A stretch of DNA of 64,000 bases. It comes from Actinospica robiniae DSM 44927 (GTDB lineage Bacteria > Actinomycetota > Actinomycetes > Streptomycetales > Catenulisporaceae). A program made the position numbers and the translations under genes. This document shows positions 1-64,000 of this stretch, one piece after another. The DNA is taken from contig NZ_KI632511.1 of assembly GCF_000504285.1 (NCBI RefSeq), positions 3,965,372 to 4,029,371 on the forward strand. The letters run 5' to 3'. Under the pieces are notes generated by a model. That model worked only from the letters and a program-made list of their open reading frames with translations. It was not told where the DNA came from and did no database searches. How positions within the stretch are numbered: the stretch's first letter is position 1; every line of letters starts with the position of its first letter.

Positions 1-115
1 CCAGGCCGTGGTGATACGTGAGGTCGTGCCCCGCACCCAGGCGAAGCTGGCCGGCGTCGCAGCTCACGATGTCCCAGTCCCACCACGATCCCTCCGGCAG
101 TTCGATGCTCGTCAT
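1..115 (-). CDS. Hypothetical protein, 5' part only
   Basis: An ATG at 115 on the minus strand opens a frame that runs off the window start, giving about 38 residues beginning MTSIELPEGSWWDWD. The composition (W, D, E rich, no low-complexity) looks like a real soluble protein, and the spacing to the next minus-strand gene is about 125 bp. I do not recognise the family. Only the N-terminus is visible, so length and function cannot be judged. Confidence 0.45.
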   Translation of the reverse strand, partial: MTSIELPEGSWWDWDIVSCDAGQLRLGAGHDLTYHHGL

Positions 116-240
116 CGGTCGTCGGGTGTGCTCCGAACCCACGCCGCCCCCTCTTACGTCCTGTTCGGGCTCACGCTATAGCGACGCCGCCAGACCCCGA
201 GCTTCGGCATCGCTCGTCCTTGCGGCACCTCGGGCGAAGT

Positions 241-702
241 TCAGCCATCGATGCCTGGTGCCTCGTGGAGGAAGGCGTCGACGTCAGCGGCCAGAGCGGT
301 CATCTGTTCGCCTGCCTCCTGCCAGGTGGTGACGGCGGTGCTCCAGCCGCCGTGTTTCGCGGGCCAGGGCCGCAACGTCCAGGTGAGGCCGACGTGCCCG
401 CCGGAGCGGAACTCCGCTGTGATGGTGAGATCGCGTTCGAGAGAATGCCATGACCGCTCGCCCGACCAGCCGCGGAAATCCTCGGCCAGTCCGGTGAGGA
501 ACGCGGGCAGGTCCGGCGCTCGTTCCCAGACCGCGGATACCGCCTCGTCGACTCGGGCGGACAGGCCCGGTGCACTGGCTTCGACGGCGTAGTGGATGCT
601 GTCTGCATCCAGGCGCCACCGGTCGCACAGGCGCACGACGGTGTCGCTGTCGATGCAGCGGATGACCACGGCGGGCGCGTCGGTGGTGTCCAGGCTTTTC
701 AT
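241..702 (-). CDS. Hypothetical protein, DUF6228-like
   Basis: A 153-residue soluble protein starting MKSLDTTDAPAVVIRCIDSD. It has no signal peptide or membrane segment. The pattern of a short beta-rich N-terminus followed by W/L-rich helices and a C-terminal LTWTLRPWP strand resembles small actinobacterial proteins assigned to DUF6228, which often sit alone or as immunity-type genes. That assignment is from memory of the pattern and is not certain. Codon use is strongly GC-biased at third positions, which supports coding. No function is proposed. Confidence 0.55.
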   Translation of the reverse strand: MKSLDTTDAPAVVIRCIDSDTVVRLCDRWRLDADSIHYAVEASAPGLSARVDEAVSAVWERAPDLPAFLTGLAEDFRGWSGERSWHSLERDLTITAEFRSGGHVGLTWTLRPWPAKHGGWSTAVTTWQEAGEQMTALAADVDAFLHEAPGIDG

Positions 703-2091
703 CCTCAGTACGGTATGTCATCGGGGTTCGGGCTGTCGCCTCGTATACCCGGCGCCGCGCCATGAGAATGAGGTAGAGGCCCAACCGTACGAAAGTGCCT
801 GGTCGCAGGAACAACCCGCACGGGGTCAGTTTTCACGAGACGTTGACAGCGGCCGGCCGACACGTGTCTTGTCGGCGCCGTTCCCGCTCACCGTGCCGTG
901 GATATGGGAGGACGACGATCGATCCGAGGGAGAACTCGACGAGCTACTCCCCCCAGCAGGGCGCGGGAGCCGTTGCCGCACGTCAGGCGCGGTATGCGGG
1001 TTCGATGATCTGTCTGTTGCGACCGTGGCTGCGCGAGTCGTGCGCGGCCGCGGATGACGCGTGGTCCCCGAATGGTCCCCAACGCCAAAGGATCTCGGTC
1101 AAGGGAAGCGAACCACCGACCATCAGGACACGGGACACGCGACAGCCGGCCTCTAGCGCTTGCACTTCGGGGCGCACATGGTTCAAGCCTTCCTCGCAGG
1201 CTGGGCAGCCGCATCTACGGAGCCACGTAGTCGAGCGCCCGCCGCACCGTCGGACGTGCGGCAGCACGGCTGTTCGCCCGCTGGTCCACCTGCCGCAGCC
1301 CTCGCGCCGGCCGCGGCCCGCGCACGCTCTTGTCTGCAGACCGGCAAGCTCCGCCCGCGCTCTCGACCGCGCGCGATCGGCTTCCCACCGAGCTTCCGCC
1401 GGACCCGAGCGCGCGACCGCGCACCGGCCGACGCGGACAGCGCCGGTCCGCGCCCGTACGAGCTGCCGAGCACGCCCTGGCGAACCCAACTGGTACCCGT
1501 GGCGGGAACACGGTCCGATGAGACGAGCGCGACACTAAACACGCGGCGACCGCCGTACACGCACGTGCATGGATCACAAACCCGCGTGCACGACGGTCGC
1601 CGCCCCCGGTGCACCACCCAGGTCAGCAGCCCGACAACCGCATCCAGACAAAGAATCCCGGCCGCCTGCGCAGCCAGCGCCACCGCAAGGTCCTCACACC
1701 CACACGGCTGAGGTTCTCAAGGTCCTGGTCCAGGAAGAGTGACCGGGCGGGACTCGGCCGCCGGCCTCACCCGCCGGGCCGCCGCTCCCTTCCCGACCGG
1801 TAAGACCCTCGGGTCCTGACGGGCCGAGGACTCCTCGATCCCCGCCGGGACCCAGAACTCGCTGACCGCGCTGAAGTGGATCGATTAGGGCGTAGAGCGT
1901 CGCGGCCACACGTCGTATCCACCGTCGATGCCGCCCTGCGCCGGCGAGCCCGGTCTCTGGGAAATGCGATCGGGGGTCGCCGGAAGGCCGCTCCGGCTCA
2001 CGCCCGTGGGCCAGGCAGTGCCGGGCGCGCCGGCCGAATCGAAGGCGCGATCACGGGTCTCTCCACGCCGCGCCCCGGTTATGGTGGCGGC
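703..2091. other. Long stretch without a convincing gene
   Basis: About 1.4 kb. Several long open frames occur on both strands, but all are arginine/proline/serine rich with no domain-like texture, as expected of random frames in GC-rich DNA. A short minus-strand piece near 750-800 (reading FVRLGLYLILMARRR) and one near 1150-1210 (reading CGCPACEEGLNHVRPEV) look more protein-like and may be remnants of lost genes, but I cannot name them. The hairpin at 1546-1600 is listed separately. Confidence 0.5.
1546..1600. repeat. Imperfect inverted repeat (hairpin)
   Basis: The arm GCGACCGCCGTACACGC (1546-1562) is the near reverse complement of the arm ending at 1600 (reverse complement GCGACCGTCGTGCACGC), 15 of 17 matching, around a loop of about 21 bp. 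No T-tract follows, so a classical terminator is not obvious. It could be an operator, a relic mobile-element end or a transcript hairpin. Confidence 0.5.
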
Positions 2092-2553
2092 GTGGCGATC
2101 CCCGATCTCATCCCCATCCGGCACGAGCCGACCTACCGCACCGACACGATCGGCCGGTACGACGGCGGCCTGTTCTTCGGCTGGATCAGCGGCGCGTTCG
2201 CACCGGAGTACAAGCCCGACGCGAACTGGGCCGCCCACCAGCGCTGGTACGCGATCCTGCACCGGTTCGACCACGACGGGCGCCACGTCACATCGGACAT
2301 CTGGTGCCCCGGCGACGGCATCCGCCACGGTCAGCAGGAACGGCTTGACGAATGGCTTGCCGCACTCCCAGGGCGCGCCTTCGGCGACATCGCCAACCGC
2401 CCGTTCCAGATCGAGGTCGACGGCATCGTCTTCGGCCTGGTCCCCGAATGCCACGGCGAGTACCCCGCCGGCCATGAAGAACTCGACTGGGCTGAGTTCT
2501 ACCCCGGACGTCTCGGATTCTGCGCGCCGTGGAACGGGAGGTACGACACCTAG
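2092..2553 (+). CDS. HycA-annotated family protein of unknown function
   Basis: A 153-residue protein read from a GTG at 2092 (MAIPDLIPIRHEPTYRT). That start gives the N-terminus shared by a family common in Streptomyces, often labelled formate hydrogenlyase regulatory protein HycA. The family signature is visible: a DTIGRYDGG motif near the start, a SDIWC motif mid-protein, FQIEVDGIVFGL, and a terminal LGFCAPWNGRYDT. The HycA label is transferred annotation; actinomycetes with this family usually lack formate hydrogenlyase, so the real role is unknown. The open frame extends upstream, but that extension is arginine-rich and unlike the family. Confidence 0.75.
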   Translation: MAIPDLIPIRHEPTYRTDTIGRYDGGLFFGWISGAFAPEYKPDANWAAHQRWYAILHRFDHDGRHVTSDIWCPGDGIRHGQQERLDEWLAALPGRAFGDIANRPFQIEVDGIVFGLVPECHGEYPAGHEELDWAEFYPGRLGFCAPWNGRYDT

Positions 2554-2634
2554 GCGATCTACCTGACGATGGTTTTCGCCCCGGAGTACCGTCGCTGCAG
2601 GCCGCCTCTTTCCCCGATGCACCACAACGCGGCT

Positions 2635-3057
2635 CCCCGAGAAGAGGTCGATGCCCGCAACATTCCACGATCCGTGGTTGACCACGGCCGTCATCACAGT
2701 CAAGCGGAGCGACCGACCCCTGGCCCTCGGCGAGCCTGATCACGTTGTATCCGGCCGTGAGTGCGACCGTGGTACTCACCGTAAAGAACTGACCCCACGC
2801 CCCGGTCAACGGGGTAGGACAGGGTTCTGAATGCGCCGCCGTCGTAGGCGCGGCCCTGGGTGGAAGTGGCGGTTCCGCCGTTGGCGTAGCGCACCTTCAT
2901 GGTGTAGCTGTGGGAGGTGGGCACGTTGACGATGAAGTCGACGAACCTGTCGGTTCTCAGCGTTCGAGGAGCCACTGACACCGCCGATGTATCCTCCGTT
3001 GGAGGCGCTCGAGGAGCTGCAGCGGATGGCGTGCCCACCGCCGGAGACCTCTGTCAT
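2635..3057 (-). pseudogene. Carbohydrate-binding module (CBM6-like) remnant, frameshifted
   Basis: Pieces of one beta-jelly-roll carbohydrate-binding module lie in succession on the minus strand but in different frames: GGYIGGVSGSS near 3000, VDFIVNVPTSHSYTMKVRY near 2900, WGQFFTVSTTVALTAGYNVI near 2770, and WNVAGIDLF near 2650. The order matches a CBM6/35 fold, which in intact proteins is a secreted sugar-binding domain attached to a glycoside hydrolase. At least three frameshifts separate the pieces and no catalytic domain is present, so this is decayed debris. Confidence 0.7.
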
Positions 3058-3155
3058 GAGCGGTCGAAGACGCGCTCACGCTCCTGAGTCGGGGTTCTCG
3101 GGCCGTCGTCCGTGATCTCGGTCGTCACGGTATCGGGCGCGGCCGCGGAAACTCG
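3054..3155 (-). pseudogene. Histidine kinase ATPase-domain scrap
   Basis: A minus-strand piece reads DTVTTEITDDGPRTPTQERE followed by RVFDRS and a stop. This resembles the G1 box region of a sensor histidine kinase HATPase domain (usual form: V-DDGPGIP-ERERVFDRF). Only about 30 residues survive. It abuts the carbohydrate-binding remnant, so two unrelated genes were joined by deletion. Confidence 0.45.
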
Positions 3156-3334
3156 TGCGGGCAGTTGCGGCACAAGCCCAGCGATCGAGCATAGGACCGG
3201 TACGAGGCCGCCGGTAGGTGCCACTCCCGGGAGATGGCATTGTCTGTTTTCGGACCTCGGCGCCCATGTCAGACCATTGAGCGTACCGCGTAGCGCGGCG
3301 GAGGTCCGAACGGTGGCCGGTCGCGTTCCCGGCC

Positions 3335-3904
3335 TCAACCGCCTGGTCGACTCCCGAGATCCGCAGCCAGCGCCGCGTAGATGTACTCACTGCCCCAGCG
3401 ATCGCCGTCGAGGTCGTTCTCGACCAGATGCGCCTCTCTGCGCATCCCGAGGCGCTCACGGACCCGCACGGATCCGGTGTTCTCCACATCCAGGCGTGCG
3501 TAGAGTCGGTGCACGCCGAGGGTGTCGAAGGCGAGCCGGGCCAGCGCCGCGGCCGCCTCGGTCGCGTAGCCGTGCCCTTCGTGACCCTGGTCGAGAGTCC
3601 AGCCGATCTCGGCCTGGGCGGCGCGGGCATCGGCCGGTTTGAGGCTCACCTCGCCGAGATGGCCGGGCTCACCGCGTCAGCAGACGGCGAGCGAGAGCTT
3701 GTCCCTGCCGGAGCGCCAGACCGTCTGCCCCGCGCGCTCGGCAGCGACCTGGTCGCTGCGCTCACGGGTGTACGCCGGCCGGTACAAGTAGCGCGCCACG
3801 CTCGGCAGGCTCCGGTAGGCGTACAGTTCCTCGGCGTCGCCAGGAGCGAACAGACACAGCGACAACCGGGACGTGGTCATCGGCAGCAGCGAGGCGATGT
3901 CCAT
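3335..3904 (-). pseudogene. GNAT acetyltransferase (RimJ/RimL type) with in-frame TGA
   Basis: The frame from ATG 3904 encodes an N-terminal GNAT segment (MTTSRLSLCLFAPGDAEELY). It meets TGA at 3677-3679 and then continues in the same frame as RGEPGHLGEVSLKPADARAA, through the acetyl-CoA-binding region (GHGYATEAAAALARLAFD) and the RERLGMRREA motif, to the stop at 3335. The total of about 189 codons is the normal length for RimJ/RimL-type N-acetyltransferases. The break is therefore one nonsense codon, not a frameshift. Family function would be transfer of acetyl from acetyl-CoA to an amine. Internal reinitiation at GTG 3649 would give only a partial fold. Confidence 0.8.
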
Positions 3905-4079
3905 CGGACCTCCGGGACACAGATGTGGATCAAGGCGCGGACTGGTTGTCGCATCACGACGGCCGGGCGACCACGCGTTTCAAGAGTATCTGCGGGCGGC
4001 GAGGACCAGGGGCTCTCCATGTCCGGGATAGCCGCCGTGTCGGCCAGGCCGGCTCGGTGGCCGATTTGGAGCAGCTGGT

Positions 4080-5063
4080 TCAGAGCTGCGATTTCGCGAG
4101 TGATCCATTCCGCCCCAGTGCTGCGAGTTCAGCCCCGTTGGCGTTACCACCGCTGCACACAACAGCAACGCGCTGACCCGAAAACGTGCTTGGCACAGCC
4201 AACACCGCGGCAAGCGCGGCCGCGCCGGCACCTTCGGCCAAGGTGTGTGCATGGGTTGCCAGAAGCAGCTGCGCCTCGGCGATCTGAGCATCCGAGACCA
4301 GGCAGAAATCGGAAAGACACCGGCGCATGATGCGTTGTGGCAGATCGAAGCCCCTGCCCGTCGCGAGACCTTCCACGACCGTCTGGTTCGCCCGCTGGAC
4401 AAGGGAACCAGAATGCCACGAGTCATGGCCCGCCGGTGAGGCTGACGACTGGACCGCGATCACTCGGCATCGCGGGGCGAGTTCAGCCGCCACGAGGCAG
4501 GCAGCCGACGCGCTTGTGCCGCTTCCGACTGGGACGATGACGGCGTCCAGGTCGGGCTGAGCGGAGACGATCTCCAGGTGGAGGGTTCCCACGCCGGCCA
4601 CTTGCGACGGATTGTCTCCGACACTGATCAGGGCAAGTTCTCGTTCGGCCGCCAGGCTCTCTGCATATGTTTGAGCGGCAGCCAGGTCGGCGCCATGTAA
4701 GACGACCTCGCTGCCGAGCGCGCGCACAGCACGCACCTTGTATTCATTCGCGGCAGCCGGCATCACCACGGTACACAAGGTGTCGAATACGGCGCTCGCG
4801 TACGCCAACGCCTGCGCATGGTTCCCGGTCGAGTAGGTGATCAGGCCGCGGGCGCGTTGCCGTGCGGGCATCGTGGCGAGCAACGTCAGGCCGCCGCGTA
4901 CCTTGAATGCACCGGTCGGTTGCGTATTCTCGTGTTTGACATAGATCGTCGCGCCTACCGCGTCATTCAGCGCGGGATAGGACCACATCGGCGTTTCCGG
5001 GAGGTGCCGAGCCAGGATATCCCGAGCGGCAACGATGTCAGCGTACGTCGGATCAGTTTCCAT
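4080..5063 (-). CDS. Threonine dehydratase-like PLP enzyme (fold type II)
   Basis: A 327-residue protein from ATG 5063 (METDPTYADIVAARDIL). I chose this over the longer frame from 5105, which would overlap the divergent regulator's promoter. The PLP-binding lysine lies in TGAFKVRGG (about residue 54), the substrate loop is STGNH (78-82), the phosphate-binding loop is PVGSGTSA (about 178-185), and a late VCSGGNANG motif contacts the pyridine. These mark the threonine/serine ammonia-lyase family (pyridoxal phosphate, deamination of Thr/Ser or relatives). No C-terminal ACT regulatory domain is present, so it is probably catabolic rather than the isoleucine-feedback type. A divergent LysR gene is its likely regulator. 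Confidence 0.85.
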   Translation of the reverse strand: METDPTYADIVAARDILARHLPETPMWSYPALNDAVGATIYVKHENTQPTGAFKVRGGLTLLATMPARQRARGLITYSTGNHAQALAYASAVFDTLCTVVMPAAANEYKVRAVRALGSEVVLHGADLAAAQTYAESLAAERELALISVGDNPSQVAGVGTLHLEIVSAQPDLDAVIVPVGSGTSASAACLVAAELAPRCRVIAVQSSASPAGHDSWHSGSLVQRANQTVVEGLATGRGFDLPQRIMRRCLSDFCLVSDAQIAEAQLLLATHAHTLAEGAGAAALAAVLAVPSTFSGQRVAVVCSGGNANGAELAALGRNGSLAKSQL

Positions 5064-5146
5064 GCAACGATCATCAGGCCAGCGATTCCAAAGGTCAAAT
5101 GCCAAATATCTTATACATCGATCGAAGACATCTATATGATCGGGGC
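5064..5146. promoter_or_regulatory. Divergent promoter/operator between dehydratase and LysR genes
   Basis: This 83-bp spacer is distinctly AT-rich compared with its surroundings. It includes ATATCTTATACATCGATCG and ACATCTATATGATC, which form a loose inverted arrangement. LysR-type regulators usually bind such T-N11-A sites in the shared promoter. A similar AT-rich GCAAAGATATGATATTC lies just after the LysR stop (6031-6056). Operator identity is inferred from position and composition only. Confidence 0.5.
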
Positions 5147-6031
5147 ATGCTGGACGTTACGAGACTTCGCATACTTGCGGCGATAGCCAGGCACGGCTCG
5201 ATCACAGCGGCGGCACGCGCACTGGGGTACGCACAGCCATCGATCAGCCATCACGTTGCCCGCCTCGAAGCAGAGACCGGTAGCAAGCTGGTCCAGCGCG
5301 TGGGACGCGGCATCCGGCTGACCGACGCAGGTCGCATGCTGGCCGAGCGCGCTGAGGAAATCCTCTGCCGCCTAGACTCGGCGGAGGCCGAACTGGCCGC
5401 GTATACCGGACTCCGCGCCGGACGCGTCCGACTGGCCGCATTCCCATCAGCACTGGGCACCTTCGTTCCAAGGGCCATGGCCGCCTTCACAGCCGCCCAT
5501 CCCGGTGTAGAACTGGCCCTCACCGCGGCAGAGCCTCCCGAGGCCATCAGGCTGCTGCGCACGGGTGAGACAGATATTGCAGTGATCTTCGACTACAGTG
5601 ACCTGCCTGCCGAAGACCACATGCGCCACACCCCGCTGCTGGCCGAACCCATCTACCTCCTCACCCCCGCCGACGTCTCCGGCGATCGGCTCTCCGACCA
5701 TGCCGGGCGGCGATGGATCAGCGGCTGCGAACGCTGTCGCGCACATCTACAGCGCTCGTGCGCATCTGCCGGATTCACCCCCGACATCAGCTACACCACG
5801 GACGACTACATCGCAGTGCAGGCGCTGGTCGCGGCAGGGCTCGGCGTCACAACGCTTCCAGCTCTCGCTCTGGCGACCGGGCGCCACCCTGCGGTCAAGA
5901 CAGTGCGTCTACGCGGTGACGAACGGCGGATCAGCGCCGCAGTCTACGGGGAGCCATCTGATCCACCCGCTACGGCTGCACTCCTGTCGTCTCTCCGACG
6001 TAGTGCGGCGTCAGCATTGTCGTCACTATAG
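5147..6031 (+). CDS. LysR-family transcriptional regulator
   Basis: A 294-residue protein from ATG 5147 (MLDVTRLRILAAIARHGSIT). The longer frame from 5099 would add residues absent from the family. The N-terminal winged helix-turn-helix has the typical TAAARALGYAQPSISHHVA recognition helix, followed by a linker and a periplasmic-binding-like effector domain (RAGRVRLAAFPSALGTFVP, later LVAAGLGVTTLPALAL). GGGG upstream of the ATG may serve as ribosome-binding site. It is transcribed divergently from the threonine dehydratase-like gene, a classic arrangement for control of the neighbour by its substrate. Confidence 0.9.
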   Translation: MLDVTRLRILAAIARHGSITAAARALGYAQPSISHHVARLEAETGSKLVQRVGRGIRLTDAGRMLAERAEEILCRLDSAEAELAAYTGLRAGRVRLAAFPSALGTFVPRAMAAFTAAHPGVELALTAAEPPEAIRLLRTGETDIAVIFDYSDLPAEDHMRHTPLLAEPIYLLTPADVSGDRLSDHAGRRWISGCERCRAHLQRSCASAGFTPDISYTTDDYIAVQALVAAGLGVTTLPALALATGRHPAVKTVRLRGDERRISAAVYGEPSDPPATAALLSSLRRSAASALSSL

Positions 6032-6082
6032 CTTTGGCAAAGATATGATATTCAGGCCGTGTCGATCTCGGGTATCAGGCTT

Positions 6083-6607
6083 CTAAGCCGTGATGGGCTG
6101 GCCGCTGCCCGGAGCGATCAGGTCGGAGACGGCACCAAGGTGCTCTCCGGCCGGTCCGATCATGTGCACGGCGTGGAGCACGCGGTGGTTGGACGTGAGG
6201 TGGGGCGGGACCATGAAATAGCCTTCGGTGACGGGCACGACTGCTTCGCCGTGCTCGGTGACCACCCGCACCGAGGCCGCGGTGTGGGTACCCACCGATC
6301 CGATGACGAGGCTGCCGGCGCGCCCCAGGGAGATGTGGTTGCCGGGCGCGGCGCACGCGCCGAACCCGGCGGCACTCTGGCCATCCGGCCCGATCACATC
6401 CACGTGGTAGCAACGGGATCTGACTCCCTCGGCCGTACCCACCCAGAGGGTCGCGATGGCGCCGTCGGGCAGGCTTGCGCTCGCGGCGGCCTGGTAGGAA
6501 AAGGTCGGCGGCGCGATGCCCTCTTTCGCGGCCGTGGACTGAGCAAAGCCTGCGAACGCCTCGGTGACTCTGTGCGATGCCGGCGGCGGGCTTGGCGGAA
6601 TGGTCAT
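6083..6607 (-). CDS. Hypothetical protein, 174 aa
   Basis: Starts MTIPPSPPPASHRVTEAFAG with an AAAGGGC ribosome-binding site 8 bp upstream. It has no signal peptide or membrane segment. After a helical N-terminus it is beta-rich (IATLWVGTAEGV, YHVDVIGPDGQ, AASVRVVTEHGEAVVPVTEG), ending in a V/H/P-rich stretch. Third-position GC is high. I do not recognise a family. It stands alone, convergent to the LysR gene. Confidence 0.6.
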   Translation of the reverse strand: MTIPPSPPPASHRVTEAFAGFAQSTAAKEGIAPPTFSYQAAASASLPDGAIATLWVGTAEGVRSRCYHVDVIGPDGQSAAGFGACAAPGNHISLGRAGSLVIGSVGTHTAASVRVVTEHGEAVVPVTEGYFMVPPHLTSNHRVLHAVHMIGPAGEHLGAVSDLIAPGSGQPITA

Positions 6608-6810
6608 GGAACAGCCCTTTCGTTCGCGCGCCTCGGCTATGTGATCTTCGCAGGAGGTATGGGGGGTCGGTAACCCCGGCGTCTAGAACGACGGCCGCGG
6701 TCAGCGATTCCATGCTCACTGTCAGTGTACTGTCTGCCGTGATGCCGGGTGGGTTGAGCGCAGGCCCGGAAGGGGTGGCGAACTGGTCCGGAGTTGATCC
6801 AGACTCTGAT

Positions 6811-7000
6811 GTGCCCCGGGTTTGGTGGAGTCAGGATGCTGGGCACTTGTTGATCCAGTCTCCTGAGAGGGTTCGATGCCGCGTTCCTATCCACCCGAAT
6901 CCGACACAAGGTTCTTGACCACGTCGAGTCGGGACGTCCGATCAACCAGGTCGCCGAGCAGCTGACCGCGCCGAGACGGAGCTGACCCGGCTGTTCGTAC
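6811..7000 (+). pseudogene. IS3-family OrfA start, decayed
   Basis: A typical element left end (TGTGCCCCGGGTTTGGTGGA) is followed at 6876 by ATG and MPRSYPPE. One missing base then shifts the frame, which continues as RHKVLDHVESGRPINQVAEQ. This is the helix-turn-helix start of IS3 OrfA proteins. The gene stops being recognisable at about 7000 and there is no OrfB here. Confidence 0.65.
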
Positions 7001-7078
7001 ATGGTCTGCCATCGCCTGCGGGCCTGGCATGGGTCGGACTCAGTTCAGCGCCGTCAGCTGACCCACGACGATGTGGTC

Positions 7079-7629
7079 ATGGGCACGTTGGATGCAGTGG
7101 CGGGCAGGGTTGCGGGTGGCGCGACAGTCGAGTTCAAGCCGAGCGGCTCCTCCATGGTTCCCTGATACGCAGCCGACAGTCGGTGGTGCTGGCGCCGGTC
7201 GATCCCGCGAAACTCGAGGTCGGGGACATCGTCCTCGCCTGGGTCTCGGGTACGGTGTATCTACACCTGGTCTCGTCTCTAGACCCGACTCGGAATCGCG
7301 TGCAGATCAGTGATAATCGTGGGCGGGTGAACGGCTGGACGAGCCATGACCGCGTCTTCGGGATCTGCGTAGCGGTTGAGGGCGAGGCCACCGCCGTGTG
7401 CTCGGCGGTGGCCGGCGCCGCGCCGACGGGAAGTCCGCAGCCGCCGCAGTACCCGCAGAAGGGCCAGCCCTCGCCCTATCCGCAGCAGCCTGGGTACCCG
7501 TACCCGGCGCAGAATCCGCAGGGTCAGCAGCGGTATCCGCAGAATCCTCAGCAGAACCCGCCGCAACCTCAGCAATACCCGCCCTGGCAGCCGCAGCACC
7601 CGCCGCAGCCCGGCGGCTATCCCCGGTGA
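7079..7629 (+). pseudogene. Signal peptidase/S24-like protein with P/Q-rich tail, frameshifted
   Basis: Frame one from ATG 7079 reads MGTLDAVAGRVAGG, then VEFKPSGSSMVP, and hits a stop. Adding one C in the CCC run at about 7160 joins it to IRSRQSVVLAPVDP, then VGDIVLAWVSGTVYLHLVS and GRVNGWTSHDRVFGICV. SGSSMxP followed by GDIVL is the layout around the catalytic serine in S24/S26 peptidase-fold proteins; the usual lysine is not evident. The tail (about 60 residues) is PQYPQ/QNPQ repeats, which suggests an extended low-complexity linker. Either the gene is broken by a 1-bp deletion or a sequencing error sits in the homopolymer. The second part could start alone at GTG 7183. Confidence 0.6.
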
Positions 7630-7630
7630 G

Positions 7631-8359
7631 CTACGAGCCGGACGGCAGGCTCTTCAACTCCGCCGCGGCCAACGTGGAGGCCAGGAACTCCGCCGGACTG
7701 GGCTGACCCGTCGTCACCGGGCCGTAGACGGCGCTCATCACGTCCCCGCGGAACTGGTAGATCAACGCCTCGTCCTCGATCTGACCGGTGGACTCGGTGA
7801 CTATGCCGTGGATCGCGACAGTGTCCGGAAGCCACTCCGATTCGGTCAGCCGTTGCGATTCGGGCAGGAGCGTGAGCTTGAAGGTCATCAGGCCCTCGCC
7901 CTGCACGGCCCCCAGCACCGGGCCGGTCGGGCAGGTTCGTACCGCGTCGAGCAGTTCCTGCCTGGCCTGCTGCGCACCGCCGGGACGGTAGAGGACCACT
8001 TCCTGCGAGATCGGCGACATGTCCGAATCCGCGCCGGTCGTGGAAAGCACAATCTGGCGCCTCGCGATCCGCAGATTCTCGCTCGGGAAGTGATCACCGC
8101 ACATGTCGAGCGTGACCTGCCCCTGGACCTGGTCGCCGCCGGGAATCGACCGGCTCGTCCAGCCGGCCCCCATCTCGTTCACCGGAACCAGCAGTTGGTC
8201 GATCGATGCCGCGCTCACCGCCCGCGCCGTGGCCGCCGCCGGGCTCGAGGACGCCGCGGTGCCGGACGAAGCCGCCGGCCGGGCCGCCGATCCGCCGCCG
8301 CAGCCCGCCACCCCGACCAGAAGTACCGCCGCCACGGCCGCAACCGCCATGCCCCGCAT
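7631..8359 (-). CDS. Secreted lipoprotein, unknown function
   Basis: A 242-residue protein. ATG 8359 is preceded by GGGGGAG at 7-8 bp, so it is preferred to the longer frame from 8380. The N-terminus MRGMAVAAVAAVLLVGVAGC is a lipoprotein signal with lipobox GVAGC, followed by an A/S/P-rich linker. The mature part has two cysteines (DMCGDHF, RTCPTG) that may pair. The layout (lipid anchor, Ala-rich linker, about 180-residue globular domain) recalls actinobacterial extracellular sensor-like lipoproteins, but no family is assigned. It converges with the peptidase-like gene, with stops 1 bp apart. Confidence 0.8.
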   Translation of the reverse strand: MRGMAVAAVAAVLLVGVAGCGGGSAARPAASSGTAASSSPAAATARAVSAASIDQLLVPVNEMGAGWTSRSIPGGDQVQGQVTLDMCGDHFPSENLRIARRQIVLSTTGADSDMSPISQEVVLYRPGGAQQARQELLDAVRTCPTGPVLGAVQGEGLMTFKLTLLPESQRLTESEWLPDTVAIHGIVTESTGQIEDEALIYQFRGDVMSAVYGPVTTGQPSPAEFLASTLAAAELKSLPSGS

Positions 8360-8468
8360 AACCCACTCCCCCGATGTCACTTGTCAGATGATTCGGCCCC
8401 GCACTCTACCTGGAAAGACGGCTACGCCCCCGCCGTGCCGAAGCACAACGGGGGCGTAGCCCTCGATC

Positions 8469-8678
8469 TCACGGACGCCGGCCGGCGCGCTCACCAGGGG
8501 TGCGCACGGGCGATTCGGGCGGGACCAGCCGATCGAACCGGGCCAAGACCTTCTCGGCCACGGCGAGCTCGTCGCGCTCGGCACGCACCTCGGCCAACTG
8601 ACCCGCCAACTGCTCTTCGAGCACGTCCAACTCGGCGCGGCGCGCGGTGATCCGCTGCATGCCCCCGGGATCCGTCAC
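8469..8678 (-). CDS. Small coiled-coil protein
   Basis: A 69-residue protein MTDPGGMQRITARRAELDVL with a long charged amphipathic helix (EEQLAGQLAEVRAERDELAV). This type occurs widely in actinomycetes near transposase genes, usually about twice as long with a helix-turn-helix C-terminus. Here it ends early in a P/R-rich tail, so it is probably truncated. Confidence 0.5.
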   Translation of the reverse strand: MTDPGGMQRITARRAELDVLEEQLAGQLAEVRAERDELAVAEKVLARFDRLVPPESPVRTPGERAGRRP

Positions 8679-8779
8679 ACGTCCGAGCCTGGAACGAATG
8701 TCGGCGCCCTGGGCCGGATTCAGTCAATCATCCCGCAGGACGCTCCCTCTCAAGGCCGCAACAGGGATAACCTCACGCC

Positions 8780-9346
8780 GTGAACATATTCGAGGAGTAT
8801 CTCGAGGACTGGGAGGAACTCGATCCCCGCTGGCGTCCGGCGGTCGAACGGCTCGCACAACGCACCGACCAGGCCGGAATCGAGGGTGGGCGGTTCGAGG
8901 ACTGTGCGGTCTGCGCGATCTGGTCACGCCGGGAGGGGGAAGGGGCCTGGATGGGAAAACCCATGCTCATCTGGTGTGACCTGCTGCGCCAGACCGGAGG
9001 CGGCGGAGTCACGCTCGGCGCCGTGTTCAGCGGGGCCTCAGTCTCCTGCGGCACGCTCAACGGCCACTGTCCGGACGATCTGCGCGGGGCAGACCTCTCA
9101 TGGGCGTCATACGAGACGGCCGAGGGTGAGTCGGTGGAGGTTCTCGGGGACTTCTTCGCCGACTGGTTCCTCGACCAGACGCACCTTCCCGTGGAGACAC
9201 TCGAAGAGCGCGAGCGCCGTTCAGCCGTCGCCCTAGCCAGCCAGCATCGAAGCCGAATAGAAGCCGGAGCGAAGCGGGGCCCGACCACCGCGTCCGAACC
9301 CACGTGGCGGAAATGGGCAAGGGCGCGATCGCGCCGGGCAAGCTGA
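8780..9346 (+). CDS. Hypothetical acidic protein, 188 aa
   Basis: Starts MNIFEEYLEDWEELDPRWRP. It is strongly acidic and tryptophan-rich in the first 150 residues, with cysteines in EDCAVCAIW and SCGTLNGHC, and no membrane segment. The last 40 residues are arginine/alanine-rich and look unlike the rest, so the original C-terminus may be altered. Acidic single-domain proteins of this kind are often immunity proteins, but no partner toxin is adjacent and no family is recognised. Confidence 0.6.
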   Translation: MNIFEEYLEDWEELDPRWRPAVERLAQRTDQAGIEGGRFEDCAVCAIWSRREGEGAWMGKPMLIWCDLLRQTGGGGVTLGAVFSGASVSCGTLNGHCPDDLRGADLSWASYETAEGESVEVLGDFFADWFLDQTHLPVETLEERERRSAVALASQHRSRIEAGAKRGPTTASEPTWRKWARARSRRAS

Positions 9347-9460
9347 CCGACCCGGACTTCTGAGGTCATCACCTGACGATGATCAAGAGAACAGGCAGCC
9401 GCTCACGGCCAGTACGAGTACAACAACATCCCGCCACGCCAGACGCCCTGGCCTGCACGT

Positions 9461-9781
9461 TCAAGATGGCGAATGCTCCATATTCAGCCGCAGCCATGGA
9501 CGGACAGCGGAGCGCAGCACGTCGTCCATTCCCAGCTGCGGCCATGTGTAGATTGCCGCCAGGAGCATGTCGTGCAACGCAGCCCTACGGAAGGACGTGG
9601 AAGCCGCGAACTGCCTCTTGAGGTCCCGAAAGGTGCTGACACATCCGCAGGCCGTCAGGAGTGTGGATAGGAATGCCCTGCTCGAATCGACAGATTTGAT
9701 CAGGCCTTCGGCAGCCAAGGGATCGATCGCGGCGGCATGGCTATCCCGCAACGCTCGCCCCGGAACATCAGCTGCGACCAT
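9461..9781 (-). CDS. Possible hypothetical protein, weak
   Basis: A 106-residue frame (MVAADVPGRALRDSHAAAID) with a reasonably protein-like C-terminal half (MLLAAIYTWPQLGMDDVLRS). Third-position GC is weaker than in neighbouring genes and no ribosome-binding site is clear. It may be a relic. The rest of 9347-9889 shows nothing recognisable. Confidence 0.3.
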   Translation of the reverse strand: MVAADVPGRALRDSHAAAIDPLAAEGLIKSVDSSRAFLSTLLTACGCVSTFRDLKRQFAASTSFRRAALHDMLLAAIYTWPQLGMDDVLRSAVRPWLRLNMEHSPS

Positions 9782-9889
9782 GAGCCGAGACCATCCGCTG
9801 CGACTATCGGCCTCGACGATCAGCCGCGGCCCGATCTACCGGCCGAGGCCCCGATGGACTCGGGGAGAGGGGGGTTCCCGCAGCTCGAG

Positions 9890-11287
9890 TCAGCGATCGA
9901 GCTTGGCGAGTGTCCATCCGTCGTAGACCGCGTAGGGCGCGTAGGAGGCGGGCGGGTGGCCGTTGGCGGTGAGGTTGTCGTCCAGCTTCTGCTGGAAGGC
10001 CGTCACGTTCTGGGTGAGCATCCACTCGGGGGCGACATCTGTGTAGTCCTCGCTGATCGGGTGCACCCATTCGTCGGCGGTGGCGTCGAGTGGGAACTCC
10101 ATGAGTACGTCAGTGCCCTGCGGAAGCATCTCGAGTAGGTGCAGTTGCGCGACCCTCGGCGCGACCGTGGTCCACGTGGCGCTGTCGGTCAACTGCCAGA
10201 GCGGATAGGCCGGGATGAGCGCGAGTCCGACCCCGAATGCCGTGGCGGCCCAGGCCGTGCGCAGCCAGGCAAGGTTGAACTTGGCCGCCCCGTCCACCGC
10301 GGCAAGGACGAGGATCGCGGCGAGGTAGGCGTTGTACTGGTAGGGCTGTTCCCAGTGGTAGTGGACTTCGGAGAAGAAGCGCTCGAGGATCTGCGGGATC
10401 GCCAGGATGCAGATCCAGGAGCGAAGGCTGAGGAACAGCAGCGGTGCCAGCAGCCAGAACGCCGTGTGCAGTTTGACGTGGGGGTCGACGAGTTCGGTCA
10501 CCATGAGGCTCGGATGCGTCAGCAGCTTGTGCGCGACTTGGCCGAAGGTGGCGCCGAGCTGGCCGTAGTACCAGTCGCGTTTGCTGCTGCCGCCGACGGC
10601 CGGCATCACGACCCAGATGACGGTGCCGATCACGGCCGCGCCGGCCGCGGCGAAGTAGGCGCCGATTCTGCGCTGGCCCTTGATCATGATCCAGATCCCG
10701 ACCATCACGATGATCAGGCCCATGTCCTCCTTGACCAGGAGGAGCAGGCCCGCCGCTATCGCCGCATGGCGCCACTTGCCCGCATCCACGCGCTCGATGA
10801 GAGTGGCGAGGATCAGCGGAGCGAAGGCCACCTCGTGGAACTCGAAGGCGGCCGCCGACTGCAGCGGCCAGTACACCAGGTACGCCCCGCCGACCAGGTA
10901 GGCCGCGGGCAGACCGAGCCTGCGCCGGGTATAGATCCAGATCGGTACGACCGCCGCGGAGAGCAGCACGGCCTGGGCGAACAGCAGGTTGTAGGCACTG
11001 TTGTCGATCCAGTAGAGCGGGGCGAGGAGCACCAGGATGGGGCTGAAGTGGTCCGCCCACGCGAACATGCCCATGTCGGTCGCCGAGATATGCCGCTTGG
11101 TCGTGACGTCCGGCGCCCGGAAATGCGCGTAGTCGCGCACGATCTGGTCGAATATGCCGAGATCCCAACCCCAGAAGGACTGGGAGCGCCACCTGAGGTA
11201 GGCATAGGTTGCGTAGACGACGCAAGCGGCGATGGCCATCCCCCCGACTCCTATGACGTGTCGGCATGCACTCAGCCGAGATCGCAC
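9890..11287 (-). CDS. DUF2079 integral membrane protein
   Basis: About 465 residues with roughly ten hydrophobic segments. GTG 11287 is chosen because AAGGGGAGGGG precedes it; an in-frame TTG lies at 11305. Near the N-terminus FWGWDLGIFDQIVRDYAHF and ADHFSPILVLLAPLYWID are the hallmark region of the DUF2079 family, polytopic proteins with the architecture of GT-C glycosyltransferases/mannosyltransferases. The acidic D in DLGIFDQ is in the position typical of a first-loop catalytic residue. The likely site is the cytoplasmic membrane and the likely role is in cell-envelope glycan modification (inference). The C-terminal 120 residues are soluble. Confidence 0.8.
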   Translation of the reverse strand: MRSRLSACRHVIGVGGMAIAACVVYATYAYLRWRSQSFWGWDLGIFDQIVRDYAHFRAPDVTTKRHISATDMGMFAWADHFSPILVLLAPLYWIDNSAYNLLFAQAVLLSAAVVPIWIYTRRRLGLPAAYLVGGAYLVYWPLQSAAAFEFHEVAFAPLILATLIERVDAGKWRHAAIAAGLLLLVKEDMGLIIVMVGIWIMIKGQRRIGAYFAAAGAAVIGTVIWVVMPAVGGSSKRDWYYGQLGATFGQVAHKLLTHPSLMVTELVDPHVKLHTAFWLLAPLLFLSLRSWICILAIPQILERFFSEVHYHWEQPYQYNAYLAAILVLAAVDGAAKFNLAWLRTAWAATAFGVGLALIPAYPLWQLTDSATWTTVAPRVAQLHLLEMLPQGTDVLMEFPLDATADEWVHPISEDYTDVAPEWMLTQNVTAFQQKLDDNLTANGHPPASYAPYAVYDGWTLAKLDR

Positions 11288-11497
11288 AGGCCCCTCCCCT
11301 TCCAAGCGTTACGCGTCTCCCACGCGCAACAGATCAACATATCCTAGTGGTAGCAGGCATTCGCTCGAACCAGTGCTCTTAGACGCCAAGTCGCTCTCAG
11401 AAGCCGGCCGTGCCGCCAGAGCCCGCCGACTGGCCGTGATCGCGCTGACCGTCCCCGGGATCCAGCGCCCGCCGGCCACGGCAACCGGGCCTCCGAG

Positions 11498-11630
11498 ACC
11501 ACGATGCGCCGCTGGCGTGATGAGATCATCGCGCTGCTCGCCGCGAAGGCCCCGCGCCTGGACCGGGCCCTGCACAAGATCGCGAATCAGGGTGGGCAGG
11601 TCGTGCTGAGCGACGACATGGCCTCGACAC
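11498..11630 (+). pseudogene. IS5-type DDE transposase scrap
   Basis: Reads MRRWRDEIIALLAAKAPRLD, then ALHKIANQGGQVVLSDD. This is the segment leading to the first catalytic Asp in actinobacterial IS5/DDE_Tnp_4 transposases (usually RALKKIA-QGGEVVLIDGT). Matching but frameshifted helix-turn-helix material precedes it from about 11380. Only about 45 residues survive in one frame. Confidence 0.55.
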
Positions 11631-11654
11631 AGTTTCTGTCACCACATGGTCGCA

Positions 11655-11775
11655 TCGTACCTTTGACGTGCGGGTCGATGAGTTCCGGTGTTGTGTCCGT
11701 CGGGCTATAGGACTGCAACAGGGCGTGAGCGGCCTGGCGATCGCTGCCGGAGTTCTGGTTCATGCCGTCCCGCTG
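11655..11775 (-). pseudogene. Possible second DUF2079 scrap
   Basis: The minus strand reads AAHALLQSYSPTDTTPELID then PHVK. This parallels VAHKLLTHPSLMVTELVDPHVK in the intact DUF2079 protein just downstream. Similarity ends abruptly at the edge of the IS5 scrap. It may be a fragment of a paralogue cut by that element. The match is short, so confidence is low. The following 300 bp (11776-12081) hold nothing I can identify. Confidence 0.3.
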
Positions 11776-12081
11776 CACCAGCCGCCGCTGCTGCCACCAT
11801 CGTTGGTGTCACCCGCGGGCGTCAGTTGATCTAGACGTCATCCATGATCCGGTCAGACTGCGGTTACGCACGCTTCCTGAATCAGATCAACCCGCAGTGC
11901 GACCTCAATCGCTGACTTGAGAGGGCCGTACCGGGGTCGTGGGCGATGTCCGCTGGTACCGGCTGGTCCTCCTCTCCTGCTGGTCGGTCGCCGTTCGCTG
12001 TCCTTTGTTGTCGGCGGCTGTCGCAGGTTTTGCCGACTCGGTGTTGACTCCACCTATTGAGACCAGATGTCCGCTCCGTGC

Positions 12082-12429
12082 TCAGACATCCGGCCATCCA
12101 TAGCCGGGTGTGTACAGCGACTCACCGGTGAACAGCCAGAATGACAGCGCGAAGGTACGCTCTCGGGCCGCGTCGTAGTAGGCGGGTTCAGGCCGATGAA
12201 AGTCCGGATGGTTGCAGTCGTCGCGCACGAAGCCCTCGACGAACCAGAACCCCTCCGCGATCCATCGCTCGATGGACTCGCGGCCGGCCACCTCTCGACA
12301 GACCTCAAGCATGGCCCGCTGGAGTTGCTGGAAAGCCGCGCGATCCCACCTACGCTCTATCCGCGCAGTGAGCATGAACGAGCCCGGCTCTGAGCCGAAC
12401 TCAGACCGCAAGATCTCCAATGCATCCAT
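12082..12429 (-). CDS. Hypothetical protein, 115 aa
   Basis: Start placed at ATG 12429 (MDALEILRSEFGSEPGSFML); the frame upstream to 12540 is low-quality. The protein has basic and acidic helices (IERRWDRAAFQQLQRAMLEV) and ends in an aromatic-rich segment (FWFVEGFVRDDCNHPDFHRP, then LSFWLFTGESLY). It is soluble. The pattern is that of a single-domain cytosolic protein, but I do not recognise it. Confidence 0.6.
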   Translation of the reverse strand: MDALEILRSEFGSEPGSFMLTARIERRWDRAAFQQLQRAMLEVCREVAGRESIERWIAEGFWFVEGFVRDDCNHPDFHRPEPAYYDAARERTFALSFWLFTGESLYTPGYGWPDV

Positions 12430-12600
12430 GCTCAGAATTCTCCCGGTTCCGACGGGCGGCTCTGCCGATGAGGTTTTGCCTGCCAGCTGCCTGTGCGAAT
12501 GCGCCGACCTGCACCGATGTGCCCCCTGGCGCCAATACATGGTCCTGCTGACCTGCAGATATTCGCCGCCGTCCGCCGCGGTTGGTGTCAGCTGTTGGTG

Positions 12601-13104
12601 TCAGTCGGACTGGCCTCGCCCAACACGTGTCCACAGCGGGGCGTTGGCGGTGCTGCGCGCGGTGGCCATCTCGCCCTCACGCGGCCGCCAGTCACGGTAG
12701 GGCAGAAGCGCTAAGCGCCAGCCGAACCGCCACGCGTAGGCGAACCCCCAGAACGGAATCAGCAGGAGTAGGAAGTCGCGCTTTCGGTATGACACGTGTG
12801 GAAGCGCCGACGCAAAGAGCAGGAGTGCGAGTAGCCCCACGACCCGCCCGGGCACGTTCTCCGGAAGCAGCATGATCGGCACACAGTAGATGAGCACTGC
12901 GATAGCACCGCCGGCATGGCGCCACGCACGATGCCGCGGCTCTTGAGTAAGTCCGGGCTCCGCGGCAGGCAGCGGCGCGGTCAGGATGTGCCAGTTTTTC
13001 AGATGCGCGAAGCCATGCTCAACGAGCGCTCGAGCGGCTGAGAGCACAGTGTTCGCGTTCTTCTGCGCGATTACGAAACCCACCACAACACCCACCGGCC
13101 CCAC
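12601..13104 (-). pseudogene. Chimeric frame: membrane-protein C-terminus fused to transposase scrap
   Basis: One 167-codon frame joins unrelated material. Codons near 12968-13050 read ANTVLSAARALVEHGFAHLK then NWHILT, typical of the C-terminal region of actinobacterial IS5/DDE_Tnp_4 transposases. Downstream (12650-12960) come two or three membrane helices (AIAVLIYCVPIMLLPENVPG, VVGLLALLLFASALPH, FLLLLIPFWGFAYAWRFGWR), the tail of an unknown polytopic protein. The upstream end is antisense to another IS remnant. The fused frame is an accident of deletion, not a natural protein. Confidence 0.55.
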
Positions 13105-13230
13105 ATGGCATTGGCCGGCGCCGCACCGGACAAGCCCCTACCGGCAGAAGTCGTCGACCTCGACACCTTCCGCACCCGAAAACACACCCGAATCGGCGGC
13201 ATCATCCACGAGTACCACGAAGCAGCCTGA
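13054..13230 (+). pseudogene. Integrase-core transposase C-terminus
   Basis: Reads RVLLRDYETHHNTHRPHMAL, then EVVDLDTFRTRKHTRIGGII and HEYHEAA before a stop. The intact transposases at 43496-44581 and 46194-47267 end in the same way (RPHRAL and [15 protein letters not shown]). This is the last 58 codons of a sister element; the rest was removed at the junction with the IS5 scrap. Confidence 0.75.
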
Positions 13231-13593
13231 CCTGCACCGACGGCGTCATCGGCAAGCACAACGATAATCAGGAACAGTATCATCAGTGGCTTACCGTCCA
13301 TGATCTCCGTGGAGCTTGTGGTGTCATGTTCGCGCAGGCTGCCGCAGGTCATGCAGTCGCGAGCAAGTGTTGCCGAAGCGAAGCCGAGCGGGGAGCCCGG
13401 AGAAGGCGAGTAGCCCACCGCCGACACTCCTCGGAACTCCATGAGAGCTGCGGGTTCTAAGCGGCGGCCCGCAGCTCGAGGCGCGGCCATCGTGCCCTGG
13501 TCTGCGTGAAAACCCTTAAGCTGGTGGCATCCGCGGTGCTAACGTTCAGATATCAGTCATCGATGTCGCATCGCACGATTTCAGGAGCCTTCC

Positions 13594-14928
13594 ATGACGC
13601 ATCGCGGCACAATGAGAAGCGTGGTCTCGACGTTCGTCGTCGGGAGCGTCGCTCTGGGCGGGGCAGTCGCCGCACACGCCACCACGGGCATCAGCGTTCT
13701 GTTCGCGGTGACCGACTCCTCCAACAACGGCAAGCTGGACGTCTCGCTCTCCGCGCCGAGCGATGTGACCAGCCTCCAGGTCAGCCTCTTCTCCGAGACC
13801 ACGCAGCAGACGGTGGCCACGGTGACCAATTTCAAGCTGGTGTCCGGCACAGCGATGGACGGCGTGTGGCAGCCGAAGACCCGCATCCAACTGCCCGCGC
13901 TCGACACCTATCGCATAGACGTTTCGGCCATCGACGCGGACGGCGACACCCTGTCCACCACCGGCTCCGGCTACTTCGACTACGACGTGCAGACCAATCT
14001 CGACGACGCCACCGTCGACCGCACCACGGTCGACTATCAGGACCGCAGCGTCACCATGAGCGGCCACCTGATGGGCAAGTGGCCCGCCACGGGCGACGTC
14101 ACCCCGCTGGCCGACGAAGAAGTCGACGTATCCTCCTACTCCCAGTACGGGTCGGCGATCACGGCCGCAGATGGAAGCTGGTCGGTGACGATCCCGTTCA
14201 CCAGCGAGTATCAGAGCTCGATCCAGGCCGAGTTCGCCTACGACTCCGGCTACGTCTCGTCCGACCCGAACAGCCGCTTCTACGACTCGTCGCTTTCCCG
14301 CTCCATCGGGGTCAAGATCAAGCAGACGGCGACAAAGCTGTTCCTGACCCCCAGCGCGCGCAGCGTCCCGTTCCAGGGCGCGGTGAGCTCCACCAGCGCG
14401 ACCCTGCTGTGGGACTCGCCCTCGGGATGGGCGCCGCTCGTGGGAAAGACCCTCGGGTCGAACTCCTTCGGGAGCTTCCTCCAGGAGACCACGGATGCGA
14501 ACGGCAACGCGGTGTTCCCGGCCACGCCCGCGCTGTGGAACGACGCCACGATCTCGGCAGGCTGGGACAGCGACGACGTCTTCCTGGCTGACGCACAGGC
14601 GAGCAGCGCCATCACCGTCGTACAGCCGTCGACCTTCGTTTCCTTCACCCCAACCCGAACCGACGCGTCGACCGTGACCGCCACCGGCGACCTGGGATTC
14701 AGCTTCGACACCCCTGGAACCATCCCGGTGGACATCCAGTTCTCCGCCACCGGCAAGGGCGGCTGGACGACCGTGGCGACGGTTCCCAACGCGTGGTTCG
14801 ACGGCCCCGGATACGGCTTCTCGATCACGATCCCCAGCAGCACGGCCGGATTCTGGCGAGCCACGTTCTCGGGCGGCAAGCAATTCGAGAGCGCCACAAG
14901 CTCGGTCGTCTACCTCCCGGCCTCCTGA
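13594..14928 (+). CDS. Secreted protein with immunoglobulin-like repeats
   Basis: A 444-residue protein. ATG 13594 has AGGAG 7-8 bp upstream. The signal peptide is MTHRGTMRSVVSTFVVGSVA with likely cleavage after AHA (about residue 29). The mature protein is beta-rich, S/T/D-rich and cysteine-free, with three or four Ig-like segments (for example KLDVSLSAPSDVTSLQVSL, SVTMSGHLMG, FVSFTPTRTDASTVTATGDL). It ends in a GFWRATFSGGKQF strand, as in actinobacterial wall-associated proteins of unknown role. A strong terminator follows, so it is monocistronic. Adhesive or structural function is an inference. Confidence 0.8.
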   Translation: MTHRGTMRSVVSTFVVGSVALGGAVAAHATTGISVLFAVTDSSNNGKLDVSLSAPSDVTSLQVSLFSETTQQTVATVTNFKLVSGTAMDGVWQPKTRIQLPALDTYRIDVSAIDADGDTLSTTGSGYFDYDVQTNLDDATVDRTTVDYQDRSVTMSGHLMGKWPATGDVTPLADEEVDVSSYSQYGSAITAADGSWSVTIPFTSEYQSSIQAEFAYDSGYVSSDPNSRFYDSSLSRSIGVKIKQTATKLFLTPSARSVPFQGAVSSTSATLLWDSPSGWAPLVGKTLGSNSFGSFLQETTDANGNAVFPATPALWNDATISAGWDSDDVFLADAQASSAITVVQPSTFVSFTPTRTDASTVTATGDLGFSFDTPGTIPVDIQFSATGKGGWTTVATVPNAWFDGPGYGFSITIPSSTAGFWRATFSGGKQFESATSSVVYLPAS

Positions 14929-14942
14929 CCCAATCCCCGGCA

Positions 14943-14980
14943 AGCGGCCCCGACCGGCGATCTCTGCGGTCGGGGCCGCT
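14943..14980 (+). terminator. Rho-independent-type hairpin terminator
   Basis: Fourteen-bp perfect arms AGCGGCCCCGACCG and CGGTCGGGGCCGCT around a 10-nt loop, starting 15 bp after the stop of the secreted-protein gene. There is no T-tract, which is common for actinomycete terminators. Confidence 0.85.
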
Positions 14981-15087
14981 CGACGGCCGACGCAGTACAT
15001 GCGCCGTCGAGACAGTCGACTCGGCGGCGCTAAAGCATCAGGGCCGATAATCATCAACTGGTTACCGGCGGTGATCTCAGTGAAACC

Positions 15088-15130
15088 AAGGGGATTCGAA
15101 CCTCGGGCTGTGACTGAGCCGCTATACCGC
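15088..15130 (-). other. tRNA T-arm-like motif, degenerate
   Basis: On the minus strand GAGGTTCGAATCCCCTTGG resembles the T-loop and 3' acceptor region of a tRNA. The T-stem has mismatches, and the D- and anticodon arms cannot be folded convincingly. It could be a remnant of an integrative-element attachment site in a tRNA 3' end, or chance. The remaining sequence between 14981 and 15354 shows nothing else. Confidence 0.2.
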
Positions 15131-15354
15131 GCTCGCTATGAACCGCGGGATCGCCAGCCGGGGCCGTGCGCAGCACGCTGGGCGGTCGACGCGGTCGCGA
15201 TGTAATCAACAAGGTCTCAAGGGCGTGATTTTCGGTGGTCTGGACGCCCGAACATCGCTACTGTCTCCGGCAAGGGGGACGGCAGGTTGTTGTCCCGCCG
15301 GTCCGGTGGCTTCGCCGGCCGTCATCCAAGGCGCGCTGTGTGAGCAGGCATGCA

Positions 15355-17550
15355 ATGACGAGGGGTGAAACTTCTTTGTATCAGGGATGGGAATCCGCGG
15401 TGCGTCGAGGACAGCTGGCGGCCCTGCCGCAGACGTGCCGTGGCGCACGCGGCCTGGCTGCCGCTGCGCTCGCCACCGCGCTGCTCGGCGTTCAGCTCGC
15501 CGCGGCGTCCAGCGCATCTGCCGACGCCACGCCCGGAGCGCCGGTCATCTCGGCCACCGCGCAGCCCCCGGCCGGAACCGCGGCTTGCCCGGTGCAGACC
15601 GGCGGCTCGGGGTCGACGGTCGCGATGGGCACCATCTGCTCCTTCACACTCAGCCCGAACCCGGCGGACACCACCGTGCCGACCGAGTATGAGGTGTCTT
15701 ACCCGCTGAATGAAGGCCATCCAGAGCTCATCACCGCCGCTGACCCGGGCAACGGAAACAGCTTCGACACGGCCACGGGCGTCGCCACCATCACGATCGT
15801 GGTCAACGACTCCTACGGAAGCCTGACCGTCAACGCCGTCGGTACAGACGGCCAGATCGGCCCAACCACACAGGAGTACCTCCGGGGCCAGGAGCCCGTC
15901 GGCTCCGGTACTCCGCAGACCTTCGGCGACGATGACGGCGACGGCACGCCCGACCTGCTGGCCGCTCCGCAGGAATCCGGCGACGCACTGGCGAACGGCT
16001 TCTGGTTCGCAAAGGGCGGGACCGGCGGTACCGTCTCAGCCAACGCCCAGAACCTGTCGGAGGCCTACAACCTGGGAACCAGCGAGACCGGAGGCCCGCT
16101 CAGCTTCGTCGGCGCCGAGGTCATCCCAGGGGACTGGTGCGGCGGCGGTGAGACCTCCACGCTGGTGTACTACCCGCCGACGGTGGCTCCGACCGAGAAC
16201 GCCGGCGGCGGCTTCGTCTTCTGTGGCGACGGCGACGGCGACAGCAACGTCGTGCGCAACGAAGGCAACTACTACTCGGGTGAGGTCAGCCTCTTCAGCG
16301 GCGTGCTCAGCGACGCCAGCGGCGTGAACCCGGCCGAGCTTGTCGATGCTGGAAATCTGACTCAGCTCGGCACCGGGATCCCGGACGTGATCGCCGTGCT
16401 CGACAATGAGCTGGTCCTGACTCCTGCTGCCGAGCCGGGCTCCTACTCGACCGACGAGGAGTTCGGCGGCGACCTCTGCGGCTTCGGCGACTGTGCCGTG
16501 CTCAGCGACACGCTCTCGCCGGACGGAACCCTCGACTGGGACTCCTGGAAGGTGCTCGGCTACCCGTTGTCCGACGGCGACATCGATATGTACCTGTGGA
16601 ACCCGGCGACCGGCGAACTGGTGTTGTGGACCAACATCATCGCGAACGACGCGGCGAACGACGGCGTGTGGAGCAACGACACGACCCTGACCTACACCCA
16701 GTACGTGATCGCCTCCGGCACCGGCACCTCGACCTGGAACGAGAGTGCGAATCTGGAACTGCAGACCGCGGACTTCAACAGCGACGGCACTCCCGACCTC
16801 TGGGCGGTCGACACGGCGACAGCGACGGCCGTCCCGTACACGGCGAAGATCAAGGGTTCAACGGCCAAGCTGACGAAGGGTGCCCGGCAGAGCCTGGTCA
16901 CCCCCGCGCACGAGTGGGAGCTGAACGACCTGTCCTCCGGCTCCGCGAGCCAGGCCTTCGACACCGGCAGCGACACCGCTTACACGCTCCGGAACACCAA
17001 CGCCGGCGCGACCTGGACAACGGACCCGACACTCGGCGCCGCAGCCAAGTTCGACGGCACGACCGGATATCTGGAGACGAACGCCCCCACCCAGCCCTCG
17101 ACCGGCGCAGTGATCCAGCCGGGCTCGTCGTTCAGCGTCGGCGCGTGGGTGAACCCGTCCGGGCCGGGCACCGTGCTCGCGCAGGAAGGGACGAACGACT
17201 CCTCCGTCTTCCTGTCCGCCGCCGACGACGGGACATGGCAGTTCGGTATCAACACCGCGGGCACTACCGCAGCGACCTACGCGCAAGGCGACGCCGGGTC
17301 ATGGACCGCCGGGACATGGTCGCACGTGGTCCTCACCTATAACGCTTCGACCGGCCGCCTCCTCCTGTTCGTTGACGGCGTGCGCGCGGATACCGTAAAC
17401 GTCAACGGTGGGGTAACGGTCGTCGGCGCCTTCGTCCTAGGTGCGAACCAGGTCGGCAGAGCACTCGGCAACTACTTCCCAGGTGAGATCGCACGCGTGG
17501 TCACCTTCGACACGACCCTGACCGCCAGTCAGGCCAAGCACCTCCCGTAA
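15355..17550 (+). CDS. Large secreted protein with C-terminal LamG domain
   Basis: About 731 residues from ATG 15355; a nearby GTG around 15400 is an alternative. A long signal peptide (GLAAAALATALLGVQLAAAS, cleavage near SADA) directs export. The central part has FG-GAP/dockerin-like acidic loops (DDDGDGTPDLLAAP, GDGDGDSNVV, DFNSDGTPDLWAVD), which suggests calcium-binding beta-propeller-like repeats. The last about 200 residues are a LamG/concanavalin-like jelly roll (AAKFDGTTGYLET, SVGAWVNPSGPGTVLAQEG, TWSHVVLTYNASTGRLLLFV, GEIARVVTFDTTLT). Such proteins act outside the cell on polysaccharides or as adhesins. No catalytic domain is evident. Confidence 0.8.
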   Translation: MTRGETSLYQGWESAVRRGQLAALPQTCRGARGLAAAALATALLGVQLAAASSASADATPGAPVISATAQPPAGTAACPVQTGGSGSTVAMGTICSFTLSPNPADTTVPTEYEVSYPLNEGHPELITAADPGNGNSFDTATGVATITIVVNDSYGSLTVNAVGTDGQIGPTTQEYLRGQEPVGSGTPQTFGDDDGDGTPDLLAAPQESGDALANGFWFAKGGTGGTVSANAQNLSEAYNLGTSETGGPLSFVGAEVIPGDWCGGGETSTLVYYPPTVAPTENAGGGFVFCGDGDGDSNVVRNEGNYYSGEVSLFSGVLSDASGVNPAELVDAGNLTQLGTGIPDVIAVLDNELVLTPAAEPGSYSTDEEFGGDLCGFGDCAVLSDTLSPDGTLDWDSWKVLGYPLSDGDIDMYLWNPATGELVLWTNIIANDAANDGVWSNDTTLTYTQYVIASGTGTSTWNESANLELQTADFNSDGTPDLWAVDTATATAVPYTAKIKGSTAKLTKGARQSLVTPAHEWELNDLSSGSASQAFDTGSDTAYTLRNTNAGATWTTDPTLGAAAKFDGTTGYLETNAPTQPSTGAVIQPGSSFSVGAWVNPSGPGTVLAQEGTNDSSVFLSAADDGTWQFGINTAGTTAATYAQGDAGSWTAGTWSHVVLTYNASTGRLLLFVDGVRADTVNVNGGVTVVGAFVLGANQVGRALGNYFPGEIARVVTFDTTLTASQAKHLP

Positions 17551-17565
17551 CAGGTAGCACGACGC

Positions 17566-17609
17566 ACGGCCCGGGGCCGTCCCCAACTACGGGGCCGGCC
17601 CCGGGCCGT
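17566..17609 (+). terminator. Strong hairpin terminator after LamG gene
   Basis: Arms ACGGCCCGGGGCC (17566-17578) and GGCCCCGGGCCGT (17597-17609) are perfectly complementary over 13 bp. It lies 16 bp after the LamG stop codon. Confidence 0.85.
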
Positions 17610-17749
17610 CCTGCTCAGGCGTGAGTGGCAGTGGGAGAAACCAGCCGACCAATGCCGCTTGTCGATCTGCTGCCTGGGTGCTCACACCCAGTTAATGCCG
17701 TTTGAAGATCGGCGGGGTTGCTGCTCACGGCCAGTCAAAGCCGGTATGT

Positions 17750-17965
17750 CATAGGAAGGGTGTGAGCAGTTCGGGTCGTTTGCGGAGCCGGTCGAGTGCG
17801 TGGCCGGCGGCGTCGCTCAGGTCGGCGAGGTCGGTGGCGCAGTAGTGGGCCGGTGGCTTGTTCTTGGCCCAGGCCCAGCACTGTTCGACGGGGTTGAGTT
17901 CGGGTGCGTACCCGGGTAGCGGCTCGACGGTGAGCCAGGAGGCGTTGGCGGCGAGCTGGCCGGCG
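17750..17965 (-). pseudogene. IS630 transposase C-terminal fragment
   Basis: The minus strand reads YAPELNPVEQCWAWAKNKPP, then HYCATDLADLSDAAGHALD and RPELLTPFL with a stop. This is the third catalytic block (PELNPVE) and tail of IS630 transposases. It diverges from the copy at 18808-19763 (about 80% alike), so it is from a related but distinct element. IS-end-like AATGCCGCTTGTCGATC lies at 17652. Confidence 0.7.
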
Positions 17966-18195
17966 TTGATTGATTGGGCTGCTGGCAGCGGGTTACCCGG
18001 AGTTTATGGGTTCTTCGATGTCGCCGGGTGCTCGGGAGCGGGCGTTCCGGGAGAAGCGGCGGCTGCGGGCTGCGGAGCTGTTCGAGCAGGGTGTGCCGAA
18101 TGTGCTGATCGCCGATCAGCTGGGGGTGACCGACTCGGCGGTCGATCTGTGGAAGGCCAGGTGGGAGGAGGGCGGCGCCGAGGCGTCGCGTTCGA
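17966..18195 (+). repeat. Inverted copy of IS630 transposase N-terminus
   Basis: This 225-bp stretch is essentially identical to the reverse complement of 19580-19804, with one mismatch visible near the end. It encodes the same start (MGSSMSPGARERAFREKRRL, helix-turn-helix VLIADQLGVTDSAVDLWKAR) and breaks off at EEGGAEA. Together with 19580-19804 it forms a large inverted repeat about 1.4 kb apart. Confidence 0.85.
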
Positions 18196-18298
18196 CCGTC
18201 CAGGGAGTTGGACCGGGCAGTCGGAGCGATGGATGGCCGCCACCTCCGGGACGGCGTACCCTCTTCGCAGAGGACTGTCATCAACCTGGAGTGTCGCC

Positions 18299-18778
18299 AT
18301 GCCGTTCAAACGCCCTTCCTTCCTGCCGGGCTCTGAGCGGCGCGCCGCGTCGAAGGCCGAACGAGTGGCCGGGTGGGAGGCGCGGCTCGCGGCTCAGAAG
18401 CAACGCTACGAGGAGCGACAGGCGAGGTATGAGCGCGCCAGTCGGCTCTCGTCGCTGACTCTGCGCTGCAGCCAGGACGCTTGGCCCCTGATCGCCAAGC
18501 TGATCGGAGGCCCGTCGGCACAGCCGAAGGACCTCGAGGTACAGCCGAAGGATCTCGGAGTCGGGTTGATCGAGGTTGATTTATCCGGAACGTATGCGGT
18601 GAACCTGCTCGGCGCGGCACATATCCTCAAAGGCCGCGCGTCTCGGGGGCGGCCCGAATTGGGTAGGCTGCACCCGTTGCTGTGCGCCGCACTGGACCAG
18701 ATCGACCTGGACGCGCCGGAAAGCGCGCTTCCCGTGATCGTCCTGATCGATCTCACCGAGACGCCGGCCGAGGACTAA
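18299..18778 (+). CDS. Hypothetical protein with basic coiled-coil N-terminus
   Basis: A 159-residue protein from ATG 18299, with TGGAG 8 bp upstream. The N-terminal 45 residues are a basic helix (RAASKAERVAGWEARLAAQK, RYEERQARYERAS). A direct seven-residue duplication (QPKDLEV QPKDLGV) follows. The C-terminal half looks globular (LIEVDLSGTYAVNLLGAAHI, LPVIVLIDLTETPAED). It lies between oppositely oriented IS630 pieces, so it may have been carried or trapped by them. Family unknown. Confidence 0.6.
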   Translation: MPFKRPSFLPGSERRAASKAERVAGWEARLAAQKQRYEERQARYERASRLSSLTLRCSQDAWPLIAKLIGGPSAQPKDLEVQPKDLGVGLIEVDLSGTYAVNLLGAAHILKGRASRGRPELGRLHPLLCAALDQIDLDAPESALPVIVLIDLTETPAED

Positions 18779-18807
18779 TGCCGATTGTCGATCTACTTAC
18801 TGGCTGT

Positions 18808-19763
18808 TCATGCCCAGTCGAGTCCGGTATGTCGCAGGAAGGGCGTGAGTAGTTCTGGTCGTTTGCGCGGTCCGTCGAGTGCGCGGCCGGCTGCGTCGGT
18901 GAGGTCGACGAGAGTGGGGGCGCAGTAGTGGGCCAGCGGCCCGTTTTTCACCCACGCCCAGCATTGTTCGACCGGGTTGAGCTCGGGTGAGTAGCCACCA
19001 CGATCACGCGGGCGCCGAGCGCCTGGTGCAGGTCGGTGAGCAAAGGGCCGAATTCGTCCTGGGTGAACGAAGCGTCCGGGGCGAGGCTATAGAAGAGCTT
19101 TGGCAGGCGGCCGGTCCGGTAGCAGGCGAACGCGGCCATCGAGACCTTGCGCTGCGGGGCGTAGGAGTGGCGCAGCCACACCCGTCGCCCGCGCCGAGCC
19201 CAGGTACCGCGGATCGGCGGGGTGAGCATCGCCCCGGACTCGTCCTCGAACACGATCCACGCCCTGGTGCGCCGGGCGCGCTCGAGGATCTGCGGCCAGG
19301 TTACCTCGCGCCACCTGGTGATCGCCTGCTCATCGCGCTGCATCGCCCGGCGTCCCGGGCGGTGACGGGAGTAGCCGATACGGCGCAGAAACCACCAAAC
19401 CGCGGCGTCATCGCCGTAGCGCACGCCGAACAGCTCCTCGATCAGATCGTTGACCCACTTGAGCATCCATCGGTCCTGCTCGTGCCCGTGGGCGAGCGCA
19501 CCGCGGTCCAACTCGGCCGTCAAGACAAGGATCTGCTCATCAGAGAGCAAAGACGGATAGCCGGGCCGACCGGTCGAACGCAACGCCTCGGCGCCGCCCT
19601 CCTCCCACCTGGCCTTCCACAGATCGACCGCCGAGTCGGTCACCCCCAGCTGATCGGCGATCAGCACATTCGGCACACCCTGCTCGAACAGCTCCGCAGC
19701 CCGCAGCCGCCGCTTCTCCCGGAACGCCCGCTCCCGAGCACCCGGCGACATCGAAGAACCCAT
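18808..19763 (-). pseudogene. IS630-family transposase with internal deletion
   Basis: From ATG 19763 the protein has the N-terminal helix-turn-helix, the winged domain (LSDEQILVLTAELDRGALAH) and the first catalytic Asp block (WIVFEDESGAML). It then reads LGARVIVVATHPSS, where the family has VIVVWDN followed by about 25 residues. The frame shifts here, and after the junction a different frame continues YSPELNPVEQCWAWVKNGPL to a stop at 18808. A deletion has removed the second catalytic Asp region, so it cannot transpose. The right end near 18778 (TAATGCCGATTGTCGATC) marks the IS terminus at a TA, the usual IS630 target. Confidence 0.8.
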
Positions 19764-19804
19764 AAACTCCGGGTAACCCGCTGCCAGCAGCCCAATCAAT
19801 CAAC
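19580..19804 (-). repeat. Second arm of 225-bp IS630 inverted repeat
   Basis: The partner of 17966-18195. It covers the start of the IS630 transposase gene and about 40 bp upstream (TTGATTGGGCTGCTGG). The 300 bp beyond it (19805-20109) hold no gene I can support. Confidence 0.85.
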
Positions 19805-20109
19805 AACCCGCATGAGACCCGCGCAACCGCTCCCGCCGAACAGCCCGTCCTGCGGTAACCAACCCGCGCTTATCAGCATGGACCACGCGTCGAACACAGA
19901 CACGCACGCCACCAGGCACCGGCCGACCCCCATGCCCACCGCCAGCGCCCGAAACCGACCTCTCGGACGCCGCCCGTTGCGCATACCAGCGTGTCCAATC
20001 GTCCATCGACGACATCGCGAGTTTCGCTGTTTTGGCAGGGGTCGCTCTGGCGGGTGTGATTGCTGGCGTTTGAGCCCGGCGGCCTCAGATACGGCCGTAT
20101 GGTAGAACC

Positions 20110-20835
20110 GTGGATGAGCGGCTTGTAGTGCAGGTGAGAAACCTGCGTCAGCAGGGTCAGTCGGCGAAGGCGATCGCGAGGACTGTCGGGGTGAGCGTTG
20201 CGGACGTCGTCGGCGTGCTCAACGGCACCGTGCTGGTATCGGACAGTGGTGAGCCGCGGTGCTGGGTGAACGCCGGCTGGAGCCGTAGCGTGGATCTCGA
20301 GGGAGCGCCGCAGTGGGCGGGGTTGGACCCCGGGGCCGGCGATGCCGACAAGGCGCGCGGCCTGGTTGCCGTGCTCGTCGCCGCGGACAGCGCGCGTTCG
20401 GCCAAGGCTCAGGTCGCAGGGTTTCTGCTGGATGTGTGGTGTCTGGGGGTGAAGAACGCACTGCGGCCGGAGCCGATGACTGCGTCTCGGCTGGCGGAGC
20501 ACCGGCACGCCTACTTCGGGGCCTTCGAGGGGCATGTGCAGGTACCCGCCGAGGTTGCCCGTGCCTTGGTGTTCGGGGCTGCTGACTACGCCCGTGGGCT
20601 CGGGTTCGATCCCGAGGCGGACTTCGATGCCGCCGCCGCGCTGCTGGGTGAGCCGGCCGGGCCGTGCCCGATCGGCTTCGGCAAAGATGGAAAACCCCTC
20701 TACATCAACGGCCCGTACGACGATACCGAGGCGATCGTGCGCAGGCTGCGGCACGCAGTGGGCGAGGACGGCTTCGATTTCGCCCTTGCTTTCCCCGAGC
20801 AGCCGCGGCGTCGGGGGTTGTGGACTCGTCGGTAG
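20110..20835 (+). CDS. Helix-turn-helix protein of unknown function
   Basis: A 241-residue protein from GTG 20110. The N-terminus (VRNLRQQGQSAKAIARTVGV followed by ADVVGVL) is a helix-turn-helix resembling sigma-70 region 4 or resolvase-type motifs. The remainder matches a family seen in Streptomyces and relatives, with the blocks CWVNAGWS, FLLDVWCLGVKNAL, AYFGAFEGHVQVPAEVARALV, ARGLGFDPEADF, and a final IGFGKDGKPLYINGPYDD. The conserved second domain is often annotated only as hypothetical or HTH-containing. DNA binding is inferred from the N-terminus; regulon and ligand are unknown. Confidence 0.7.
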   Translation: MDERLVVQVRNLRQQGQSAKAIARTVGVSVADVVGVLNGTVLVSDSGEPRCWVNAGWSRSVDLEGAPQWAGLDPGAGDADKARGLVAVLVAADSARSAKAQVAGFLLDVWCLGVKNALRPEPMTASRLAEHRHAYFGAFEGHVQVPAEVARALVFGAADYARGLGFDPEADFDAAAALLGEPAGPCPIGFGKDGKPLYINGPYDDTEAIVRRLRHAVGEDGFDFALAFPEQPRRRGLWTRR

Positions 20836-20945
20836 TCGCGCCGGGTCGCCCGATGGGATGGGTGGCCCCGGTTACGGGCTGATCCACCGGGAACGGCGAG
20901 AAGCATCGGCGCTGTTCATATCACCTCGGGTGAGGGGATCCGCCG

Positions 20946-21420
20946 ATGCTTCCAGAGTTGACGTTGCCGGCATCGCTGCTCGCGGTGCTGGAGAATCTGC
21001 ATGGTTCGTTCGCGGCGCCGACGTTCGCCACCTTCGCCGCCACGGTCACCGGCTTGATCGCGCAGAGCGCGAAGGGCGCGGTGACCGGGATGCTCACCGG
21101 CGCCGGTCTGGCCGGGTCTGGTCGCACGATCGGGCCCACGCGTTCTTCTCCCGCGCGAGGTGGAACGCCGAGATCCTCGGAATCGTGTTGGCCCACCTGA
21201 TCGTTCGAACCCTGCTGTCGCCCGGGGCGGCGGTGACGGTGGCGATCGATGACACGCTGTTCGAGCGGCGCGGGAAGAAGGTGTTCGGAGCGGCCTGGCA
21301 GCACGACGACGCCGCGACCGGCGAGAAGCAGGTGGCCGGGGCACCTGCTTCGTGGCGGTCGCTTACCCTGCGCTGCCAGACTGATCAACTTTCTCGCGTC
21401 GCCGGCCGACCCCGCCTGGC
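20946..21420 (+). pseudogene. IS701-like DDE transposase, frameshifted and truncated
   Basis: Starts MLPELTLPASLLAVLENLHG, then LIAQSAKGAVTGMLTGAGLA. A frameshift near 21115 moves the reading to WSHDRAHAFFSRARWNAEIL, then AVTVAIDDTLFERRGKKVF (first catalytic Asp in AIDDT). It breaks off after about 125 codons. A scrap in the third frame (INFLASPADPAWQ, 21385-21420) comes from another transposase. The 3' two thirds are missing. Confidence 0.65.
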
Positions 21421-21428
21421 AGTCGACG

Positions 21429-22337
21429 TCAGCCGCAGTCGAACCAGCTGCTAAGCGGCATATCGGGGCAGGTCGCACAGGAGAAGACATAGAAACCGCC
21501 GTTGTCGCCGAACGTCATGTCCAGCGGATGCCGATTGGCCGAAGCCGCCTCGGTGAGGGCCGCCTCAGTCTCCTCGACACCACCGTCGTACCCGGCGGCG
21601 GACCACTCCTCCAACGGGATCCAGTTGCGGCCGCCCTCGTCGCCGAGCAGCGTCAAAAGGTGGTCCATCCGTAGCCGACAGCTCGGACACGTCGGCCACT
21701 CCGGCGGCTGCGTCCAGGTGGGGTAACCGCCCACTTTGCAGCCGAGCACGATCAGAAGATCCCGCATGCTCCAGCCGACCGCGACCTCCTCGACGAACGG
21801 CTCGTCGTGCTCAAGGAAACACTCGAGCAACTCGCTGGGCGCGTCCTCATACGGGTAGTCGGTGACGACTTCCGGATCGATCGTGCACGGCTGCGCAATG
21901 AGCTCGGCCCACGCCTGCGGGTGCACCGCCGGCGCAGCCACCAGCCGCTCTGTGACGGACGCCGCGTCACGCCACCGCACAGCGGGCTGCTCCATGAACG
22001 CGTGCTCCTCATCCACCGGGCACCAAAGGATCTGAAGCAGGTCGGCGCCCTCGGGGTGGGGCAGACCCGGCACGTCACGCACGTAGAGCTGGAGCGCCGG
22101 AGTCAGCGCGGACACCCCGGGAATCGCCTCCTGATGGAAAACGGCCTCGTGCTCCGAGTGGGAGCACACGGGCCACGGTTCTGCCACAGGCCACAAGAGC
22201 GGACCACCGATCGAGCTCTGATCCACCGTCGGATTGCCCCGCCGAGGGTGCAACCGAGTAGCAGAGCGCGCCAACCGCCGCAGCTCGGGAAACCTGGCTT
22301 CGACATCAACCGGCCTCGGGGGCGTAGTACGGGTCAC
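21429..22337 (-). CDS. DUF1963-like protein with Cys motifs
   Basis: A 302-residue protein starting MTRTTPPRPVDVEARFPELR. It shows the actinobacterial form of the DUF1963/YwqG-like fold: TRLHPRRGNPTVDQSSIGGPLLWP, VPGLPHPEGADLLQILWCP and a late DMTFGDNGGFYVFSC-CP. Two zinc-binding-like pairs are visible (CPSCRLRMDH and SCATCPDMP). It is cytosolic. The family has no established activity. It overlaps the edge of transposase debris at its 3' end but appears intact. Confidence 0.7.
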   Translation of the reverse strand: MTRTTPPRPVDVEARFPELRRLARSATRLHPRRGNPTVDQSSIGGPLLWPVAEPWPVCSHSEHEAVFHQEAIPGVSALTPALQLYVRDVPGLPHPEGADLLQILWCPVDEEHAFMEQPAVRWRDAASVTERLVAAPAVHPQAWAELIAQPCTIDPEVVTDYPYEDAPSELLECFLEHDEPFVEEVAVGWSMRDLLIVLGCKVGGYPTWTQPPEWPTCPSCRLRMDHLLTLLGDEGGRNWIPLEEWSAAGYDGGVEETEAALTEAASANRHPLDMTFGDNGGFYVFSCATCPDMPLSSWFDCG

Positions 22338-22639
22338 AGGCGAACTCCAGGTGACTCAACAGCATGACGATGACGGGATGCTAACGCCTCGCTCGTTTCC
22401 ATGACAGACGGCATCGCCTTGAGGTGCGCACGCGCCGCGAACGCGTCTGCCGCGATCCACTGGCGTAAGAGCAATGACCACCGGCTCAGCTGTGTCGAGT
22501 TCGACCGCACTGACTCGACGACCGGCAAACGCTACTGCGGATCACGACTCACACCCATCGCCACCCGGACTGAAGTCCATCCCTCTAATGATCCCCCGCA
22601 CCGCGCCTTGGAGGCGATGCTTGGGAACAGGGAGTAGCT
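22338..22639. other. Intergenic, no supported gene
   Basis: A 64-codon minus-strand frame (22334-22528, LSRWSLLLRQWIAADAFAAR) is somewhat protein-like but has no ribosome-binding site or recognisable family. Nothing else is seen. Confidence 0.4.
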
Positions 22640-24430
22640 TCATAGCGCCTCCAGGCTGTAGGCCTGCTCCTGCATGCGGTACAGCCGGGCGTAGCGCCCG
22701 TCCATCTCCATCAGCGCACTGTGATTGCCCTGTTCAACGATGCGCCCGTCTTCCATCACGAGGATGAGGTCGGCCATGCGGACGGTGGAGAAGCGGTGGG
22801 AGACGATGATGGTGACGGTGCCGTGGGACGCGCCGAGTTCGCGGGCGAGGGCGGCGTGGCGCTGGAAGACGGCGTGCTCACTCGGCGGGTCGAGCGACGC
22901 GGTGGGCTCATCGAGCACCGCGAGCAGGGGATCGGTGCGCATGCAGGCGCGGGCGAGCGCGATCTTTTGCCATTGGCCCTCGGACAGCTCGCGCCCGCCC
23001 TCGAACAGACTCCCCAACTGCGTGTCGAGCCCGTGTGCGAGCGTGCGGTAGAGGGAATCGCCGTTGGCGTGCTCGATGGCGGTGAATAGGCGAGCGTCGT
23101 CGTCACAGGCCTCGAGGTCACCGAAGCCGACGGCGTGGCGCAGCTTGACCTGGTAGCGGTGGAAGTCTTGGAACGCGGCGGTGCTGCGCGCGTGCCAGGC
23201 GTCGATGTCGAGGTCCGCCAGTGACACGCCGTCGACGCGGATCTCGCCGGCGGTCGGCGGGTAGAACCCGTGCAGGAGCTTGACGAGGGTGGTCTTGCCG
23301 CACCCGTGCGTTCCGACGAGGGCGACCATGGTGCCGGCCTGTAGGTGGATGCTGATCGGACCGAGTACCGTCGAGCCCTCGGCGTATCCGAACTCGACGT
23401 CGGTCAGGGTGATGCCGTTCACCAGGCGCTCTGGCGGCTGCGCGGTGTTGGTGCTCAGGTGGCCGGCGCAGTACTCGCGCAGCCAGGCGAGCGGTTCGGC
23501 CAGGGCCATGCCGCTCTGCGTCTGACGGTAGTCCCTCGCGGACTGCGCGACACTCCCCTGCAGCTGCCCGGCGAGCGAGGCGACCAGGACGAAGTCGGCG
23601 ACGCTTCGTTGGCCGGTGGACACGAGGTGCGCGGTGAAGAGCAGGGCGGCGCCCAAGCCGATGAGGAAGACGAGGGATCCGGGCGCGGAGCGGACGGCGG
23701 CTTTCCAACGGGCCTGCAGTTGGACCTCGGTGGCGCGCTGCCAGGCACCGTCCGCCTTCGCCAGCAGGAACTCCTGGGCTCCGGTGACGCGGATCTCCCG
23801 GCCACTGGAGGCACGCGTGGTCACCGCGTGCAGGTGGCGCTCGAGCCGGTTGTCACCGGCGGCGGCCATGGCGGCGCCGCTGACCAGGCCGGCGCTTCCA
23901 CGCCGCACGGCGGGCAGCGCGAACAAACCGAGCAGCAGCAGCCACGGGTTGACCACGGCGAGCAGGGCGAGCGAGAGCACCGCCTGGCCCACGATGGCGA
24001 TGGTGTTGTTCACACCCCAGCACGCGTCGGCCAGCACCTGGCCCTTGCCCACCACGAGGTTGAGCCGGTCCAGGTACTCCGGCCGCTCCAGGTGGGCGAC
24101 GCCGCCGAGCCCTGCGGCGGCGGACTGGATCTCCGGGTCGAGCTGTTGGAACCCGACCCGGTCGGCCAGATCACCGCGCAGCATTATGGTGGCGTACAAG
24201 CCGATCCAGCGCATGGCCACGCCCGCGCCCACCACCGTGACCGACGCCAGCAGCATGCCCCGCGAGTGCTCGGTCACGCTCGAGATCACCTGCCGCAGCG
24301 CCAGACCGATAGCCGCGGCCGCGATCAGCTGGCCGAATATCAGCAGCAGGACACCCGCCGTCATCCGCCGATCCACCCGCCAGGAGCGGATCATCACCTC
24401 GCGCCACAGGGCGCGTGCCGCACTCGTCAC
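22640..24430 (-). CDS. ABC exporter subunit (membrane + ATPase fusion), second gene
   Basis: A 596-residue half-transporter. The N-terminal about 320 residues carry a six-helix type I exporter domain; the C-terminal ATPase shows Walker A GTHGCGKTT, signature LSEGQWQKIALAR, Walker B LLAVLDEPTASLD and the switch His in SHRFSTV. The degenerate signature (LSEGQ) suggests it pairs with the upstream partner, whose signature is canonical. Its ATG overlaps the partner's stop by 4 bp (24427-24430), implying translational coupling and a heterodimer. Such pairs export peptides, lipids or drugs; the cargo is not evident here. Confidence 0.85.
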   Translation of the reverse strand: MTSAARALWREVMIRSWRVDRRMTAGVLLLIFGQLIAAAAIGLALRQVISSVTEHSRGMLLASVTVVGAGVAMRWIGLYATIMLRGDLADRVGFQQLDPEIQSAAAGLGGVAHLERPEYLDRLNLVVGKGQVLADACWGVNNTIAIVGQAVLSLALLAVVNPWLLLLGLFALPAVRRGSAGLVSGAAMAAAGDNRLERHLHAVTTRASSGREIRVTGAQEFLLAKADGAWQRATEVQLQARWKAAVRSAPGSLVFLIGLGAALLFTAHLVSTGQRSVADFVLVASLAGQLQGSVAQSARDYRQTQSGMALAEPLAWLREYCAGHLSTNTAQPPERLVNGITLTDVEFGYAEGSTVLGPISIHLQAGTMVALVGTHGCGKTTLVKLLHGFYPPTAGEIRVDGVSLADLDIDAWHARSTAAFQDFHRYQVKLRHAVGFGDLEACDDDARLFTAIEHANGDSLYRTLAHGLDTQLGSLFEGGRELSEGQWQKIALARACMRTDPLLAVLDEPTASLDPPSEHAVFQRHAALARELGASHGTVTIIVSHRFSTVRMADLILVMEDGRIVEQGNHSALMEMDGRYARLYRMQEQAYSLEAL

Positions 24431-26403
24431 CGTCGTACTCCCGCCTCGTGTGACACGCCTTCTTCTTCGCTCGACGCCGTGTCGCCTTCCTCAGTCGCGG
24501 CGTCCTCGAACTGCTCGGCCTGGAGCCGGAACAGCCGCGCGTACTCGCCGCCGGCCGCGATCAGCTCCTGGTGCGAGCCGGACTCGATCACCTTGCCGCC
24601 CTCGATCAGCACGATCCGATCGGCCTCGCGCACGGTGGAGAGCCGATGGGAGATCAGCACCACCGAGACCCCGCGCGCCGCCTCGATCAGTTGATGGAAG
24701 ACCTCGAACTCGGTGTGCACGTCCAGGTGCGCGGTCGGCTCGTCCAGCACCAGGACCCGTGCGCCGGTGCGCACCGCGAGCAGGGCGCGGGCCAGCGCGA
24801 CGCGCTGCCACTGCCCGCCGGAGAGGTCTACGCCGCCGCGTACTCCCGCCGTCAGCGACGTCTCCCAGCCGGCCGGCAGCGCTTCGATCAGCTCGCGTAT
24901 CCCGGCCTGCTCCGCCGCGAAGGCGACGTCCTCGGCGTCCGCGTGGTCCGCGTCCCCGGCGGCGATGTTGTCACGCGCGGAGAACTCGTAGCGGATGAAG
25001 TCCTGGAACACCACGGACAACTGCCTGCGCCAGCGGACCGCACCCACCGAGTACAGGTCCGTGCCGTCCAGGCTGATCCGGCCCGCGTCCGGAGGGTACA
25101 TCGCGGCCAGCAACTTGATCAACGTGCTTTTGCCGGCACCGTTGAGTCCGACGACGGCGAGCACCTCGCCCGGCCTGATCTCCAGGTCGATCCCGTCGAG
25201 CACCCGCCGCTCGGTGCCTGGATAAGCGAAGGACACGCCCTCGAACCGGACCGCCGGCGGAACCTCGCGCGCCGCGTCGGGCGCCGCCGGGAGCGGCTGC
25301 CCGGTGCCCGGAACGGCGCGCCGCAGACGGTCAAGAGCGAGCAGCCTGGGCAGACCGGCCTCCATCGCGAGAACCATGTCGCCAGCCGCGAACAGCGGGA
25401 ACAGCAGTACGACGGCGGTCAGATCCCCGCTGAGCCGTCCGATCGGCACGTCCCCATCGAGCGCGCGGAGGCCGACCGCGTATCCGGCGGCGGTCATTAT
25501 GACGGTGGCGATCGCCCACCAGAGCCACTGGCGGCGCATGTCGGCCATCTTCGCGCGACGCGACGGAGCCAGATGCGCCTCCGCCTCCTCCGCGTGCCGT
25601 TCGCCGATCCAGTCGCCGAGCCCGAATATCCGGACCTCCTTGGCCGGCTGAGGCGCCGTCAGCAGGGAGGTCCAGTAGTCCGCGCGCCGCCGGTGCACCA
25701 TCTGCGCCGCCCAGACGCGTACGATGCCCAGGAAGCCGCTGCGTTGACCCGCCCGGAAGAACACGAGCCCCGCCAGCAGCAGCACGCACACCAGCGGGTC
25801 GTCGCGCCCGATCACCGCCAGGCCGGTCAGGCCGCCGACCCATCGGTTCAGCAGGATCGCCTGCGCCCACGTCGCCTGGCCCACTGTGCCCTCGGTCCAG
25901 TTGTCCGGATCCGACGCGGCCAGCAGCAGATCGTCCTGACGCGCCGAGTCCTCCAGGTGCGCCACGCCGTCCGGCGACCCGGCCCAGCGCGAGACCGCGC
26001 GTCGGTGTGCCCCGTCGACCGCCCGCAGCACCAGGTACCGCAGGGGTTCGTCCGTCAGGTTCATCATCTGGCCGACTATCAGCACCGCGACGTATCCGAC
26101 CACCACGCCGGCCACATGGTCGGGGCGGTGCTGCGCCGCCTGCACGACCTGTCCGACCAAGGCGCCGGTGATCAGGGCCATCCCTGCCGTCATGGCGCTG
26201 CGCAGGGCGAGCGCCACGCCGCAGACCCACCGCGCCCACGCGGGCACCGCCCGCCAGCACGCCGCCAACAGCAGTTGCCGTCGGCACGCCTCCCTCAGCG
26301 CCGCCCACCGCGCCGGCCCGGGCACTGCTTCAGGGACCGTCGTGCCGACAGGGGGAGTGGGTTCGGACCCGGGGTGCGGTGATCGGGGTACGGGCAGCGC
26401 CAT
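24427..26403 (-). CDS. ABC exporter subunit (membrane + ATPase fusion), first gene
   Basis: A 658-residue half-transporter from ATG 26403, which has GGAG 8 bp upstream; the frame extending to 26595 is arginine-rich and not family-like. It has a transmembrane domain (VCGVALALRSAMTAGMALIT onwards) and an ATPase with Walker A GLNGAGKST, signature LSGGQWQRVALAR, Walker B VLVLDEPTAHLD and SHRLSTV. First gene of a two-gene operon with the downstream subunit. The organisation resembles exporters next to RiPP or natural-product genes; no precursor peptide or modifying enzyme could be found nearby apart from a DUF6193 fragment on the other strand. Confidence 0.85.
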   Translation of the reverse strand: MALPVPRSPHPGSEPTPPVGTTVPEAVPGPARWAALREACRRQLLLAACWRAVPAWARWVCGVALALRSAMTAGMALITGALVGQVVQAAQHRPDHVAGVVVGYVAVLIVGQMMNLTDEPLRYLVLRAVDGAHRRAVSRWAGSPDGVAHLEDSARQDDLLLAASDPDNWTEGTVGQATWAQAILLNRWVGGLTGLAVIGRDDPLVCVLLLAGLVFFRAGQRSGFLGIVRVWAAQMVHRRRADYWTSLLTAPQPAKEVRIFGLGDWIGERHAEEAEAHLAPSRRAKMADMRRQWLWWAIATVIMTAAGYAVGLRALDGDVPIGRLSGDLTAVVLLFPLFAAGDMVLAMEAGLPRLLALDRLRRAVPGTGQPLPAAPDAAREVPPAVRFEGVSFAYPGTERRVLDGIDLEIRPGEVLAVVGLNGAGKSTLIKLLAAMYPPDAGRISLDGTDLYSVGAVRWRRQLSVVFQDFIRYEFSARDNIAAGDADHADAEDVAFAAEQAGIRELIEALPAGWETSLTAGVRGGVDLSGGQWQRVALARALLAVRTGARVLVLDEPTAHLDVHTEFEVFHQLIEAARGVSVVLISHRLSTVREADRIVLIEGGKVIESGSHQELIAAGGEYARLFRLQAEQFEDAATEEGDTASSEEEGVSHEAGVRR

Positions 26404-26678
26404 GCAGCAACTCCGAAACTTTCGCAGGATTCGCCGAAAGCAGCCCCTGGAGGCTACGGCGATGATCCGGTCCTCGTCAACGGATATCCGGGCGCGATGG
26501 TGCTCGTGTCGACTCCAAACACGGGCTCCATTCGCCAGCAGGCCGGCGTCCACCCGGTTCTCGCGCTCGGCCGCCCCCAGCGCGTATCTGAACACTGTCG
26601 TGACAGCCGCCCGATCATCTCAAGCAGCTAAGAAATTGAGTCCCGTCGAGCCGGCATTCATGTCAGGATTGCCCCACG

Positions 26679-27029
26679 CCCGAGGCACCCGACATCGCAG
26701 CTGCCTGGCGCAATGAGCTTGAGCAGACCCCTCACACCCGCCATGGCACTCTTCTCATGGCCCAAGCTGCTTACGGACAGCCCAGGCTCCGCGCGCTGTA
26801 CCCCTTCTACTCACACGGCGCCCTGCACTTCCTCACGACCGTCCCTCCACCATGGCCGCGCGATCTCGGGGAGCCAGATCTTCCGTTCATCCTCGAGGGC
26901 GGCCCGCCATACAGCGTCTGCACCGCCGGCTACGCGGAATTGCTCGGAGAGGCTGCCACGCCGGAAGAGGGAGTCGCGCTGCTCGTGGCCAACTTGCCGC
27001 CTGATGTTGGCGTGCAGGCGGATCACTAA
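26679..27029 (+). pseudogene. DUF6193 protein, C-terminal part
   Basis: The in-frame reading PEAPDIAAAWRNELEQTPHT, then AAYGQPRLRALYPFYSHGAL, VCTAGYAELLGEAATPEEGV and ALLVANLPPDVG matches the conserved C-terminal domain of DUF6193 proteins, annotated as natural-product biosynthesis proteins in Streptomyces. Family members are about 100-150 residues longer at the N-terminus. Here upstream similarity is lost before about 26680 and no good start exists, except ATG 26757 inside the domain. Probably truncated. The spacer back to 26404 otherwise holds nothing I recognise. Confidence 0.55.
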
Positions 27030-27283
27030 GCTTCCAGGAGCTCCGGCCATGGCGGACACTTGTCTGCCAGCTGGCTGGGCAAACGCGCTGACCTGGGCCC
27101 ACGCGCGTGACGACACCAACGACCAATCCTGGTGAGCTGCGCCGATTCGCCGCCGTCCCTAGCGGTTGGTGTCAGCAGTTGTTGTCAGGACCGGCTGCAG
27201 TGACGCGAGTCGGTTGATCTCTGCCAGACTCAGCAATCATGGAAGGTAGATTCCGCTTGCGACGGCAGACGAGTAGGTGGGCG

Positions 27284-27640
27284 ATGATGGCTGAAGTCGC
27301 CGTGCTCGTAAAACCAGCGGACGAGCACGAGGTCTCGGTAGACGCCCGAGTCTTCGCTTGGCGCCACAAGGTCTACGGACCCCACGCACAATGGGGCGGA
27401 CCCGCAGATGTTGAGCTGTGCGCGGCTGCCGAAGACGGCGCCCGCTACGCGCTCCACCACATTCCGGAGTCGGCAGGCGCAGCCCGAGCCCACATCACAG
27501 AGATCATCGATGCACCCGCCGACACCACGCCGCCAGCAGTCAAGCTCGCTGCCGCCTACGCGGTGTGGCAAGCCGTCGACTACTCGCCCGCCGATCTGCC
27601 CTACATCGATCCCGACGGGCACGTAGTTTTTCCGGACTGA
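27284..27640 (+). CDS. Hypothetical protein, 118 aa
   Basis: From ATG 27284 or the adjacent ATG 27287 (MMAEVAVLVKPADEHEVSVD), with GGTGGG upstream. It is a small soluble acidic protein with an alternating strand/helix texture (ARVFAWRHKVYGPHAQWGGP, AAYAVWQAVDYSPADLPYID). The frame from 27239 adds 15 basic residues and is less likely. Codon bias is strong. No family recognised. Confidence 0.6.
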   Translation: MMAEVAVLVKPADEHEVSVDARVFAWRHKVYGPHAQWGGPADVELCAAAEDGARYALHHIPESAGAARAHITEIIDAPADTTPPAVKLAAAYAVWQAVDYSPADLPYIDPDGHVVFPD

Positions 27641-27829
27641 TGCGGTTCACTCAGTGAGTGGGCTATCAGCTTGGGAAGCAGAGTACGTGCACCCTCGCTG
27701 ACCTGCGCGCTGGTCAAAGGCTCGTGGTTGAGTTGATCTCCCGTGAGTCCCCGTGGCTCACCGCTCGGCTGCCTCCCATCGGGCACACAACGGGCACGGC
27801 ACAGCATTCAGAATGATCTGCCGTCCCTC

Positions 27830-28315
27830 GTCTATGCCGGCGCCCCCGCACCGCAGCGACCACGTGGGTGGAATCCGTACGCTGCTTGCCACCGGCCTTG
27901 ACCAGCCCGAGCTCGCGGCACCGGTCCAGCACCCTGTCGAAGCACAGGCGCGAGAGTTCGTGCTCGACCAGCCGGCCGCGGTACTCGCTCAGGACGCTGT
28001 TGTCAAAGCCTGGGTCTTCCAGTTCGAGGCCGAGGGCGTATTTCAGTCGATCCGCCCCGCCACCGCCACCGCCACCGCCGCCTGCCGGTCGGTCAGGTGC
28101 TCGACGAACTGCAGGATCGTGACCAGCATCAACACGGCCGGAGAGATCCCGGGCCTGCCGCGGGCACCGAACACGCCGATGAAATCAGTGTCCGCAAATA
28201 CCGGCCCGAGCTGGTCCCGCAGCCGCATCGCCGGGCTTCCCTTCGGGAATGCCGCCCGCGCCACTACACGGGTCTGCTCAGGCACATCCGGCCACGGCAT
28301 CGGCCGCATCGACAT
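27830..28315 (-). pseudogene. IS1182-family transposase, frameshifted 5' half
   Basis: From ATG 28315 it reads MSMRPMPWPDVPEQTRVVAR, then LGPVFADTDFIGVFGARGRP and LMLVTILQFVEHLTDRQA, the IS1182 N-terminus. At GRID a single missing base shifts the frame. The other frame continues KYALGLELEDPGFDNSVLSE, then LDRCRELGLVKAGGKQRTDS and THVVAAVR, then stops matching. The catalytic core is largely missing. Confidence 0.75.
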
Positions 28316-28440
28316 CGCATCCGCCCCAACCCCGCCACGACCATCGCAGCACCGGAACACAGCCTCCCGCAAGCCCACGACCAGCCACAAGAGCACCCGA
28401 CGAGTCAACCAGCAGGATCGCACACCCCGCAGGTTGGGTG

Positions 28441-29514
28441 TCAGGATGAAGGCGGGAGGATGAGGGTTGAGATGCGGCCGCTGAGGTATTGGTCGAGGAT
28501 CAGGGAGGGCGTGACCTTAGATGTCAGTTCGGCACTGAGGCGCACGACGCTCGTACCCTCATCTGCGGCCTGCGGGTTGGTGAGCATGGAGGACCACGGG
28601 CTGGCGCTTTCGCTGTCTTTTCCAGTGCGCACGCCCGTAATCCAGCGTGTCTTCATGCCTTGAGCTACGGACGGACTGTCAGCGGCGACACAGACTTCCA
28701 CGGTGGTGGTGCTGCCGGATCCGGCCGTGATGCCCAGAGCGGCGTGAGTTGCCCCAGGTACGTTTGGTTGCTGGTAGAGCCTGCCGACGAGCCCGGCCGT
28801 GGCCGGGCCGAGGCATGTGGCGAGGGCGTCGACCGTGGGGTTCTGAATGAGTGGTTTGGTGGCGGAAGCGGAGATCGAGCTGACGGGGGACGCGGTGGGA
28901 CTGAAGACGAGCCGGGACGGCGAGATACTGATCGCTCCTGGGACACTGTCGTTATCGGCCGTCATCGGAAACTCGAGTCCGTTGCCACTGGACTTGTAAG
29001 CCCAGGTCGTGGCCCCACTGCTCGATCCAGTTCGAGTGAACCCAGTCGCGGCGAGCTTCGCTGCGATTGTTGTCATGTCGAAAGAGCCGAAGAGCGTCGT
29101 GGCGGAACTCACCGATCTGCTACCGCCCATGACGGTGACGGTGAACGGCGCCTTCTGCGGATCGAACCCCAGCGTCGCGACCTCCTGCGGTTCGCCCTGC
29201 GGGCCCCCGTAGAGCGGGATGAGTTCGTCGACGAGACCGTAAACCGTCGAATACGGCCCGGGGTCGTTGGAGCCATCGAGGGCGGTCATGCGAACCGTCG
29301 CACCGAACGCGATGAGGCCCTCGTCCCAACCGGTATCCGGGATAGAGCTCAGCGCCTGTGCAATGGTTATAGACCCGGCCGCGCCGCTCGAACCGAGCGT
29401 GTCGCTACTGTTCGCCTTCGTTGGGCCGGTGCTACTGGCGCAGGCTCCGGCAAGCGTCAAAGCTGCGGCCGTACAGCCGGCTTTGAAGGTACGAAGGACC
29501 CTGCTCCCGGTCAT
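28441..29514 (-). CDS. Secreted lipoprotein, unknown function
   Basis: A 357-residue protein. ATG 29514 is chosen because GGGGAG lies 8 bp upstream. The signal (MTGSRVLRTFKAGCTAAALT then LAGAC) has a lipobox LAGAC, so it is a lipid-anchored exported protein. The mature part is S/T/G-rich with repeated beta segments (VDELIPLYGGPQGEPQEVAT, FTVTVMGGSRSVSSATTLFG, GLVGRLYQQPNVPGATHAAL) and one late pair of cysteines (TCLGPA, VEVCVA). It resembles large actinobacterial lipoproteins of unknown function that fold around a substrate-binding-like core. It follows an AT-rich promoter-like region (29530-29640). Confidence 0.75.
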   Translation of the reverse strand: MTGSRVLRTFKAGCTAAALTLAGACASSTGPTKANSSDTLGSSGAAGSITIAQALSSIPDTGWDEGLIAFGATVRMTALDGSNDPGPYSTVYGLVDELIPLYGGPQGEPQEVATLGFDPQKAPFTVTVMGGSRSVSSATTLFGSFDMTTIAAKLAATGFTRTGSSSGATTWAYKSSGNGLEFPMTADNDSVPGAISISPSRLVFSPTASPVSSISASATKPLIQNPTVDALATCLGPATAGLVGRLYQQPNVPGATHAALGITAGSGSTTTVEVCVAADSPSVAQGMKTRWITGVRTGKDSESASPWSSMLTNPQAADEGTSVVRLSAELTSKVTPSLILDQYLSGRISTLILPPSS

Positions 29515-29801
29515 GCAGAAACTCCCCAAATCGATGTCGATGATGCCGTGCGGATACTACCGAACATGTGGGCGACGTGCTCCTGAAAAAATGTAACGAA
29601 TTTACAGTACCTGATTCTTTTCATCGCGGGAAACGTCCGGGCAGCACGGCCCCGGCGACTTCCGGTTTCGGCATTTATGCCTGCTTGAGGCTCCTGCGTC
29701 ATAGTTCGTAGAGGTCGAGGACGCGCTCGGGCTGGTGCGTGTAGTGGCGTCGGGCGTGGGCGATGTTGTGGAGTCGACGCGCTTCAGGACACTCTCTTCG
29801 C

Positions 29802-30450
29802 TTATGCCGGCATTGCGATGCGCTCCTGCCAGGCGCGCCGCGTCTCGCTCGGGGTGAGATAGCCGAGCGCGGAGGCCAGGCGCCGCTCGTTGTAGGACCT
29901 GATCCAGTTCTCGATGTCGCGGCCGGCGCCGGCCCGATCGGGCCAAGACGAGACGCCGATCTCCGCCTTGATCGTGGCGAAGAACGACTCGGTCGCGGCG
30001 CCGTCCAGGCACGAACCCGTGCGGCTCGTACTGTGCCGGATCTCCAGGCGCCGCAGCGCGTTGCGGTAGAGCTTCGAGTGATACTGCGATCCCCTATCGG
30101 TGTGCATCATCGCGTTGCCGGCGACCAGCCCGGCTCGATGCGCCGTGCTGATCGCCTCGAGCGCGAGACTCGCCCACATGTGCGGCGCCACTGCGAACCC
30201 GATCAACTCCTCGCTGCACAGGTCCAGGACCGTCGCGAGGTAGACCCAGCCCCCGCCCGTCGGAAAGCAGCTGATGTCTCCGACGAGCTTCAGCCCGGGC
30301 AACGGCGCGCTGAACTCTCGCCGGATCAGATCCGGAACAACGCCGGCAGCCCGGTCGGGCTTGGTCAGATTCCGGCGCTTGCGCCGCGTAATCCCCGCGT
30401 CGGCGTGGCATACCTCACCGTGCACCGGTGCCGCCCGGGAATGCAGATCG
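29802..30450 (-). pseudogene. IS3-family OrfB, N-terminally truncated
   Basis: Reads HADAGITRRKRRNLTKPDRA, then FSAPLPGLKLVGDISCFPTG, MMHTDRGSQYHS, ESFFATIKAEIG and YNERRLASALGYLTPSETRR. The D-D-E blocks (GDIS, HTDRGSQY, ESFFATIK) of an IS3 integrase core are present, but the first about 100 residues are missing or replaced. The IS end GTGGAGTCGAC lies at about 29770, shared with the related scrap at 32000. Confidence 0.75.
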
Positions 30451-30550
30451 GCCCCGTGCGGGCGTCGTAGTTCGCGGCGCCGGACCGACCGGCGCCGCGA
30501 ACCCGAGCCTTTCGCCCGCCCCGACGACATGGCCGCCGTCACAGATCGGA

Positions 30551-31138
30551 TCACGCGGTCCACTCGGGCCGGCGGCCGAGGTAGCGCAGAAGGGCCGCGG
30601 CCTCGTCGTCGCCGTTCTCGGGCGCAATGGCCGTAGCGTAGGCCCCCCATCCGCGCAGTGGTTCGGTCAGTTCGGTCGCTGCCGTCATCAGCCGCTTGGC
30701 AAGCTCCGGCGTCAGCGGGGAAGGCTGGCCGGTGGCCACGGCGATGTCCCAGGCGTGGACGGCTGCGTCGAGCGAGCAATAGCCGACGGCGAGCTGCGGG
30801 GCCAGCGCGCCCTGAGGCAGCGGAGAGGGCACGGTCTCAGCGCTCTGGGGCACCGTGGCCCAGGCGGCGGCCGAGGCCGAGATCGCGGCCTCGGCGAGCT
30901 CGGCGGCGGAGCGGTCGAGAGTGCCGGAGGGCGCGAAGGGGTTGTCGGTCGGGCCGCCCTCGCCGGTGATCGCGGCGACGTAGGCGAGCTGGTCTCCGGC
31001 GGCGTGCTGGAGCACCTGAGCGACAGTCCACTGCTCGCACGGCGTCGGCTTCGCCAGGTCCGCCTCCGTCAGCGGAGCGACGACCGTGCGCAGCGCAGTG
31101 TGGGCGGCGTCGAGGATCGTCCAGCCGGTGTTCGTCAT
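30551..31138 (-). CDS. TIGR03086-family metal-binding protein (DinB-like)
   Basis: A 195-residue protein MTNTGWTILDAAHTALRTVV with the family motifs LAKPTPCEQWTVAQVLQHA (metal-ligand His near residue 45), YCSLDAAVHAWDIAVATGQP (His near 129) and a final ALLRYLGRRPEW. This is the mycothiol-dependent maleylpyruvate isomerase N-terminal/DinB four-helix fold; members are thought to bind a divalent metal and act on thiol conjugates. It is divergent from a TetR gene with two palindromes between them, so it is probably repressed by it. Confidence 0.8.
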   Translation of the reverse strand: MTNTGWTILDAAHTALRTVVAPLTEADLAKPTPCEQWTVAQVLQHAAGDQLAYVAAITGEGGPTDNPFAPSGTLDRSAAELAEAAISASAAAWATVPQSAETVPSPLPQGALAPQLAVGYCSLDAAVHAWDIAVATGQPSPLTPELAKRLMTAATELTEPLRGWGAYATAIAPENGDDEAAALLRYLGRRPEWTA

Positions 31139-31185
31139 GTCAGGCCCCTTCGTCTGCGGCGGTGCCGCGGTGGGTTTCCGGAGCG

Positions 31186-31237
31186 GAACGATCCGATCCG
31201 TTCGAGCTCCATTCTAGCGGAACGGATCATTCTGTTC
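31186..31237. promoter_or_regulatory. Twin 18-bp operator-like palindromes
   Basis: GAACGATCCGATCCGTTC (31186-31203) and GAACGGATCATTCTGTTC (31220-31237) share GAACG ends and TTC closes. Their centres are 34 bp apart, between the divergent TIGR03086 and TetR genes. Such paired palindromes fit binding of two TetR dimers, with autoregulation and repression of the neighbour. Assignment is by symmetry and position. Confidence 0.65.
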
Positions 31238-31255
31238 AAGTGTTATCCTGGAGCC

Positions 31256-31933
31256 ATGACGAAGCCTGCCGCCGATGCCTCCGCCGTCACCCCTGCGGTT
31301 GGGCGGACCGGCCCGTTGAGTGGCCGCATGGCAGAGGCCAACCGCAATGACACGGTGATCCTCGACGCCGCCCGAAGAGTCTTCATCGCCGACCCGTCGG
31401 CCCCGATCTCCGCCGTGGCCAAAGAGGCCGGCGTCGGCATCAGCGCCCTGTACCGCCGCTACACCAGCAAGGAGGAGTTGCTACAGACACTGTGCGCGAA
31501 CGGTCTGGCGACCTACATCACGATCGCCCGGTCCTCGCTCGAGGTGCACGACCCATGGCGCGCCTTCACCGAATTCCTCACCGGCGTCGTCGATGCCGAC
31601 GTGCACTCCCTCACGACGAACCTGGCGGGCTCGTTCACACCCACGCCGCAGATGCAGGCACAGGCCGTCGAGGCCTCACGACTGGCCGAAACGCTCCTGA
31701 ATCGAGCGAAGGCCGCACAGGTCATCCGTGCCGACTTCGAGCCGAGCGACATCGCGATGCTCCTCGAGCAGTTGACCGCGGTCCGCCTCGAGGATCTCGA
31801 GCGAACCACGACACTGCGGCGCCGATACCTCGCCTTGCACCTCGACGCGCTGCGCCCGCAAGCCACACGGACCCAACTGCCCGGGCCGCCGCCAACGACC
31901 GCCGAACTCGGCGCGCGCTGGATCCCGAAATGA
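31256..31933 (+). CDS. TetR-family transcriptional regulator
   Basis: A 225-residue protein from ATG 31256 (MTKPAADASAVTPAVG), with TGGAG 5 bp upstream. The helix-turn-helix reads NDTVILDAARRVFIADPSAP, then ISAVAKEAGVGISALYRRYT and SKEELLQTLC, a textbook TetR/AcrR domain at about residues 30-80. A larger helical ligand domain follows. The divergent TIGR03086 gene and the palindromes just upstream suggest it controls both promoters. The long open frame upstream is antisense to that gene and is not part of the protein. Confidence 0.9.
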   Translation: MTKPAADASAVTPAVGRTGPLSGRMAEANRNDTVILDAARRVFIADPSAPISAVAKEAGVGISALYRRYTSKEELLQTLCANGLATYITIARSSLEVHDPWRAFTEFLTGVVDADVHSLTTNLAGSFTPTPQMQAQAVEASRLAETLLNRAKAAQVIRADFEPSDIAMLLEQLTAVRLEDLERTTTLRRRYLALHLDALRPQATRTQLPGPPPTTAELGARWIPK

Positions 31934-32047
31934 CAAGCGGCCTTCCCGGCGCGCCGGCTCAGGCCAGCCCAGAGGGGGGTCCTGATCGCGAGTCAGGCGT
32001 GGTGGAGTCGACATTGGAGTGGACGCGGTTTTGGACACCGCTTTGGG

Positions 32048-32330
32048 TTATGCGGCGGTGGACATGCGTTGCTGCCAGGCAGTTCGGGTTTCGGCCGGGG
32101 TCTGGTAGCCGAGGGCGGAGTGCAGCCGCCGCTCGTTGTAGCCCTTGATCCAGTTCTCGATGTCCCCGCGCGCTGGCCCGGTCGGGCCAGACCTCAACGC
32201 CGATCTCAGCCTTGACCGTCGCGAAGAAGGACTCGGCCGCGGCGCCGTCGAGACACGATCCCGTGCGACTGCTGCTCTGCCGGATATCCAGGCGCCTGAG
32301 CGCGTTGCGGTAGACGGCGACGTCGCCACC
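32048..32330 (-). pseudogene. IS3-family OrfB 3' fragment
   Basis: A second, diverged copy of the 29802 element's 3' end, split by a frameshift: YRNALRRLDIRQSSSRTGSC, then ESFFATVKAEIGVEVWPD in one frame, and GDIENWIKGYNERRLHSALG then ETRTAWQQRMSTAA in another. The element's end-like GTGGAGTCGAC is at about 32000. Confidence 0.7.
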
Positions 32331-32860
32331 GAAGCCAAACGCGAAGCCGCCATCGCCATCGCCGACCAACTCGCCAACCGCAAAGAGAATACAGACGAAC
32401 CCTCAACCAGCCCCGCTGCCCAGGACCGCGCGCGCTGCACCAGGAGACCGAAAGCCATCGGTTCGCATCCGTTCCGCGCGCCGCACCCATCGCCGCCGCC
32501 CTACCGGCCCGCAAACCGAGACCCGGACAAGGATGACTATACGTCCGCCGGAAGAGCCATGAACCCCTGACCTTTTATCCGCCAGGTACCAGACCACGAA
32601 TATCAATGGTGCCCAAGCATGTCCCCCTGTCGCCGATCCACGCCACGACGTGCACCGACACCCGCCGCCGCTGTCCACTTCATCCCGAACAGTTGCCATG
32701 ATTCGTGTTGCATCCACTCGTTGCCCGATCGTTGAAACGCGGCCGATCCGGCCGTCCGTGAGGCGCGCAACCCGCGCACAGCAGCCGCTCTAAGGACTCC
32801 TAACAAAATTTAGGGTGCTGAGCTGCTGGAATATGCAGGTATCAGGCTTCGTTGACATGG
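32331..32860. other. Intergenic, no supported gene
   Basis: Open frames here are R/P/S-rich on both strands and I see no domain. GGACTCCTAACAAAA near 32796 looks like an IS5-type end; the same motif in the same orientation (GGACTCCTATCAAAG) recurs near 34222. Confidence 0.45.
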
Positions 32861-32861
32861 C

Positions 32862-33130
32862 CGGAGGTGTGAGACAGCCGAGACGAAGAAGACCACGCGT
32901 CGGCCATGGGAGGTCGACGACGGCTTGTGGGAGCGGATCGCGCCGCTGTTGCCGCAGGTCAAGCGTAATCCCAGGTACCCCGGCCGCCCGCGGCTGGATG
33001 ATCGCAAGGTTCTCAACGGCATCCTGTTCGTGCTCTGCACCGGGATCCGCTGGGAGTTCCTGCCCCAGGAGCTGGGCTACGGCTCGGCGATGACCTGCTG
33101 GCGGCGGCTGCGAGACTGGAACGAGGCCGG
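32862..33130 (+). pseudogene. IS5-family transposase N-terminus
   Basis: Reads WEVDDGLWERIAPLLPQVKR, then YPGRPRLDDRKVLNGILFVL and CTGIRWEFLPQELGYGSAMT, then RLRDWNEAGV: the DUF4096 helix-turn-helix start of IS5 transposases. It stops being IS sequence at about 33130, where an unrelated toxin-like module begins in another frame. Confidence 0.75.
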
Positions 33131-33139
33131 AGTTCCGAG

Positions 33140-33427
33140 GTGTTCGGTATCCCAGAGGGGCAAGGGCTCGCCATCCAGATGGACGAGGCCGACCACGCGA
33201 AGACGGAAAGCTGGGGTTCCTACGCCAAGGGCCGGATGCACCGGGCCCACCAGATGTACCTGCTGCGGCAAGGCAGGTTGACGGAGGCGCTCGACATGGA
33301 CATCGCCAACATCAGGCAACTCTTCGGGACTAAGTACGATGGGGCGATCAACGAGATGGTCGCAGCGATCCCGGATTACATCGCCGCCATCACGAAGGCC
33401 GGCAAATACACGGGGACGTTGAGGTGA
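33140..33427 (+). CDS. Orphan C-terminal toxin-like module
   Basis: A frame of 95 codons opening at GTG 33140, inside the join with the IS5 piece: EGQGLAIQMDEADHAKTESW, then RAHQMYLLRQGRLTEALDMD, then FGTKYDGAINEMVAAIPDYI. The layout (DxADH then SW/GS, a helical MYLL-QG-ALDMDI segment, and FG-KYD-AI near the end) resembles C-terminal domains of polymorphic toxins delivered by actinobacteria, where the D/H pair is often catalytic in nuclease-like folds. No delivery domain remains, so it is a displaced tail. The next gene starts 4 bp later, as toxin-immunity pairs do. Toxin class is not identified. Confidence 0.5.
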   Translation: MFGIPEGQGLAIQMDEADHAKTESWGSYAKGRMHRAHQMYLLRQGRLTEALDMDIANIRQLFGTKYDGAINEMVAAIPDYIAAITKAGKYTGTLR

Positions 33428-33431
33428 TGGC

Positions 33432-34222
33432 ATGGCAACGGATCGCGAGGTCCTGCCGTTCGTAGGCGTGGGCGACATCCGCTTCGGCACTGCGCGATCC
33501 GACGTCCGAAAGCTCTATGGCGAGCCCGAGGACGCTGTGCGGCAGCCGAACTGGAACTCCCAGTTGACCGACATGTACATCTCGGCCGGGCTGTCCTTCG
33601 CTTACGACTCCGAAGGGCTGCTGGCCGCGGTGGAGTTGTTCGATCCTGCTCGCGTGGTCGTGCGCGGGGTCGAACTCCTGGGCGGGCCCGCGGGCGAGGT
33701 TCTCGAGGAATTGCGCCCTGCCCTCGGCGCAGCCGCAGAAGGGTCTGACCCGCAGTACTTCCCTGAAATAGGTCTGTCTGTCGCTCTGCGTGGCTTTGAC
33801 GGAATGAACGAGCCGTTGCAGTCCGTCTCGGCGTCCGTGGTCGGCGGCGACCCGCAGCCCGAGTTCTTCGGCGCCGAGCCGGTGGGGGACCAGGGTTCGA
33901 TCGTGAAGGGATGGCGGTCGGCCTCTACGGGCGAGACGTCGACGTCTTCTTCCAGGGCATCGTCGTCGAGTACGACGAAGCTGGATGCTCGACGAGAGTG
34001 GTGGTCAATCAAGCCGGTCCGGTCGTCGCTGGGCTACCGGTGCCGCTGCTGCTGGAGACGACGTACTCCGAGTGCCTGCGCGTTCTCGACGAACAAGGGC
34101 TGGAGTACGTCGAGGAGGAGGCGGAGATCCGGCTGCCCACGATGGGCATGAGCCTCCTCACGGCACGGTCCGGGCATCCGGACCTGCCCATCGCGGCCGT
34201 CGTCGTGGGCCCTGCGGCTTAG
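33432..34222 (+). pseudogene. Immunity-like protein with two tandem related domains, frameshifted
   Basis: ATG 33432 opens MATDREVLPFVGVGDIRFGT; the first domain runs to about codon 155. Adding one G in the G-run near 33888 links it to GMAVGLYGRDVDVFFQGIVV, the second domain, ending at 34222. The two halves have matching layouts: SFAYDSEGLLAAVEL then GVELLGGPAGEVLEELRPAL, against VVEYDEAGCSTRVVV then GLPVPLLLETTYSECLRVLD. This indicates an internal duplication. It lies 4 bp after the toxin-like module, which suggests an immunity role. If the frameshift is real the product is one domain; reinitiation at ATG 33911 could supply the second. Confidence 0.5.
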
Positions 34223-34305
34223 GACTCCTATCAAAGGTTGCTGCGCAGTCGTCGCCAGCAGATGATCGCGCAGCCGAGGGCGAGGAAGGCTTCGTGGATG
34301 TCGTC
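34223..34305 (-). pseudogene. IS5 transposase 3' exon
   Basis: The minus strand reads DDIHEAFLALGCAIICWRRL then RSNL and a stop: the C-terminus of an IS5 transposase. It begins exactly where the group II intron ends, and joins in frame to the 5' exon at 36462. The IS end AGGACTCCTATCAAAG follows the stop. Confidence 0.8.
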
Positions 34306-34368
34306 GTAGGGTCGGACCGGGGCGCGGCGCTGGTGTTCCCACCAGCCCGTTTCCCCGGCCCGCCCTCC

Positions 34369-34402
34369 GAACCGGACGTGCCCGTCACCGAGCATCCGGC
34401 TC
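34369..34402 (-). ncRNA. Group II intron domain V
   Basis: The 34-nt catalytic hairpin reads GAGCCGGATGCTCGGTGAC then GGGCACGTCCGGTTC on the minus strand. GAGCC pairs with GGTTC and the GCAC segment pairs with its partner, matching the family consensus. It is 60 nt upstream of the 3' splice site, as expected. Confidence 0.85.
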
Positions 34403-34434
34403 TCCACAAGCCCCGTTGGGCGGGATGTCTTCCC

Positions 34435-35853
34435 TTATGCACCTCTGGGCCAGGGAGCGGGGATCTTGGTTCCCCGGTAGAGGTAGCGTCTGGTGCCTAC
34501 CTTCGCCGGGTTGAACAAGACCACCTCTCCGTCGGCGGGCCACCAGCCGTCGTTCGTGAAGCGGCGGCGCAGTTCCTTCCAGGTGGTCTTCGGGTGTTTG
34601 CGTCGCAGCCATCCGAAGACCCGGCGCCACAGGTAGGCCCTCACGTAGGCGAAGGTCTTGCTGGAGCAGCCGTACCGGAAGTAGGCGGTCCAGCCACGCA
34701 GCATCGAGTTGAGCTGACGCAGCAGGGCTTCCAGTGGCAGGTTCTTGCCCTGCCGGCACAGTGCCTTGATCTTGGCCGTAACGGCGGCCAGCGCCTTCTT
34801 GGCCGGATAGACGTAGACGTAGTGCCGGGTCGTGCCTCGCTTGCGGTGACGTTGGATGCGCCACCCGAGAAAGTCGAGGCCCTGGTTGATGTGGGTAATC
34901 AAGGTCTTCTCCGGCGACAGGCGCAGGCCCATCGTGGACAGGACCTCCTCCGCTTCCGCCATCAGGGCCTGGGCGTGGTTCCGGTTCCCCGACACCGCCA
35001 GTACCCAGTCATCGGCATACCTGACCAGGCGGCAGTTCGGGAGACCATGGCGGCGCCGTTTGGCCAGCGCGCTTCTATCGAGCCGGTACTCGGCGAAGTG
35101 TTCATCGAGGACCGACAGCGCCACATTGGCGATCACGGGGGAGAGAATCCCACCTTGCGGGGTACCGGACCTGGTTACCGCGAGCGTGCCGTCCTCGGTG
35201 AGGATGCCCGCCTTGAGGAACGCCTTGACCAGGGCCAGGACCCGTTTGTCTCCGATTCGTTTGCGAATGCGTCCCATCAGGGCCGAATGCGAGATCTCGT
35301 CGAAGCACGCCTTGATGTCCCCCTCCACAACCCATTCATAAGAGCGGGAGGTGAAGTAGTGCACCTCGGCCACGGCGTCATGGGCCCGGCGTTTGGGGCG
35401 GAACCCGTAGGAACACGGGAGGAAATCCGCCTCGAACACAGGCTCCAGAACCAGCTTGAGAGCGCCTTGGACCACCCGGTCGCGCAGGGCCGGGATCCCG
35501 AGGCGACGACGCTTGGTCGTCCCCGGTTTCGGGATCATCCGTTCCCGCACGGGGACCGGGTGGAAACTGCGGTCCTTCACCTCGGCCCGCAGCCGGTCGA
35601 GGAACGCCTCGACCCCTTGCACGGCCTCGATGTAGAAGGCTGTCACACCATCTACCCCGGCCGTGCGCGCTCCCTTATTGCCCCGCACGCGAGCCCAGGC
35701 CACCAGCAGGAAGCCCGGGTCACACACCAGGTTGTACAGGTCATCGAACCGGCGATCGGGATCGTCGGTCGCCCAACGGTGCAGCTTGGTCTGGATCTCC
35801 TGTACCCGGCGCTCCGCCCGAAACACGGCTTCGTCCAGTTCATCGGTATTCAC
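34435..35853 (-). CDS. ltrA: Group II intron reverse transcriptase/maturase
   Basis: About 472 residues. GTG 35853 is preferred because GGAGG lies just upstream. Palm motifs are in order: NKGARTAGVDGVTAFYIEAV (RT0/1), PVPVRERMIPKPGTTKRRRL (RT2), GFRPKRRAHDAV, EGDIKACFDEISH (RT3), GTPQGGILSPVIANV (RT4), RYADDWVLAVSG (RT5, YADD near residue 280) and SPEKTLITHINQGLDFLGW (RT6/7). A maturase/thumb domain (LNSMLRGWTAYFRYGCS) ends at PAPWPRGA. No HNH endonuclease domain follows, so retrohoming probably primes on nascent replication strands. It is translated from inside intron domain IV. Confidence 0.9.
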   Translation of the reverse strand: MNTDELDEAVFRAERRVQEIQTKLHRWATDDPDRRFDDLYNLVCDPGFLLVAWARVRGNKGARTAGVDGVTAFYIEAVQGVEAFLDRLRAEVKDRSFHPVPVRERMIPKPGTTKRRRLGIPALRDRVVQGALKLVLEPVFEADFLPCSYGFRPKRRAHDAVAEVHYFTSRSYEWVVEGDIKACFDEISHSALMGRIRKRIGDKRVLALVKAFLKAGILTEDGTLAVTRSGTPQGGILSPVIANVALSVLDEHFAEYRLDRSALAKRRRHGLPNCRLVRYADDWVLAVSGNRNHAQALMAEAEEVLSTMGLRLSPEKTLITHINQGLDFLGWRIQRHRKRGTTRHYVYVYPAKKALAAVTAKIKALCRQGKNLPLEALLRQLNSMLRGWTAYFRYGCSSKTFAYVRAYLWRRVFGWLRRKHPKTTWKELRRRFTNDGWWPADGEVVLFNPAKVGTRRYLYRGTKIPAPWPRGA

Positions 35854-36461
35854 CAACGGCCTCCAGGCATTCCAGTGTCCTTACTGCTGACTTGCTGGCC
35901 CCCTTCGCCATGTACGGAGCTTTCCTCCGCTCGGACTACTACGAGGCCTCCGTCCCACCTGCGGCCGTCAGCCGACGACGGGCCCGCCCCCGACCGGACT
36001 GGCTGCCCGGACGGTAGGGCGACCGCAGACGGTTCCCACGTTCGCTGTGTGCCAATCGACGAGTGAGGTGCCCAGCTGAGCCCCGGCAGCATCGCCACGG
36101 TTACGCCGCAGACCTTCACCGTGGCCTCCCCACCGGCATCCGCTGTCCGGCTTCGGAGTTGGCCACCCGACCACACGGCGGCCACGCCACTGCAAACCCG
36201 GCCCATATCCACCAGGTTGGAGCCGGTACTGGGCTTACGGGGCATTAACACTGGTTCCTCTCGTACACCTTCTCGTCTCGCTTGCCGGACCCGCACCGTC
36301 TGGCAGTACCAATGCGTCCCGTCGTTGTCAGGGCTGCTTCCCGCCCTCCCCAGCGTCTCCCGGGTCAGACTGCCCTCAGCTTCAACCCGAATGCTGCGAC
36401 AATCGGGCGGCGGGGTCCTTTCACCCCCGCTCGGTTAAACACACAGCGCCTCGTGGCGCAC

Positions 36462-36625
36462 GCGGATCTCCCAGCGGATGCGCAGACGCCGGAACCAGTG
36501 CAGGAGCGCGAATGCGGCTTCGGCCACCCAGCGGTAGATGCCCAGCCCGGAGCCATGCTCGGTGCCCCGGCGGGCGACGACCGGGGTGATGCCGAGCTCG
36601 CGGACCTGGCGGCTGAGTCGACCTG
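36462..36625 (-). pseudogene. IS5 transposase 5' exon, truncated upstream
   Basis: The minus strand reads SRQVRELGITPVVARRGTEH, then GIYRWVAEAAFALLHWFRRL and RIRWEIR up to the intron start. The usual DRGYD block before RELGITPV is missing or scrambled, so upstream of about 36625 the gene is lost. This exon proves that the intron lies in an IS5 gene. Confidence 0.75.
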
Positions 36626-36773
36626 GGAGATCGCGCTCGGATCCCCACGACATGGCCAATCGCGACGTCCTCAAGGCCACGCGCGGTTCAGACTGTTGAG
36701 CATCGGTAGGTCACCGAGGGGCTGACGCGCCCCTGGGTGAGCGCGGTCGGCGTGCCATGGTGGCTCTTGGAAC

Positions 36774-37457
36774 TTAGCCGTGCTGCCAGGTGCGTGGTGG
36801 CAGATGGGCGGCGAAGTGTCTCGCGACGTCGTCGGCTATTGCTTCGGCGTCGCGGGAGCCGTCGATCTCCAGGACGTGCACGCCGTGTTCCCGTGCCGCG
36901 CGTGCGGCGTGTTCGGCGAGTAGGCGGTCGCGCTCGACGCGGTTCGCCTGGGCGAGCTCGGGGTCGCCCACATCGACGGTCACCGTGCTGGCGCGTGGCA
37001 GTGTGCGGATCTGGTGTTGCCGGAACTCCTCGGTCGGCACCATGATGATCATGCGGTCGGGTGCGTCGAGCATGGGTGCGAGCGCCTCGGGGCGCAGGCC
37101 GAAGCCCTCGGCCAGCAGCGGATGCGGGCTCACGAGCGCGCGCAGGTCGTCGAAGACGAACTCGAGCCGATCGGCGAAGATGGCAAGGCTCTCCTCGGCC
37201 AGTGCGTCCGGCGTCGAGCCCGCCCAGTCCGGGCCGGGATACTCGCCGTCGGGCGAACCGGCCCGGGCTCGGCGCGCGGCTCGGCGTTCCAGGTGGCCGC
37301 GGGCGTCGTGGTAGTCGTAGTGGTATGCCGTCAGGCCGTGTCGGGTGGCGAGGATGTTGGAGACGGTGGACTTGCCGGCCCACTGCGCGCCGCCGATCCA
37401 CAGTGCGGCGTGCAGGGTGCCGAAGGGGTCCCATTCGAAATCCGCGGAATCAGTCAC
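36774..37457 (-). CDS. P-loop nucleotide kinase-like protein
   Basis: A 227-residue protein from GTG 37457. The Walker A motif GGAQWAGKST (near residue 22) is followed by YHYDYHDARGHLERRAARRA, a LAEGFGLRPEAL block with an acidic Walker B-like region, and IIMVPTEEFRQ. The texture is that of the AAA_33/kinase superfamily used on small molecules, nucleotides or antibiotics. The substrate is not clear. It is cytosolic and stands between IS remnants as a single gene. A short palindromic stretch near 36725 (GGGGCTGACGCGCCCC) may be its terminator. Confidence 0.7.
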   Translation of the reverse strand: MTDSADFEWDPFGTLHAALWIGGAQWAGKSTVSNILATRHGLTAYHYDYHDARGHLERRAARRARAGSPDGEYPGPDWAGSTPDALAEESLAIFADRLEFVFDDLRALVSPHPLLAEGFGLRPEALAPMLDAPDRMIIMVPTEEFRQHQIRTLPRASTVTVDVGDPELAQANRVERDRLLAEHAARAAREHGVHVLEIDGSRDAEAIADDVARHFAAHLPPRTWQHG

Positions 37458-37606
37458 GGCTGGAGTATGCCCAGGTCAACTGTGGGTCGGAAGTCTCGAT
37501 GACTCGGAGGAATATCACAGTCCGAATAGGGAACCGGGTGTAGCGGCTGCGCGTATTACCAAGAGACGGCAGCGTCGATTGATAGCTGTTCGGAGGTCGT
37601 GACTTG

Positions 37607-38640
37607 TTAGCGTTTCGAGCGTTGACGGGGCTGGCTGTGTCGGGCGCTGGTGCGGGTTGCGAGGTGTCCTCGGCCGCGTCGGGTGGTGGCCAGACGGGCG
37701 CGTAAGCGCTGGGTGACTGGGTTGCGGTAGCCGTAGGCGCAGCGGGCGTCGGTCTTGATCGCCCGGTTGTGGCCTTCGGATCCGGCGTTGCTCACGCCCG
37801 AGACGATTCCGGCGATGATCTCGTTGCGCCAGGTGCTGACGGTGGTGGCCAACCGCCGCATCTCGGGCAGGCCGGAGGCGGTACAGGAGGCGTAGAACCG
37901 TTCGAGCCGACGGTAGATCTGCTCGCGGCTCGGGTGGGTGGGCTCGTCGTGTCCCTCTGTCCACGCGGGCACTGACGCGGCGGTGCGGCCCTCGACCTGC
38001 CCGAGCAGGCCGTTTCCACCAGTCGGATCAACAAAGCCGATATGCCAGCGGCCTACCACTGCGTTCCACGCGCCCGTGGGCTCGTCCCAGCGACCAACGC
38101 GCCCCGCCGCGCCGAGTCTCGTCGATGCCCAGGCAGCCGACCTCAGGGTCCTTCTCCGGCAGGGCGCGCACGGCATGGGCGTGCACCGCAGGGTTCACGA
38201 TCGGCCAGGACACGGCGTGGTCGGGGGCGGACTGGAGCACGGTACGCCCGCCGTCGCCCACCCCGGCCCGGGCCGCCTCGCGCAACCGGGCTCGTGAGTC
38301 GATGGCGCGGCGGGATCTGCGGGACGTGCTCGGTGAACGTCGCCCTCGGACACGATGGCTCGACGCAGCGCCAACGCCGTTTGGTCCAGGTCAACAAAGT
38401 CTGGCGACCGGCGACCGGGAGATCCCTGGGCCGGGTGCGCACCCACGAGTGCGGACGCGCGGAGTGCACCCCGCAGTCTGGACAGCACCTGGTCGCTTGG
38501 CCCTCCGTGACCAGCGCCAGCACTGGGTTGTGGTGCTCGTCGAGTTCGACGGCGACGACCGCTACCCCGTCGAGGCCGAGCAGACGTGTCGCATCGTTGG
38601 TCAAGCCCGTGGCCTCCCGGTGAGAATTCAAGCGTCGCAA
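37607..38640 (-). pseudogene. ISL3-family transposase, frameshifts and internal deletion
   Basis: The N-terminal zinc ribbon (RCCPDCGVHSARPHSW) and WTKRRWRCVEPSCPRATFTE are intact. The frame then shifts (VNPAVHAHAVRALPEKDPEV, GIDETRRGG with the first Asp) and shifts again (DEPTGAWNAVVGRWHIGFVD). It jumps straight from VPAW to the C-terminal block (RRLERFYASCTASGLPEMRR, NAGSEGHNRAIKTDARCAYG). About 200 residues of the catalytic core are deleted. Dead element. Confidence 0.8.
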
Positions 38641-38780
38641 CTCGAATGATCACAGAGCGCCACGGGCGCCTCATCTCCAGCAAGATCCTGATCTACCAGA
38701 CATCGCGCAGGCTCACGCCACCAGCACGGTTAAGCTCGATGACCCGCCATGGTGGTTGCGCCAAACGCCGCCGCCGAGCA

Positions 38781-38806
38781 GGTCCGGCCGCGAGCGCGGC
38801 CGGACC
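38781..38806. terminator. Perfect 11-bp hairpin
   Basis: GGTCCGGCCGC-GAGC-GCGGCCGGACC, symmetric about 38793. It lies downstream of the cold-shock cluster on the minus strand (38991 stop) and could end that transcript or an antisense one. The rest of 38641-38990 shows no gene I can support; a 93-codon minus frame has only weak protein-like texture. Confidence 0.6.
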
Positions 38807-38990
38807 ATGCGCCCAGGATGGCGCGGCTAACCGGCGGTGAAAGTCGAGCCGGGAACGATCGAAACAAGGCCAGTAGCGGCGTAACCTGCGCCGTTGTGAA
38901 GTCAACGCCAGACACACCAGCACGGCCATCACGAAGGCGGGCCGAGCGTGGATCGCCCGTTGCCGTTCGATCAAGCTATCGCGACTCTGG

Positions 38991-39293
38991 TTATAAGGCT
39001 CCGAGTAGCGCGGACGCCTTCTCGAGCGGGGTGGGAGCGGCTGCCGGGGCGGGGGCGGCGGCAGCGCGGGTGCAGGTGAACCCGAGGCGGCTGAGGGCTC
39101 TGGCGACTTCCTCGGCCGAGAAATCTCGGCGATCCTGCCGGGTGACCACCTCGCCGACCTGCTTCAGGGGGTAGGTCCGGCGGCCGATGATCACGCAATC
39201 GCCGGTCACGGTCTCGGGTTTGATGCCCTTCATGGCCCGTTCCACCTCGCTTTTGGTGAGGTCGAAGGCGAAGCGGGCGATGATGCAGCGCAT
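38991..39293 (-). CDS. Small protein conserved beside the cold-shock helicase
   Basis: A 100-residue protein (MRCIIARFAFDLTKSEVERA) whose middle holds the repeated block found in Streptomyces homologues: KPETVTGDCVIIGRRTYPLK then QVGEVVTRQDRRDFSAEEVA. The C-terminus is an A/P linker and a short LEKASALLGAL helix. In Streptomyces this type of protein is found next to a DEAD-box helicase and a CspA-type gene, so involvement in RNA handling at low temperature is inferred from linkage. It follows the helicase on the same strand by 116 bp. Confidence 0.7.
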   Translation of the reverse strand: MRCIIARFAFDLTKSEVERAMKGIKPETVTGDCVIIGRRTYPLKQVGEVVTRQDRRDFSAEEVARALSRLGFTCTRAAAAPAPAAAPTPLEKASALLGAL

Positions 39294-39409
39294 GGGTGCC
39301 TCACAGAATTCGAAGGTAATACCGCGGAGGTCGGGGTCGGCCGTTTTGGGAAAGCGGCCCGGCTTGCGAGAGCGGTGCCCGGAGGTGGAGATTCGCGGGG
39401 CGTGGGATC

Positions 39410-40906
39410 TTACGCACCCGTGCTGGATGTGCGGGCTGGGGAGGCGGGCCGCTGGGCCCGGGGAGCACGGTGGCGTTGGCCGCGCGCCGAGGCGCTTCGG
39501 CGCGCGGCGCGTTCGGTCACCGGCGCGGTGATGGTGACCGGGTGGCCCGACGGGGCTTGGGCGCCGGTGATGCGGCGGAGTTCGGCTTCGCCGGAGCGTA
39601 CCTGCGTGGTGCGGGGGGTGATGCCCGCGTTGTTCATCAGGCGGTTCATCTCGCGGCGTTGTCCGGGCAGCACGAGGGTGACGACGCTGCCTGACTTGCC
39701 GGCGCGGGCGGTGCGCCCGCCGCGGTGCAGGTAGTCCTTGTGGTCGTTCGGCGGGTCGACGTTGACCACGAGGTCGAGGTCGTCCACGTGGATGCCGCGG
39801 GCCGCGACGTTTGTGGCCACCAGCACGTTGACGTGCCCGGTTTTGAAGTGTTCGAGGGTGCGGGTTCGCTGCGCCTGGGACTTGCCGCCGTGCAGCGCCG
39901 CGGCGCGCACGCCGCTTGCGAGCAGGTCCGCGGTCAGCCTGTCGACGGCGTGCTTGGTGTCCAAGAACATCAGGACACTGCCGTCGCGGGCGCCGATCTC
40001 GATGGTGGTGGCTCGTTTGTCGGCGCCTTGAACGTGCAGCACGTGGTGTTCCATCGTGGTGACCGCTCCTGCCGCGGGGTCGACGGAGACCACCACCGGG
40101 TCGGTCAGGTAGCGGCGCACCAGCAGGTCGACGTTGCGGTCCAGGGTGGCGGAGAACAGCATCCGCTGGCCGTCGGGGTGGACCTGGTCGAGCAGTTCGG
40201 TGACCTGCGGCATGAAGCCCATGTCGGCCATCTGGTCGGCCTCGTCCAGGACGGTGATCGCGACCTGGTCCAGGCGGCATGCTCGGCGTTCGATCAGGTC
40301 CTTCAGCCGGCCCGGCGTCGCGACCAGGATCTCCGCGCCGTCGCGCAGGGCGGCGGTCTGCCGGCCGATCGGCATGCCGCCGACGACGGTGGCGGTGCGC
40401 AGTCTCAGCGGCCGTGCGTAGGGCGCGAGCGCCTCGGTGACCTGCTGGGCCAACTCCCGGGTGGGCACCAGGACGAGGGCGAGTGGTTGGCGTGGCTCGG
40501 CGCGGCGCCCTGCCGTGCGGGAAAGCAGTGCGAGACCGAAGGCCAGGGTCTTGCCCGAACCGGTCCGGCCCCGGCCCAGTACGTCGCGTCCGGCCAGGGA
40601 GTTCGGGAGAGTCGCCGCCTGGATCGGGAACGGCACGACCAGGCCCTCGGCGCGCAGGGCCGCCGACAGGGGCGCGGGCAGTCCCAGATCGGCGAACGTC
40701 GCGACGGCCGGCAACGCGGGGGTAGAAGAGATCGGAGGCGCGAACTCCGCCGGCGCGGCGGGGCGGGGCCTGCGGCCGGCCGGGCGCCCGGCGACATCCG
40801 CCCGACCCGAGCCGGCGCGGCCCGGGGACTGCGATCGAAGTCCGGCGCCGCGCGCAGAGTCGCCGGTGCGGGAGTAATGGTCGTTCGTACGAGTCGTGCG
40901 GTTCAC
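39410..40906 (-). CDS. DEAD-box RNA helicase
   Basis: A 498-residue protein from GTG 40906, preceded by GAGGAAGG. Motifs: Q motif FPIQAATLP, Walker A GRGRTGSGKT, PTRELAQQV (Ia), VATPGRLKDL (Ib), LDEADQM (II), FSATLD (III), TKHAVDRL (IV), VATNVAARGIHVDDL (V) and HRGGRTARAG (VI). The N-terminal 60 residues are basic and disordered, the C-terminal 80 are R/P-rich; both are probable RNA-binding tails. It lies between a cold-shock protein gene and a small conserved protein on the same strand, like cold-shock helicases that unwind structured mRNA. A separate terminator (41198-41226) sits upstream. Confidence 0.9.
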   Translation of the reverse strand: MNRTTRTNDHYSRTGDSARGAGLRSQSPGRAGSGRADVAGRPAGRRPRPAAPAEFAPPISSTPALPAVATFADLGLPAPLSAALRAEGLVVPFPIQAATLPNSLAGRDVLGRGRTGSGKTLAFGLALLSRTAGRRAEPRQPLALVLVPTRELAQQVTEALAPYARPLRLRTATVVGGMPIGRQTAALRDGAEILVATPGRLKDLIERRACRLDQVAITVLDEADQMADMGFMPQVTELLDQVHPDGQRMLFSATLDRNVDLLVRRYLTDPVVVSVDPAAGAVTTMEHHVLHVQGADKRATTIEIGARDGSVLMFLDTKHAVDRLTADLLASGVRAAALHGGKSQAQRTRTLEHFKTGHVNVLVATNVAARGIHVDDLDLVVNVDPPNDHKDYLHRGGRTARAGKSGSVVTLVLPGQRREMNRLMNNAGITPRTTQVRSGEAELRRITGAQAPSGHPVTITAPVTERAARRSASARGQRHRAPRAQRPASPARTSSTGA

Positions 40907-41197
40907 GGAGAACCTTCCTCGATGCGGCGCGTATCAAAGAATTCCGGCAGCGGTGTCACCGCATACAGAATCACGAATACGAACCGGGAAAAGAAAACAC
41001 TGAAGCGAGAAAAATGCGCCGACTCACAAACGCTGGGCGCAGTGATGCGCGGAAATCGGCCGGTCGGCCCTGAAGGTGAGTCTGAATCGGTCTCTTGCCG
41101 CCGCGGATTTCCGCGGGCGGACCGCTGGAAGGGAACGCGTCCCGTACCGCCCTAGGGCCGGCTTCGCCGGGCGCGCCGTGCCGAGGAGCAGACGAAC
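40907..41197. other. Leader region of helicase gene
   Basis: About 290 bp without a gene, between the cold-shock gene's terminator and the helicase GTG. The stretch near 40960-41030 is AT-rich (GAATACGAACCGGGAAAAGA) and may hold the promoter and a long untranslated leader, as is usual for cold-induced mRNAs. No palindrome strong enough to call. Confidence 0.4.
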
Positions 41198-41226
41198 GGG
41201 GCCCGCGCCTGAAAGGTACGGGCCCC
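41198..41226 (-). terminator. Terminator after cold-shock protein gene
   Basis: Arms GGGGCCCG (41198-41205) and CGGGCCCC (41219-41226), with a GCCTGAAAGGTA-type loop, begin 23 bp after the cold-shock stop. Eight perfect base pairs. Confidence 0.75.
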
Positions 41227-41248
41227 GGAAATACGTGGGCGTGCAGCG

Positions 41249-41452
41249 CTACGCCGGAACGATGTTCTCCGCCTGCGGGCCCTTCTGGCCCTGCGTGACG
41301 TCGAAGCTGACCTTCTGGCCCTCCTGCAGCTCGCGGAAGCCCTGGGCGGCGATGTTCGAGTAGTGCGCGAACACGTCGGCGCCGCCGCCGTCCTGCTCGA
41401 TGAATCCGAAACCCTTTTCCGCGTTGAACCACTTCACAGTGCCAGTAGCCAT
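41249..41452 (-). CDS. cspA: Cold-shock domain protein
   Basis: A 67-residue protein from ATG 41452 with a near-ideal AAGGAGA ribosome-binding site 7 bp upstream. It has RNP1 (GFGFIE) and RNP2-like (DVFAHYS) motifs in the standard order within [20 protein letters not shown] and ends [15 protein letters not shown]. It is a single-stranded nucleic-acid chaperone. It has a long gene-free upstream region (41453-41960) typical of a cold-regulated leader. The gene symbol reflects the family and not proven orthology. Confidence 0.92.
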
Positions 41453-41960
41453 GTATATCTCCTTCGGGGCGGTGCCCTGGGCCCACACCATGCGGGCCCG
41501 GTGTCGCCGTGATGATTGCCCCTCCGGAAAAGCGCCGGAATCACGTTAATGCGCCACCGGCCCGGCCGAACCGGTGAGGCGCTTGAAAGTATCGGGGACC
41601 ACAACTGCAACTGGACTCAACAGTATCATGGCATGAGCGGCTGCGCGCGCTCTCGACGTCGAATTTCACAGCCCGCGGAAATATGCTCCTTGAGACCGGT
41701 AATTTCTCCTGTCCTCGCATCAGATTTTCGGCGTCGGCGGAACGGGAAAGTGCGGTCGTTCCCGGCAGCGGTCGTTCCCGGCGGCCGCCGCCGCGAGGCT
41801 GCCGACGGTGTTCGCTGATCTCCGGTCTGCGGCGACGCGGCCTCGCCCAGCTGTCCGCGCTCAGATAGTGCTGGTCGGCGGAAGCGACCCGCTCGTCATC
41901 GATCCGCGGGTGTGCTCTGCCCCTGGCGCGAGAGTCGATTTCAGTATGCTGCGCTGCCCT
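41453..41960. other. Long leader/promoter region of the cold-shock gene
   Basis: About 500 bp without a gene. The portion to about 41700 is more AT-rich than average and contains TTTTCCGGAGG-type stretches on the minus strand. A long 5' leader upstream of csp genes is a familiar feature. A conserved temperature-responsive fold cannot be tested by eye. Confidence 0.45.
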
Positions 41961-42180
41961 TCACCTGCTCGCGCGGTCGCCGGTGCCGGCGCCGGTGGGA
42001 GCGGCGGTCTGCTGGTAGCCGCCGGGTCGGGGCGCCTGTCGGGTGCCGTGGATGCTGTCGCGGGCTACGGCGGCGACCGCCTGCGCGGTGATGCCGAAAC
42101 TCGGTGTAGAGGCGCTGATCATCGGCGTAGGCGCCCGTAGTGTTCCAGGCTGACGATGCGTCCGGCGTCGCCGGCGACGT
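41961..42180 (-). pseudogene. Transketolase C-terminal remnant
   Basis: On the minus strand GDAGRIVSLEHYG (42173-42135) is followed, after one extra base, by AYADDQRLYTEFGITAQAVA then AVARDSIHGTR, ending at a stop at 41961 after a T/G/P-rich tail. This is the final domain of a thiamine-diphosphate transketolase (family form: EHYGASADYQTLYREFGFTA). Everything upstream is missing, so the protein was a full transketolase that has been deleted to its last 60 residues. Confidence 0.65.
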
Positions 42181-42444
42181 CGCGTCAGCCCAGCGTTGTC
42201 GGCCGGTTCCAGCGCGGCGAGCGCGAACTGCGCCGACCGCGCGCATCACCTCCGGGCCGGGGGCCGCCGGCAGGAACGGCTCCAGCAGGCCGATGGCATC
42301 TCCACAGGACGCCACAGAGCCGACACCTGAACGGGTGAACTAAGAAAAACTCATGTCGCCCATGTAGATATTTCCGGCTGCCCGGGGTATGGTTCCTCGT
42401 GTCGGAAGAAGAGGTCCCATGGACGTGGCAGAGACGAACTGCCC

Positions 42445-42860
42445 GTGAATGCGACAGAAGTAAGCCATGCGCGAAGGCCGGCACGTCAGGGGCGCGCGCG
42501 GATGGTGCAAGGCGATAGGAGCCAGATGCGAAGGCCCGATTTCTCCGGGCGCGCGCAGACGGCGTATGGCAGGGCAGTCCGACGCGCTGGGACCGAGAAA
42601 GTGAACGGGGTTCCGGCAGGGGACTGGTTGAAGGTGCAAGACAGGTATCTGAGAAGAAGGGAAGGGCTCACCGTCAGATCGCCCGTCATGGCCGAGTTGT
42701 TCCGGCCGGGCGGCTTACCGCAGGTCTCCTATGTAGCGAAAGGTGGTCTCCGGTCACGCTTACGCGATCCCCGCAGCCTCCGGTCGTCTCGATCGGATGT
42801 GCGGATGGCAGTCACCGATCCACTCCCCCGGGTCGGTAGACGGTAGAGATGGTGTTACCC
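42445..42860 (+). ncRNA. Candidate structured RNA region
   Basis: One open frame spans it, but codon usage here is unlike the genes around it: third positions are not GC-enriched, and rare AGA, AGG, TTA and GTA codons are common. The sequence is purine-rich with short complementary tracts (GGCCCGATTTCTCCGGGC; GTCTCC and GGAGAC-like repeats). It ends at a perfect terminator hairpin (42871-42898) directly before the MerR gene. This suggests an untranslated transcript or leader instead of a protein. No known RNA family was recognised. Confidence 0.3.
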
Positions 42861-42870
42861 GGATAACCCT

Positions 42871-42898
42871 GGGCCCCGGTGCTTGCGCACCGGGGCCC
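42871..42898 (+). terminator. Terminator/attenuator upstream of MerR gene
   Basis: GGGCCCCGGTGC-TTGC-GCACCGGGGCCC, a perfect 12-bp stem, 22 bp before the MerR start codon. Either it ends the upstream transcript or it attenuates read-through into the MerR gene. Confidence 0.85.
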
Positions 42899-42919
42899 TC
42901 TTACCGTGTGGAGGCTTAT

Positions 42920-43237
42920 ATGGAACCGGACTCGCAGACCGCCGCCGAGAAGCTGGATGACGAGACCTACCCGGCTTACAGCATGGGGCGGGCCGCGGAG
43001 ATCCTGGGGGTGACCCCGGAGTTTCTGCGCAGCCTGGACGAGGCGAGACTGATCACCCCGCAACGCTCACCCGGCGGACACCGCCGCTACTCGCGCTACC
43101 AACTGCGCATCGCCGCCCGCGCCCGCGAGATGCTCGACGCCGGCACCGCCCTGGAAGCAGCCTGCCGCATCATCATCCTCGAAGACCAACTCGAAGAAGC
43201 CCTCCGGCTCAACGCCGCCAACCGCCCGCACTCCTGA
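42920..43237 (+). CDS. MerR-family transcriptional regulator
   Basis: A 105-residue protein from ATG 42920, with GGAGG 6-7 bp upstream. The winged helix reads PAYSMGRAAEILGVTPEFLR, then TPQRSPGGHRRYSRYQLRIA, the canonical MerR HTH-wing. A short dimer helix (IIILEDQLEEALRLN) follows. It has no effector domain or metal-binding cysteines, so it is the short actinobacterial type. It lies just beyond the cold-shock cluster, a linkage also seen in Streptomyces. Its targets are unknown. Confidence 0.85.
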   Translation: MEPDSQTAAEKLDDETYPAYSMGRAAEILGVTPEFLRSLDEARLITPQRSPGGHRRYSRYQLRIAARAREMLDAGTALEAACRIIILEDQLEEALRLNAANRPHS

Positions 43238-43419
43238 CACACACCGCCGGCGCTCCGATGCCCGGCTCCGGTTCCTCGTGCGGCGCGGCGACTCTGAAGC
43301 AGAAGTCCTACTGACCGAGGCACTCGACAGACTCCGCAGCAACGTGAACCGAAACACCGCGGTACCCGGAGCGCGCGCAGGGTCGGGAGAGCGGCGTCGG
43401 CGACAGCCGGGCTATGGCC

Positions 43420-44611
43420 TGAGGGTGCCGCGAAGTCCATCCATGCTGGTCATGAGGTTGCGTAGGCCGTGATCGGACCACGATGATCGCCACTTATGTG
43501 TCTCCGTTTCGTCTTCCTGCTCACCTCCCGGATGCTCGCTGCGGCACGGGTCTCGCGCCGAGATGCGGCCTGGCGCACGGCGGAGATCCTGCTACTCCAG
43601 CACCAGCTCACCGTCTTGCAGCGCCAACTCGGCGAGCGTGCCCGACCGAAGGTCTCCTGGGCCGATCGGGCGCTGATCGCGCTGCTGCTCGGGCTGATAC
43701 CTCGAGCGCGCCACGCCAGGATGAGGTTGATCGTCACTCCCGGCGCCATCCTGCGGTGGCGCCGTGACCTGCTACGCCGCCGCTGGGCCCGCAAGTCCGC
43801 GCCGAAGGGCCGACCGCCGACACACCGCAACATCAAGGCCCTGGTGCTACGCATGGCTCGTGAGAACACCGGGTGGGGCTACCGACGCATCGCCGGCGAA
43901 CTGGCCGGCCTCGGCATCAAGGTCGCGCCGTCAACCGTCTGGGCGATCCTGAGGAAGGCCGGAATCGAACCGGCACCGCAGCGGAACGGGCCGAGTTGGG
44001 CGAGCTTCCTGCGCTCGCAGGCCGAGGCGATCCTCGCCACCGACTTCTTCACCGTCGACCTGCTCGACGGCACCACCGCGCACATCCTGACGATGATCGA
44101 GCACGCCACCCGGCGCATCCACATCCTCGGCGCCACCGCCCATCCCACGGCAGAGTGGACCACACAGATGGCCCGCAACGCCCTCATGGACCTCGGCGAA
44201 CAGCCCGAGCGGTTCAAGTTCCCCATCCGCGACCACGGCCGGCAGTTCACCGCCGGCTTCGACGCCGTATTCCACGCCTCCGACATCCGCATCGTCACCA
44301 CCGGCATCCAAGCCCCGGTGATGAACGCGATCCAGGAACGCCGGCACCGCACCGTCCGCATCGAACTGCTCGACCGCACCCTCGTCTGGGACCTCGCCCA
44401 CCTACGCAGCGTCCTGGCCGAGTACGAGACGTTCTACAACGAGCACCGACCGCACCGGGCGTTGGGAAATGCCGCGCCGCTGCGTCCGCTACCCGACAAC
44501 ATCGTCGACCTCGACCACTTCCGCATCACCCGACGCGACCGTATCGACGGAATCCTCCACGAATACCACATCGCCGCTTGAACTGCATGGATAGACTTCC
44601 CGGCACCCTCA
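43420..44611 (+). mobile_element. Integrase-core IS element, intact
   Basis: A 26-bp imperfect inverted repeat bounds a 1.19-kb element: left 43420-43445 begins TGAGGGTGCCGCGAAGTC, right 44586-44611 on the minus strand begins TGAGGGTGCCGGGAAGTC. Arms differ at 2 positions. It carries one transposase gene with DDE motifs. No target duplication is evident in the flanks. Class: IS481/IS3-like single-ORF integrase type. Confidence 0.85.
43496..44581 (+). CDS. Transposase, integrase core (DDE)
   Basis: A 361-residue protein from ATG 43496. It has an N-terminal helix-turn-helix (RTAEILLLQHQLTVLQRQLG), an HTH_21-type region (GWGYRRIAGELAGLGIKVAP), and an rve core with ATDFFTVDLLDG (first Asp), FPIRDHGRQFTAGFD (second Asp; normally RDRD) and MNAIQERRHRTVRIELLDR (Glu). 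It ends RPHRALGNAAPL ... HEYHIAA, the same tail as the remnant at 13054-13230. Active-site residues are all present, so it may be functional. Confidence 0.88.
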   Translation: MCLRFVFLLTSRMLAAARVSRRDAAWRTAEILLLQHQLTVLQRQLGERARPKVSWADRALIALLLGLIPRARHARMRLIVTPGAILRWRRDLLRRRWARKSAPKGRPPTHRNIKALVLRMARENTGWGYRRIAGELAGLGIKVAPSTVWAILRKAGIEPAPQRNGPSWASFLRSQAEAILATDFFTVDLLDGTTAHILTMIEHATRRIHILGATAHPTAEWTTQMARNALMDLGEQPERFKFPIRDHGRQFTAGFDAVFHASDIRIVTTGIQAPVMNAIQERRHRTVRIELLDRTLVWDLAHLRSVLAEYETFYNEHRPHRALGNAAPLRPLPDNIVDLDHFRITRRDRIDGILHEYHIAA

Positions 44612-44655
44612 AGGCGCTTACTCCGGAGCGCGCCTAGCCTGGCCCGCCCGAGACG

Positions 44656-44934
44656 CTATTCGTCGTCCTCGTCTAGCAATCCGAAATCCTCGGCGAAAGA
44701 CTCCAGGAACACGCGCTGCGGATCGGGACCGGGTCCGGCCGCGAGGTCGGCCATGACCTCTGCCAGCCGCTGCCGCTGATCCGGCGGAAGCTGACCGCAG
44801 ACAAACGCGATCCGATCCAGCGCCTTGACCGCCCACCGCTCATCGACGAGCTCCTCATCGGAACCGTCCAGACGCAACGCCAGCTCGGCCACGAGCCAGG
44901 CCAGCGGCCGCACCAGCGGATCCACATCAGTCAT
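44656..44934 (-). CDS. Small acidic hypothetical protein
   Basis: A 92-residue protein MTDVDPLVRPLAWLVAELAL. Helical throughout and acidic (DGSDEELVDERWAVKALDRI, FVCGQLPPDQRQRLAEVMAD), ending FGLLDEDDE. It is cytosolic. A second minus-strand relic overlaps its start by a few bases. The type is frequent beside toxin or metabolic genes in Streptomyces, but no family is assigned. Confidence 0.6.
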   Translation of the reverse strand: MTDVDPLVRPLAWLVAELALRLDGSDEELVDERWAVKALDRIAFVCGQLPPDQRQRLAEVMADLAAGPGPDPQRVFLESFAEDFGLLDEDDE

Positions 44935-45361
44935 GGCCGGAACCTATCCGAACCGGGCCCGCGACTGCGGCCCGGCCCAGGCTCCGAACGGGCTCTCCAC
45001 AGCGCCGGGACGCCGCGCATCAGCAGGACGCTGTCAGGCTCGGCGCTTCCGACGGGAAACCGATCGGTGTCGGAGAAGAAACTCGACTCCACCTCCACCA
45101 ACCGCGCCGGTGCGATGGCCCATCCATCTGTCGTCAACGTCACCGCACCCAACCCAGACCCGGAAGCCCGTGCGAGCAACCGGCAGGAGCGCCTCGGAAG
45201 AAGCCGGAGGCAGCCGAGGTGTCCTTGAACAGCGCGCTGTCTCGTAGCGCGTCATCAACCTTTACCACCACACCTACATGCGCAGTCGCGTCCACGGTGT
45301 AGAACGAGACCGCTGCAGCTGGTCGACGGATTCGCGAACCTCGAACCGGGCACGGTGGCAT
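44931..45361 (-). pseudogene. Hypothetical protein, probably frameshifted
   Basis: Two protein-like minus-strand frames meet near 45170: VSFYTVDATAHVGVVVKVDD then ALFKDTSAASGFFRGAP, followed in another frame by LGAVTLTTDGWAIAPARLVE and VLLMRGVPALWRA. The texture suggests one original beta-rich protein of about 120 residues disrupted by one indel. Family unknown. It overlaps the downstream small gene by 4 bp at its stop. Confidence 0.4.
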
Positions 45362-45636
45362 TCACCCCGAAACATACGCCGTCCGACGAGAGCGGTCAGG
45401 CGAGACGAGGTATCTCGCCGAGGGATGTCGACCCCGCGCTCCGGCCCGTTCGGTCCCGGCGCCCGCCACCATTCCGCCCTGTCCCGCGCGGAAGACCGCG
45501 ACCGCTCAGACCGCCAGGGCCGCCACAGCACGGCGCGGGTCGCCTCGGCGACCAGGGAGGCGGCGCCGAGACGTGCCCCGGCGGCATGGGAAGACTGCAC
45601 TCGCGAGATGCCTCGAACGGGGCGGATGAAGCTGTG

Positions 45637-46120
45637 TCACCCGGACGTGTCGGCGAGAGTCTCGGTGAGGAAGGCGCACAATGCGTGCCAGGTCGCGGCG
45701 CGCGCCGCGGCGTCGGCGGCGGGGGTTCCACCGTGACGGAAGGTGATGCCGGGGCCCGGGCTGGTGGCGCTGGTGGTCGGCGTGTGCGGTGGGGCGGCGA
45801 TCAGGTGGCCGGCGCCTGGATGGACGATGTGGCGCCAGGGGTGGGGGTGGTCGGCTGCGGCCAGGCGCCGGGCTGCGATCTCGTGCAGGGCCACGCCGTA
45901 GCCCTCGTCGTGTTCTGCGGAGATCAGGAGGATCGGCGCGTCGATGCGTTCGACCGGGATGACCGCGTCCGGAACCGCGTCGAGCTCGTCCGGGTCCGGC
46001 ATGGCCCAGCGCAGGGCGATGGGCTCGCCGGCCGCGACGGCGGCGCGCAGCCGGGGCGGGACCCGGTTGGGCAGGAAGGGCAGCTCTCGTCCGTGGTGAG
46101 TCCAACTGGCGACCTGTTCT
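45637..46120 (-). pseudogene. Acyl-CoA thioester hydrolase/BAAT C-terminal domain, truncated by IS
   Basis: The minus-strand frame contains VASWTHHGRELPFLPNRVPP, IPVERIDAPILLISAEHDEG and RHIVHPGAGHLI (terminal His). This is the alpha/beta-hydrolase C-terminal half of the BAAT/acyl-CoA thioesterase family, with its Asp (SAEHD) and His (GAGH) but no nucleophile region. Upstream sequence is replaced by the IS at 46145-47291. About 160 residues remain of an expected 300 or more. The 275 bp below it (45362-45636) show no gene I can support. Confidence 0.7.
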
Positions 46121-46144
46121 ATGCCAGAACCAACGCAATGGCTA

Positions 46145-47291
46145 TGACCTGTGGTTTCGTGATCCAAGCCGGATGGCGGCATGATCTTGGATCGTGTTCT
46201 TCCGTCTGCTGTATCTCGCACTGGTTCGGGTCTTCGGCGCTCTTGCGCTGCTTTCGCGCGGCGATGCGGCCAAGACCGCGGAAATACTCGTCTTGAGGCA
46301 CGAGATCGCGGTGCTGCGCCGGACGGAGGCGAAGGCGCCGAAGCTGACCTGGCCGGACCGCGCGATCCTCTCCGCGCTGATTCGGCTGTTGCCCCGCGAG
46401 CTGCGCCGCCACCGCCTGGTCACTCCGGCGACGGTGTTGGGCTGGCACCGGCGCCTGATCTCGCGCAAATGGACCTACCCGAACCGTCCCGGACGCCCGC
46501 CGGTGTCCAAAGAGGTCCGCGCCCTGGTTTTGCGTCTTGCCGCCGAGAATCGCGGCTGGGGCTACGTGCGGATCCAGGGCGAGCTTCTCGGCCTGGGTCA
46601 TCGGGTCGGGATCGGCACGATACGCCGGATCCTCGCGCCCACGCAGCGCCGGCCACCTCCGCCGGTGCGCGCCGACCCCTCGTGGAAGACGTTCCTGCGC
46701 AACCAGGCCGAAGGCTTGCTAGCCACGGACTTCTTCCACATCGACACGATCGATCTGCGCAGGCTGTATGTGCTGTTCGTGATGGAAGTGCGCACCAGGC
46801 ACGTGCACATCCTCGGGGTCACCGCCAACCCGGACGGCGCGTGGACGACGCAAGCCGCCCGCAACCTGCTGGCCGACCTGGGCGAGCACGCCGGTGCATT
46901 CACCCACCTGATCCGCGACCGCGGTGGCCAGTTCACCGAGAGCTTCGACGCCGTGTTCACTTCCGAGGACATCGCGGTCAGGCACAGCCCACCGAGGCTT
47001 CCTGCCGCGAACGGATACGCCGAGCGATTCGTGCGCTCGGTCCGCGCCGAGTGCACCGACCGGATGCTGATCTACAACGAGCGGCACGCTGCCACGGTTC
47101 TGGAACAGTACACCGAGCACTTCAACAGCCACCGGCCCCACCAGGGCCGCGGCCGTAACAACCGGCCGCCCGACCACGACGAGGCCCTCGTGATCCCGCT
47201 CGACGCCGCGATCCGCCGCCAACAACGCCTCGGCGGCATCATCAACGAGTACCACAGAGCTGCGTGACAGATATAGAGAACCCGCAGGTCA
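46145..47291 (+). mobile_element. Integrase-core IS element, second type, intact
   Basis: TGACCTGTGGTTTC (46145-46158) and, reversed, TGACCTGCGGGTTC (47278-47291) form 14-bp inverted ends with 2 mismatches. Between them is one transposase gene. Left of it is the cut BAAT gene and right of it the cut S1 domain of the giant gene, both minus strand. The flanks therefore do not come from one interrupted gene, so a deletion next to the IS has also happened. Confidence 0.8.
46194..47267 (+). CDS. Transposase, integrase core (DDE)
   Basis: A 357-residue protein from GTG 46194. It has a helix-turn-helix N-terminus ([20 protein letters not shown]) and [20 protein letters not shown]. The catalytic core has [20 protein letters not shown] (Asp), [19 protein letters not shown] (Asp) and [20 protein letters not shown] (Glu), then [14 protein letters not shown] ... 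INEYHRAA. Related to, but clearly distinct from, the 43496 transposase. All acidic residues are present, so activity is plausible. Confidence 0.88.
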
Positions 47292-47629
47292 AGGACGATG
47301 GCGGGTTTTGGCACAGTACAGGGCATTTTGTGCTCAGCAGAACCCTCGTTGCGAAGCGAAAAGTCCACCCGACCCCTGTCGCGATCGATCCGGCGCACTC
47401 GAACACGCAGGCGGTGTCCTGGCCGTGCCACCTGCGCACGGCTCCCGGGGCCACTGCTTTCCATCTCACGGTTGTGCAGGAGACCGGATATGCCGCCAAC
47501 ATCCATAAACAATCCATACGGCACGACATGTGCCACGATCCCCACCAGCAGGTCGCCCTCACCACATGCGTCAAGCGAGATGCGTGGCAGTGAATATGCT
47601 GACTCCGCAATGTCCTGCCCGGCGAGTGG
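47292..47629 (-). pseudogene. Third S1 domain of the giant protein, beyond a premature stop
   Basis: In the same frame as the giant ORF and directly after its TAG (47630-47632), an S1 RNA-binding domain continues: DLLVGIVAHVVPYGLFMDVG then GISGLLHNREM, and RVRRIDRDRGRVDFSLRN. The linker before it (RISLDACGEGDLLVG) corresponds to DLSACAVGAQVDGVVIG before S1 domain 2. Only one in-frame stop separates the parts. The domain ends within a few residues of the IS end at 47291. Read-through of TAG would add it; otherwise it is lost. Confidence 0.75.
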
Positions 47630-50600
47630 CTACTCCCTCAAGGACAAGGCAATTCGTTTCTTTGCCGCGTCGATCGATACGATCCGACATCGAACCAGCT
47701 GGCCGATCGTGAAAGATGTGAGCGGGTCGGCTGGGCTCGGGATCCGCGATTTATGAACCAGACCCTTGACACCACCAACGTCGACGAATACACCGTATTC
47801 GATGGTTCCGATCACCACTCCGTCCACTTGAGCGCCAACGGCGCAGGCAGACAGGTCCAGCGGCGGGAGCCGCTCGCGGGCTGCGTCCAATCCCGGGTCG
47901 ACAGGCGGTTCTAGCCGAAGCGACAGCGAGACCTTCTCCGTCTCAGCCTCGAGGCTGAGGACGCGAACGGTCACGCGTTGACCGATCCGGAGTATCTTCC
48001 GCGGGTCGATGCGGCCGTTTGCCATCTCCGATTTGTGAACCAACCCTTGCAGCCCGCCAAGGTTCACGAACGCCCCGAAGTCCACCAGGTTCGACACGAT
48101 CGCCGGCCGAGTCTGCATGACGGCGAGTTCGCCGAAAACGATTGGGTCGAGCAAACTCTCTTCAACGGCGGCGCGACCGCTAGTAGTGCCCGGATCGAGC
48201 AGCCAAGCCTCTGCCGAGCGCGTCAGGACGGCGCGCGAGGCCGGATCGGCTGCTTTCAAGCCAAGCGCGACGACATGGGGCCACACGGGATCCTTCAACC
48301 AGCGCTTTCGAGAACACCACTCGACGACCTGCTCGCCTACTGTGGCGACAGATAGGTCGATGTGCCCAGCAGCATCCAGATAACGGAAGCCCCACAACCG
48401 CGAAGACCTAACCCACGAATCGTTCAGACACGTCGCAATGGCCGCCGCCTTTGCCTCCGGCTCGAGCAGCGGTGCCACCGGCTTCCAACACTGTCGCCAG
48501 GTTCTGTTCCTTCTGCTCAGTGGAAGTGCTAGCCATCGGCCGGCGGCAGCCACACCTGCATCGGACAGGCCGTCAGGCATCTCGCTGACTCTGCCTGCGA
48601 CGTGGCCCCAGCTCTGATCGCCCCAGTTCATGGGGTCGGCCAGCCAAGTCTCTGCGAGGCGGTGTAGTTCGGCGAGCCGCTCGTGGTCTGCCAGGTCGGC
48701 CGCCGCGACCAGCACGTACGCCCAGCCTATGTCCGCGCGTGAGCGGGAATCGCTCAGCCAGGTCACAGCGGCGGCGACCAGTTCTGCGGAATGCTCTTTG
48801 CCCAGCGCCCGGAACACGAAGCTCCATCGGCGGCCCACGAAGTTGCGTTCTAGTGCAAGCCAGCCGAGTCCGAGCGCGTAGATGTCAACCGCACCGAGTG
48901 CCTCGGTATCTGACATGGCAACTGCGCTTTCCAGCGCCTTGGAGAACGCAGGGCCGTCTCGATTCACCGGATCGGCGAACCAGGCCCACAGGAATGCTGC
49001 GAGTTGCTCTCTCTCCTGTCCCTTGGTCAGCGGATGCACCCGGTCGAGAACCCATCCCCACCCGGCATTCCCAGGAATGTTCTTAAGCCACTGCAGACCG
49101 AGCTGGCGCAACTCACCCTTCTGTTCCGGTACGGCGTCCATGACTTCCTGGAAGACGCGATTCCACGAGGGGAGCCTCCAGTTGTCCCGGTTCCACAGCC
49201 ACAGCAGTTCGAGCCTGACGAGATCGGCCCGTTCGCGCCCGTCCAGGACCGACAGGAGTCCACCCACGACCTGTGATCTGTCGATCCTGTCGTCGAGTGG
49301 CCTGGTTCGCAGGAACTCCAATCCCGATTGGATCAGCTGATGACGGTCGATTACCAGGTCTGAGCGCATGACCAAGGCGTAGAGATCGCCCCAATCGTCG
49401 ATGTCTTGGAATCTTCCGCGGCCGACGAGCCTGTCGGTCGCGGAAGTCCCGAGAATCCTGCGGTCGAGGTCGGCGTCCACCAGAAGTTCCAGGAGTTGGG
49501 TCCACCCCCGACCCGAACGGTGGGCCGAGGAAGCCAGCCACCGGCCCGCCATCTCGAAGACGAAGGCCTGCTGAGCGCCAGGGGTTCGTTCGATGACCTT
49601 CGTGGCGACGATAGGCCACCGTGGATCTTCCTGCGCGGCCTCGGAGTCGAGCCACTCTTTCGCCAATGCGAGAAGATCGGTCTGGTCCATGCCGTCGGTG
49701 GCCCGTATCAAGATCTGCGCGACGGATCCCCACCGGGGATCGTCCTGGCCGATCCACTCCCGCAGCCACTGCATCCCGATTGCGACGAGTTCATCGCGTT
49801 CAGTGGAGTCGACCACCTTGATGAGGCGTTCCAACGGCCTGTCCCAGTGGCCGAGGAACTGATGCATCGGTTCCCGAACCCACGTGGTCGCCAATGTGGC
49901 AAGCCTTGCGTGCTCTCGAGCGTCCAGATGCTGCATCAGGCCGGTACAGACGTTGATCCAACTGCTCTCTGAGAAATGAGCCTCGTCGAAGACCCAGTCC
50001 GCGATCGCTCCCAGAAGTTCCTCGCGCTCCGCCGCGCCGAGAGTGCTGTAAAGCGCGTCGAAGACGATCGGCCAACCGGGCGAGAACGAGTCTCGTGACT
50101 GCAACCACTGTTTGCCCAGCGTAATAAGTTGAGAGCGCTCGCGCCTCGCCGAGGGCGGCACCTGGTCAAGCCTCCGCCGGAACAGGTGGTGCCACGTGGT
50201 CGTACGACAGGAGGATTCGTCGCTCAGCCATACCAGGCAGGATCGTTCGACTTTTGCAAGCAGTCCGCCCCGCGTCTCTCGCAACAAAGTCTGCGCGACG
50301 CGGCCCCACGCGGGGTTGGCCGCTGAATCTGGACGAACTAGCCACGCTGCCGCGGCTTCCAGTACGCGCTCGCGGGCACGACCGCTGACCCGAGAAAGCT
50401 TCTGATCCAGGACATATCCCCATCCGGGGTTGGCCAGGGTCGTCTCGGATTGCAGCCAGGCCAACGCGATTCGGGCCGCACTGTCGCTCTGGGTCAGGGA
50501 ATCGAGCGCACGATAAGCGACCGCCCACCCTGAGTGCGTCCAATGCTGCGGATCCTCCAACCAGCACGCCAGCGCGTCGAGGTCTTCTCGGCTGCACGTG

Positions 50601-53578
50601 AACGAGGCGACACGAGCCGCGACGGCGCCTGCACCGTAGGAGGACTCGTCATCGGCCCGGATACGGCGGCGCAACGCTTCGAGGAGTTCGTCCGCGTCAG
50701 GATCTGCCGGGCGCAGCGTGTCCAGAAGCGCGTGCGCAGTGAGCTGCCATGTTTCGGGGGCCAGCGACAGATCCTTAATCGCAGCCGATCCAAGGGCCCA
50801 TGGTGTCGGTGTCAGCACGATGCCAGGCATAGCCTGCTCGAGACGGATCCATGCTGGCAAGTCTTCGATGCCGATCCCCGTCGTTGAATGGGCCAGCGAC
50901 CGGTATGCATCCGCGATGGCCTCGGGTAGAAGCGTCGGATCGAGCCTTCCCTGGACCGCCGCTGTATGAGCCCTCGATACAGCGAGCTTGAGCGCCGTCA
51001 GCGGCGCGGTCCTCTCGGCGGAGCTCTCACCCACCAGACCGCACTCGATGATCGCGTCACGCAGAGCACCTGCCGCCTTGTGTGCGTCCCCCTCGCCGAA
51101 CCAACCCTGGAACAGCGCGTCTGCAAGGTGGGGGTGAGCTAGCCACACTCCTCCTCGGCTCGAGTCTGTAGACACGGTGATGTGCTTGTCACCTTTGGTG
51201 AGTTGCGTAAGGACGTCGCGCTCAGCGTCGGTCAGCGCGCGCCGCGACGCGGCCGGCATGCCCACATAAAGGCGGTTGACAGCCAGCAGTTTCGCGATGA
51301 ACGCCGGAACTCGCGACGACTCCTCCATTCCTTCTAGCCGGGCTTTGAATCTCCGCGCGAAACTCTCCAGCGATGCTCCAGTCCCGTACTGGAAGAATCT
51401 CTGCACCATGAGGACATTCGAGGAGGACAGATGTGCCGGCGGCGTCAGATTGGTTCGAGCAGTGAACCAACGCTCGAGCTCATGCGCATGGTCGGCGTCG
51501 AGTCGTTCGTCGATCACCCGGAAGGTAACCTCGACATCGTCGAGGAACTCCAGCCGGAATGCAGTTCTCTGCTCGGTTGGGCCGCAGCTAACGATAACCG
51601 GCAGTTGCCTACCCTCGTTGCGCGCTGTATTCAAGGCACGGATGGCACTTCGCCAATGCTCGCCAGATCGGGCCTGTGCTGCCGGAGAGAACCCGTCATC
51701 GATGACGATGATCGCCCGATCGCCCGGCTCGGCGTTGGCCAAGGTGAACGACACAGCTTCGGGGAGTTCCTCGACATCGTTTCCCAGCCACAGCATCATG
51801 CCACGGTTCGTCTGACGGATCTTGGCCAGTGCCTGAAGCATCAGGACGCTCTTGCCGCAGCCTGACCGGCCCTCGAACCAGTACACCGGCAACTTACGGC
51901 CGATATCGGCCTCAGTGCTCTCAATACTGTCAAGCCATATTTCGAGTTTCTCGACGGCCGGGTCGACCTGCCAGGCTCGGTCCGCGAAGAAGCCATCCGC
52001 GACATGCGACGGCTTCGGTTGATCGCCAGCAAGGTAGTCGCCGTGTGTGATCACACTTGGCGACACAAATTTATCAGTGAGCACGACAATACCCTGGGAA
52101 AGGCGATCCTTCGGCGCACGCAACCGCAGCGCCACCAGGTCGGAGAACAGCTCATCGGCAAGTTCTGCAGGGCTTCCTCCTTCAGCGACGAAGGAGGCGA
52201 GACGCTCGGTCCAGCGATCGATCCACCCCAGCGGATCCCTAACCCGTAGGAGCGGCTCGAGGGCGAGCATCTCCCTTATCTTCGAGCGAGGCGACGGGTC
52301 GGTCGTCAGTCGCAACCGTGCCCTGAACTCAGTCAGCTCGCCGGCGTCGCCGCCATTAGTCGGCTGCCATCTGTCCATCGCCGAGCGGACCGTGCGCAGG
52401 CTCCGCTGGCGGCAGCGAATCTCGAACCGCAGATCGGCCGCGCTGTCGGCCCGCAAGCTCGCCGCCGTCTGCGCGACCGCCCATAGATCCTCAAGCGCGG
52501 TGCGCACTGAATCCCCACGGCCAGTCAGGTTCGTCTGGATAACGAGAGGTCTGCGTGTCTCGTCGGTGAAGTCGATGTCGGATAGCACCTCCGTGAAGGG
52601 GGCGCGGCTCCCGGGTTGCCGGAGCCACGCGGCTATCGCCTGTCCCAGCGCCGAGTGCAGGTGGAAGTCGAAGTCGATCGAGGCCGAGCGGGCGATGTCT
52701 AGCCTCTCTGGAAACCGGGCAGCCCACTCCTCCCGAAGTCGCATAAGATACTGGGACGTGTTGGTGTCCGAGATTTCCGGGTCACTACAACCGACAGAGG
52801 CTGCGACATCCGCAACAAGCTTGAGTATCCGGCCGTAGACCATGTCCTCGCGGCTAGAAGGCTTGCAGATCCGGATGTGGTCGGCGTCTACAGGGATTGG
52901 TTGTACTTTAGGCAGCGCGGGATCGGCCGATCCAGCATCGACGACCTGCACGCCCTTGGTAGGTCTGGTCTCGAAAAACACGAGATGCCGAATCCCCGTC
53001 GCCGATTCATAGACCCAATTCTGGTAGTTTGTCGACAGGTGGCGTAAATGGGCGCTATTCTCTTGCAGGTCCTTTACCGCAGGAGTGCCGCGATAGATCC
53101 TGCCGAGGGCCTCGACCGTCTTCGTCAACCCCGACCCGTTGTGCGGCGTCCCAAGGAAGACGACCGCCTTGGTCATCGCCGCGAACGACGCGAACTCGGT
53201 GTTGCCATACGCCGCATGCAGAAGCGCTTCCTTGACGATCAGCCCACCCATGCTGTGCGTCACAAATACCAGGGGCCGCTCGCCGATATGCTTGACCTGC
53301 AGAGATGCCAGCACATTGACCATCCGGTCCTGCATCGGCATCGCACGACCGCGCCATCCACTTGACCACGCCTCATACCCGACCGACCACACGGCCACGC
53401 CGCTCACGTCTTCGGCCAACCACCTCGGCCAGAAAACGTCCTTACCAGCGGTCCAAGACTTCCTCGGATCGCCATCCAAACCATGGAGAAGCACCACATC
53501 CAGCACAGCATCTTGCGGCACTTCCACCGAGACGACCCTGGCCAACTCGACTCCCGCCACCCGGGCCACACGCGCCAT
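47630..53578 (-). CDS. Giant hydrolase-STAND NTPase-repeat-S1 protein
   Basis: A 1982-residue single ORF from ATG 53578, the only sensible start, since a stop lies just upstream. Domains: (1) residues about 1-260, alpha/beta-hydrolase of PGAP1/SERAC1/DUF676 type, with LHGLDGDPRKSW, nucleophile Ser109 in THSMGG, FLGTPHNGSG and His234 in VDADHIRICKP; (2) about 280-540, unknown alpha/beta region; (3) about 540-850, STAND-like P-loop NTPase, Walker A GRSGCGKS (about 570) and Walker B AIIVIDDG (about 622); (4) about 1000-1810, around 20 degenerate 36-41-residue repeats of the form xxWL...(8-12)...W (for example AWLQSETTLANPGWGYVL); (5) two S1 RNA-binding domains, about 1821-1889 and 1915-1981. No membrane segment. 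Architecture matches predicted biological-conflict proteins: effector, switch and sensor in one chain. Function is inference. Confidence 0.85.
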   Translation of the reverse strand: MARVARVAGVELARVVSVEVPQDAVLDVVLLHGLDGDPRKSWTAGKDVFWPRWLAEDVSGVAVWSVGYEAWSSGWRGRAMPMQDRMVNVLASLQVKHIGERPLVFVTHSMGGLIVKEALLHAAYGNTEFASFAAMTKAVVFLGTPHNGSGLTKTVEALGRIYRGTPAVKDLQENSAHLRHLSTNYQNWVYESATGIRHLVFFETRPTKGVQVVDAGSADPALPKVQPIPVDADHIRICKPSSREDMVYGRILKLVADVAASVGCSDPEISDTNTSQYLMRLREEWAARFPERLDIARSASIDFDFHLHSALGQAIAAWLRQPGSRAPFTEVLSDIDFTDETRRPLVIQTNLTGRGDSVRTALEDLWAVAQTAASLRADSAADLRFEIRCRQRSLRTVRSAMDRWQPTNGGDAGELTEFRARLRLTTDPSPRSKIREMLALEPLLRVRDPLGWIDRWTERLASFVAEGGSPAELADELFSDLVALRLRAPKDRLSQGIVVLTDKFVSPSVITHGDYLAGDQPKPSHVADGFFADRAWQVDPAVEKLEIWLDSIESTEADIGRKLPVYWFEGRSGCGKSVLMLQALAKIRQTNRGMMLWLGNDVEELPEAVSFTLANAEPGDRAIIVIDDGFSPAAQARSGEHWRSAIRALNTARNEGRQLPVIVSCGPTEQRTAFRLEFLDDVEVTFRVIDERLDADHAHELERWFTARTNLTPPAHLSSSNVLMVQRFFQYGTGASLESFARRFKARLEGMEESSRVPAFIAKLLAVNRLYVGMPAASRRALTDAERDVLTQLTKGDKHITVSTDSSRGGVWLAHPHLADALFQGWFGEGDAHKAAGALRDAIIECGLVGESSAERTAPLTALKLAVSRAHTAAVQGRLDPTLLPEAIADAYRSLAHSTTGIGIEDLPAWIRLEQAMPGIVLTPTPWALGSAAIKDLSLAPETWQLTAHALLDTLRPADPDADELLEALRRRIRADDESSYGAGAVAARVASFTCSREDLDALACWLEDPQHWTHSGWAVAYRALDSLTQSDSAARIALAWLQSETTLANPGWGYVLDQKLSRVSGRARERVLEAAAAWLVRPDSAANPAWGRVAQTLLRETRGGLLAKVERSCLVWLSDESSCRTTTWHHLFRRRLDQVPPSARRERSQLITLGKQWLQSRDSFSPGWPIVFDALYSTLGAAEREELLGAIADWVFDEAHFSESSWINVCTGLMQHLDAREHARLATLATTWVREPMHQFLGHWDRPLERLIKVVDSTERDELVAIGMQWLREWIGQDDPRWGSVAQILIRATDGMDQTDLLALAKEWLDSEAAQEDPRWPIVATKVIERTPGAQQAFVFEMAGRWLASSAHRSGRGWTQLLELLVDADLDRRILGTSATDRLVGRGRFQDIDDWGDLYALVMRSDLVIDRHQLIQSGLEFLRTRPLDDRIDRSQVVGGLLSVLDGRERADLVRLELLWLWNRDNWRLPSWNRVFQEVMDAVPEQKGELRQLGLQWLKNIPGNAGWGWVLDRVHPLTKGQEREQLAAFLWAWFADPVNRDGPAFSKALESAVAMSDTEALGAVDIYALGLGWLALERNFVGRRWSFVFRALGKEHSAELVAAAVTWLSDSRSRADIGWAYVLVAAADLADHERLAELHRLAETWLADPMNWGDQSWGHVAGRVSEMPDGLSDAGVAAAGRWLALPLSRRNRTWRQCWKPVAPLLEPEAKAAAIATCLNDSWVRSSRLWGFRYLDAAGHIDLSVATVGEQVVEWCSRKRWLKDPVWPHVVALGLKAADPASRAVLTRSAEAWLLDPGTTSGRAAVEESLLDPIVFGELAVMQTRPAIVSNLVDFGAFVNLGGLQGLVHKSEMANGRIDPRKILRIGQRVTVRVLSLEAETEKVSLSLRLEPPVDPGLDAARERLPPLDLSACAVGAQVDGVVIGTIEYGVFVDVGGVKGLVHKSRIPSPADPLTSFTIGQLVRCRIVSIDAAKKRIALSLRE

Positions 53579-54239
53579 GACGAGCGGCTCACCCAGTATT
53601 CAACAAACCCACCTACACCGGCTACAGCGCTACCACAGACGATACCCCACGCCGCTTGGCACGGTCGGTCACCGATCATTGGCGGTGACCTCGGCATAAA
53701 GATCATATTCCGTTCGCCAGGACTCTCGCCCAGAGAGCTACATGCGCACCTACCCCCAACTCTTTGATAGTAGTCATCCCTTAACTTGGAGGCTCGATCG
53801 AGATGGAAGGAAGTCCGGCTCGCGGCATTTGTCCACACTGTACCCGGGCACGACTCGGCATGGCCGCCGCAGGGGCCTACAAGGATCAAAGGCTCGCGAG
53901 CCAGGATGGTCAGCATTCGCAGCCTTCATGTTGATCTATCTAGCCTGCCTGGCGCTCGTTCCACTCATCGCGCGCTCGCGCCGAAGGAACCGCGAACGAT
54001 CTTGGCATATCTACCCTGTTATCGCCCGCGAACGCAGCGGAATCGCTGCGGCTTCAGCTCCCTGACGGCGCAGAGATGATCTTATCTCTCGAACTTGGGG
54101 CACCATCCTGCCGCCTGCCGGAGTTTCGATCTTCTACGCCATAATAGCGATCATGGCGGAGTGAGTTGCCACATAGCGTCGAAGTTACTGAACTTGAAAG
54201 CGTGACATCGTCATATCTTGTCGTGAAGGGTCAAACCAG
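53579..54239. other. Upstream region of the giant gene
   Basis: About 660 bp with AT-richer composition than the rest of the window, likely including the giant gene's promoter (minus strand). Two overlapping plus-strand frames occur near 53742-54079; one contains a possible membrane helix (AFMLIYLACLALVPLIARSR), but neither has a convincing start or codon bias. I support no gene here. Confidence 0.4.
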
Positions 54240-55227
54240 TCTCGCTGAGAACCCCTCGATCAGGTGGGGCCCGTACTGGATCTCGCGCAGGCCACGACGG
54301 ACGGCTTGAACCAGGTGGTCGGGGTCGGTGAACGCGGTGTTGGCAAGCTTGCGGCGTAGCAGTGACCAGATCCCCTCGAGCGGGCTAAGTTCTAGGCAGT
54401 AGGCCGGGAGCTGGCAAACGGAGTGAGCCAGTCGTATGCGTCGACGAACTCGCGCAGGCCTATGGCCAGGTGGGTATTGAGATTTCCTAAACTACGATGA
54501 TCGGGCCGGCAAGTCGGGCATGTGCGGTGATCAGCAGGTCTCGGTGGTCACGCCAGTCGAAGCTCTTGCGTCCGTGCGTTCGGTCGCGGGTCGGCCGGTA
54601 GATCAGCCGGGGTCGCTCGCCCGGCTTGTAGCAGGTGCGCGCGGCGACCGACAGCCGCCGTCGGGAGCGGCCGCGGACCCGGATCACCGGGGCCAGACCG
54701 CGGCGCGACCAGGTGCGCGAGGTGGGCTGCGACATCGAGAAGCCGGCCTCGTCTTCGAAGACGAGCCAGCCCTCGAGCGCCGCCCGGGTTCTTCCGCCTG
54801 CGGCCAGGTCTCCTTCACCCATGCGCCCGCCGCTTGATCGTCGCGTTCCATCGCGCGTCGCCGGGACCTGATGAGACCAGCCCCGGCGACGCAAGAGCGC
54901 GGCCAAGCCTTGGGGCGTATACGACTTGTGGAACCGGCGGCCTATCAACGTCGCGATCCGGGCCAGGATCCAGGTCTGATCCTCCCAGCCGTGCGCGGCA
55001 GGGCTCTTGTCGAGCTCCAGCTCAAGCACAGCGAACAGCTCTTCGCTCAGGATCGGGCGCGAGACCGGTGCCTTCGAGACCAGCCCGGCCTCGCCACCCG
55101 CAGACCAGGCCGTGCGCCAGCGTTGAACCGAGCGCACGTGTATCCGCAGTTCCTTCGCGATGAGCGCGCTGTCCCGGCCTGCCGCGAAACGCTCGGCCGC
55201 GTCCATCCGCAGCCGCTCGCGAGACAC
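54240..55227 (-). pseudogene. IS630-family transposase, multiply frameshifted
   Basis: Starts MSRERLRMDAAERFAAGRDS (55227) with helix-turn-helix ALIAKELRIHVRSVQRWR. A mid-section reads correctly only in a second frame (MERDDQAAGAWVKETWP) before returning to frame one at LEGWLVFEDEAGFSMSQPTS (first Asp). After AGPIIVV a stop interrupts; the tail (NLNTHLAIGLREFVDAYDWL, then LLRRKL-type remnants to about 54240) continues across stops and frames. A pair of compensating indels plus a nonsense change make it inactive. Confidence 0.75.
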
Positions 55228-55311
55228 CTGCCGCTCGGGCGTGAGCCCACCGCTCTTCTACAGCACCTCCACCAAGCCGGCCGGAGCCGCGAACGGCTCC
55301 CGAAGGGCTCA

Positions 55312-55620
55312 CGACTGGAGACCTATAACAAGTCGGTCACCGTCAAAGAGGATTACGGCACCGAGAAGGACCAGCAGGTCCAGGTCCTGGAGTTGTGCCG
55401 GAACGTCGGGAACCCGCAGCTGATCGAGATCGTGTTCACCCTCGGCCTTCCCGGCGACGATCCCCCCGCCTGGGCCGCGGTCGCCCAGCAGCACCGCTGC
55501 GCCGCGGCCCACTTCGCTGACCCGCTCATCCTGTCTGGCGTCCTGTACCTGGCCAAGCAGCTCGGCGAGAGCGTCCTGCCGGCCCACGAGGTCGATCCCA
55601 TCGACGAGGCCAAAGACTGA
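55312..55620 (+). CDS. C-terminal part of an unknown protein
   Basis: About 100 protein-like codons (NKSVTVKEDYGTEKDQQVQV, then ELCRNVGNPQLIEIVFTLGL, FADPLILSGVLYLAKQLGES) ending at TGA 55620. Upstream of 55312 the frame runs into IS630 material and is no longer protein-like, so the start has been lost. The fragment is helical, soluble and well biased at third positions. Family not recognised. The next fragment follows in the same frame. Confidence 0.45.
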   Translation, partial: RLETYNKSVTVKEDYGTEKDQQVQVLELCRNVGNPQLIEIVFTLGLPGDDPPAWAAVAQQHRCAAAHFADPLILSGVLYLAKQLGESVLPAHEVDPIDEAKD

Positions 55621-55671
55621 CGGACCCATGCCAGCCCGAACTCCGGCTCCGCCCGCCGCGGCCCGCACCCC

Positions 55672-55990
55672 GCAACCCCACAGCAGCCGCTCAACCCCCG
55701 ACAGCTGAGCTACCTCGAAGTCATCTACGAACTCGACCAGCAAGCCGAACGCGACCAGGCGCTCCGATGGCGCCAGAACCTGCAGCGGGAACCGGCCGAC
55801 GTCTGGCGCTGGTTGCCCTACGACGCGCCCCACACGAGCGAGCACACGCCCCTCGCGCGTCTCCTCGACCACGGCGCCGGCACCACCCTCGCCGCCCTGC
55901 GGCGGCGCGGACTGCTCCTGCAGCGCCGCGCCGTGCTCGAGACCGCGGGCCTTCCGACGCAACTGCAGATTTGGCTCGCCCGCCGGCACC
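55672..55990 (+). CDS. N-terminal part of an unknown protein, cut by IS5
   Basis: In-frame after the preceding gene's stop: QPLNPRQLSYLEVIYELDQQ, then RWRQNLQREPADVWRWLPYD, LARLLDHGAGTTLAALRRRG and LETAGLPTQLQIWLARRHLD. Coding texture is good to about 55985, where antisense IS5 sequence takes over. No ATG is clear; a start near 55670 on a non-ATG codon or a lost start is possible. A winged-helix character is suggested by the GTTLAALRRRGLLLQR stretch, but this is a guess. Confidence 0.4.
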
Positions 55991-56369
55991 TCGACCTGCT
56001 CCCGCCAGCCGCGCCGGGCACCGGCGGCGTGCTGGTGCGCGCGAGCGATAGTGGAGTCGACCGAGACATCCCACGTGATCAGCTCGGCAGCATCCGCCCG
56101 AGCCTGGAGCGCCGTGACGATCGAGCGCCACACCCCGTCGAGCTGCCAGCGACGAAAGAGCCAGTACACTCACTGCCACGGCCCGTACCATGGCGGCACA
56201 TCCGCCACGGCACCCCGGCCCGCACCCGCCACCGAATCCCGTCGATCAACCGCCGCTTCGCATGGATCGGCGGACAACCTGGCTTCTTACCGACCGGCAA
56301 CAGCGGTTCGAGCGCCGCCCATTCGGCATCGGTCAGGTCGTGACGAGCGAAAGCGGGTATCGTCTCCAC
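55991..56369 (-). pseudogene. IS5-family transposase N-terminus, frameshifted
   Basis: From about GTG 56369: VETIPAFARHDLTDAEWAAL, then EPLLPVGKKPGCPPIHAKRR and RWRVRAGVPWR. A frameshift follows and the other frame continues VYWLFRRWQLDGVWRSIVTA then ELITWDVSVDSTIARAHQHA (first Asp). The 3' portion is absent. The 220 bp beyond (56415-56636) hold nothing I can support. Confidence 0.7.
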
Positions 56370-56636
56370 GCTAGGTCTCCGTGTGGTGAGAGTCTTCTTG
56401 GTCGATGAACTCACCTACCGGAGACCTCGTGCATGCGAGCATTGCGACATGCCGCAGCTATCAGATCGTGACCAGCACCGTCACACGCCAAGCCCGCTTC
56501 TCAAACGTGCCCGAACGGGCACCGTGAGGCGCGGCACCAACCATCCTCGAGCAACGCAAGAGCGCTCATGCCGGGTTGGCGCGCCGACCGGTGCGCACGA
56601 GGTTACGGGTGGTACGGAAGACTCGGTTATCCGGTA

Positions 56637-57890
56637 TCACGTCGCGGGAGCCGACATACTGATCACGCCCTGCGCGATGAGCTTCTTCGCTTGGGGCGAG
56701 CTGGCTCCCGATCCGTCCAGGTAGAGATCTCCTTCATTGCAATAGGTTGTTATGTCGACCCCCTTCGGCACGGTGGGCCCGAGGCAGCTCGGTATATCCA
56801 AGGTCAGCTTCCCCATCGAGCCGAGAGGCTGCTCGGCGGTTTCGACGGTCGTGCTCTCCTGCTGCCAGGTGAAACCCTCCAGGACCCACGGAGTCGACTC
56901 GCGGATATCGATCATTTTGGAAGACTCGTCACGCTTGGTGTTGTCGCATCTCCATGATGCGAACGTGGCGTGGAGTTTGCCGTCCGAGCCCCACCAGATC
57001 GCCTGGGACGCCATGCCGCCACGCGATGCCGTGACGTCCGCTCGGGAGACGATCGCAGACGTGTCCGTCGCGGCGAAACGGACCGAGACGGGGTCCACAA
57101 GGTAGATCTCCATCTCGGAGGCGCACGCGCCCGGGTCGGTCGAGCTCATGATGGCCATCTCGGGTCCGTGATAGGCGGTCGTGGGCGAGGCGGCGGCCCA
57201 GGTGTAGCCGTCCTGGTAAGGCCCCAGGTCGCGTATTCCCATATTGTTTTGGGACAGAAGCTGAAGATCCCCGCCTGAACTGCTCGTGGTGCCGTACGCC
57301 AGCGTGAGGCCGTCGACACTGGCGAGGAACTGCGTCCATCCGACGGTGTTGACGAACGGGAGATCGAAGGTCTTCGGGGCCGCGCTTGCGCCCAGATTGT
57401 ATTGCTCGACTTCGTTCTGGTCGTTCGAACTGCCGGCCTTGACCAGGACGGTGTCGGCGCTCGGCGATGTGACGTCCCAGCAGTAGGGGCAGGGTATCGA
57501 GTGCGCGGCCCCGGTCTGGGCGTCTATGTAGATCAGGGCGTGGTCGGTCGGTTCGTAGTTGCCGTTCAGATGCGAGATGAAGACCACGAAGCGGCCGCTC
57601 GCGGTCCAGATCACGTGGTTGTTGTAAGGGTTGAAGGGGTCGAAGACGTTCGCGTACTTCGCTATCTGCCGGGTGCCTTTCATCACGACGATGTCGCGGA
57701 ACTGCGTGTACGCGAATGCCGGGTCCTCCTCGACCCCTGTTCCAGCGGGCGCGGCGCTGCGGGTGTCAGCCGAGGCCGTGCGCGCGGCGGGCGCGTCCCG
57801 GTGAGGCAATAGCCTCGGGCCGATGAGAATGCAGGCGGCTACCAGAGCGCACAGGGTCACTGAGAGAACGACGAGTCTGCGGAGCGGCAT
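56637..57890 (-). CDS. Exported beta-propeller-like protein
   Basis: A 417-residue protein from ATG 57890. The N-terminal hydrophobic segment (LVVLSVTLCALVAACILIGP) acts as signal anchor; no lipobox follows. The mature part has TolB/WD-like blades: HVIWTASGRFVVFISHLNG, DHALIYIDAQTGAAHSIPCP, DGLTLAYGTTSSSGGDLQLL, SQAIWWGSDGKLHATFASW. It is the third gene of a tight minus-strand set (Trypco1-like, protease, this), 14 bp after the protease stop. It may bind the protease's partner or substrate outside the cell; this is inferred from linkage. Confidence 0.7.
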   Translation of the reverse strand: MPLRRLVVLSVTLCALVAACILIGPRLLPHRDAPAARTASADTRSAAPAGTGVEEDPAFAYTQFRDIVVMKGTRQIAKYANVFDPFNPYNNHVIWTASGRFVVFISHLNGNYEPTDHALIYIDAQTGAAHSIPCPYCWDVTSPSADTVLVKAGSSNDQNEVEQYNLGASAAPKTFDLPFVNTVGWTQFLASVDGLTLAYGTTSSSGGDLQLLSQNNMGIRDLGPYQDGYTWAAASPTTAYHGPEMAIMSSTDPGACASEMEIYLVDPVSVRFAATDTSAIVSRADVTASRGGMASQAIWWGSDGKLHATFASWRCDNTKRDESSKMIDIRESTPWVLEGFTWQQESTTVETAEQPLGSMGKLTLDIPSCLGPTVPKGVDITTYCNEGDLYLDGSGASSPQAKKLIAQGVISMSAPAT

Positions 57891-57904
57891 CTTTCCCTCT
57901 TCGG

Positions 57905-59392
57905 CTAGTTCGAGTAGGTTGCCGGGTCGACCTGGGTCCAGGCGGGTCGTTGCTGTCGGCTGACATAGACGACCTGGTATCCGGCATAGGGCGCATTGAC
58001 GGAGCGGGTGGGCGGCATGGCCGTGACGCGGAACGGCCGACCGTTATCGTCGATGTCCTGCCAGAACGGGCCCCGGGCGGTCGAGACGAACACGCGCAGC
58101 GTGAAGGTGCACGAGTACTGCTTCGTGTAAGCACCGACGGTGAGGCCTCTGCTTTCGCCCGGATCCAGCGTGATCGTGTGTGCGGCGAAGTAGTTGGTGC
58201 CGAGCGGCTCGGAGGAAAACATGTCCTGCGACATGGGGTTCGGGCCGTCGAGGTTGAACGCGATCTCGACGTTGTCGCCCGTTCCCTGCGTGTACCCTGA
58301 GAACAGCGTTCCCTTGAGGGGCGCGGAGCACGATTTGAGGACGCTCATGCCCGTCACACTCACCTGGGCGTTGGTCGTGTTCCGTAGGTCCATGGTCGTG
58401 TAGCCGAAGTCGATGGCGGCGCCGTTCATATCGTGGTACCACGGGCCGTATTTTCCTGAGTTCGCCACGGTGACCGTGTTGAACGTCTGCAGCTGCGAGA
58501 TGCTCATCGGCAGCGCAGCGCCGAGCGCGAAGGAGCCGTCGCCCAGGCTGGACTCGATGTCCGCGACGTTCTGCACGGACAGCGGGAGAGCGTTGGAGGG
58601 TGCGGCGATCGGGCTGGCGGCGGGATTGGTCACGCCGGTAGCGGCGTGACCGTCCCAGGAGGGGCGTAGTGCGAAGGCGAGGCCGGCGACCAGGGCGATG
58701 GCGATTATGAGAACCAGCACTGCCGTCCGAGGCTTGACCTGGCGGCCTATGGGCTTCGACAGCTTGGGTGTGCCCGCTCCCACGCGCTCGCCCAGGTCTC
58801 GTAGCGCTTCGGTGCGCGCTGCCCAGGCGGCATCGCGCAGCCGTCCGTCCCCGCTCGCATAGCGCTCGAGGACGATGCCCAGCAGCGTGTGGTCGGAGCG
58901 CAGACAGACGGGCGCTCCGCTCATGCCCGGAGTCACGTCCTGGGAGTTGAACCGGCCGAGGGAAAGGCCGTCTCGCTGCGTGAGACCGGCCCAACTGCCA
59001 GGGCTCTCGAGGTAGCGGTACTCGTGCTCCTCCTCGACATGCGCGCTCACTCCGACCACGACGATCGATGTTCCCAACGGCACGGTGTCGGTCAGGGCCA
59101 TAGCGGGAACCGATGCTCCCAGCGGCGTGCGGGTGTGCAGCACGGCCAAGTCGTTGAGGTCGTCGATCGCTATCACGGTGCAGGAGATCGCGTCGCCGCC
59201 ACTCAGCGGGTCGACAGTAAGGACCTGCCCTTCGGCGAGACCACCCAGCGCGTGCTTCGCGGTGGCCAGATATCCGAGGGCGAACTGGAAACACGTCGCA
59301 TCCGGGCGCCCCTGTGCATCGAGGACTCGCCCCAGGTACGCGGGCACTCGCCGCGCCGGGGCGGGGCGCAGCCACATCGCCGCCCGCCTCAT
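57905..59392 (-). CDS. Membrane-anchored trypsin-like serine protease
   Basis: A 495-residue protein. I place the start at ATG 59392, whose ATGA overlaps the Trypco1-like gene's stop; a longer frame goes to 59458. Catalytic triad: His47 in TAKHALGG, Asp81 in DLNDLAVLHT, Ser158 in TPGMSGAPVCL. The protease domain covers about residues 15-190. A transmembrane helix (VLVLIIAIALVAGLAFAL, about 223-242) comes next, then a large C-terminal domain (about 250-490) with repeated beta segments (YFAAHTITLDPGESRGLTVG). No signal peptide precedes the protease domain, so the protease lies in the cytosol and the C-terminal domain outside. Fits the trypsin/Trypco conflict systems of actinobacteria. Confidence 0.85.
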   Translation of the reverse strand: MRRAAMWLRPAPARRVPAYLGRVLDAQGRPDATCFQFALGYLATAKHALGGLAEGQVLTVDPLSGGDAISCTVIAIDDLNDLAVLHTRTPLGASVPAMALTDTVPLGTSIVVVGVSAHVEEEHEYRYLESPGSWAGLTQRDGLSLGRFNSQDVTPGMSGAPVCLRSDHTLLGIVLERYASGDGRLRDAAWAARTEALRDLGERVGAGTPKLSKPIGRQVKPRTAVLVLIIAIALVAGLAFALRPSWDGHAATGVTNPAASPIAAPSNALPLSVQNVADIESSLGDGSFALGAALPMSISQLQTFNTVTVANSGKYGPWYHDMNGAAIDFGYTTMDLRNTTNAQVSVTGMSVLKSCSAPLKGTLFSGYTQGTGDNVEIAFNLDGPNPMSQDMFSSEPLGTNYFAAHTITLDPGESRGLTVGAYTKQYSCTFTLRVFVSTARGPFWQDIDDNGRPFRVTAMPPTRSVNAPYAGYQVVYVSRQQRPAWTQVDPATYSN

Positions 59393-59763
59393 TCGCCGGC
59401 AGAGGGCAGCGGCGAGGGGCCTTGCGGCCCTTGGTTCTCTGCCTGCTGATGAGGCCACGCGTACTTCATGGACACGACGAAGTTCGAGCCAGACTGACCG
59501 CTGGCGATCCTTGCCGAACCCGTGACCGATAGCTCTATGCCGAATTGGACGACGACTTCGGCCGGGCGCTTGTCCGGTTCAAGAGCCTCGATAGCAGACG
59601 CGAACTCGGTGGCGGCGTTCAGTACCGTCTGACGCACCTGAGCCATCGCTTCGGTGGCCTTGACGGCCATGCGTTGCCCGACGCTGACCTGCTCCGAGTG
59701 TCCAGCACGGCCGACCGATATCTCGATCGTTCCATTTCCGGCGGCCGAAGTGATTTCAGGCAT
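59389..59763 (-). CDS. Trypsin-co-occurring domain (Trypco1-like) protein
   Basis: A 124-residue protein from ATG 59763, with GGAGAGG just upstream. The core reads AVKATEAMAQVRQTVLNAAT, then RPAEVVVQFGIELSVTGSAR, then NFVVSMKYAW. This matches the Trypco1/CU044_2847-type fold: a single alpha+beta domain with a conserved V-V-FGIELS strand and a final N-F-V strand, which occurs next to trypsin-like proteases in predicted conflict systems. It is first in the operon and its stop overlaps the protease start by 4 bp. It is proposed to hold or target the protease; mechanism unproven. Confidence 0.75.
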   Translation of the reverse strand: MPEITSAAGNGTIEISVGRAGHSEQVSVGQRMAVKATEAMAQVRQTVLNAATEFASAIEALEPDKRPAEVVVQFGIELSVTGSARIASGQSGSNFVVSMKYAWPHQQAENQGPQGPSPLPSAGE

Positions 59764-60339
59764 GTGCCCTCTCCGCGAAAGGCAGACTCGGTGATAAGAA
59801 GATCCCCATGCGCCACCGGCAGTTTCTCCAAGATCTTTGGACGGCAGCCGGTGCATCCCCCGCGGCGCCCAGTGGAAACGATCGGATCGCCGCGAGCCAC
59901 ACGATACACGACAGGACACGAACGGGCCATTCCATTTACCGATCAACGAAATTGCGCCGCAGTGGATTCCGCCGTGTCCACAGGCATAAATCGCGCTCCG
60001 TTCTGAAGCCCGCTGGCGCGCACACATTCCACAGCAGCCTACGTGCAGCATCAGATATGAGGCCTCGTACAGACCTCAGCCTGGCAGGACAATCAGCCCG
60101 CGAGACCACTTCCCGCCGCCGTCGCTTGCCACGAGCGCGCGCCGCGCTGCTGAGACGTCTCGCACAGCCGGATGGGACAAACCCCAGCCCGCTGGTTGAA
60201 TCAGCCGCGTGACGCCATCCGGCCAACCGGAGGCGGCTGGGCGCACCGCGACCCTGCCGCTCGAAGCATCGCAGGCCTATGATATTGAACATGCCTACGG
60301 GGGTTGATTGCGGAACCGGCCCTTCGCTACGCTACGTGA
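59764..60339. other. Intergenic region between two divergent conflict operons
   Basis: About 575 bp with no supportable gene. It separates the minus-strand Trypco1/protease operon and the plus-strand ABC-3C-like operon, so both promoters should be here. The middle part (59880-60060) is AT-richer. Long palindromes were not obvious by eye. Confidence 0.45.
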
Positions 60340-61020
60340 GTGCCTGTGGACGATGAGGTGGACCGGTACGCCGACGCAGTTCGGATTCTCCTGCTGATCG
60401 CGGCAGTCGCCGAGACGCTCGACGCAGGCGCCCTGGCTGCAGCACCAGCGAACACGGTAGCGGTACTGCGCTCCGAAAGCAGGCTGCAGAAGCTCGACTT
60501 CTGGCTGCGCAATCCGGACTACCTGGCGGACGAGCTTCTCAACGACTACGAACGCTCCCACGAGCAGATCCTGCTGGACATCGCGGGCGACATCCTCGAC
60601 TCGGACGAGCCGGAGGTCTGCGCGATCCCGATGATCCGCTATCTGTTCGGCGCTTTCGAACGTCTCGATCGAGCCCTGAGCATGCTGGCCGCACCCCGCT
60701 TGGTGATCACGCGGGCGCGCTTGAGTGCCGGCGGCAACATCGTGCAAGCCAACTACTTCCTGACCGAGAAGGGGCAGGAGACGGCTGACAAGGCCACGCA
60801 CTTGTACCCGGAGTTGGCCTGGTACACCGAGCGGGCACAGTTGGTACGCGCATTGGCCGAAGCAACGGGCCATACCGGCCTGGCGTTGCGAAAGCGTCAG
60901 TACCTGCAGCGCGACTACGCCCAGACACCCTTGGGCGAGATCATCCCGTCCATCGCCAACCGCACCCGCGAGCGGCTGGCTACGTTGCGCGAGAGCGCGT
61001 CCGAGGGGGTCTCTGCATGA
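60340..61020 (+). CDS. ABC-three-component-like middle component
   Basis: A 226-residue protein starting GTG at 60340. The section VRILLLIAAVAETLDAG, then RLQKLDFWLRNPDYLADELL is the small helical core expected of ABC-3C middle components (an LDFLLR-P-type motif). The remainder (DIAGDILDSDEPEVCAIPMI then GGNIVQANYFLTEKGQETAD) fits a winged-helix C-terminal region. Its stop overlaps the start of the ATPase gene by 4 bp (ATGA, 61017-61020), so the two are coupled. The family assignment is by motif and context, not by search. Confidence 0.55.
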   Translation: MPVDDEVDRYADAVRILLLIAAVAETLDAGALAAAPANTVAVLRSESRLQKLDFWLRNPDYLADELLNDYERSHEQILLDIAGDILDSDEPEVCAIPMIRYLFGAFERLDRALSMLAAPRLVITRARLSAGGNIVQANYFLTEKGQETADKATHLYPELAWYTERAQLVRALAEATGHTGLALRKRQYLQRDYAQTPLGEIIPSIANRTRERLATLRESASEGVSA

Positions 61021-61771
61021 GCTCCGAGCTTGCACTAGTGGATCTCGCGGTTCCCTCAGAGAGCCAGCTGCATCTGCGAATCGCTTCGCGGATCGCAGGG
61101 CTGGAATCGGCCGACGTGGCGAAGGTGTTGCACTCCCGCGAGATCGAACTGACCCGGCCGCTTCCGATCGACCGGAGCCTGCTCGTACGCCGACTCTATT
61201 GCGACGGTTCGAAGACCGGTACCGACGCCAACGACGGCGCGTTCACGTTCGACATGCAGCTGGACAGCGGACCATGGGTCATCTCCAGCACCATCAACTC
61301 GGCTGGCAAGTCGAGCTTGCTGTGGGCGCTGAGCTTCGCGCTACGCGGCGAGGGTTTCGACAACTTCTGCCGGCCCGAGACGGTCGGCTGGTTCCACTAT
61401 GTCCGCGCCGACATCGAGGTGGGCGGCGTCGCCGCTTCGGTGCGCCTCGCCTTCGACCGCCCGGGCCACCCGAACGCCACGCTGTTGGTCGGAGAGTCGA
61501 TCGAGGAACTGCTCGCGCTCGACGGGCGCGACCAGAACGGCGTGGGCGTTCGCGTCGCCGCCACGGCAGGACCTGATGACGTCAAGTCACTGATAAGCCA
61601 GTTCATGATGAAGCAGCTCAGCCTCCAGCCTGTGGCAATGTGGGTAGCCGAGCCGAACGCACCGAAGAACGAGGACGACAGCCGGGACAGCAAGCAGCAG
61701 GTTCACGGCTGGCCCAGCTTCTTCTATGCGATCGCTCTGAACTCCGCGAGCGACAGCATCTTGCTGGGCCC

Positions 61772-61781
61772 ATCCCTGATC
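61772..61781. repeat. 10-bp target-site duplication of the IS4 insertion, left copy
   Basis: ATCCCTGATC at 61772-61781 is exactly repeated at 63350-63359. Length of 10 bp is typical of IS4-family target duplications. Confidence 0.9.
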
Positions 61782-63349
61782 CAATGCCACGTAGCCTGGG
61801 TTGATCATGTGTGTGGCCTGGGTGTTGGGGGGTGGTGTCGTAGTCTTGGTTCGTGTCGGTGGACTCTGGCGTGGATCGCGGGCGTGTGGTGATGGATCAG
61901 GTTTCTCTCGGGGTGCTGGTCGAGGCGGTGCCGCGGTTCAAGGTGGATCAGGCCTTGAACGACGAGAGGATCAGGGCTTTGCGTTCGGATGGGAAGCTGC
62001 CGCCGCATGTGACGGCGTATCTGACGATGGCGATGGCGCTGTTCGCGCAGGATGCCGCGGAGGAGGTCGCCACGAGGGTGACCGGGTCGCTCGACGCGTT
62101 CGGGGTGTGGGACGCGTCCTGGGGCGTGCCGACCTCCTCCGGGATCACGCAGGCGCGTAAACGGTTGGGCCGTGATGTGCTGCGGCGGGTGTTCGGGTAC
62201 TGTGCCGAGCCGGTCGCGGTTCAGGATGAGACCCGGGGCGCGTTCGCGTGCGGGCTGCGGGTGATGGCGATCGACGGGTTCGCGATGGACGTGCCCGACA
62301 CGCCGGGCAACGTCGCGGAGTTCGGGTACTCCACGACCGGGGGCAATCCGTCGGCGTTCCCGAAGGTGCGGGTGGTCGGGATCACCGAGTGCGCCAGCCA
62401 CTGTTTCGTCGACGCGCGTATCGGTCCGTACACCACCGGGGAGCAGAGTCTGGCCGCGCCGCTGCTCGCGCGTCTGGACCGGTCTTGGCTGCTCACGGCG
62501 GACCGCGGGTTCTACAGCTTCCCGGCCTTCTCGGACGCGGCCGAGACCGGGGCCGGGCTGCTGTGGCGGGTCAAGGCCGACCTGCGCCTGCCACCCCTGC
62601 GGGTACTCGAGGACGGCACGTACGTGTCCGTGGTGATCGACCGCGAGATCCGCGGCGCACGGCGCGAGGCGATCGTGCGGGCCGCCGAAGCCGGAGAAGA
62701 GCTCGACCCGCACCAGGCCCGCCGGGTACGGGTGCTCCAGTACGACGTGCCCGACCGCGCCGGGCCCGCCGGCACGGAACTCATCTGCCTGATCACGAAC
62801 CTGCTCGACCCGCAGAGCGCGCCGGCCGAGACCCTCGCGTACTGCTACCACCAGCGGTGGGAACAGGAGAGCGCGCACGACCAGCTCGAGACCGACCTGC
62901 GCGGCTCCGGGCGCGTCCTACGCTCGAAGCTACCCGACCTCGTCTACCAGGAGGTGTGGGCCTACCTCCTGGTCCACTACGCGATCAACGCGCTGATCTG
63001 CCGGGCCGCGACCGGCGCGGACATCGACCCGGACCGCGTCTCCTTCGTCAAAGCCGTGCGCATCGCGCGCCGTACCGCCACCGGTACCGCGCGCTTTTCC
63101 CCCTGAACAGATGAAAGCCCCCGCCGCCCGCGCCGCCGCGCAACTGACCGCACCCGCCGCACTCAACCCGCCCCGTCGCGAACGCACCTACCCCCGCGCC
63201 GTCAAACGCATCCGACACAACCCACACCGGGTGAAAAAGGCCGCTGATACCGGCATACGGCACCCTGACCCGCCCACCATCCGGATCTTCCGCACCAACC
63301 CACCCGCCACCAGCGGCCGAACAAGATCAACATAAGCTACGTGGCATTG
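61782..63349 (+). mobile_element. IS4-family insertion sequence, intact
   Basis: A 1568-bp element. The left end CAATGCCACGTAGCCTGGG and the right end, reversed, CAATGCCACGTAGCTTATG continue into about 28-bp imperfect inverted repeats (14 bp perfect at the tip). A 10-bp direct repeat flanks it. It contains one intact transposase. The perfect target duplication and intact gene mean the insertion is recent. Confidence 0.92.
61853..63106 (+). CDS. IS4-family transposase
   Basis: A 417-residue protein from GTG 61853. DDE residues: Asp in RVMAIDGFAMDVPDT, Asp in WLLTADRGFYSFPAF, and Glu in YHQRWEQESAHDQLET, the YREK-type signature of IS4. N-terminal helices (ALNDERIRALRSDGKLPPHV) precede the core, as in actinobacterial members. 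No frameshift or stop. It lies centrally in the element at 61782-63349. Confidence 0.9.
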   Translation: MSVDSGVDRGRVVMDQVSLGVLVEAVPRFKVDQALNDERIRALRSDGKLPPHVTAYLTMAMALFAQDAAEEVATRVTGSLDAFGVWDASWGVPTSSGITQARKRLGRDVLRRVFGYCAEPVAVQDETRGAFACGLRVMAIDGFAMDVPDTPGNVAEFGYSTTGGNPSAFPKVRVVGITECASHCFVDARIGPYTTGEQSLAAPLLARLDRSWLLTADRGFYSFPAFSDAAETGAGLLWRVKADLRLPPLRVLEDGTYVSVVIDREIRGARREAIVRAAEAGEELDPHQARRVRVLQYDVPDRAGPAGTELICLITNLLDPQSAPAETLAYCYHQRWEQESAHDQLETDLRGSGRVLRSKLPDLVYQEVWAYLLVHYAINALICRAATGADIDPDRVSFVKAVRIARRTATGTARFSP

Positions 63350-64000
63350 ATCCCTGATCGGTCAGCTGCCGGTCCGGCTGATGCAATTGTTCCTCGACGT
63401 GCCGTTCACCGCTGAACAAGCTCGGCTCGCCACCGCGCTTCGGGCTCAAACGCAGGAGACTGCGAGGGCAGAGAGGCGGGCGAAGGAGGACACTCAGGCT
63501 CGAACCGCGAAGATCGAACCGCTGAAGACTGCGCTGGAAGGCGCGCGGAGTCGCCTTCGGGCCTTGAAGGCGAACGCACCGGACACGACCGCGCTGGCGT
63601 CCTCCGTCGATCAGCATGCAGCCTCGCTTGCCGAGCTCCAGGAGACCCATCGACTCGCCGCCGAGAACCACGCCGCCGCGCGTCGGGCCCGGCAGTCCGA
63701 CGAACGCGCGGCACGACGGGCGAGACAGAGCAGTGCCGCGCGCATGCTGCTCGGTGCGTTGGAGCCCGAGGCCTGTCCGCGATGCGACCATGAGATCGAT
63801 GATGCTCGACGCGCCACCGAGGAAAACGAGCATGTGTGCTCAGTCTGCGCGCACCCCTTGCCAGAGGGAACCGAAGACGAAGCGGCGAAGGCTGTCGCGC
63901 TGGCGCAGATCGATGCACGCCTCGCCGTATCCCAGGGTGCCGAGACCACCTGCAAGGACGCCCTTGACAAGGCAAAGAGCGCGCTCGACGCCGGGCGTGC

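What the first reader, a model, noticed from the sequence alone, without database searches (positions are those of the whole stretch)
56637..59763. Trypco1-like/trypsin protease/propeller operon divergent from the ABC-3C-like operon
Three genes with 4-bp overlap and 14-bp spacing: a Trypco1-like protein, a protease with a full His-Asp-Ser triad and a single membrane helix, and an exported propeller-like protein. Trypsin plus Trypco pairs are known parts of predicted conflict systems. The addition of a membrane-tethered protease with a large outer domain and an outside propeller is unusual and suggests a trans-envelope signal.
Basis: partly seen in the sequence, partly recalled or inferred. Interest (0 to 1): 0.7.

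Follow-up and report, generated by a model that had tools for sequence, protein, structure and literature searches.

The report
Membrane protease with outer propeller partner
An actinobacterium carries a small operon that seems to wire an outside-facing sensor, built from a membrane-anchored domain and an exported propeller-like protein, to a protease inside the cell, and the outer domain recurs in other actinobacteria attached to quite different inner parts.

Summary
The three genes are real: Trypco1 (PF19493, 47.8 bits), a Trypsin_2 protease with His47/Asp81/Ser158 and one membrane helix (aa 223-243, N-inside by charge), and an exported all-beta protein. The full set was found in no other genome searched (one congener unresolved). 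It joins two separately conserved modules. One is the known Trypco1-trypsin pair. The other is new here: an unnamed ectodomain (ECD, P0002 aa 245-495, no Pfam match) beside an unnamed exported propeller-like family. These two are adjacent in four genomes: this one, Streptomyces microflavus, Kutzneria sp. 744 and G003 of the same family. Four of six P0003-family proteins found lie beside an ECD gene; four of 20 strong ECD loci examined have such a neighbour. Elsewhere the ECD or its core is tethered to HTH_31, EAD1, DUF1877 or unnamed domains, so the cytosolic part is swapped. I read it as a trans-envelope receptor whose output here is a Trypco1-partnered protease. Ligand, substrate and purpose (defence or regulation) are unknown. 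Both structure models are low-confidence. The divergent neighbour is a broken Lamassu locus, not ABC-3C.

The parts
59389..59763 (-). Trypco1 protein, 124 aa (domain aa 18-101 = 59461-59712)
   Evidence: PF19493 47.8 bits; NF041216 44.3 bits; found again by whole-genome search
57905..59392 (-). Bitopic protein: predicted cytosolic trypsin-like protease, one membrane helix, C-terminal ectodomain (ECD)
   Evidence: overlaps gene 1 by 4 bp
58874..59296 (-). Trypsin_2 domain, aa 33-173, with H47/D81/S158
   Evidence: PF13365 38.7 bits; residues read
58664..58726 (-). Membrane helix, aa 223-243, positive side N-terminal
57908..58660 (-). Ectodomain (ECD), aa 245-495; Cys355 and Cys428 are invariant in the 11-row alignment
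   Evidence: no Pfam match
56637..57890 (-). Exported propeller-like protein P0003, 417 aa, hydrophobic N-terminus about aa 5-25
   Evidence: P0003-family genes adjoin ECD genes in four genomes

Best explanation
A trans-envelope protease receptor. Outside the membrane, the exported propeller-like protein and the ECD form the sensing unit. The ECD is tied by one helix to a cytosolic trypsin-like protease that works with Trypco1. Binding of something outside (phage, rival, envelope damage) is proposed to cluster or rearrange the ECD and switch on the protease, which then cleaves a cytosolic target, possibly Trypco1 itself or a protein it presents. SHOWN by sequence: the operon, the domains, the active-site residues, one helix with its charge bias, recurrence of the ECD-partner adjacency, and swapping of the cytosolic domain. 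INFERRED: physical ECD-propeller contact, the propeller fold, direction of signalling, protease activity, a role in conflict. Substrate and ligand are unknown.
For: Trypco1 and Trypsin_2 above curated cut-offs, adjacent, triad kept. Trypco1-trypsin pairs recur: in this genome beside a Trypsin_2-nSTAND1-WD40 protein, and in G011, G964 and G997. N-inside helix. ECD gene adjacent to a P0003-family gene in four genomes: window; S. microflavus (4-bp overlap); Kutzneria sp. 744 (410-aa partner at 251 bits against a profile that did not contain it); G003 (convergent, 4-bp overlap). These homologies hold when the tested member is left out of the profile. Cytosolic partners of the ECD or its core elsewhere: EAD1 (46.0 bits), HTH_31 and DUF1877, domains with no Pfam name.
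Against: The trypsin-ECD fusion was found only in this genome. 16 of 20 strong ECD loci have no P0003-family neighbour. Two of six P0003-family proteins have no ECD in the 9- and 14-kb stretches read. Of four Trypco1 matches in this genome, I saw a trypsin gene beside two; the other two loci showed none that I recognised and were not scanned. The trypsin homologue in G001 has no Trypco1 gene called beside it. The two ECD cysteines are missing in the G003 partner and in L087. EAD1 was not found in this genome, but that search had no ringing control. Both structure models are low-confidence. No substrate gene is evident.
Confidence: 0.45

Rival explanations
1. Same trans-envelope architecture, but the role is ordinary signalling in development or envelope stress, with the protease in place of the DNA-binding output that related ECD proteins carry.
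For: The ECD core is common in the order: 138 of 293 genomes match at E<=1e-10, own genome counted. The one such Streptomyces-group protein with this core that I scanned and that carries a DNA-binding domain has HTH_31, then a helix, then the core. That suits regulation more than defence.
Against: Trypco1-trypsin and EAD1 are, by published prediction, parts of conflict systems (PMC7159879, passages). The P0003 family and the fusion are rare, which suits an accessory gene more than a core regulator.
Confidence: 0.27
2. A lineage-specific fusion in a region of insertion sequences, now decaying or without a selected function.
For: No second genome with the fusion; transposase-like frames lie on both sides (my reading of the translations, not scanned); the neighbouring Lamassu genes are broken.
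Against: All three reading frames are intact, genes 2 and 3 have third-codon GC of 0.82-0.83 (gene 1 was only scored as an upstream-extended frame, 0.66), catalytic residues are kept and so are the two ECD cysteines.
Confidence: 0.15
3. The operon is an effector cassette of the divergent Lamassu system.
For: 576 bp apart and divergent; trypsin-like proteases occur fused to LmuA in some Lamassu systems (PMC12799240, passages).
Against: This Lamassu has its own LmuA-like frames (300.2 and 194.6 bits); P0002 matches no Lmu model; no LmuA fusion, and the upstream gene is Trypco1, not an MBL nuclease. Neighbours at the other P0003-linked loci were not scanned with Lamassu models.
Confidence: 0.04
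4. The protease domain is outside and matures or sheds the exported partner.
For: An exported partner is encoded next to the protease.
Against: Charge bias puts the N-terminus inside and no comparable hydrophobic segment precedes the protease domain. No hydrophobic segment was called in the Trypco1 frame. P0003-family proteins also occur beside ECD proteins that are too short to hold a protease.
Confidence: 0.05

Closest known systems
Trypco1-trypsin pairs of MoxR-vWA/VMAP conflict systems (Kaur et al. 2020, PMC7159879; passages read)
   Same: Trypco1 gene beside a trypsin-like peptidase gene
   Different: Here the peptidase is fused to a membrane helix and ectodomain, with an exported partner; no MoxR, vWA or VMAP match among the six window proteins scanned
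Trypsin_2-nSTAND1-WD40 protein with Trypco1 neighbour, same genome (L023)
   Same: Trypco1 neighbour, N-terminal protease, C-terminal propeller; hydrophobic segments called at about aa 34, 684, 754 and 1354, the second between NTPase and propeller
   Different: NTPase and WD40 propeller are in the same chain; in the window there is no NTPase and the propeller-like protein is separate; its topology was not tested
EACC1-caspase membrane-associated two-gene system (PMC7159879, passages)
   Same: Single-helix membrane component coupled to a peptidase output, actinobacterial
   Different: Caspase rather than trypsin, and the peptidase is a separate protein; EACC1 was not looked for by profile here
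Nuclease-protease pairs in Hachiman, AVAST and Lamassu (PMC12799240; abstract, outline and passages)
   Same: Trypsin-like protease as intracellular executioner, encoded with an upstream partner
   Different: Upstream partner is an MBL nuclease there, Trypco1 here; the word 'membrane' does not occur in that text
Streptomyces umbrella toxins, UmbA (PMC13274773, passages)
   Same: Combines a trypsin-like domain with, in some members, a propeller lectin
   Different: There both are in one chain of a released particle and the trypsin-like domain binds UmbB; here the protease is predicted intracellular and in a different chain from the propeller-like protein

Membership tests
Trypco1-trypsin conflict pair | Trypco1 domain | tested here: met
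   PF19493 47.8 bits, cut-off 24.6
Trypco1-trypsin conflict pair | Neighbouring trypsin-like peptidase with catalytic triad | tested here: met
   PF13365 38.7 bits; H47, D81, S158
Trypco1-trypsin conflict pair | MoxR, vWA and VMAP core components nearby | tested here: inconclusive
   None among the six window proteins scanned; the rest of the window was not scanned and VMAP, vWA and MoxR were not searched in the genome
ECD-propeller pair (defined here) | TM-anchored ECD gene adjacent to a P0003-family exported gene | tested here: met
   Window plus three other genomes
Beta-propeller proteins | Propeller fold of P0003 | tested here: inconclusive
   No Pfam match; one PDB sequence match, E 0.049, to an alpha/beta hydrolase chain; low-confidence model whose 50 listed PDB matches are propeller-bearing by title and recall, TM 0.2-0.3
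Lamassu (divergent neighbour) | LmuA, LmuB and LmuC homologues | tested here: met
   LmuC 261.7, LmuB 174.2 and 339.5, LmuA 300.2 and 194.6 bits; LmuB and LmuA each lie in two frames
   No dedicated ABC-3C profile was run; Lamassu models match strongly instead
Nuclease-protease pair of Tuck et al. | MBL-fold nuclease gene directly upstream of the protease | tested here: not met
   The upstream gene matches Trypco1 only
Umbrella toxin UmbA | Trypsin-like domain and lectin in one exported chain | tested here: not met
   The protease chain has an internal helix and N-inside charge, and the propeller-like protein is a separate chain

The most novel reading that the evidence does not exclude
The ECD, with or without its exported propeller, is a general receptor cassette of actinobacteria into which different cytosolic outputs (HTH, EAD1 adaptor, DUF1877, trypsin with Trypco1, unnamed domains) are plugged, in the way death receptors and Toll-like receptors are built in animals. 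The window shows a version that turns an outside signal directly into intracellular proteolysis without an NTPase.
Probability: 0.3. Interest if true: 0.82.

Novelty: new variant of a known kind. Interest (0 to 1): 0.58.

Why it matters
The conflict systems in which Trypco1 was described are NTP-dependent and centred on MoxR, vWA and VMAP proteins (PMC7159879, passages). A membrane receptor that feeds an outside signal straight to a Trypco1-type protease would show how such cells could sense threats before entry. It also gives two unnamed protein families, the ECD and its exported partner, a first proposed role. The ECD core is common (138 of 293 genomes of the order), so learning its ligand would bear on many uncharacterised Streptomyces proteins.

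Tried and rejected
Rejected: a conserved three-gene operon. ABC-3C as the neighbour (Lamassu models match instead). The operon as Lamassu effector (own LmuA-like frames). An umbrella-toxin UmbA. An extracellular protease.

Led nowhere: P0002 as a single query found no relative in genome contigs. P0003 had no match among plasmids; P0002 had one, ECD only, on a Gordonia plasmid. PDB sequence searches gave one weak match each: 15.9 bits, E 0.049 for the P0003 family and 20.2 bits, E 0.0033 for the ECD. The ECD model (pLDDT 53) had no PDB match at E<=0.001, only weak beta-sandwich matches; Pfam hints such as CBM_4_9 (18.9 bits, cut-off 25.9) stayed below cut-off. EAD1 search of the own genome was silent, as were its controls. 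Literature searches on Trypco1, Trypco, CU044_2847, Lamassu with trypsin, and combinations of propeller, transmembrane, trypsin-like and related terms: none of the listed titles or of the passages I opened in five papers describes this arrangement. The library is open-access PMC only and I read no paper whole, so this is not proof of absence.

Caveats: gene calls in fetched loci come from a simple GC-position script of mine, so starts are approximate. Seven ECD sequences built profile A1 and score high on it by construction; L015 among them, without which it still scores 30.9 bits, E 7e-8 for 7000 proteins, against 7.7 bits for the best of 500 shuffles. The loci were picked for an ECD or P0003-family match, not sampled at random. 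Pfam scans of relatives covered representatives only.
Full report
What is there. Genes 1 and 2 share ATGA and genes 2 and 3 are 14 bp apart. Trypco1 scores 47.8 bits against PF19493 (cut-off 24.6), the protease 38.7 bits against Trypsin_2 (cut-off 27.6), and the third has no Pfam match at E<=0.1. H47, D81 and S158 are in place. The protease chain has one strong hydrophobic segment, aa 223-243, with five K/R in the 15 residues before it and none in the 15 after. This predicts a cytosolic protease and an outside C-terminal half, aa 245-495, which I call the ECD.

Two modules, not one operon. P0002 as a query matched 7 of 60 relatives (E<=1e-10, own genome counted) and 10 of 394 genomes of the class (E<=1e-12, own genome counted). 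Only the own genome matched over the whole length; the others matched the protease part or the ECD part (one, in G997, reached aa 268 but carries no ECD). P0003 matched 2 of 60 relatives, own counted. One case is unresolved: congener G001 has a protease homologue (42-43 percent identity over aa 9-190) cut by its contig end, and an ECD protein on another contig.

Module one is the Trypco1-trypsin pair. It recurs in G011 (Trypco1 beside an 894-aa trypsin-domain protein), in G964 and G997 (Trypco1 about 550-610 bp downstream of a trypsin gene), and in the own genome beside a 1437-aa Trypsin_2-nSTAND1-WD40 protein. The own genome has four Trypco1 matches, the window's included; beside two of them I saw a trypsin gene, beside the other two none that I recognised, and those neighbours were not scanned. 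Trypco1 was named for its co-occurrence with trypsin-like peptidases in predicted conflict systems (PMC7159879, passages).

Module two is the ECD and the exported protein. The ECD has no Pfam match in P0002, and the Kutzneria and S. microflavus ECD and partner proteins have no NCBIfam match. A P0003 relative was found in G003 by protein search, and the gene beside it turned out to encode a TM-ECD protein: a profile without that protein gives it 30.9 bits, E 7e-8 for 7000 proteins, against 7.7 bits for the best of 500 shuffles. Conversely, ECD searches led to S. microflavus JCM 4496 (L102, the same contig as G220 by length and sequence) and Kutzneria sp. 744 (L101). The genes beside those ECDs proved to be P0003 relatives: 30.8 percent identity, BLAST E 3e-44, and 251 bits against a profile without it. 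In S. microflavus the genes overlap by 4 bp in the same order as in the window; in G003 they are convergent and overlap by 4 bp. Leaving each of the five members of the propeller alignment out in turn, the profile of the rest recovers it: E 1e-44 to 5e-79 for the four ECD-linked members and 5e-14 for the fifth.

Counts. The P0003-family profile rings in 3 of 293 genomes of the order (own counted) and 3 of 394 of the class (own counted). With Kutzneria this makes six proteins; four lie next to an ECD gene and two (G774, G878) show no ECD in the 9-kb and 14-kb stretches read. From the ECD side, 20 distinct loci score at least 100 bits after two duplicates were dropped, and 4 of 20 have a P0003-family neighbour. 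Not counted: in G012 the ECD gene overlaps a 434-aa exported lipoprotein with a weak P0003-profile match (15.2 bits), and in G017 and G018 it lies beside a different exported protein of about 575 aa. The linkage is real but not universal.

Swapped cytosolic parts. N-terminal to the helix, ECD proteins or proteins with the ECD core carry EAD1 in G789 (PF19955, 46.0 bits, cut-off 24.2), HTH_31 in G014 (48.5 bits, cut-off 27) and DUF1877 in G126 (62.9 bits, cut-off 22). Seven others scanned have no Pfam domain there above cut-off. Many are short, with only a helix before the ECD. The core is common in the order (138 of 293 genomes at E<=1e-10, own counted) and rarer in the phylum sample (15 of 396 at E<=1e-6, own counted). 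Two cysteines are invariant over the 11-row alignment, fitting an oxidised outside domain, but they are missing in the G003 protein and in L087.

Structure. AlphaFold2 with three and four rows gave low-confidence models: P0003 pLDDT 49.5, pTM 0.41; ECD pLDDT 53.2, pTM 0.47. P0003 is all-beta. The 50 PDB rows listed of 769 are, by title and my recall, propeller-bearing proteins (prolyl-oligopeptidase family, methylamine dehydrogenase, TolB, WD40 proteins), E from 3e-6, but with TM-scores of 0.2-0.3. I take the propeller as likely, not shown. The ECD resembles small beta-sandwich domains only weakly.

Mechanism. My reading is a receptor: the exported protein and ECD sense outside, the helix transmits, and the Trypco1-partnered protease acts inside. 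Contact, direction, activity, substrate and ligand are inferred or unknown. The defence reading rests on the company kept by Trypco1 and EAD1 in published predictions (PMC7159879 and PMC8195603, passages). The HTH-bearing relatives are the best argument for the rival, ordinary regulation.

Neighbour. The divergent genes at 60340-61020 and 61017-61892 match LmuC (261.7 bits) and the N-terminal part of LmuB (174.2 bits). A transposase-like frame (my reading, not scanned) lies at 61853-63106. Beyond it lie the rest of LmuB (339.5 bits) and, past the window, two LmuA-matching frames (300.2 and 194.6 bits). So it is a Lamassu locus with LmuB, and apparently LmuA, in pieces.

Verdict. What is new is the pairing of the ECD with an exported partner, the swapped cytosolic outputs, and the fusion here to a Trypco1-type protease.

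Noticed in passing
60340-61892 and 63381 to beyond the window end: Lamassu locus: LmuC intact, LmuB split around a transposase-like frame (61853-63106), LmuA matched by two separate frames past the window.
   Followed up: partly
47630-53578 (-): 1982-aa protein: alpha/beta-hydrolase-like N-terminus (PADLOC DUF626_VIII, 87.9 bits), a STAND-NTPase-like region below the Pfam cut-off (nSTAND_NTPase5, 30.3 of 34 bits), a long stretch that looks Trp-rich and repetitive, and two C-terminal S1 RNA-binding domains. An unusual pairing worth its own look.
   Followed up: no
L023:2460-7263 (own genome C1:1030000-1044000): Second Trypco1 locus: Trypco1 overlapping a Trypsin_2-nSTAND1-WD40 chain with a hydrophobic segment between NTPase and WD40 part, perhaps a one-chain analogue of the window's layout.
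   Followed up: partly
L088-L093: Six order-level loci in which a TM-ECD gene (75-82 bits) overlaps or adjoins a multi-helix membrane protein gene and faces a large convergent gene of 861-1282 aa; a second conserved ECD neighbourhood.
   Followed up: no
L017, L018: Two genomes carry, side by side, an unnamed-domain-TM-ECD protein, a different exported protein of about 575 aa and a third TM protein with a weak ECD match (42-46 bits).
   Followed up: partly
54487-56414 (-): Frames that read like transposases just downstream of the operon, suggesting insertion sequences; not scanned.
   Followed up: no
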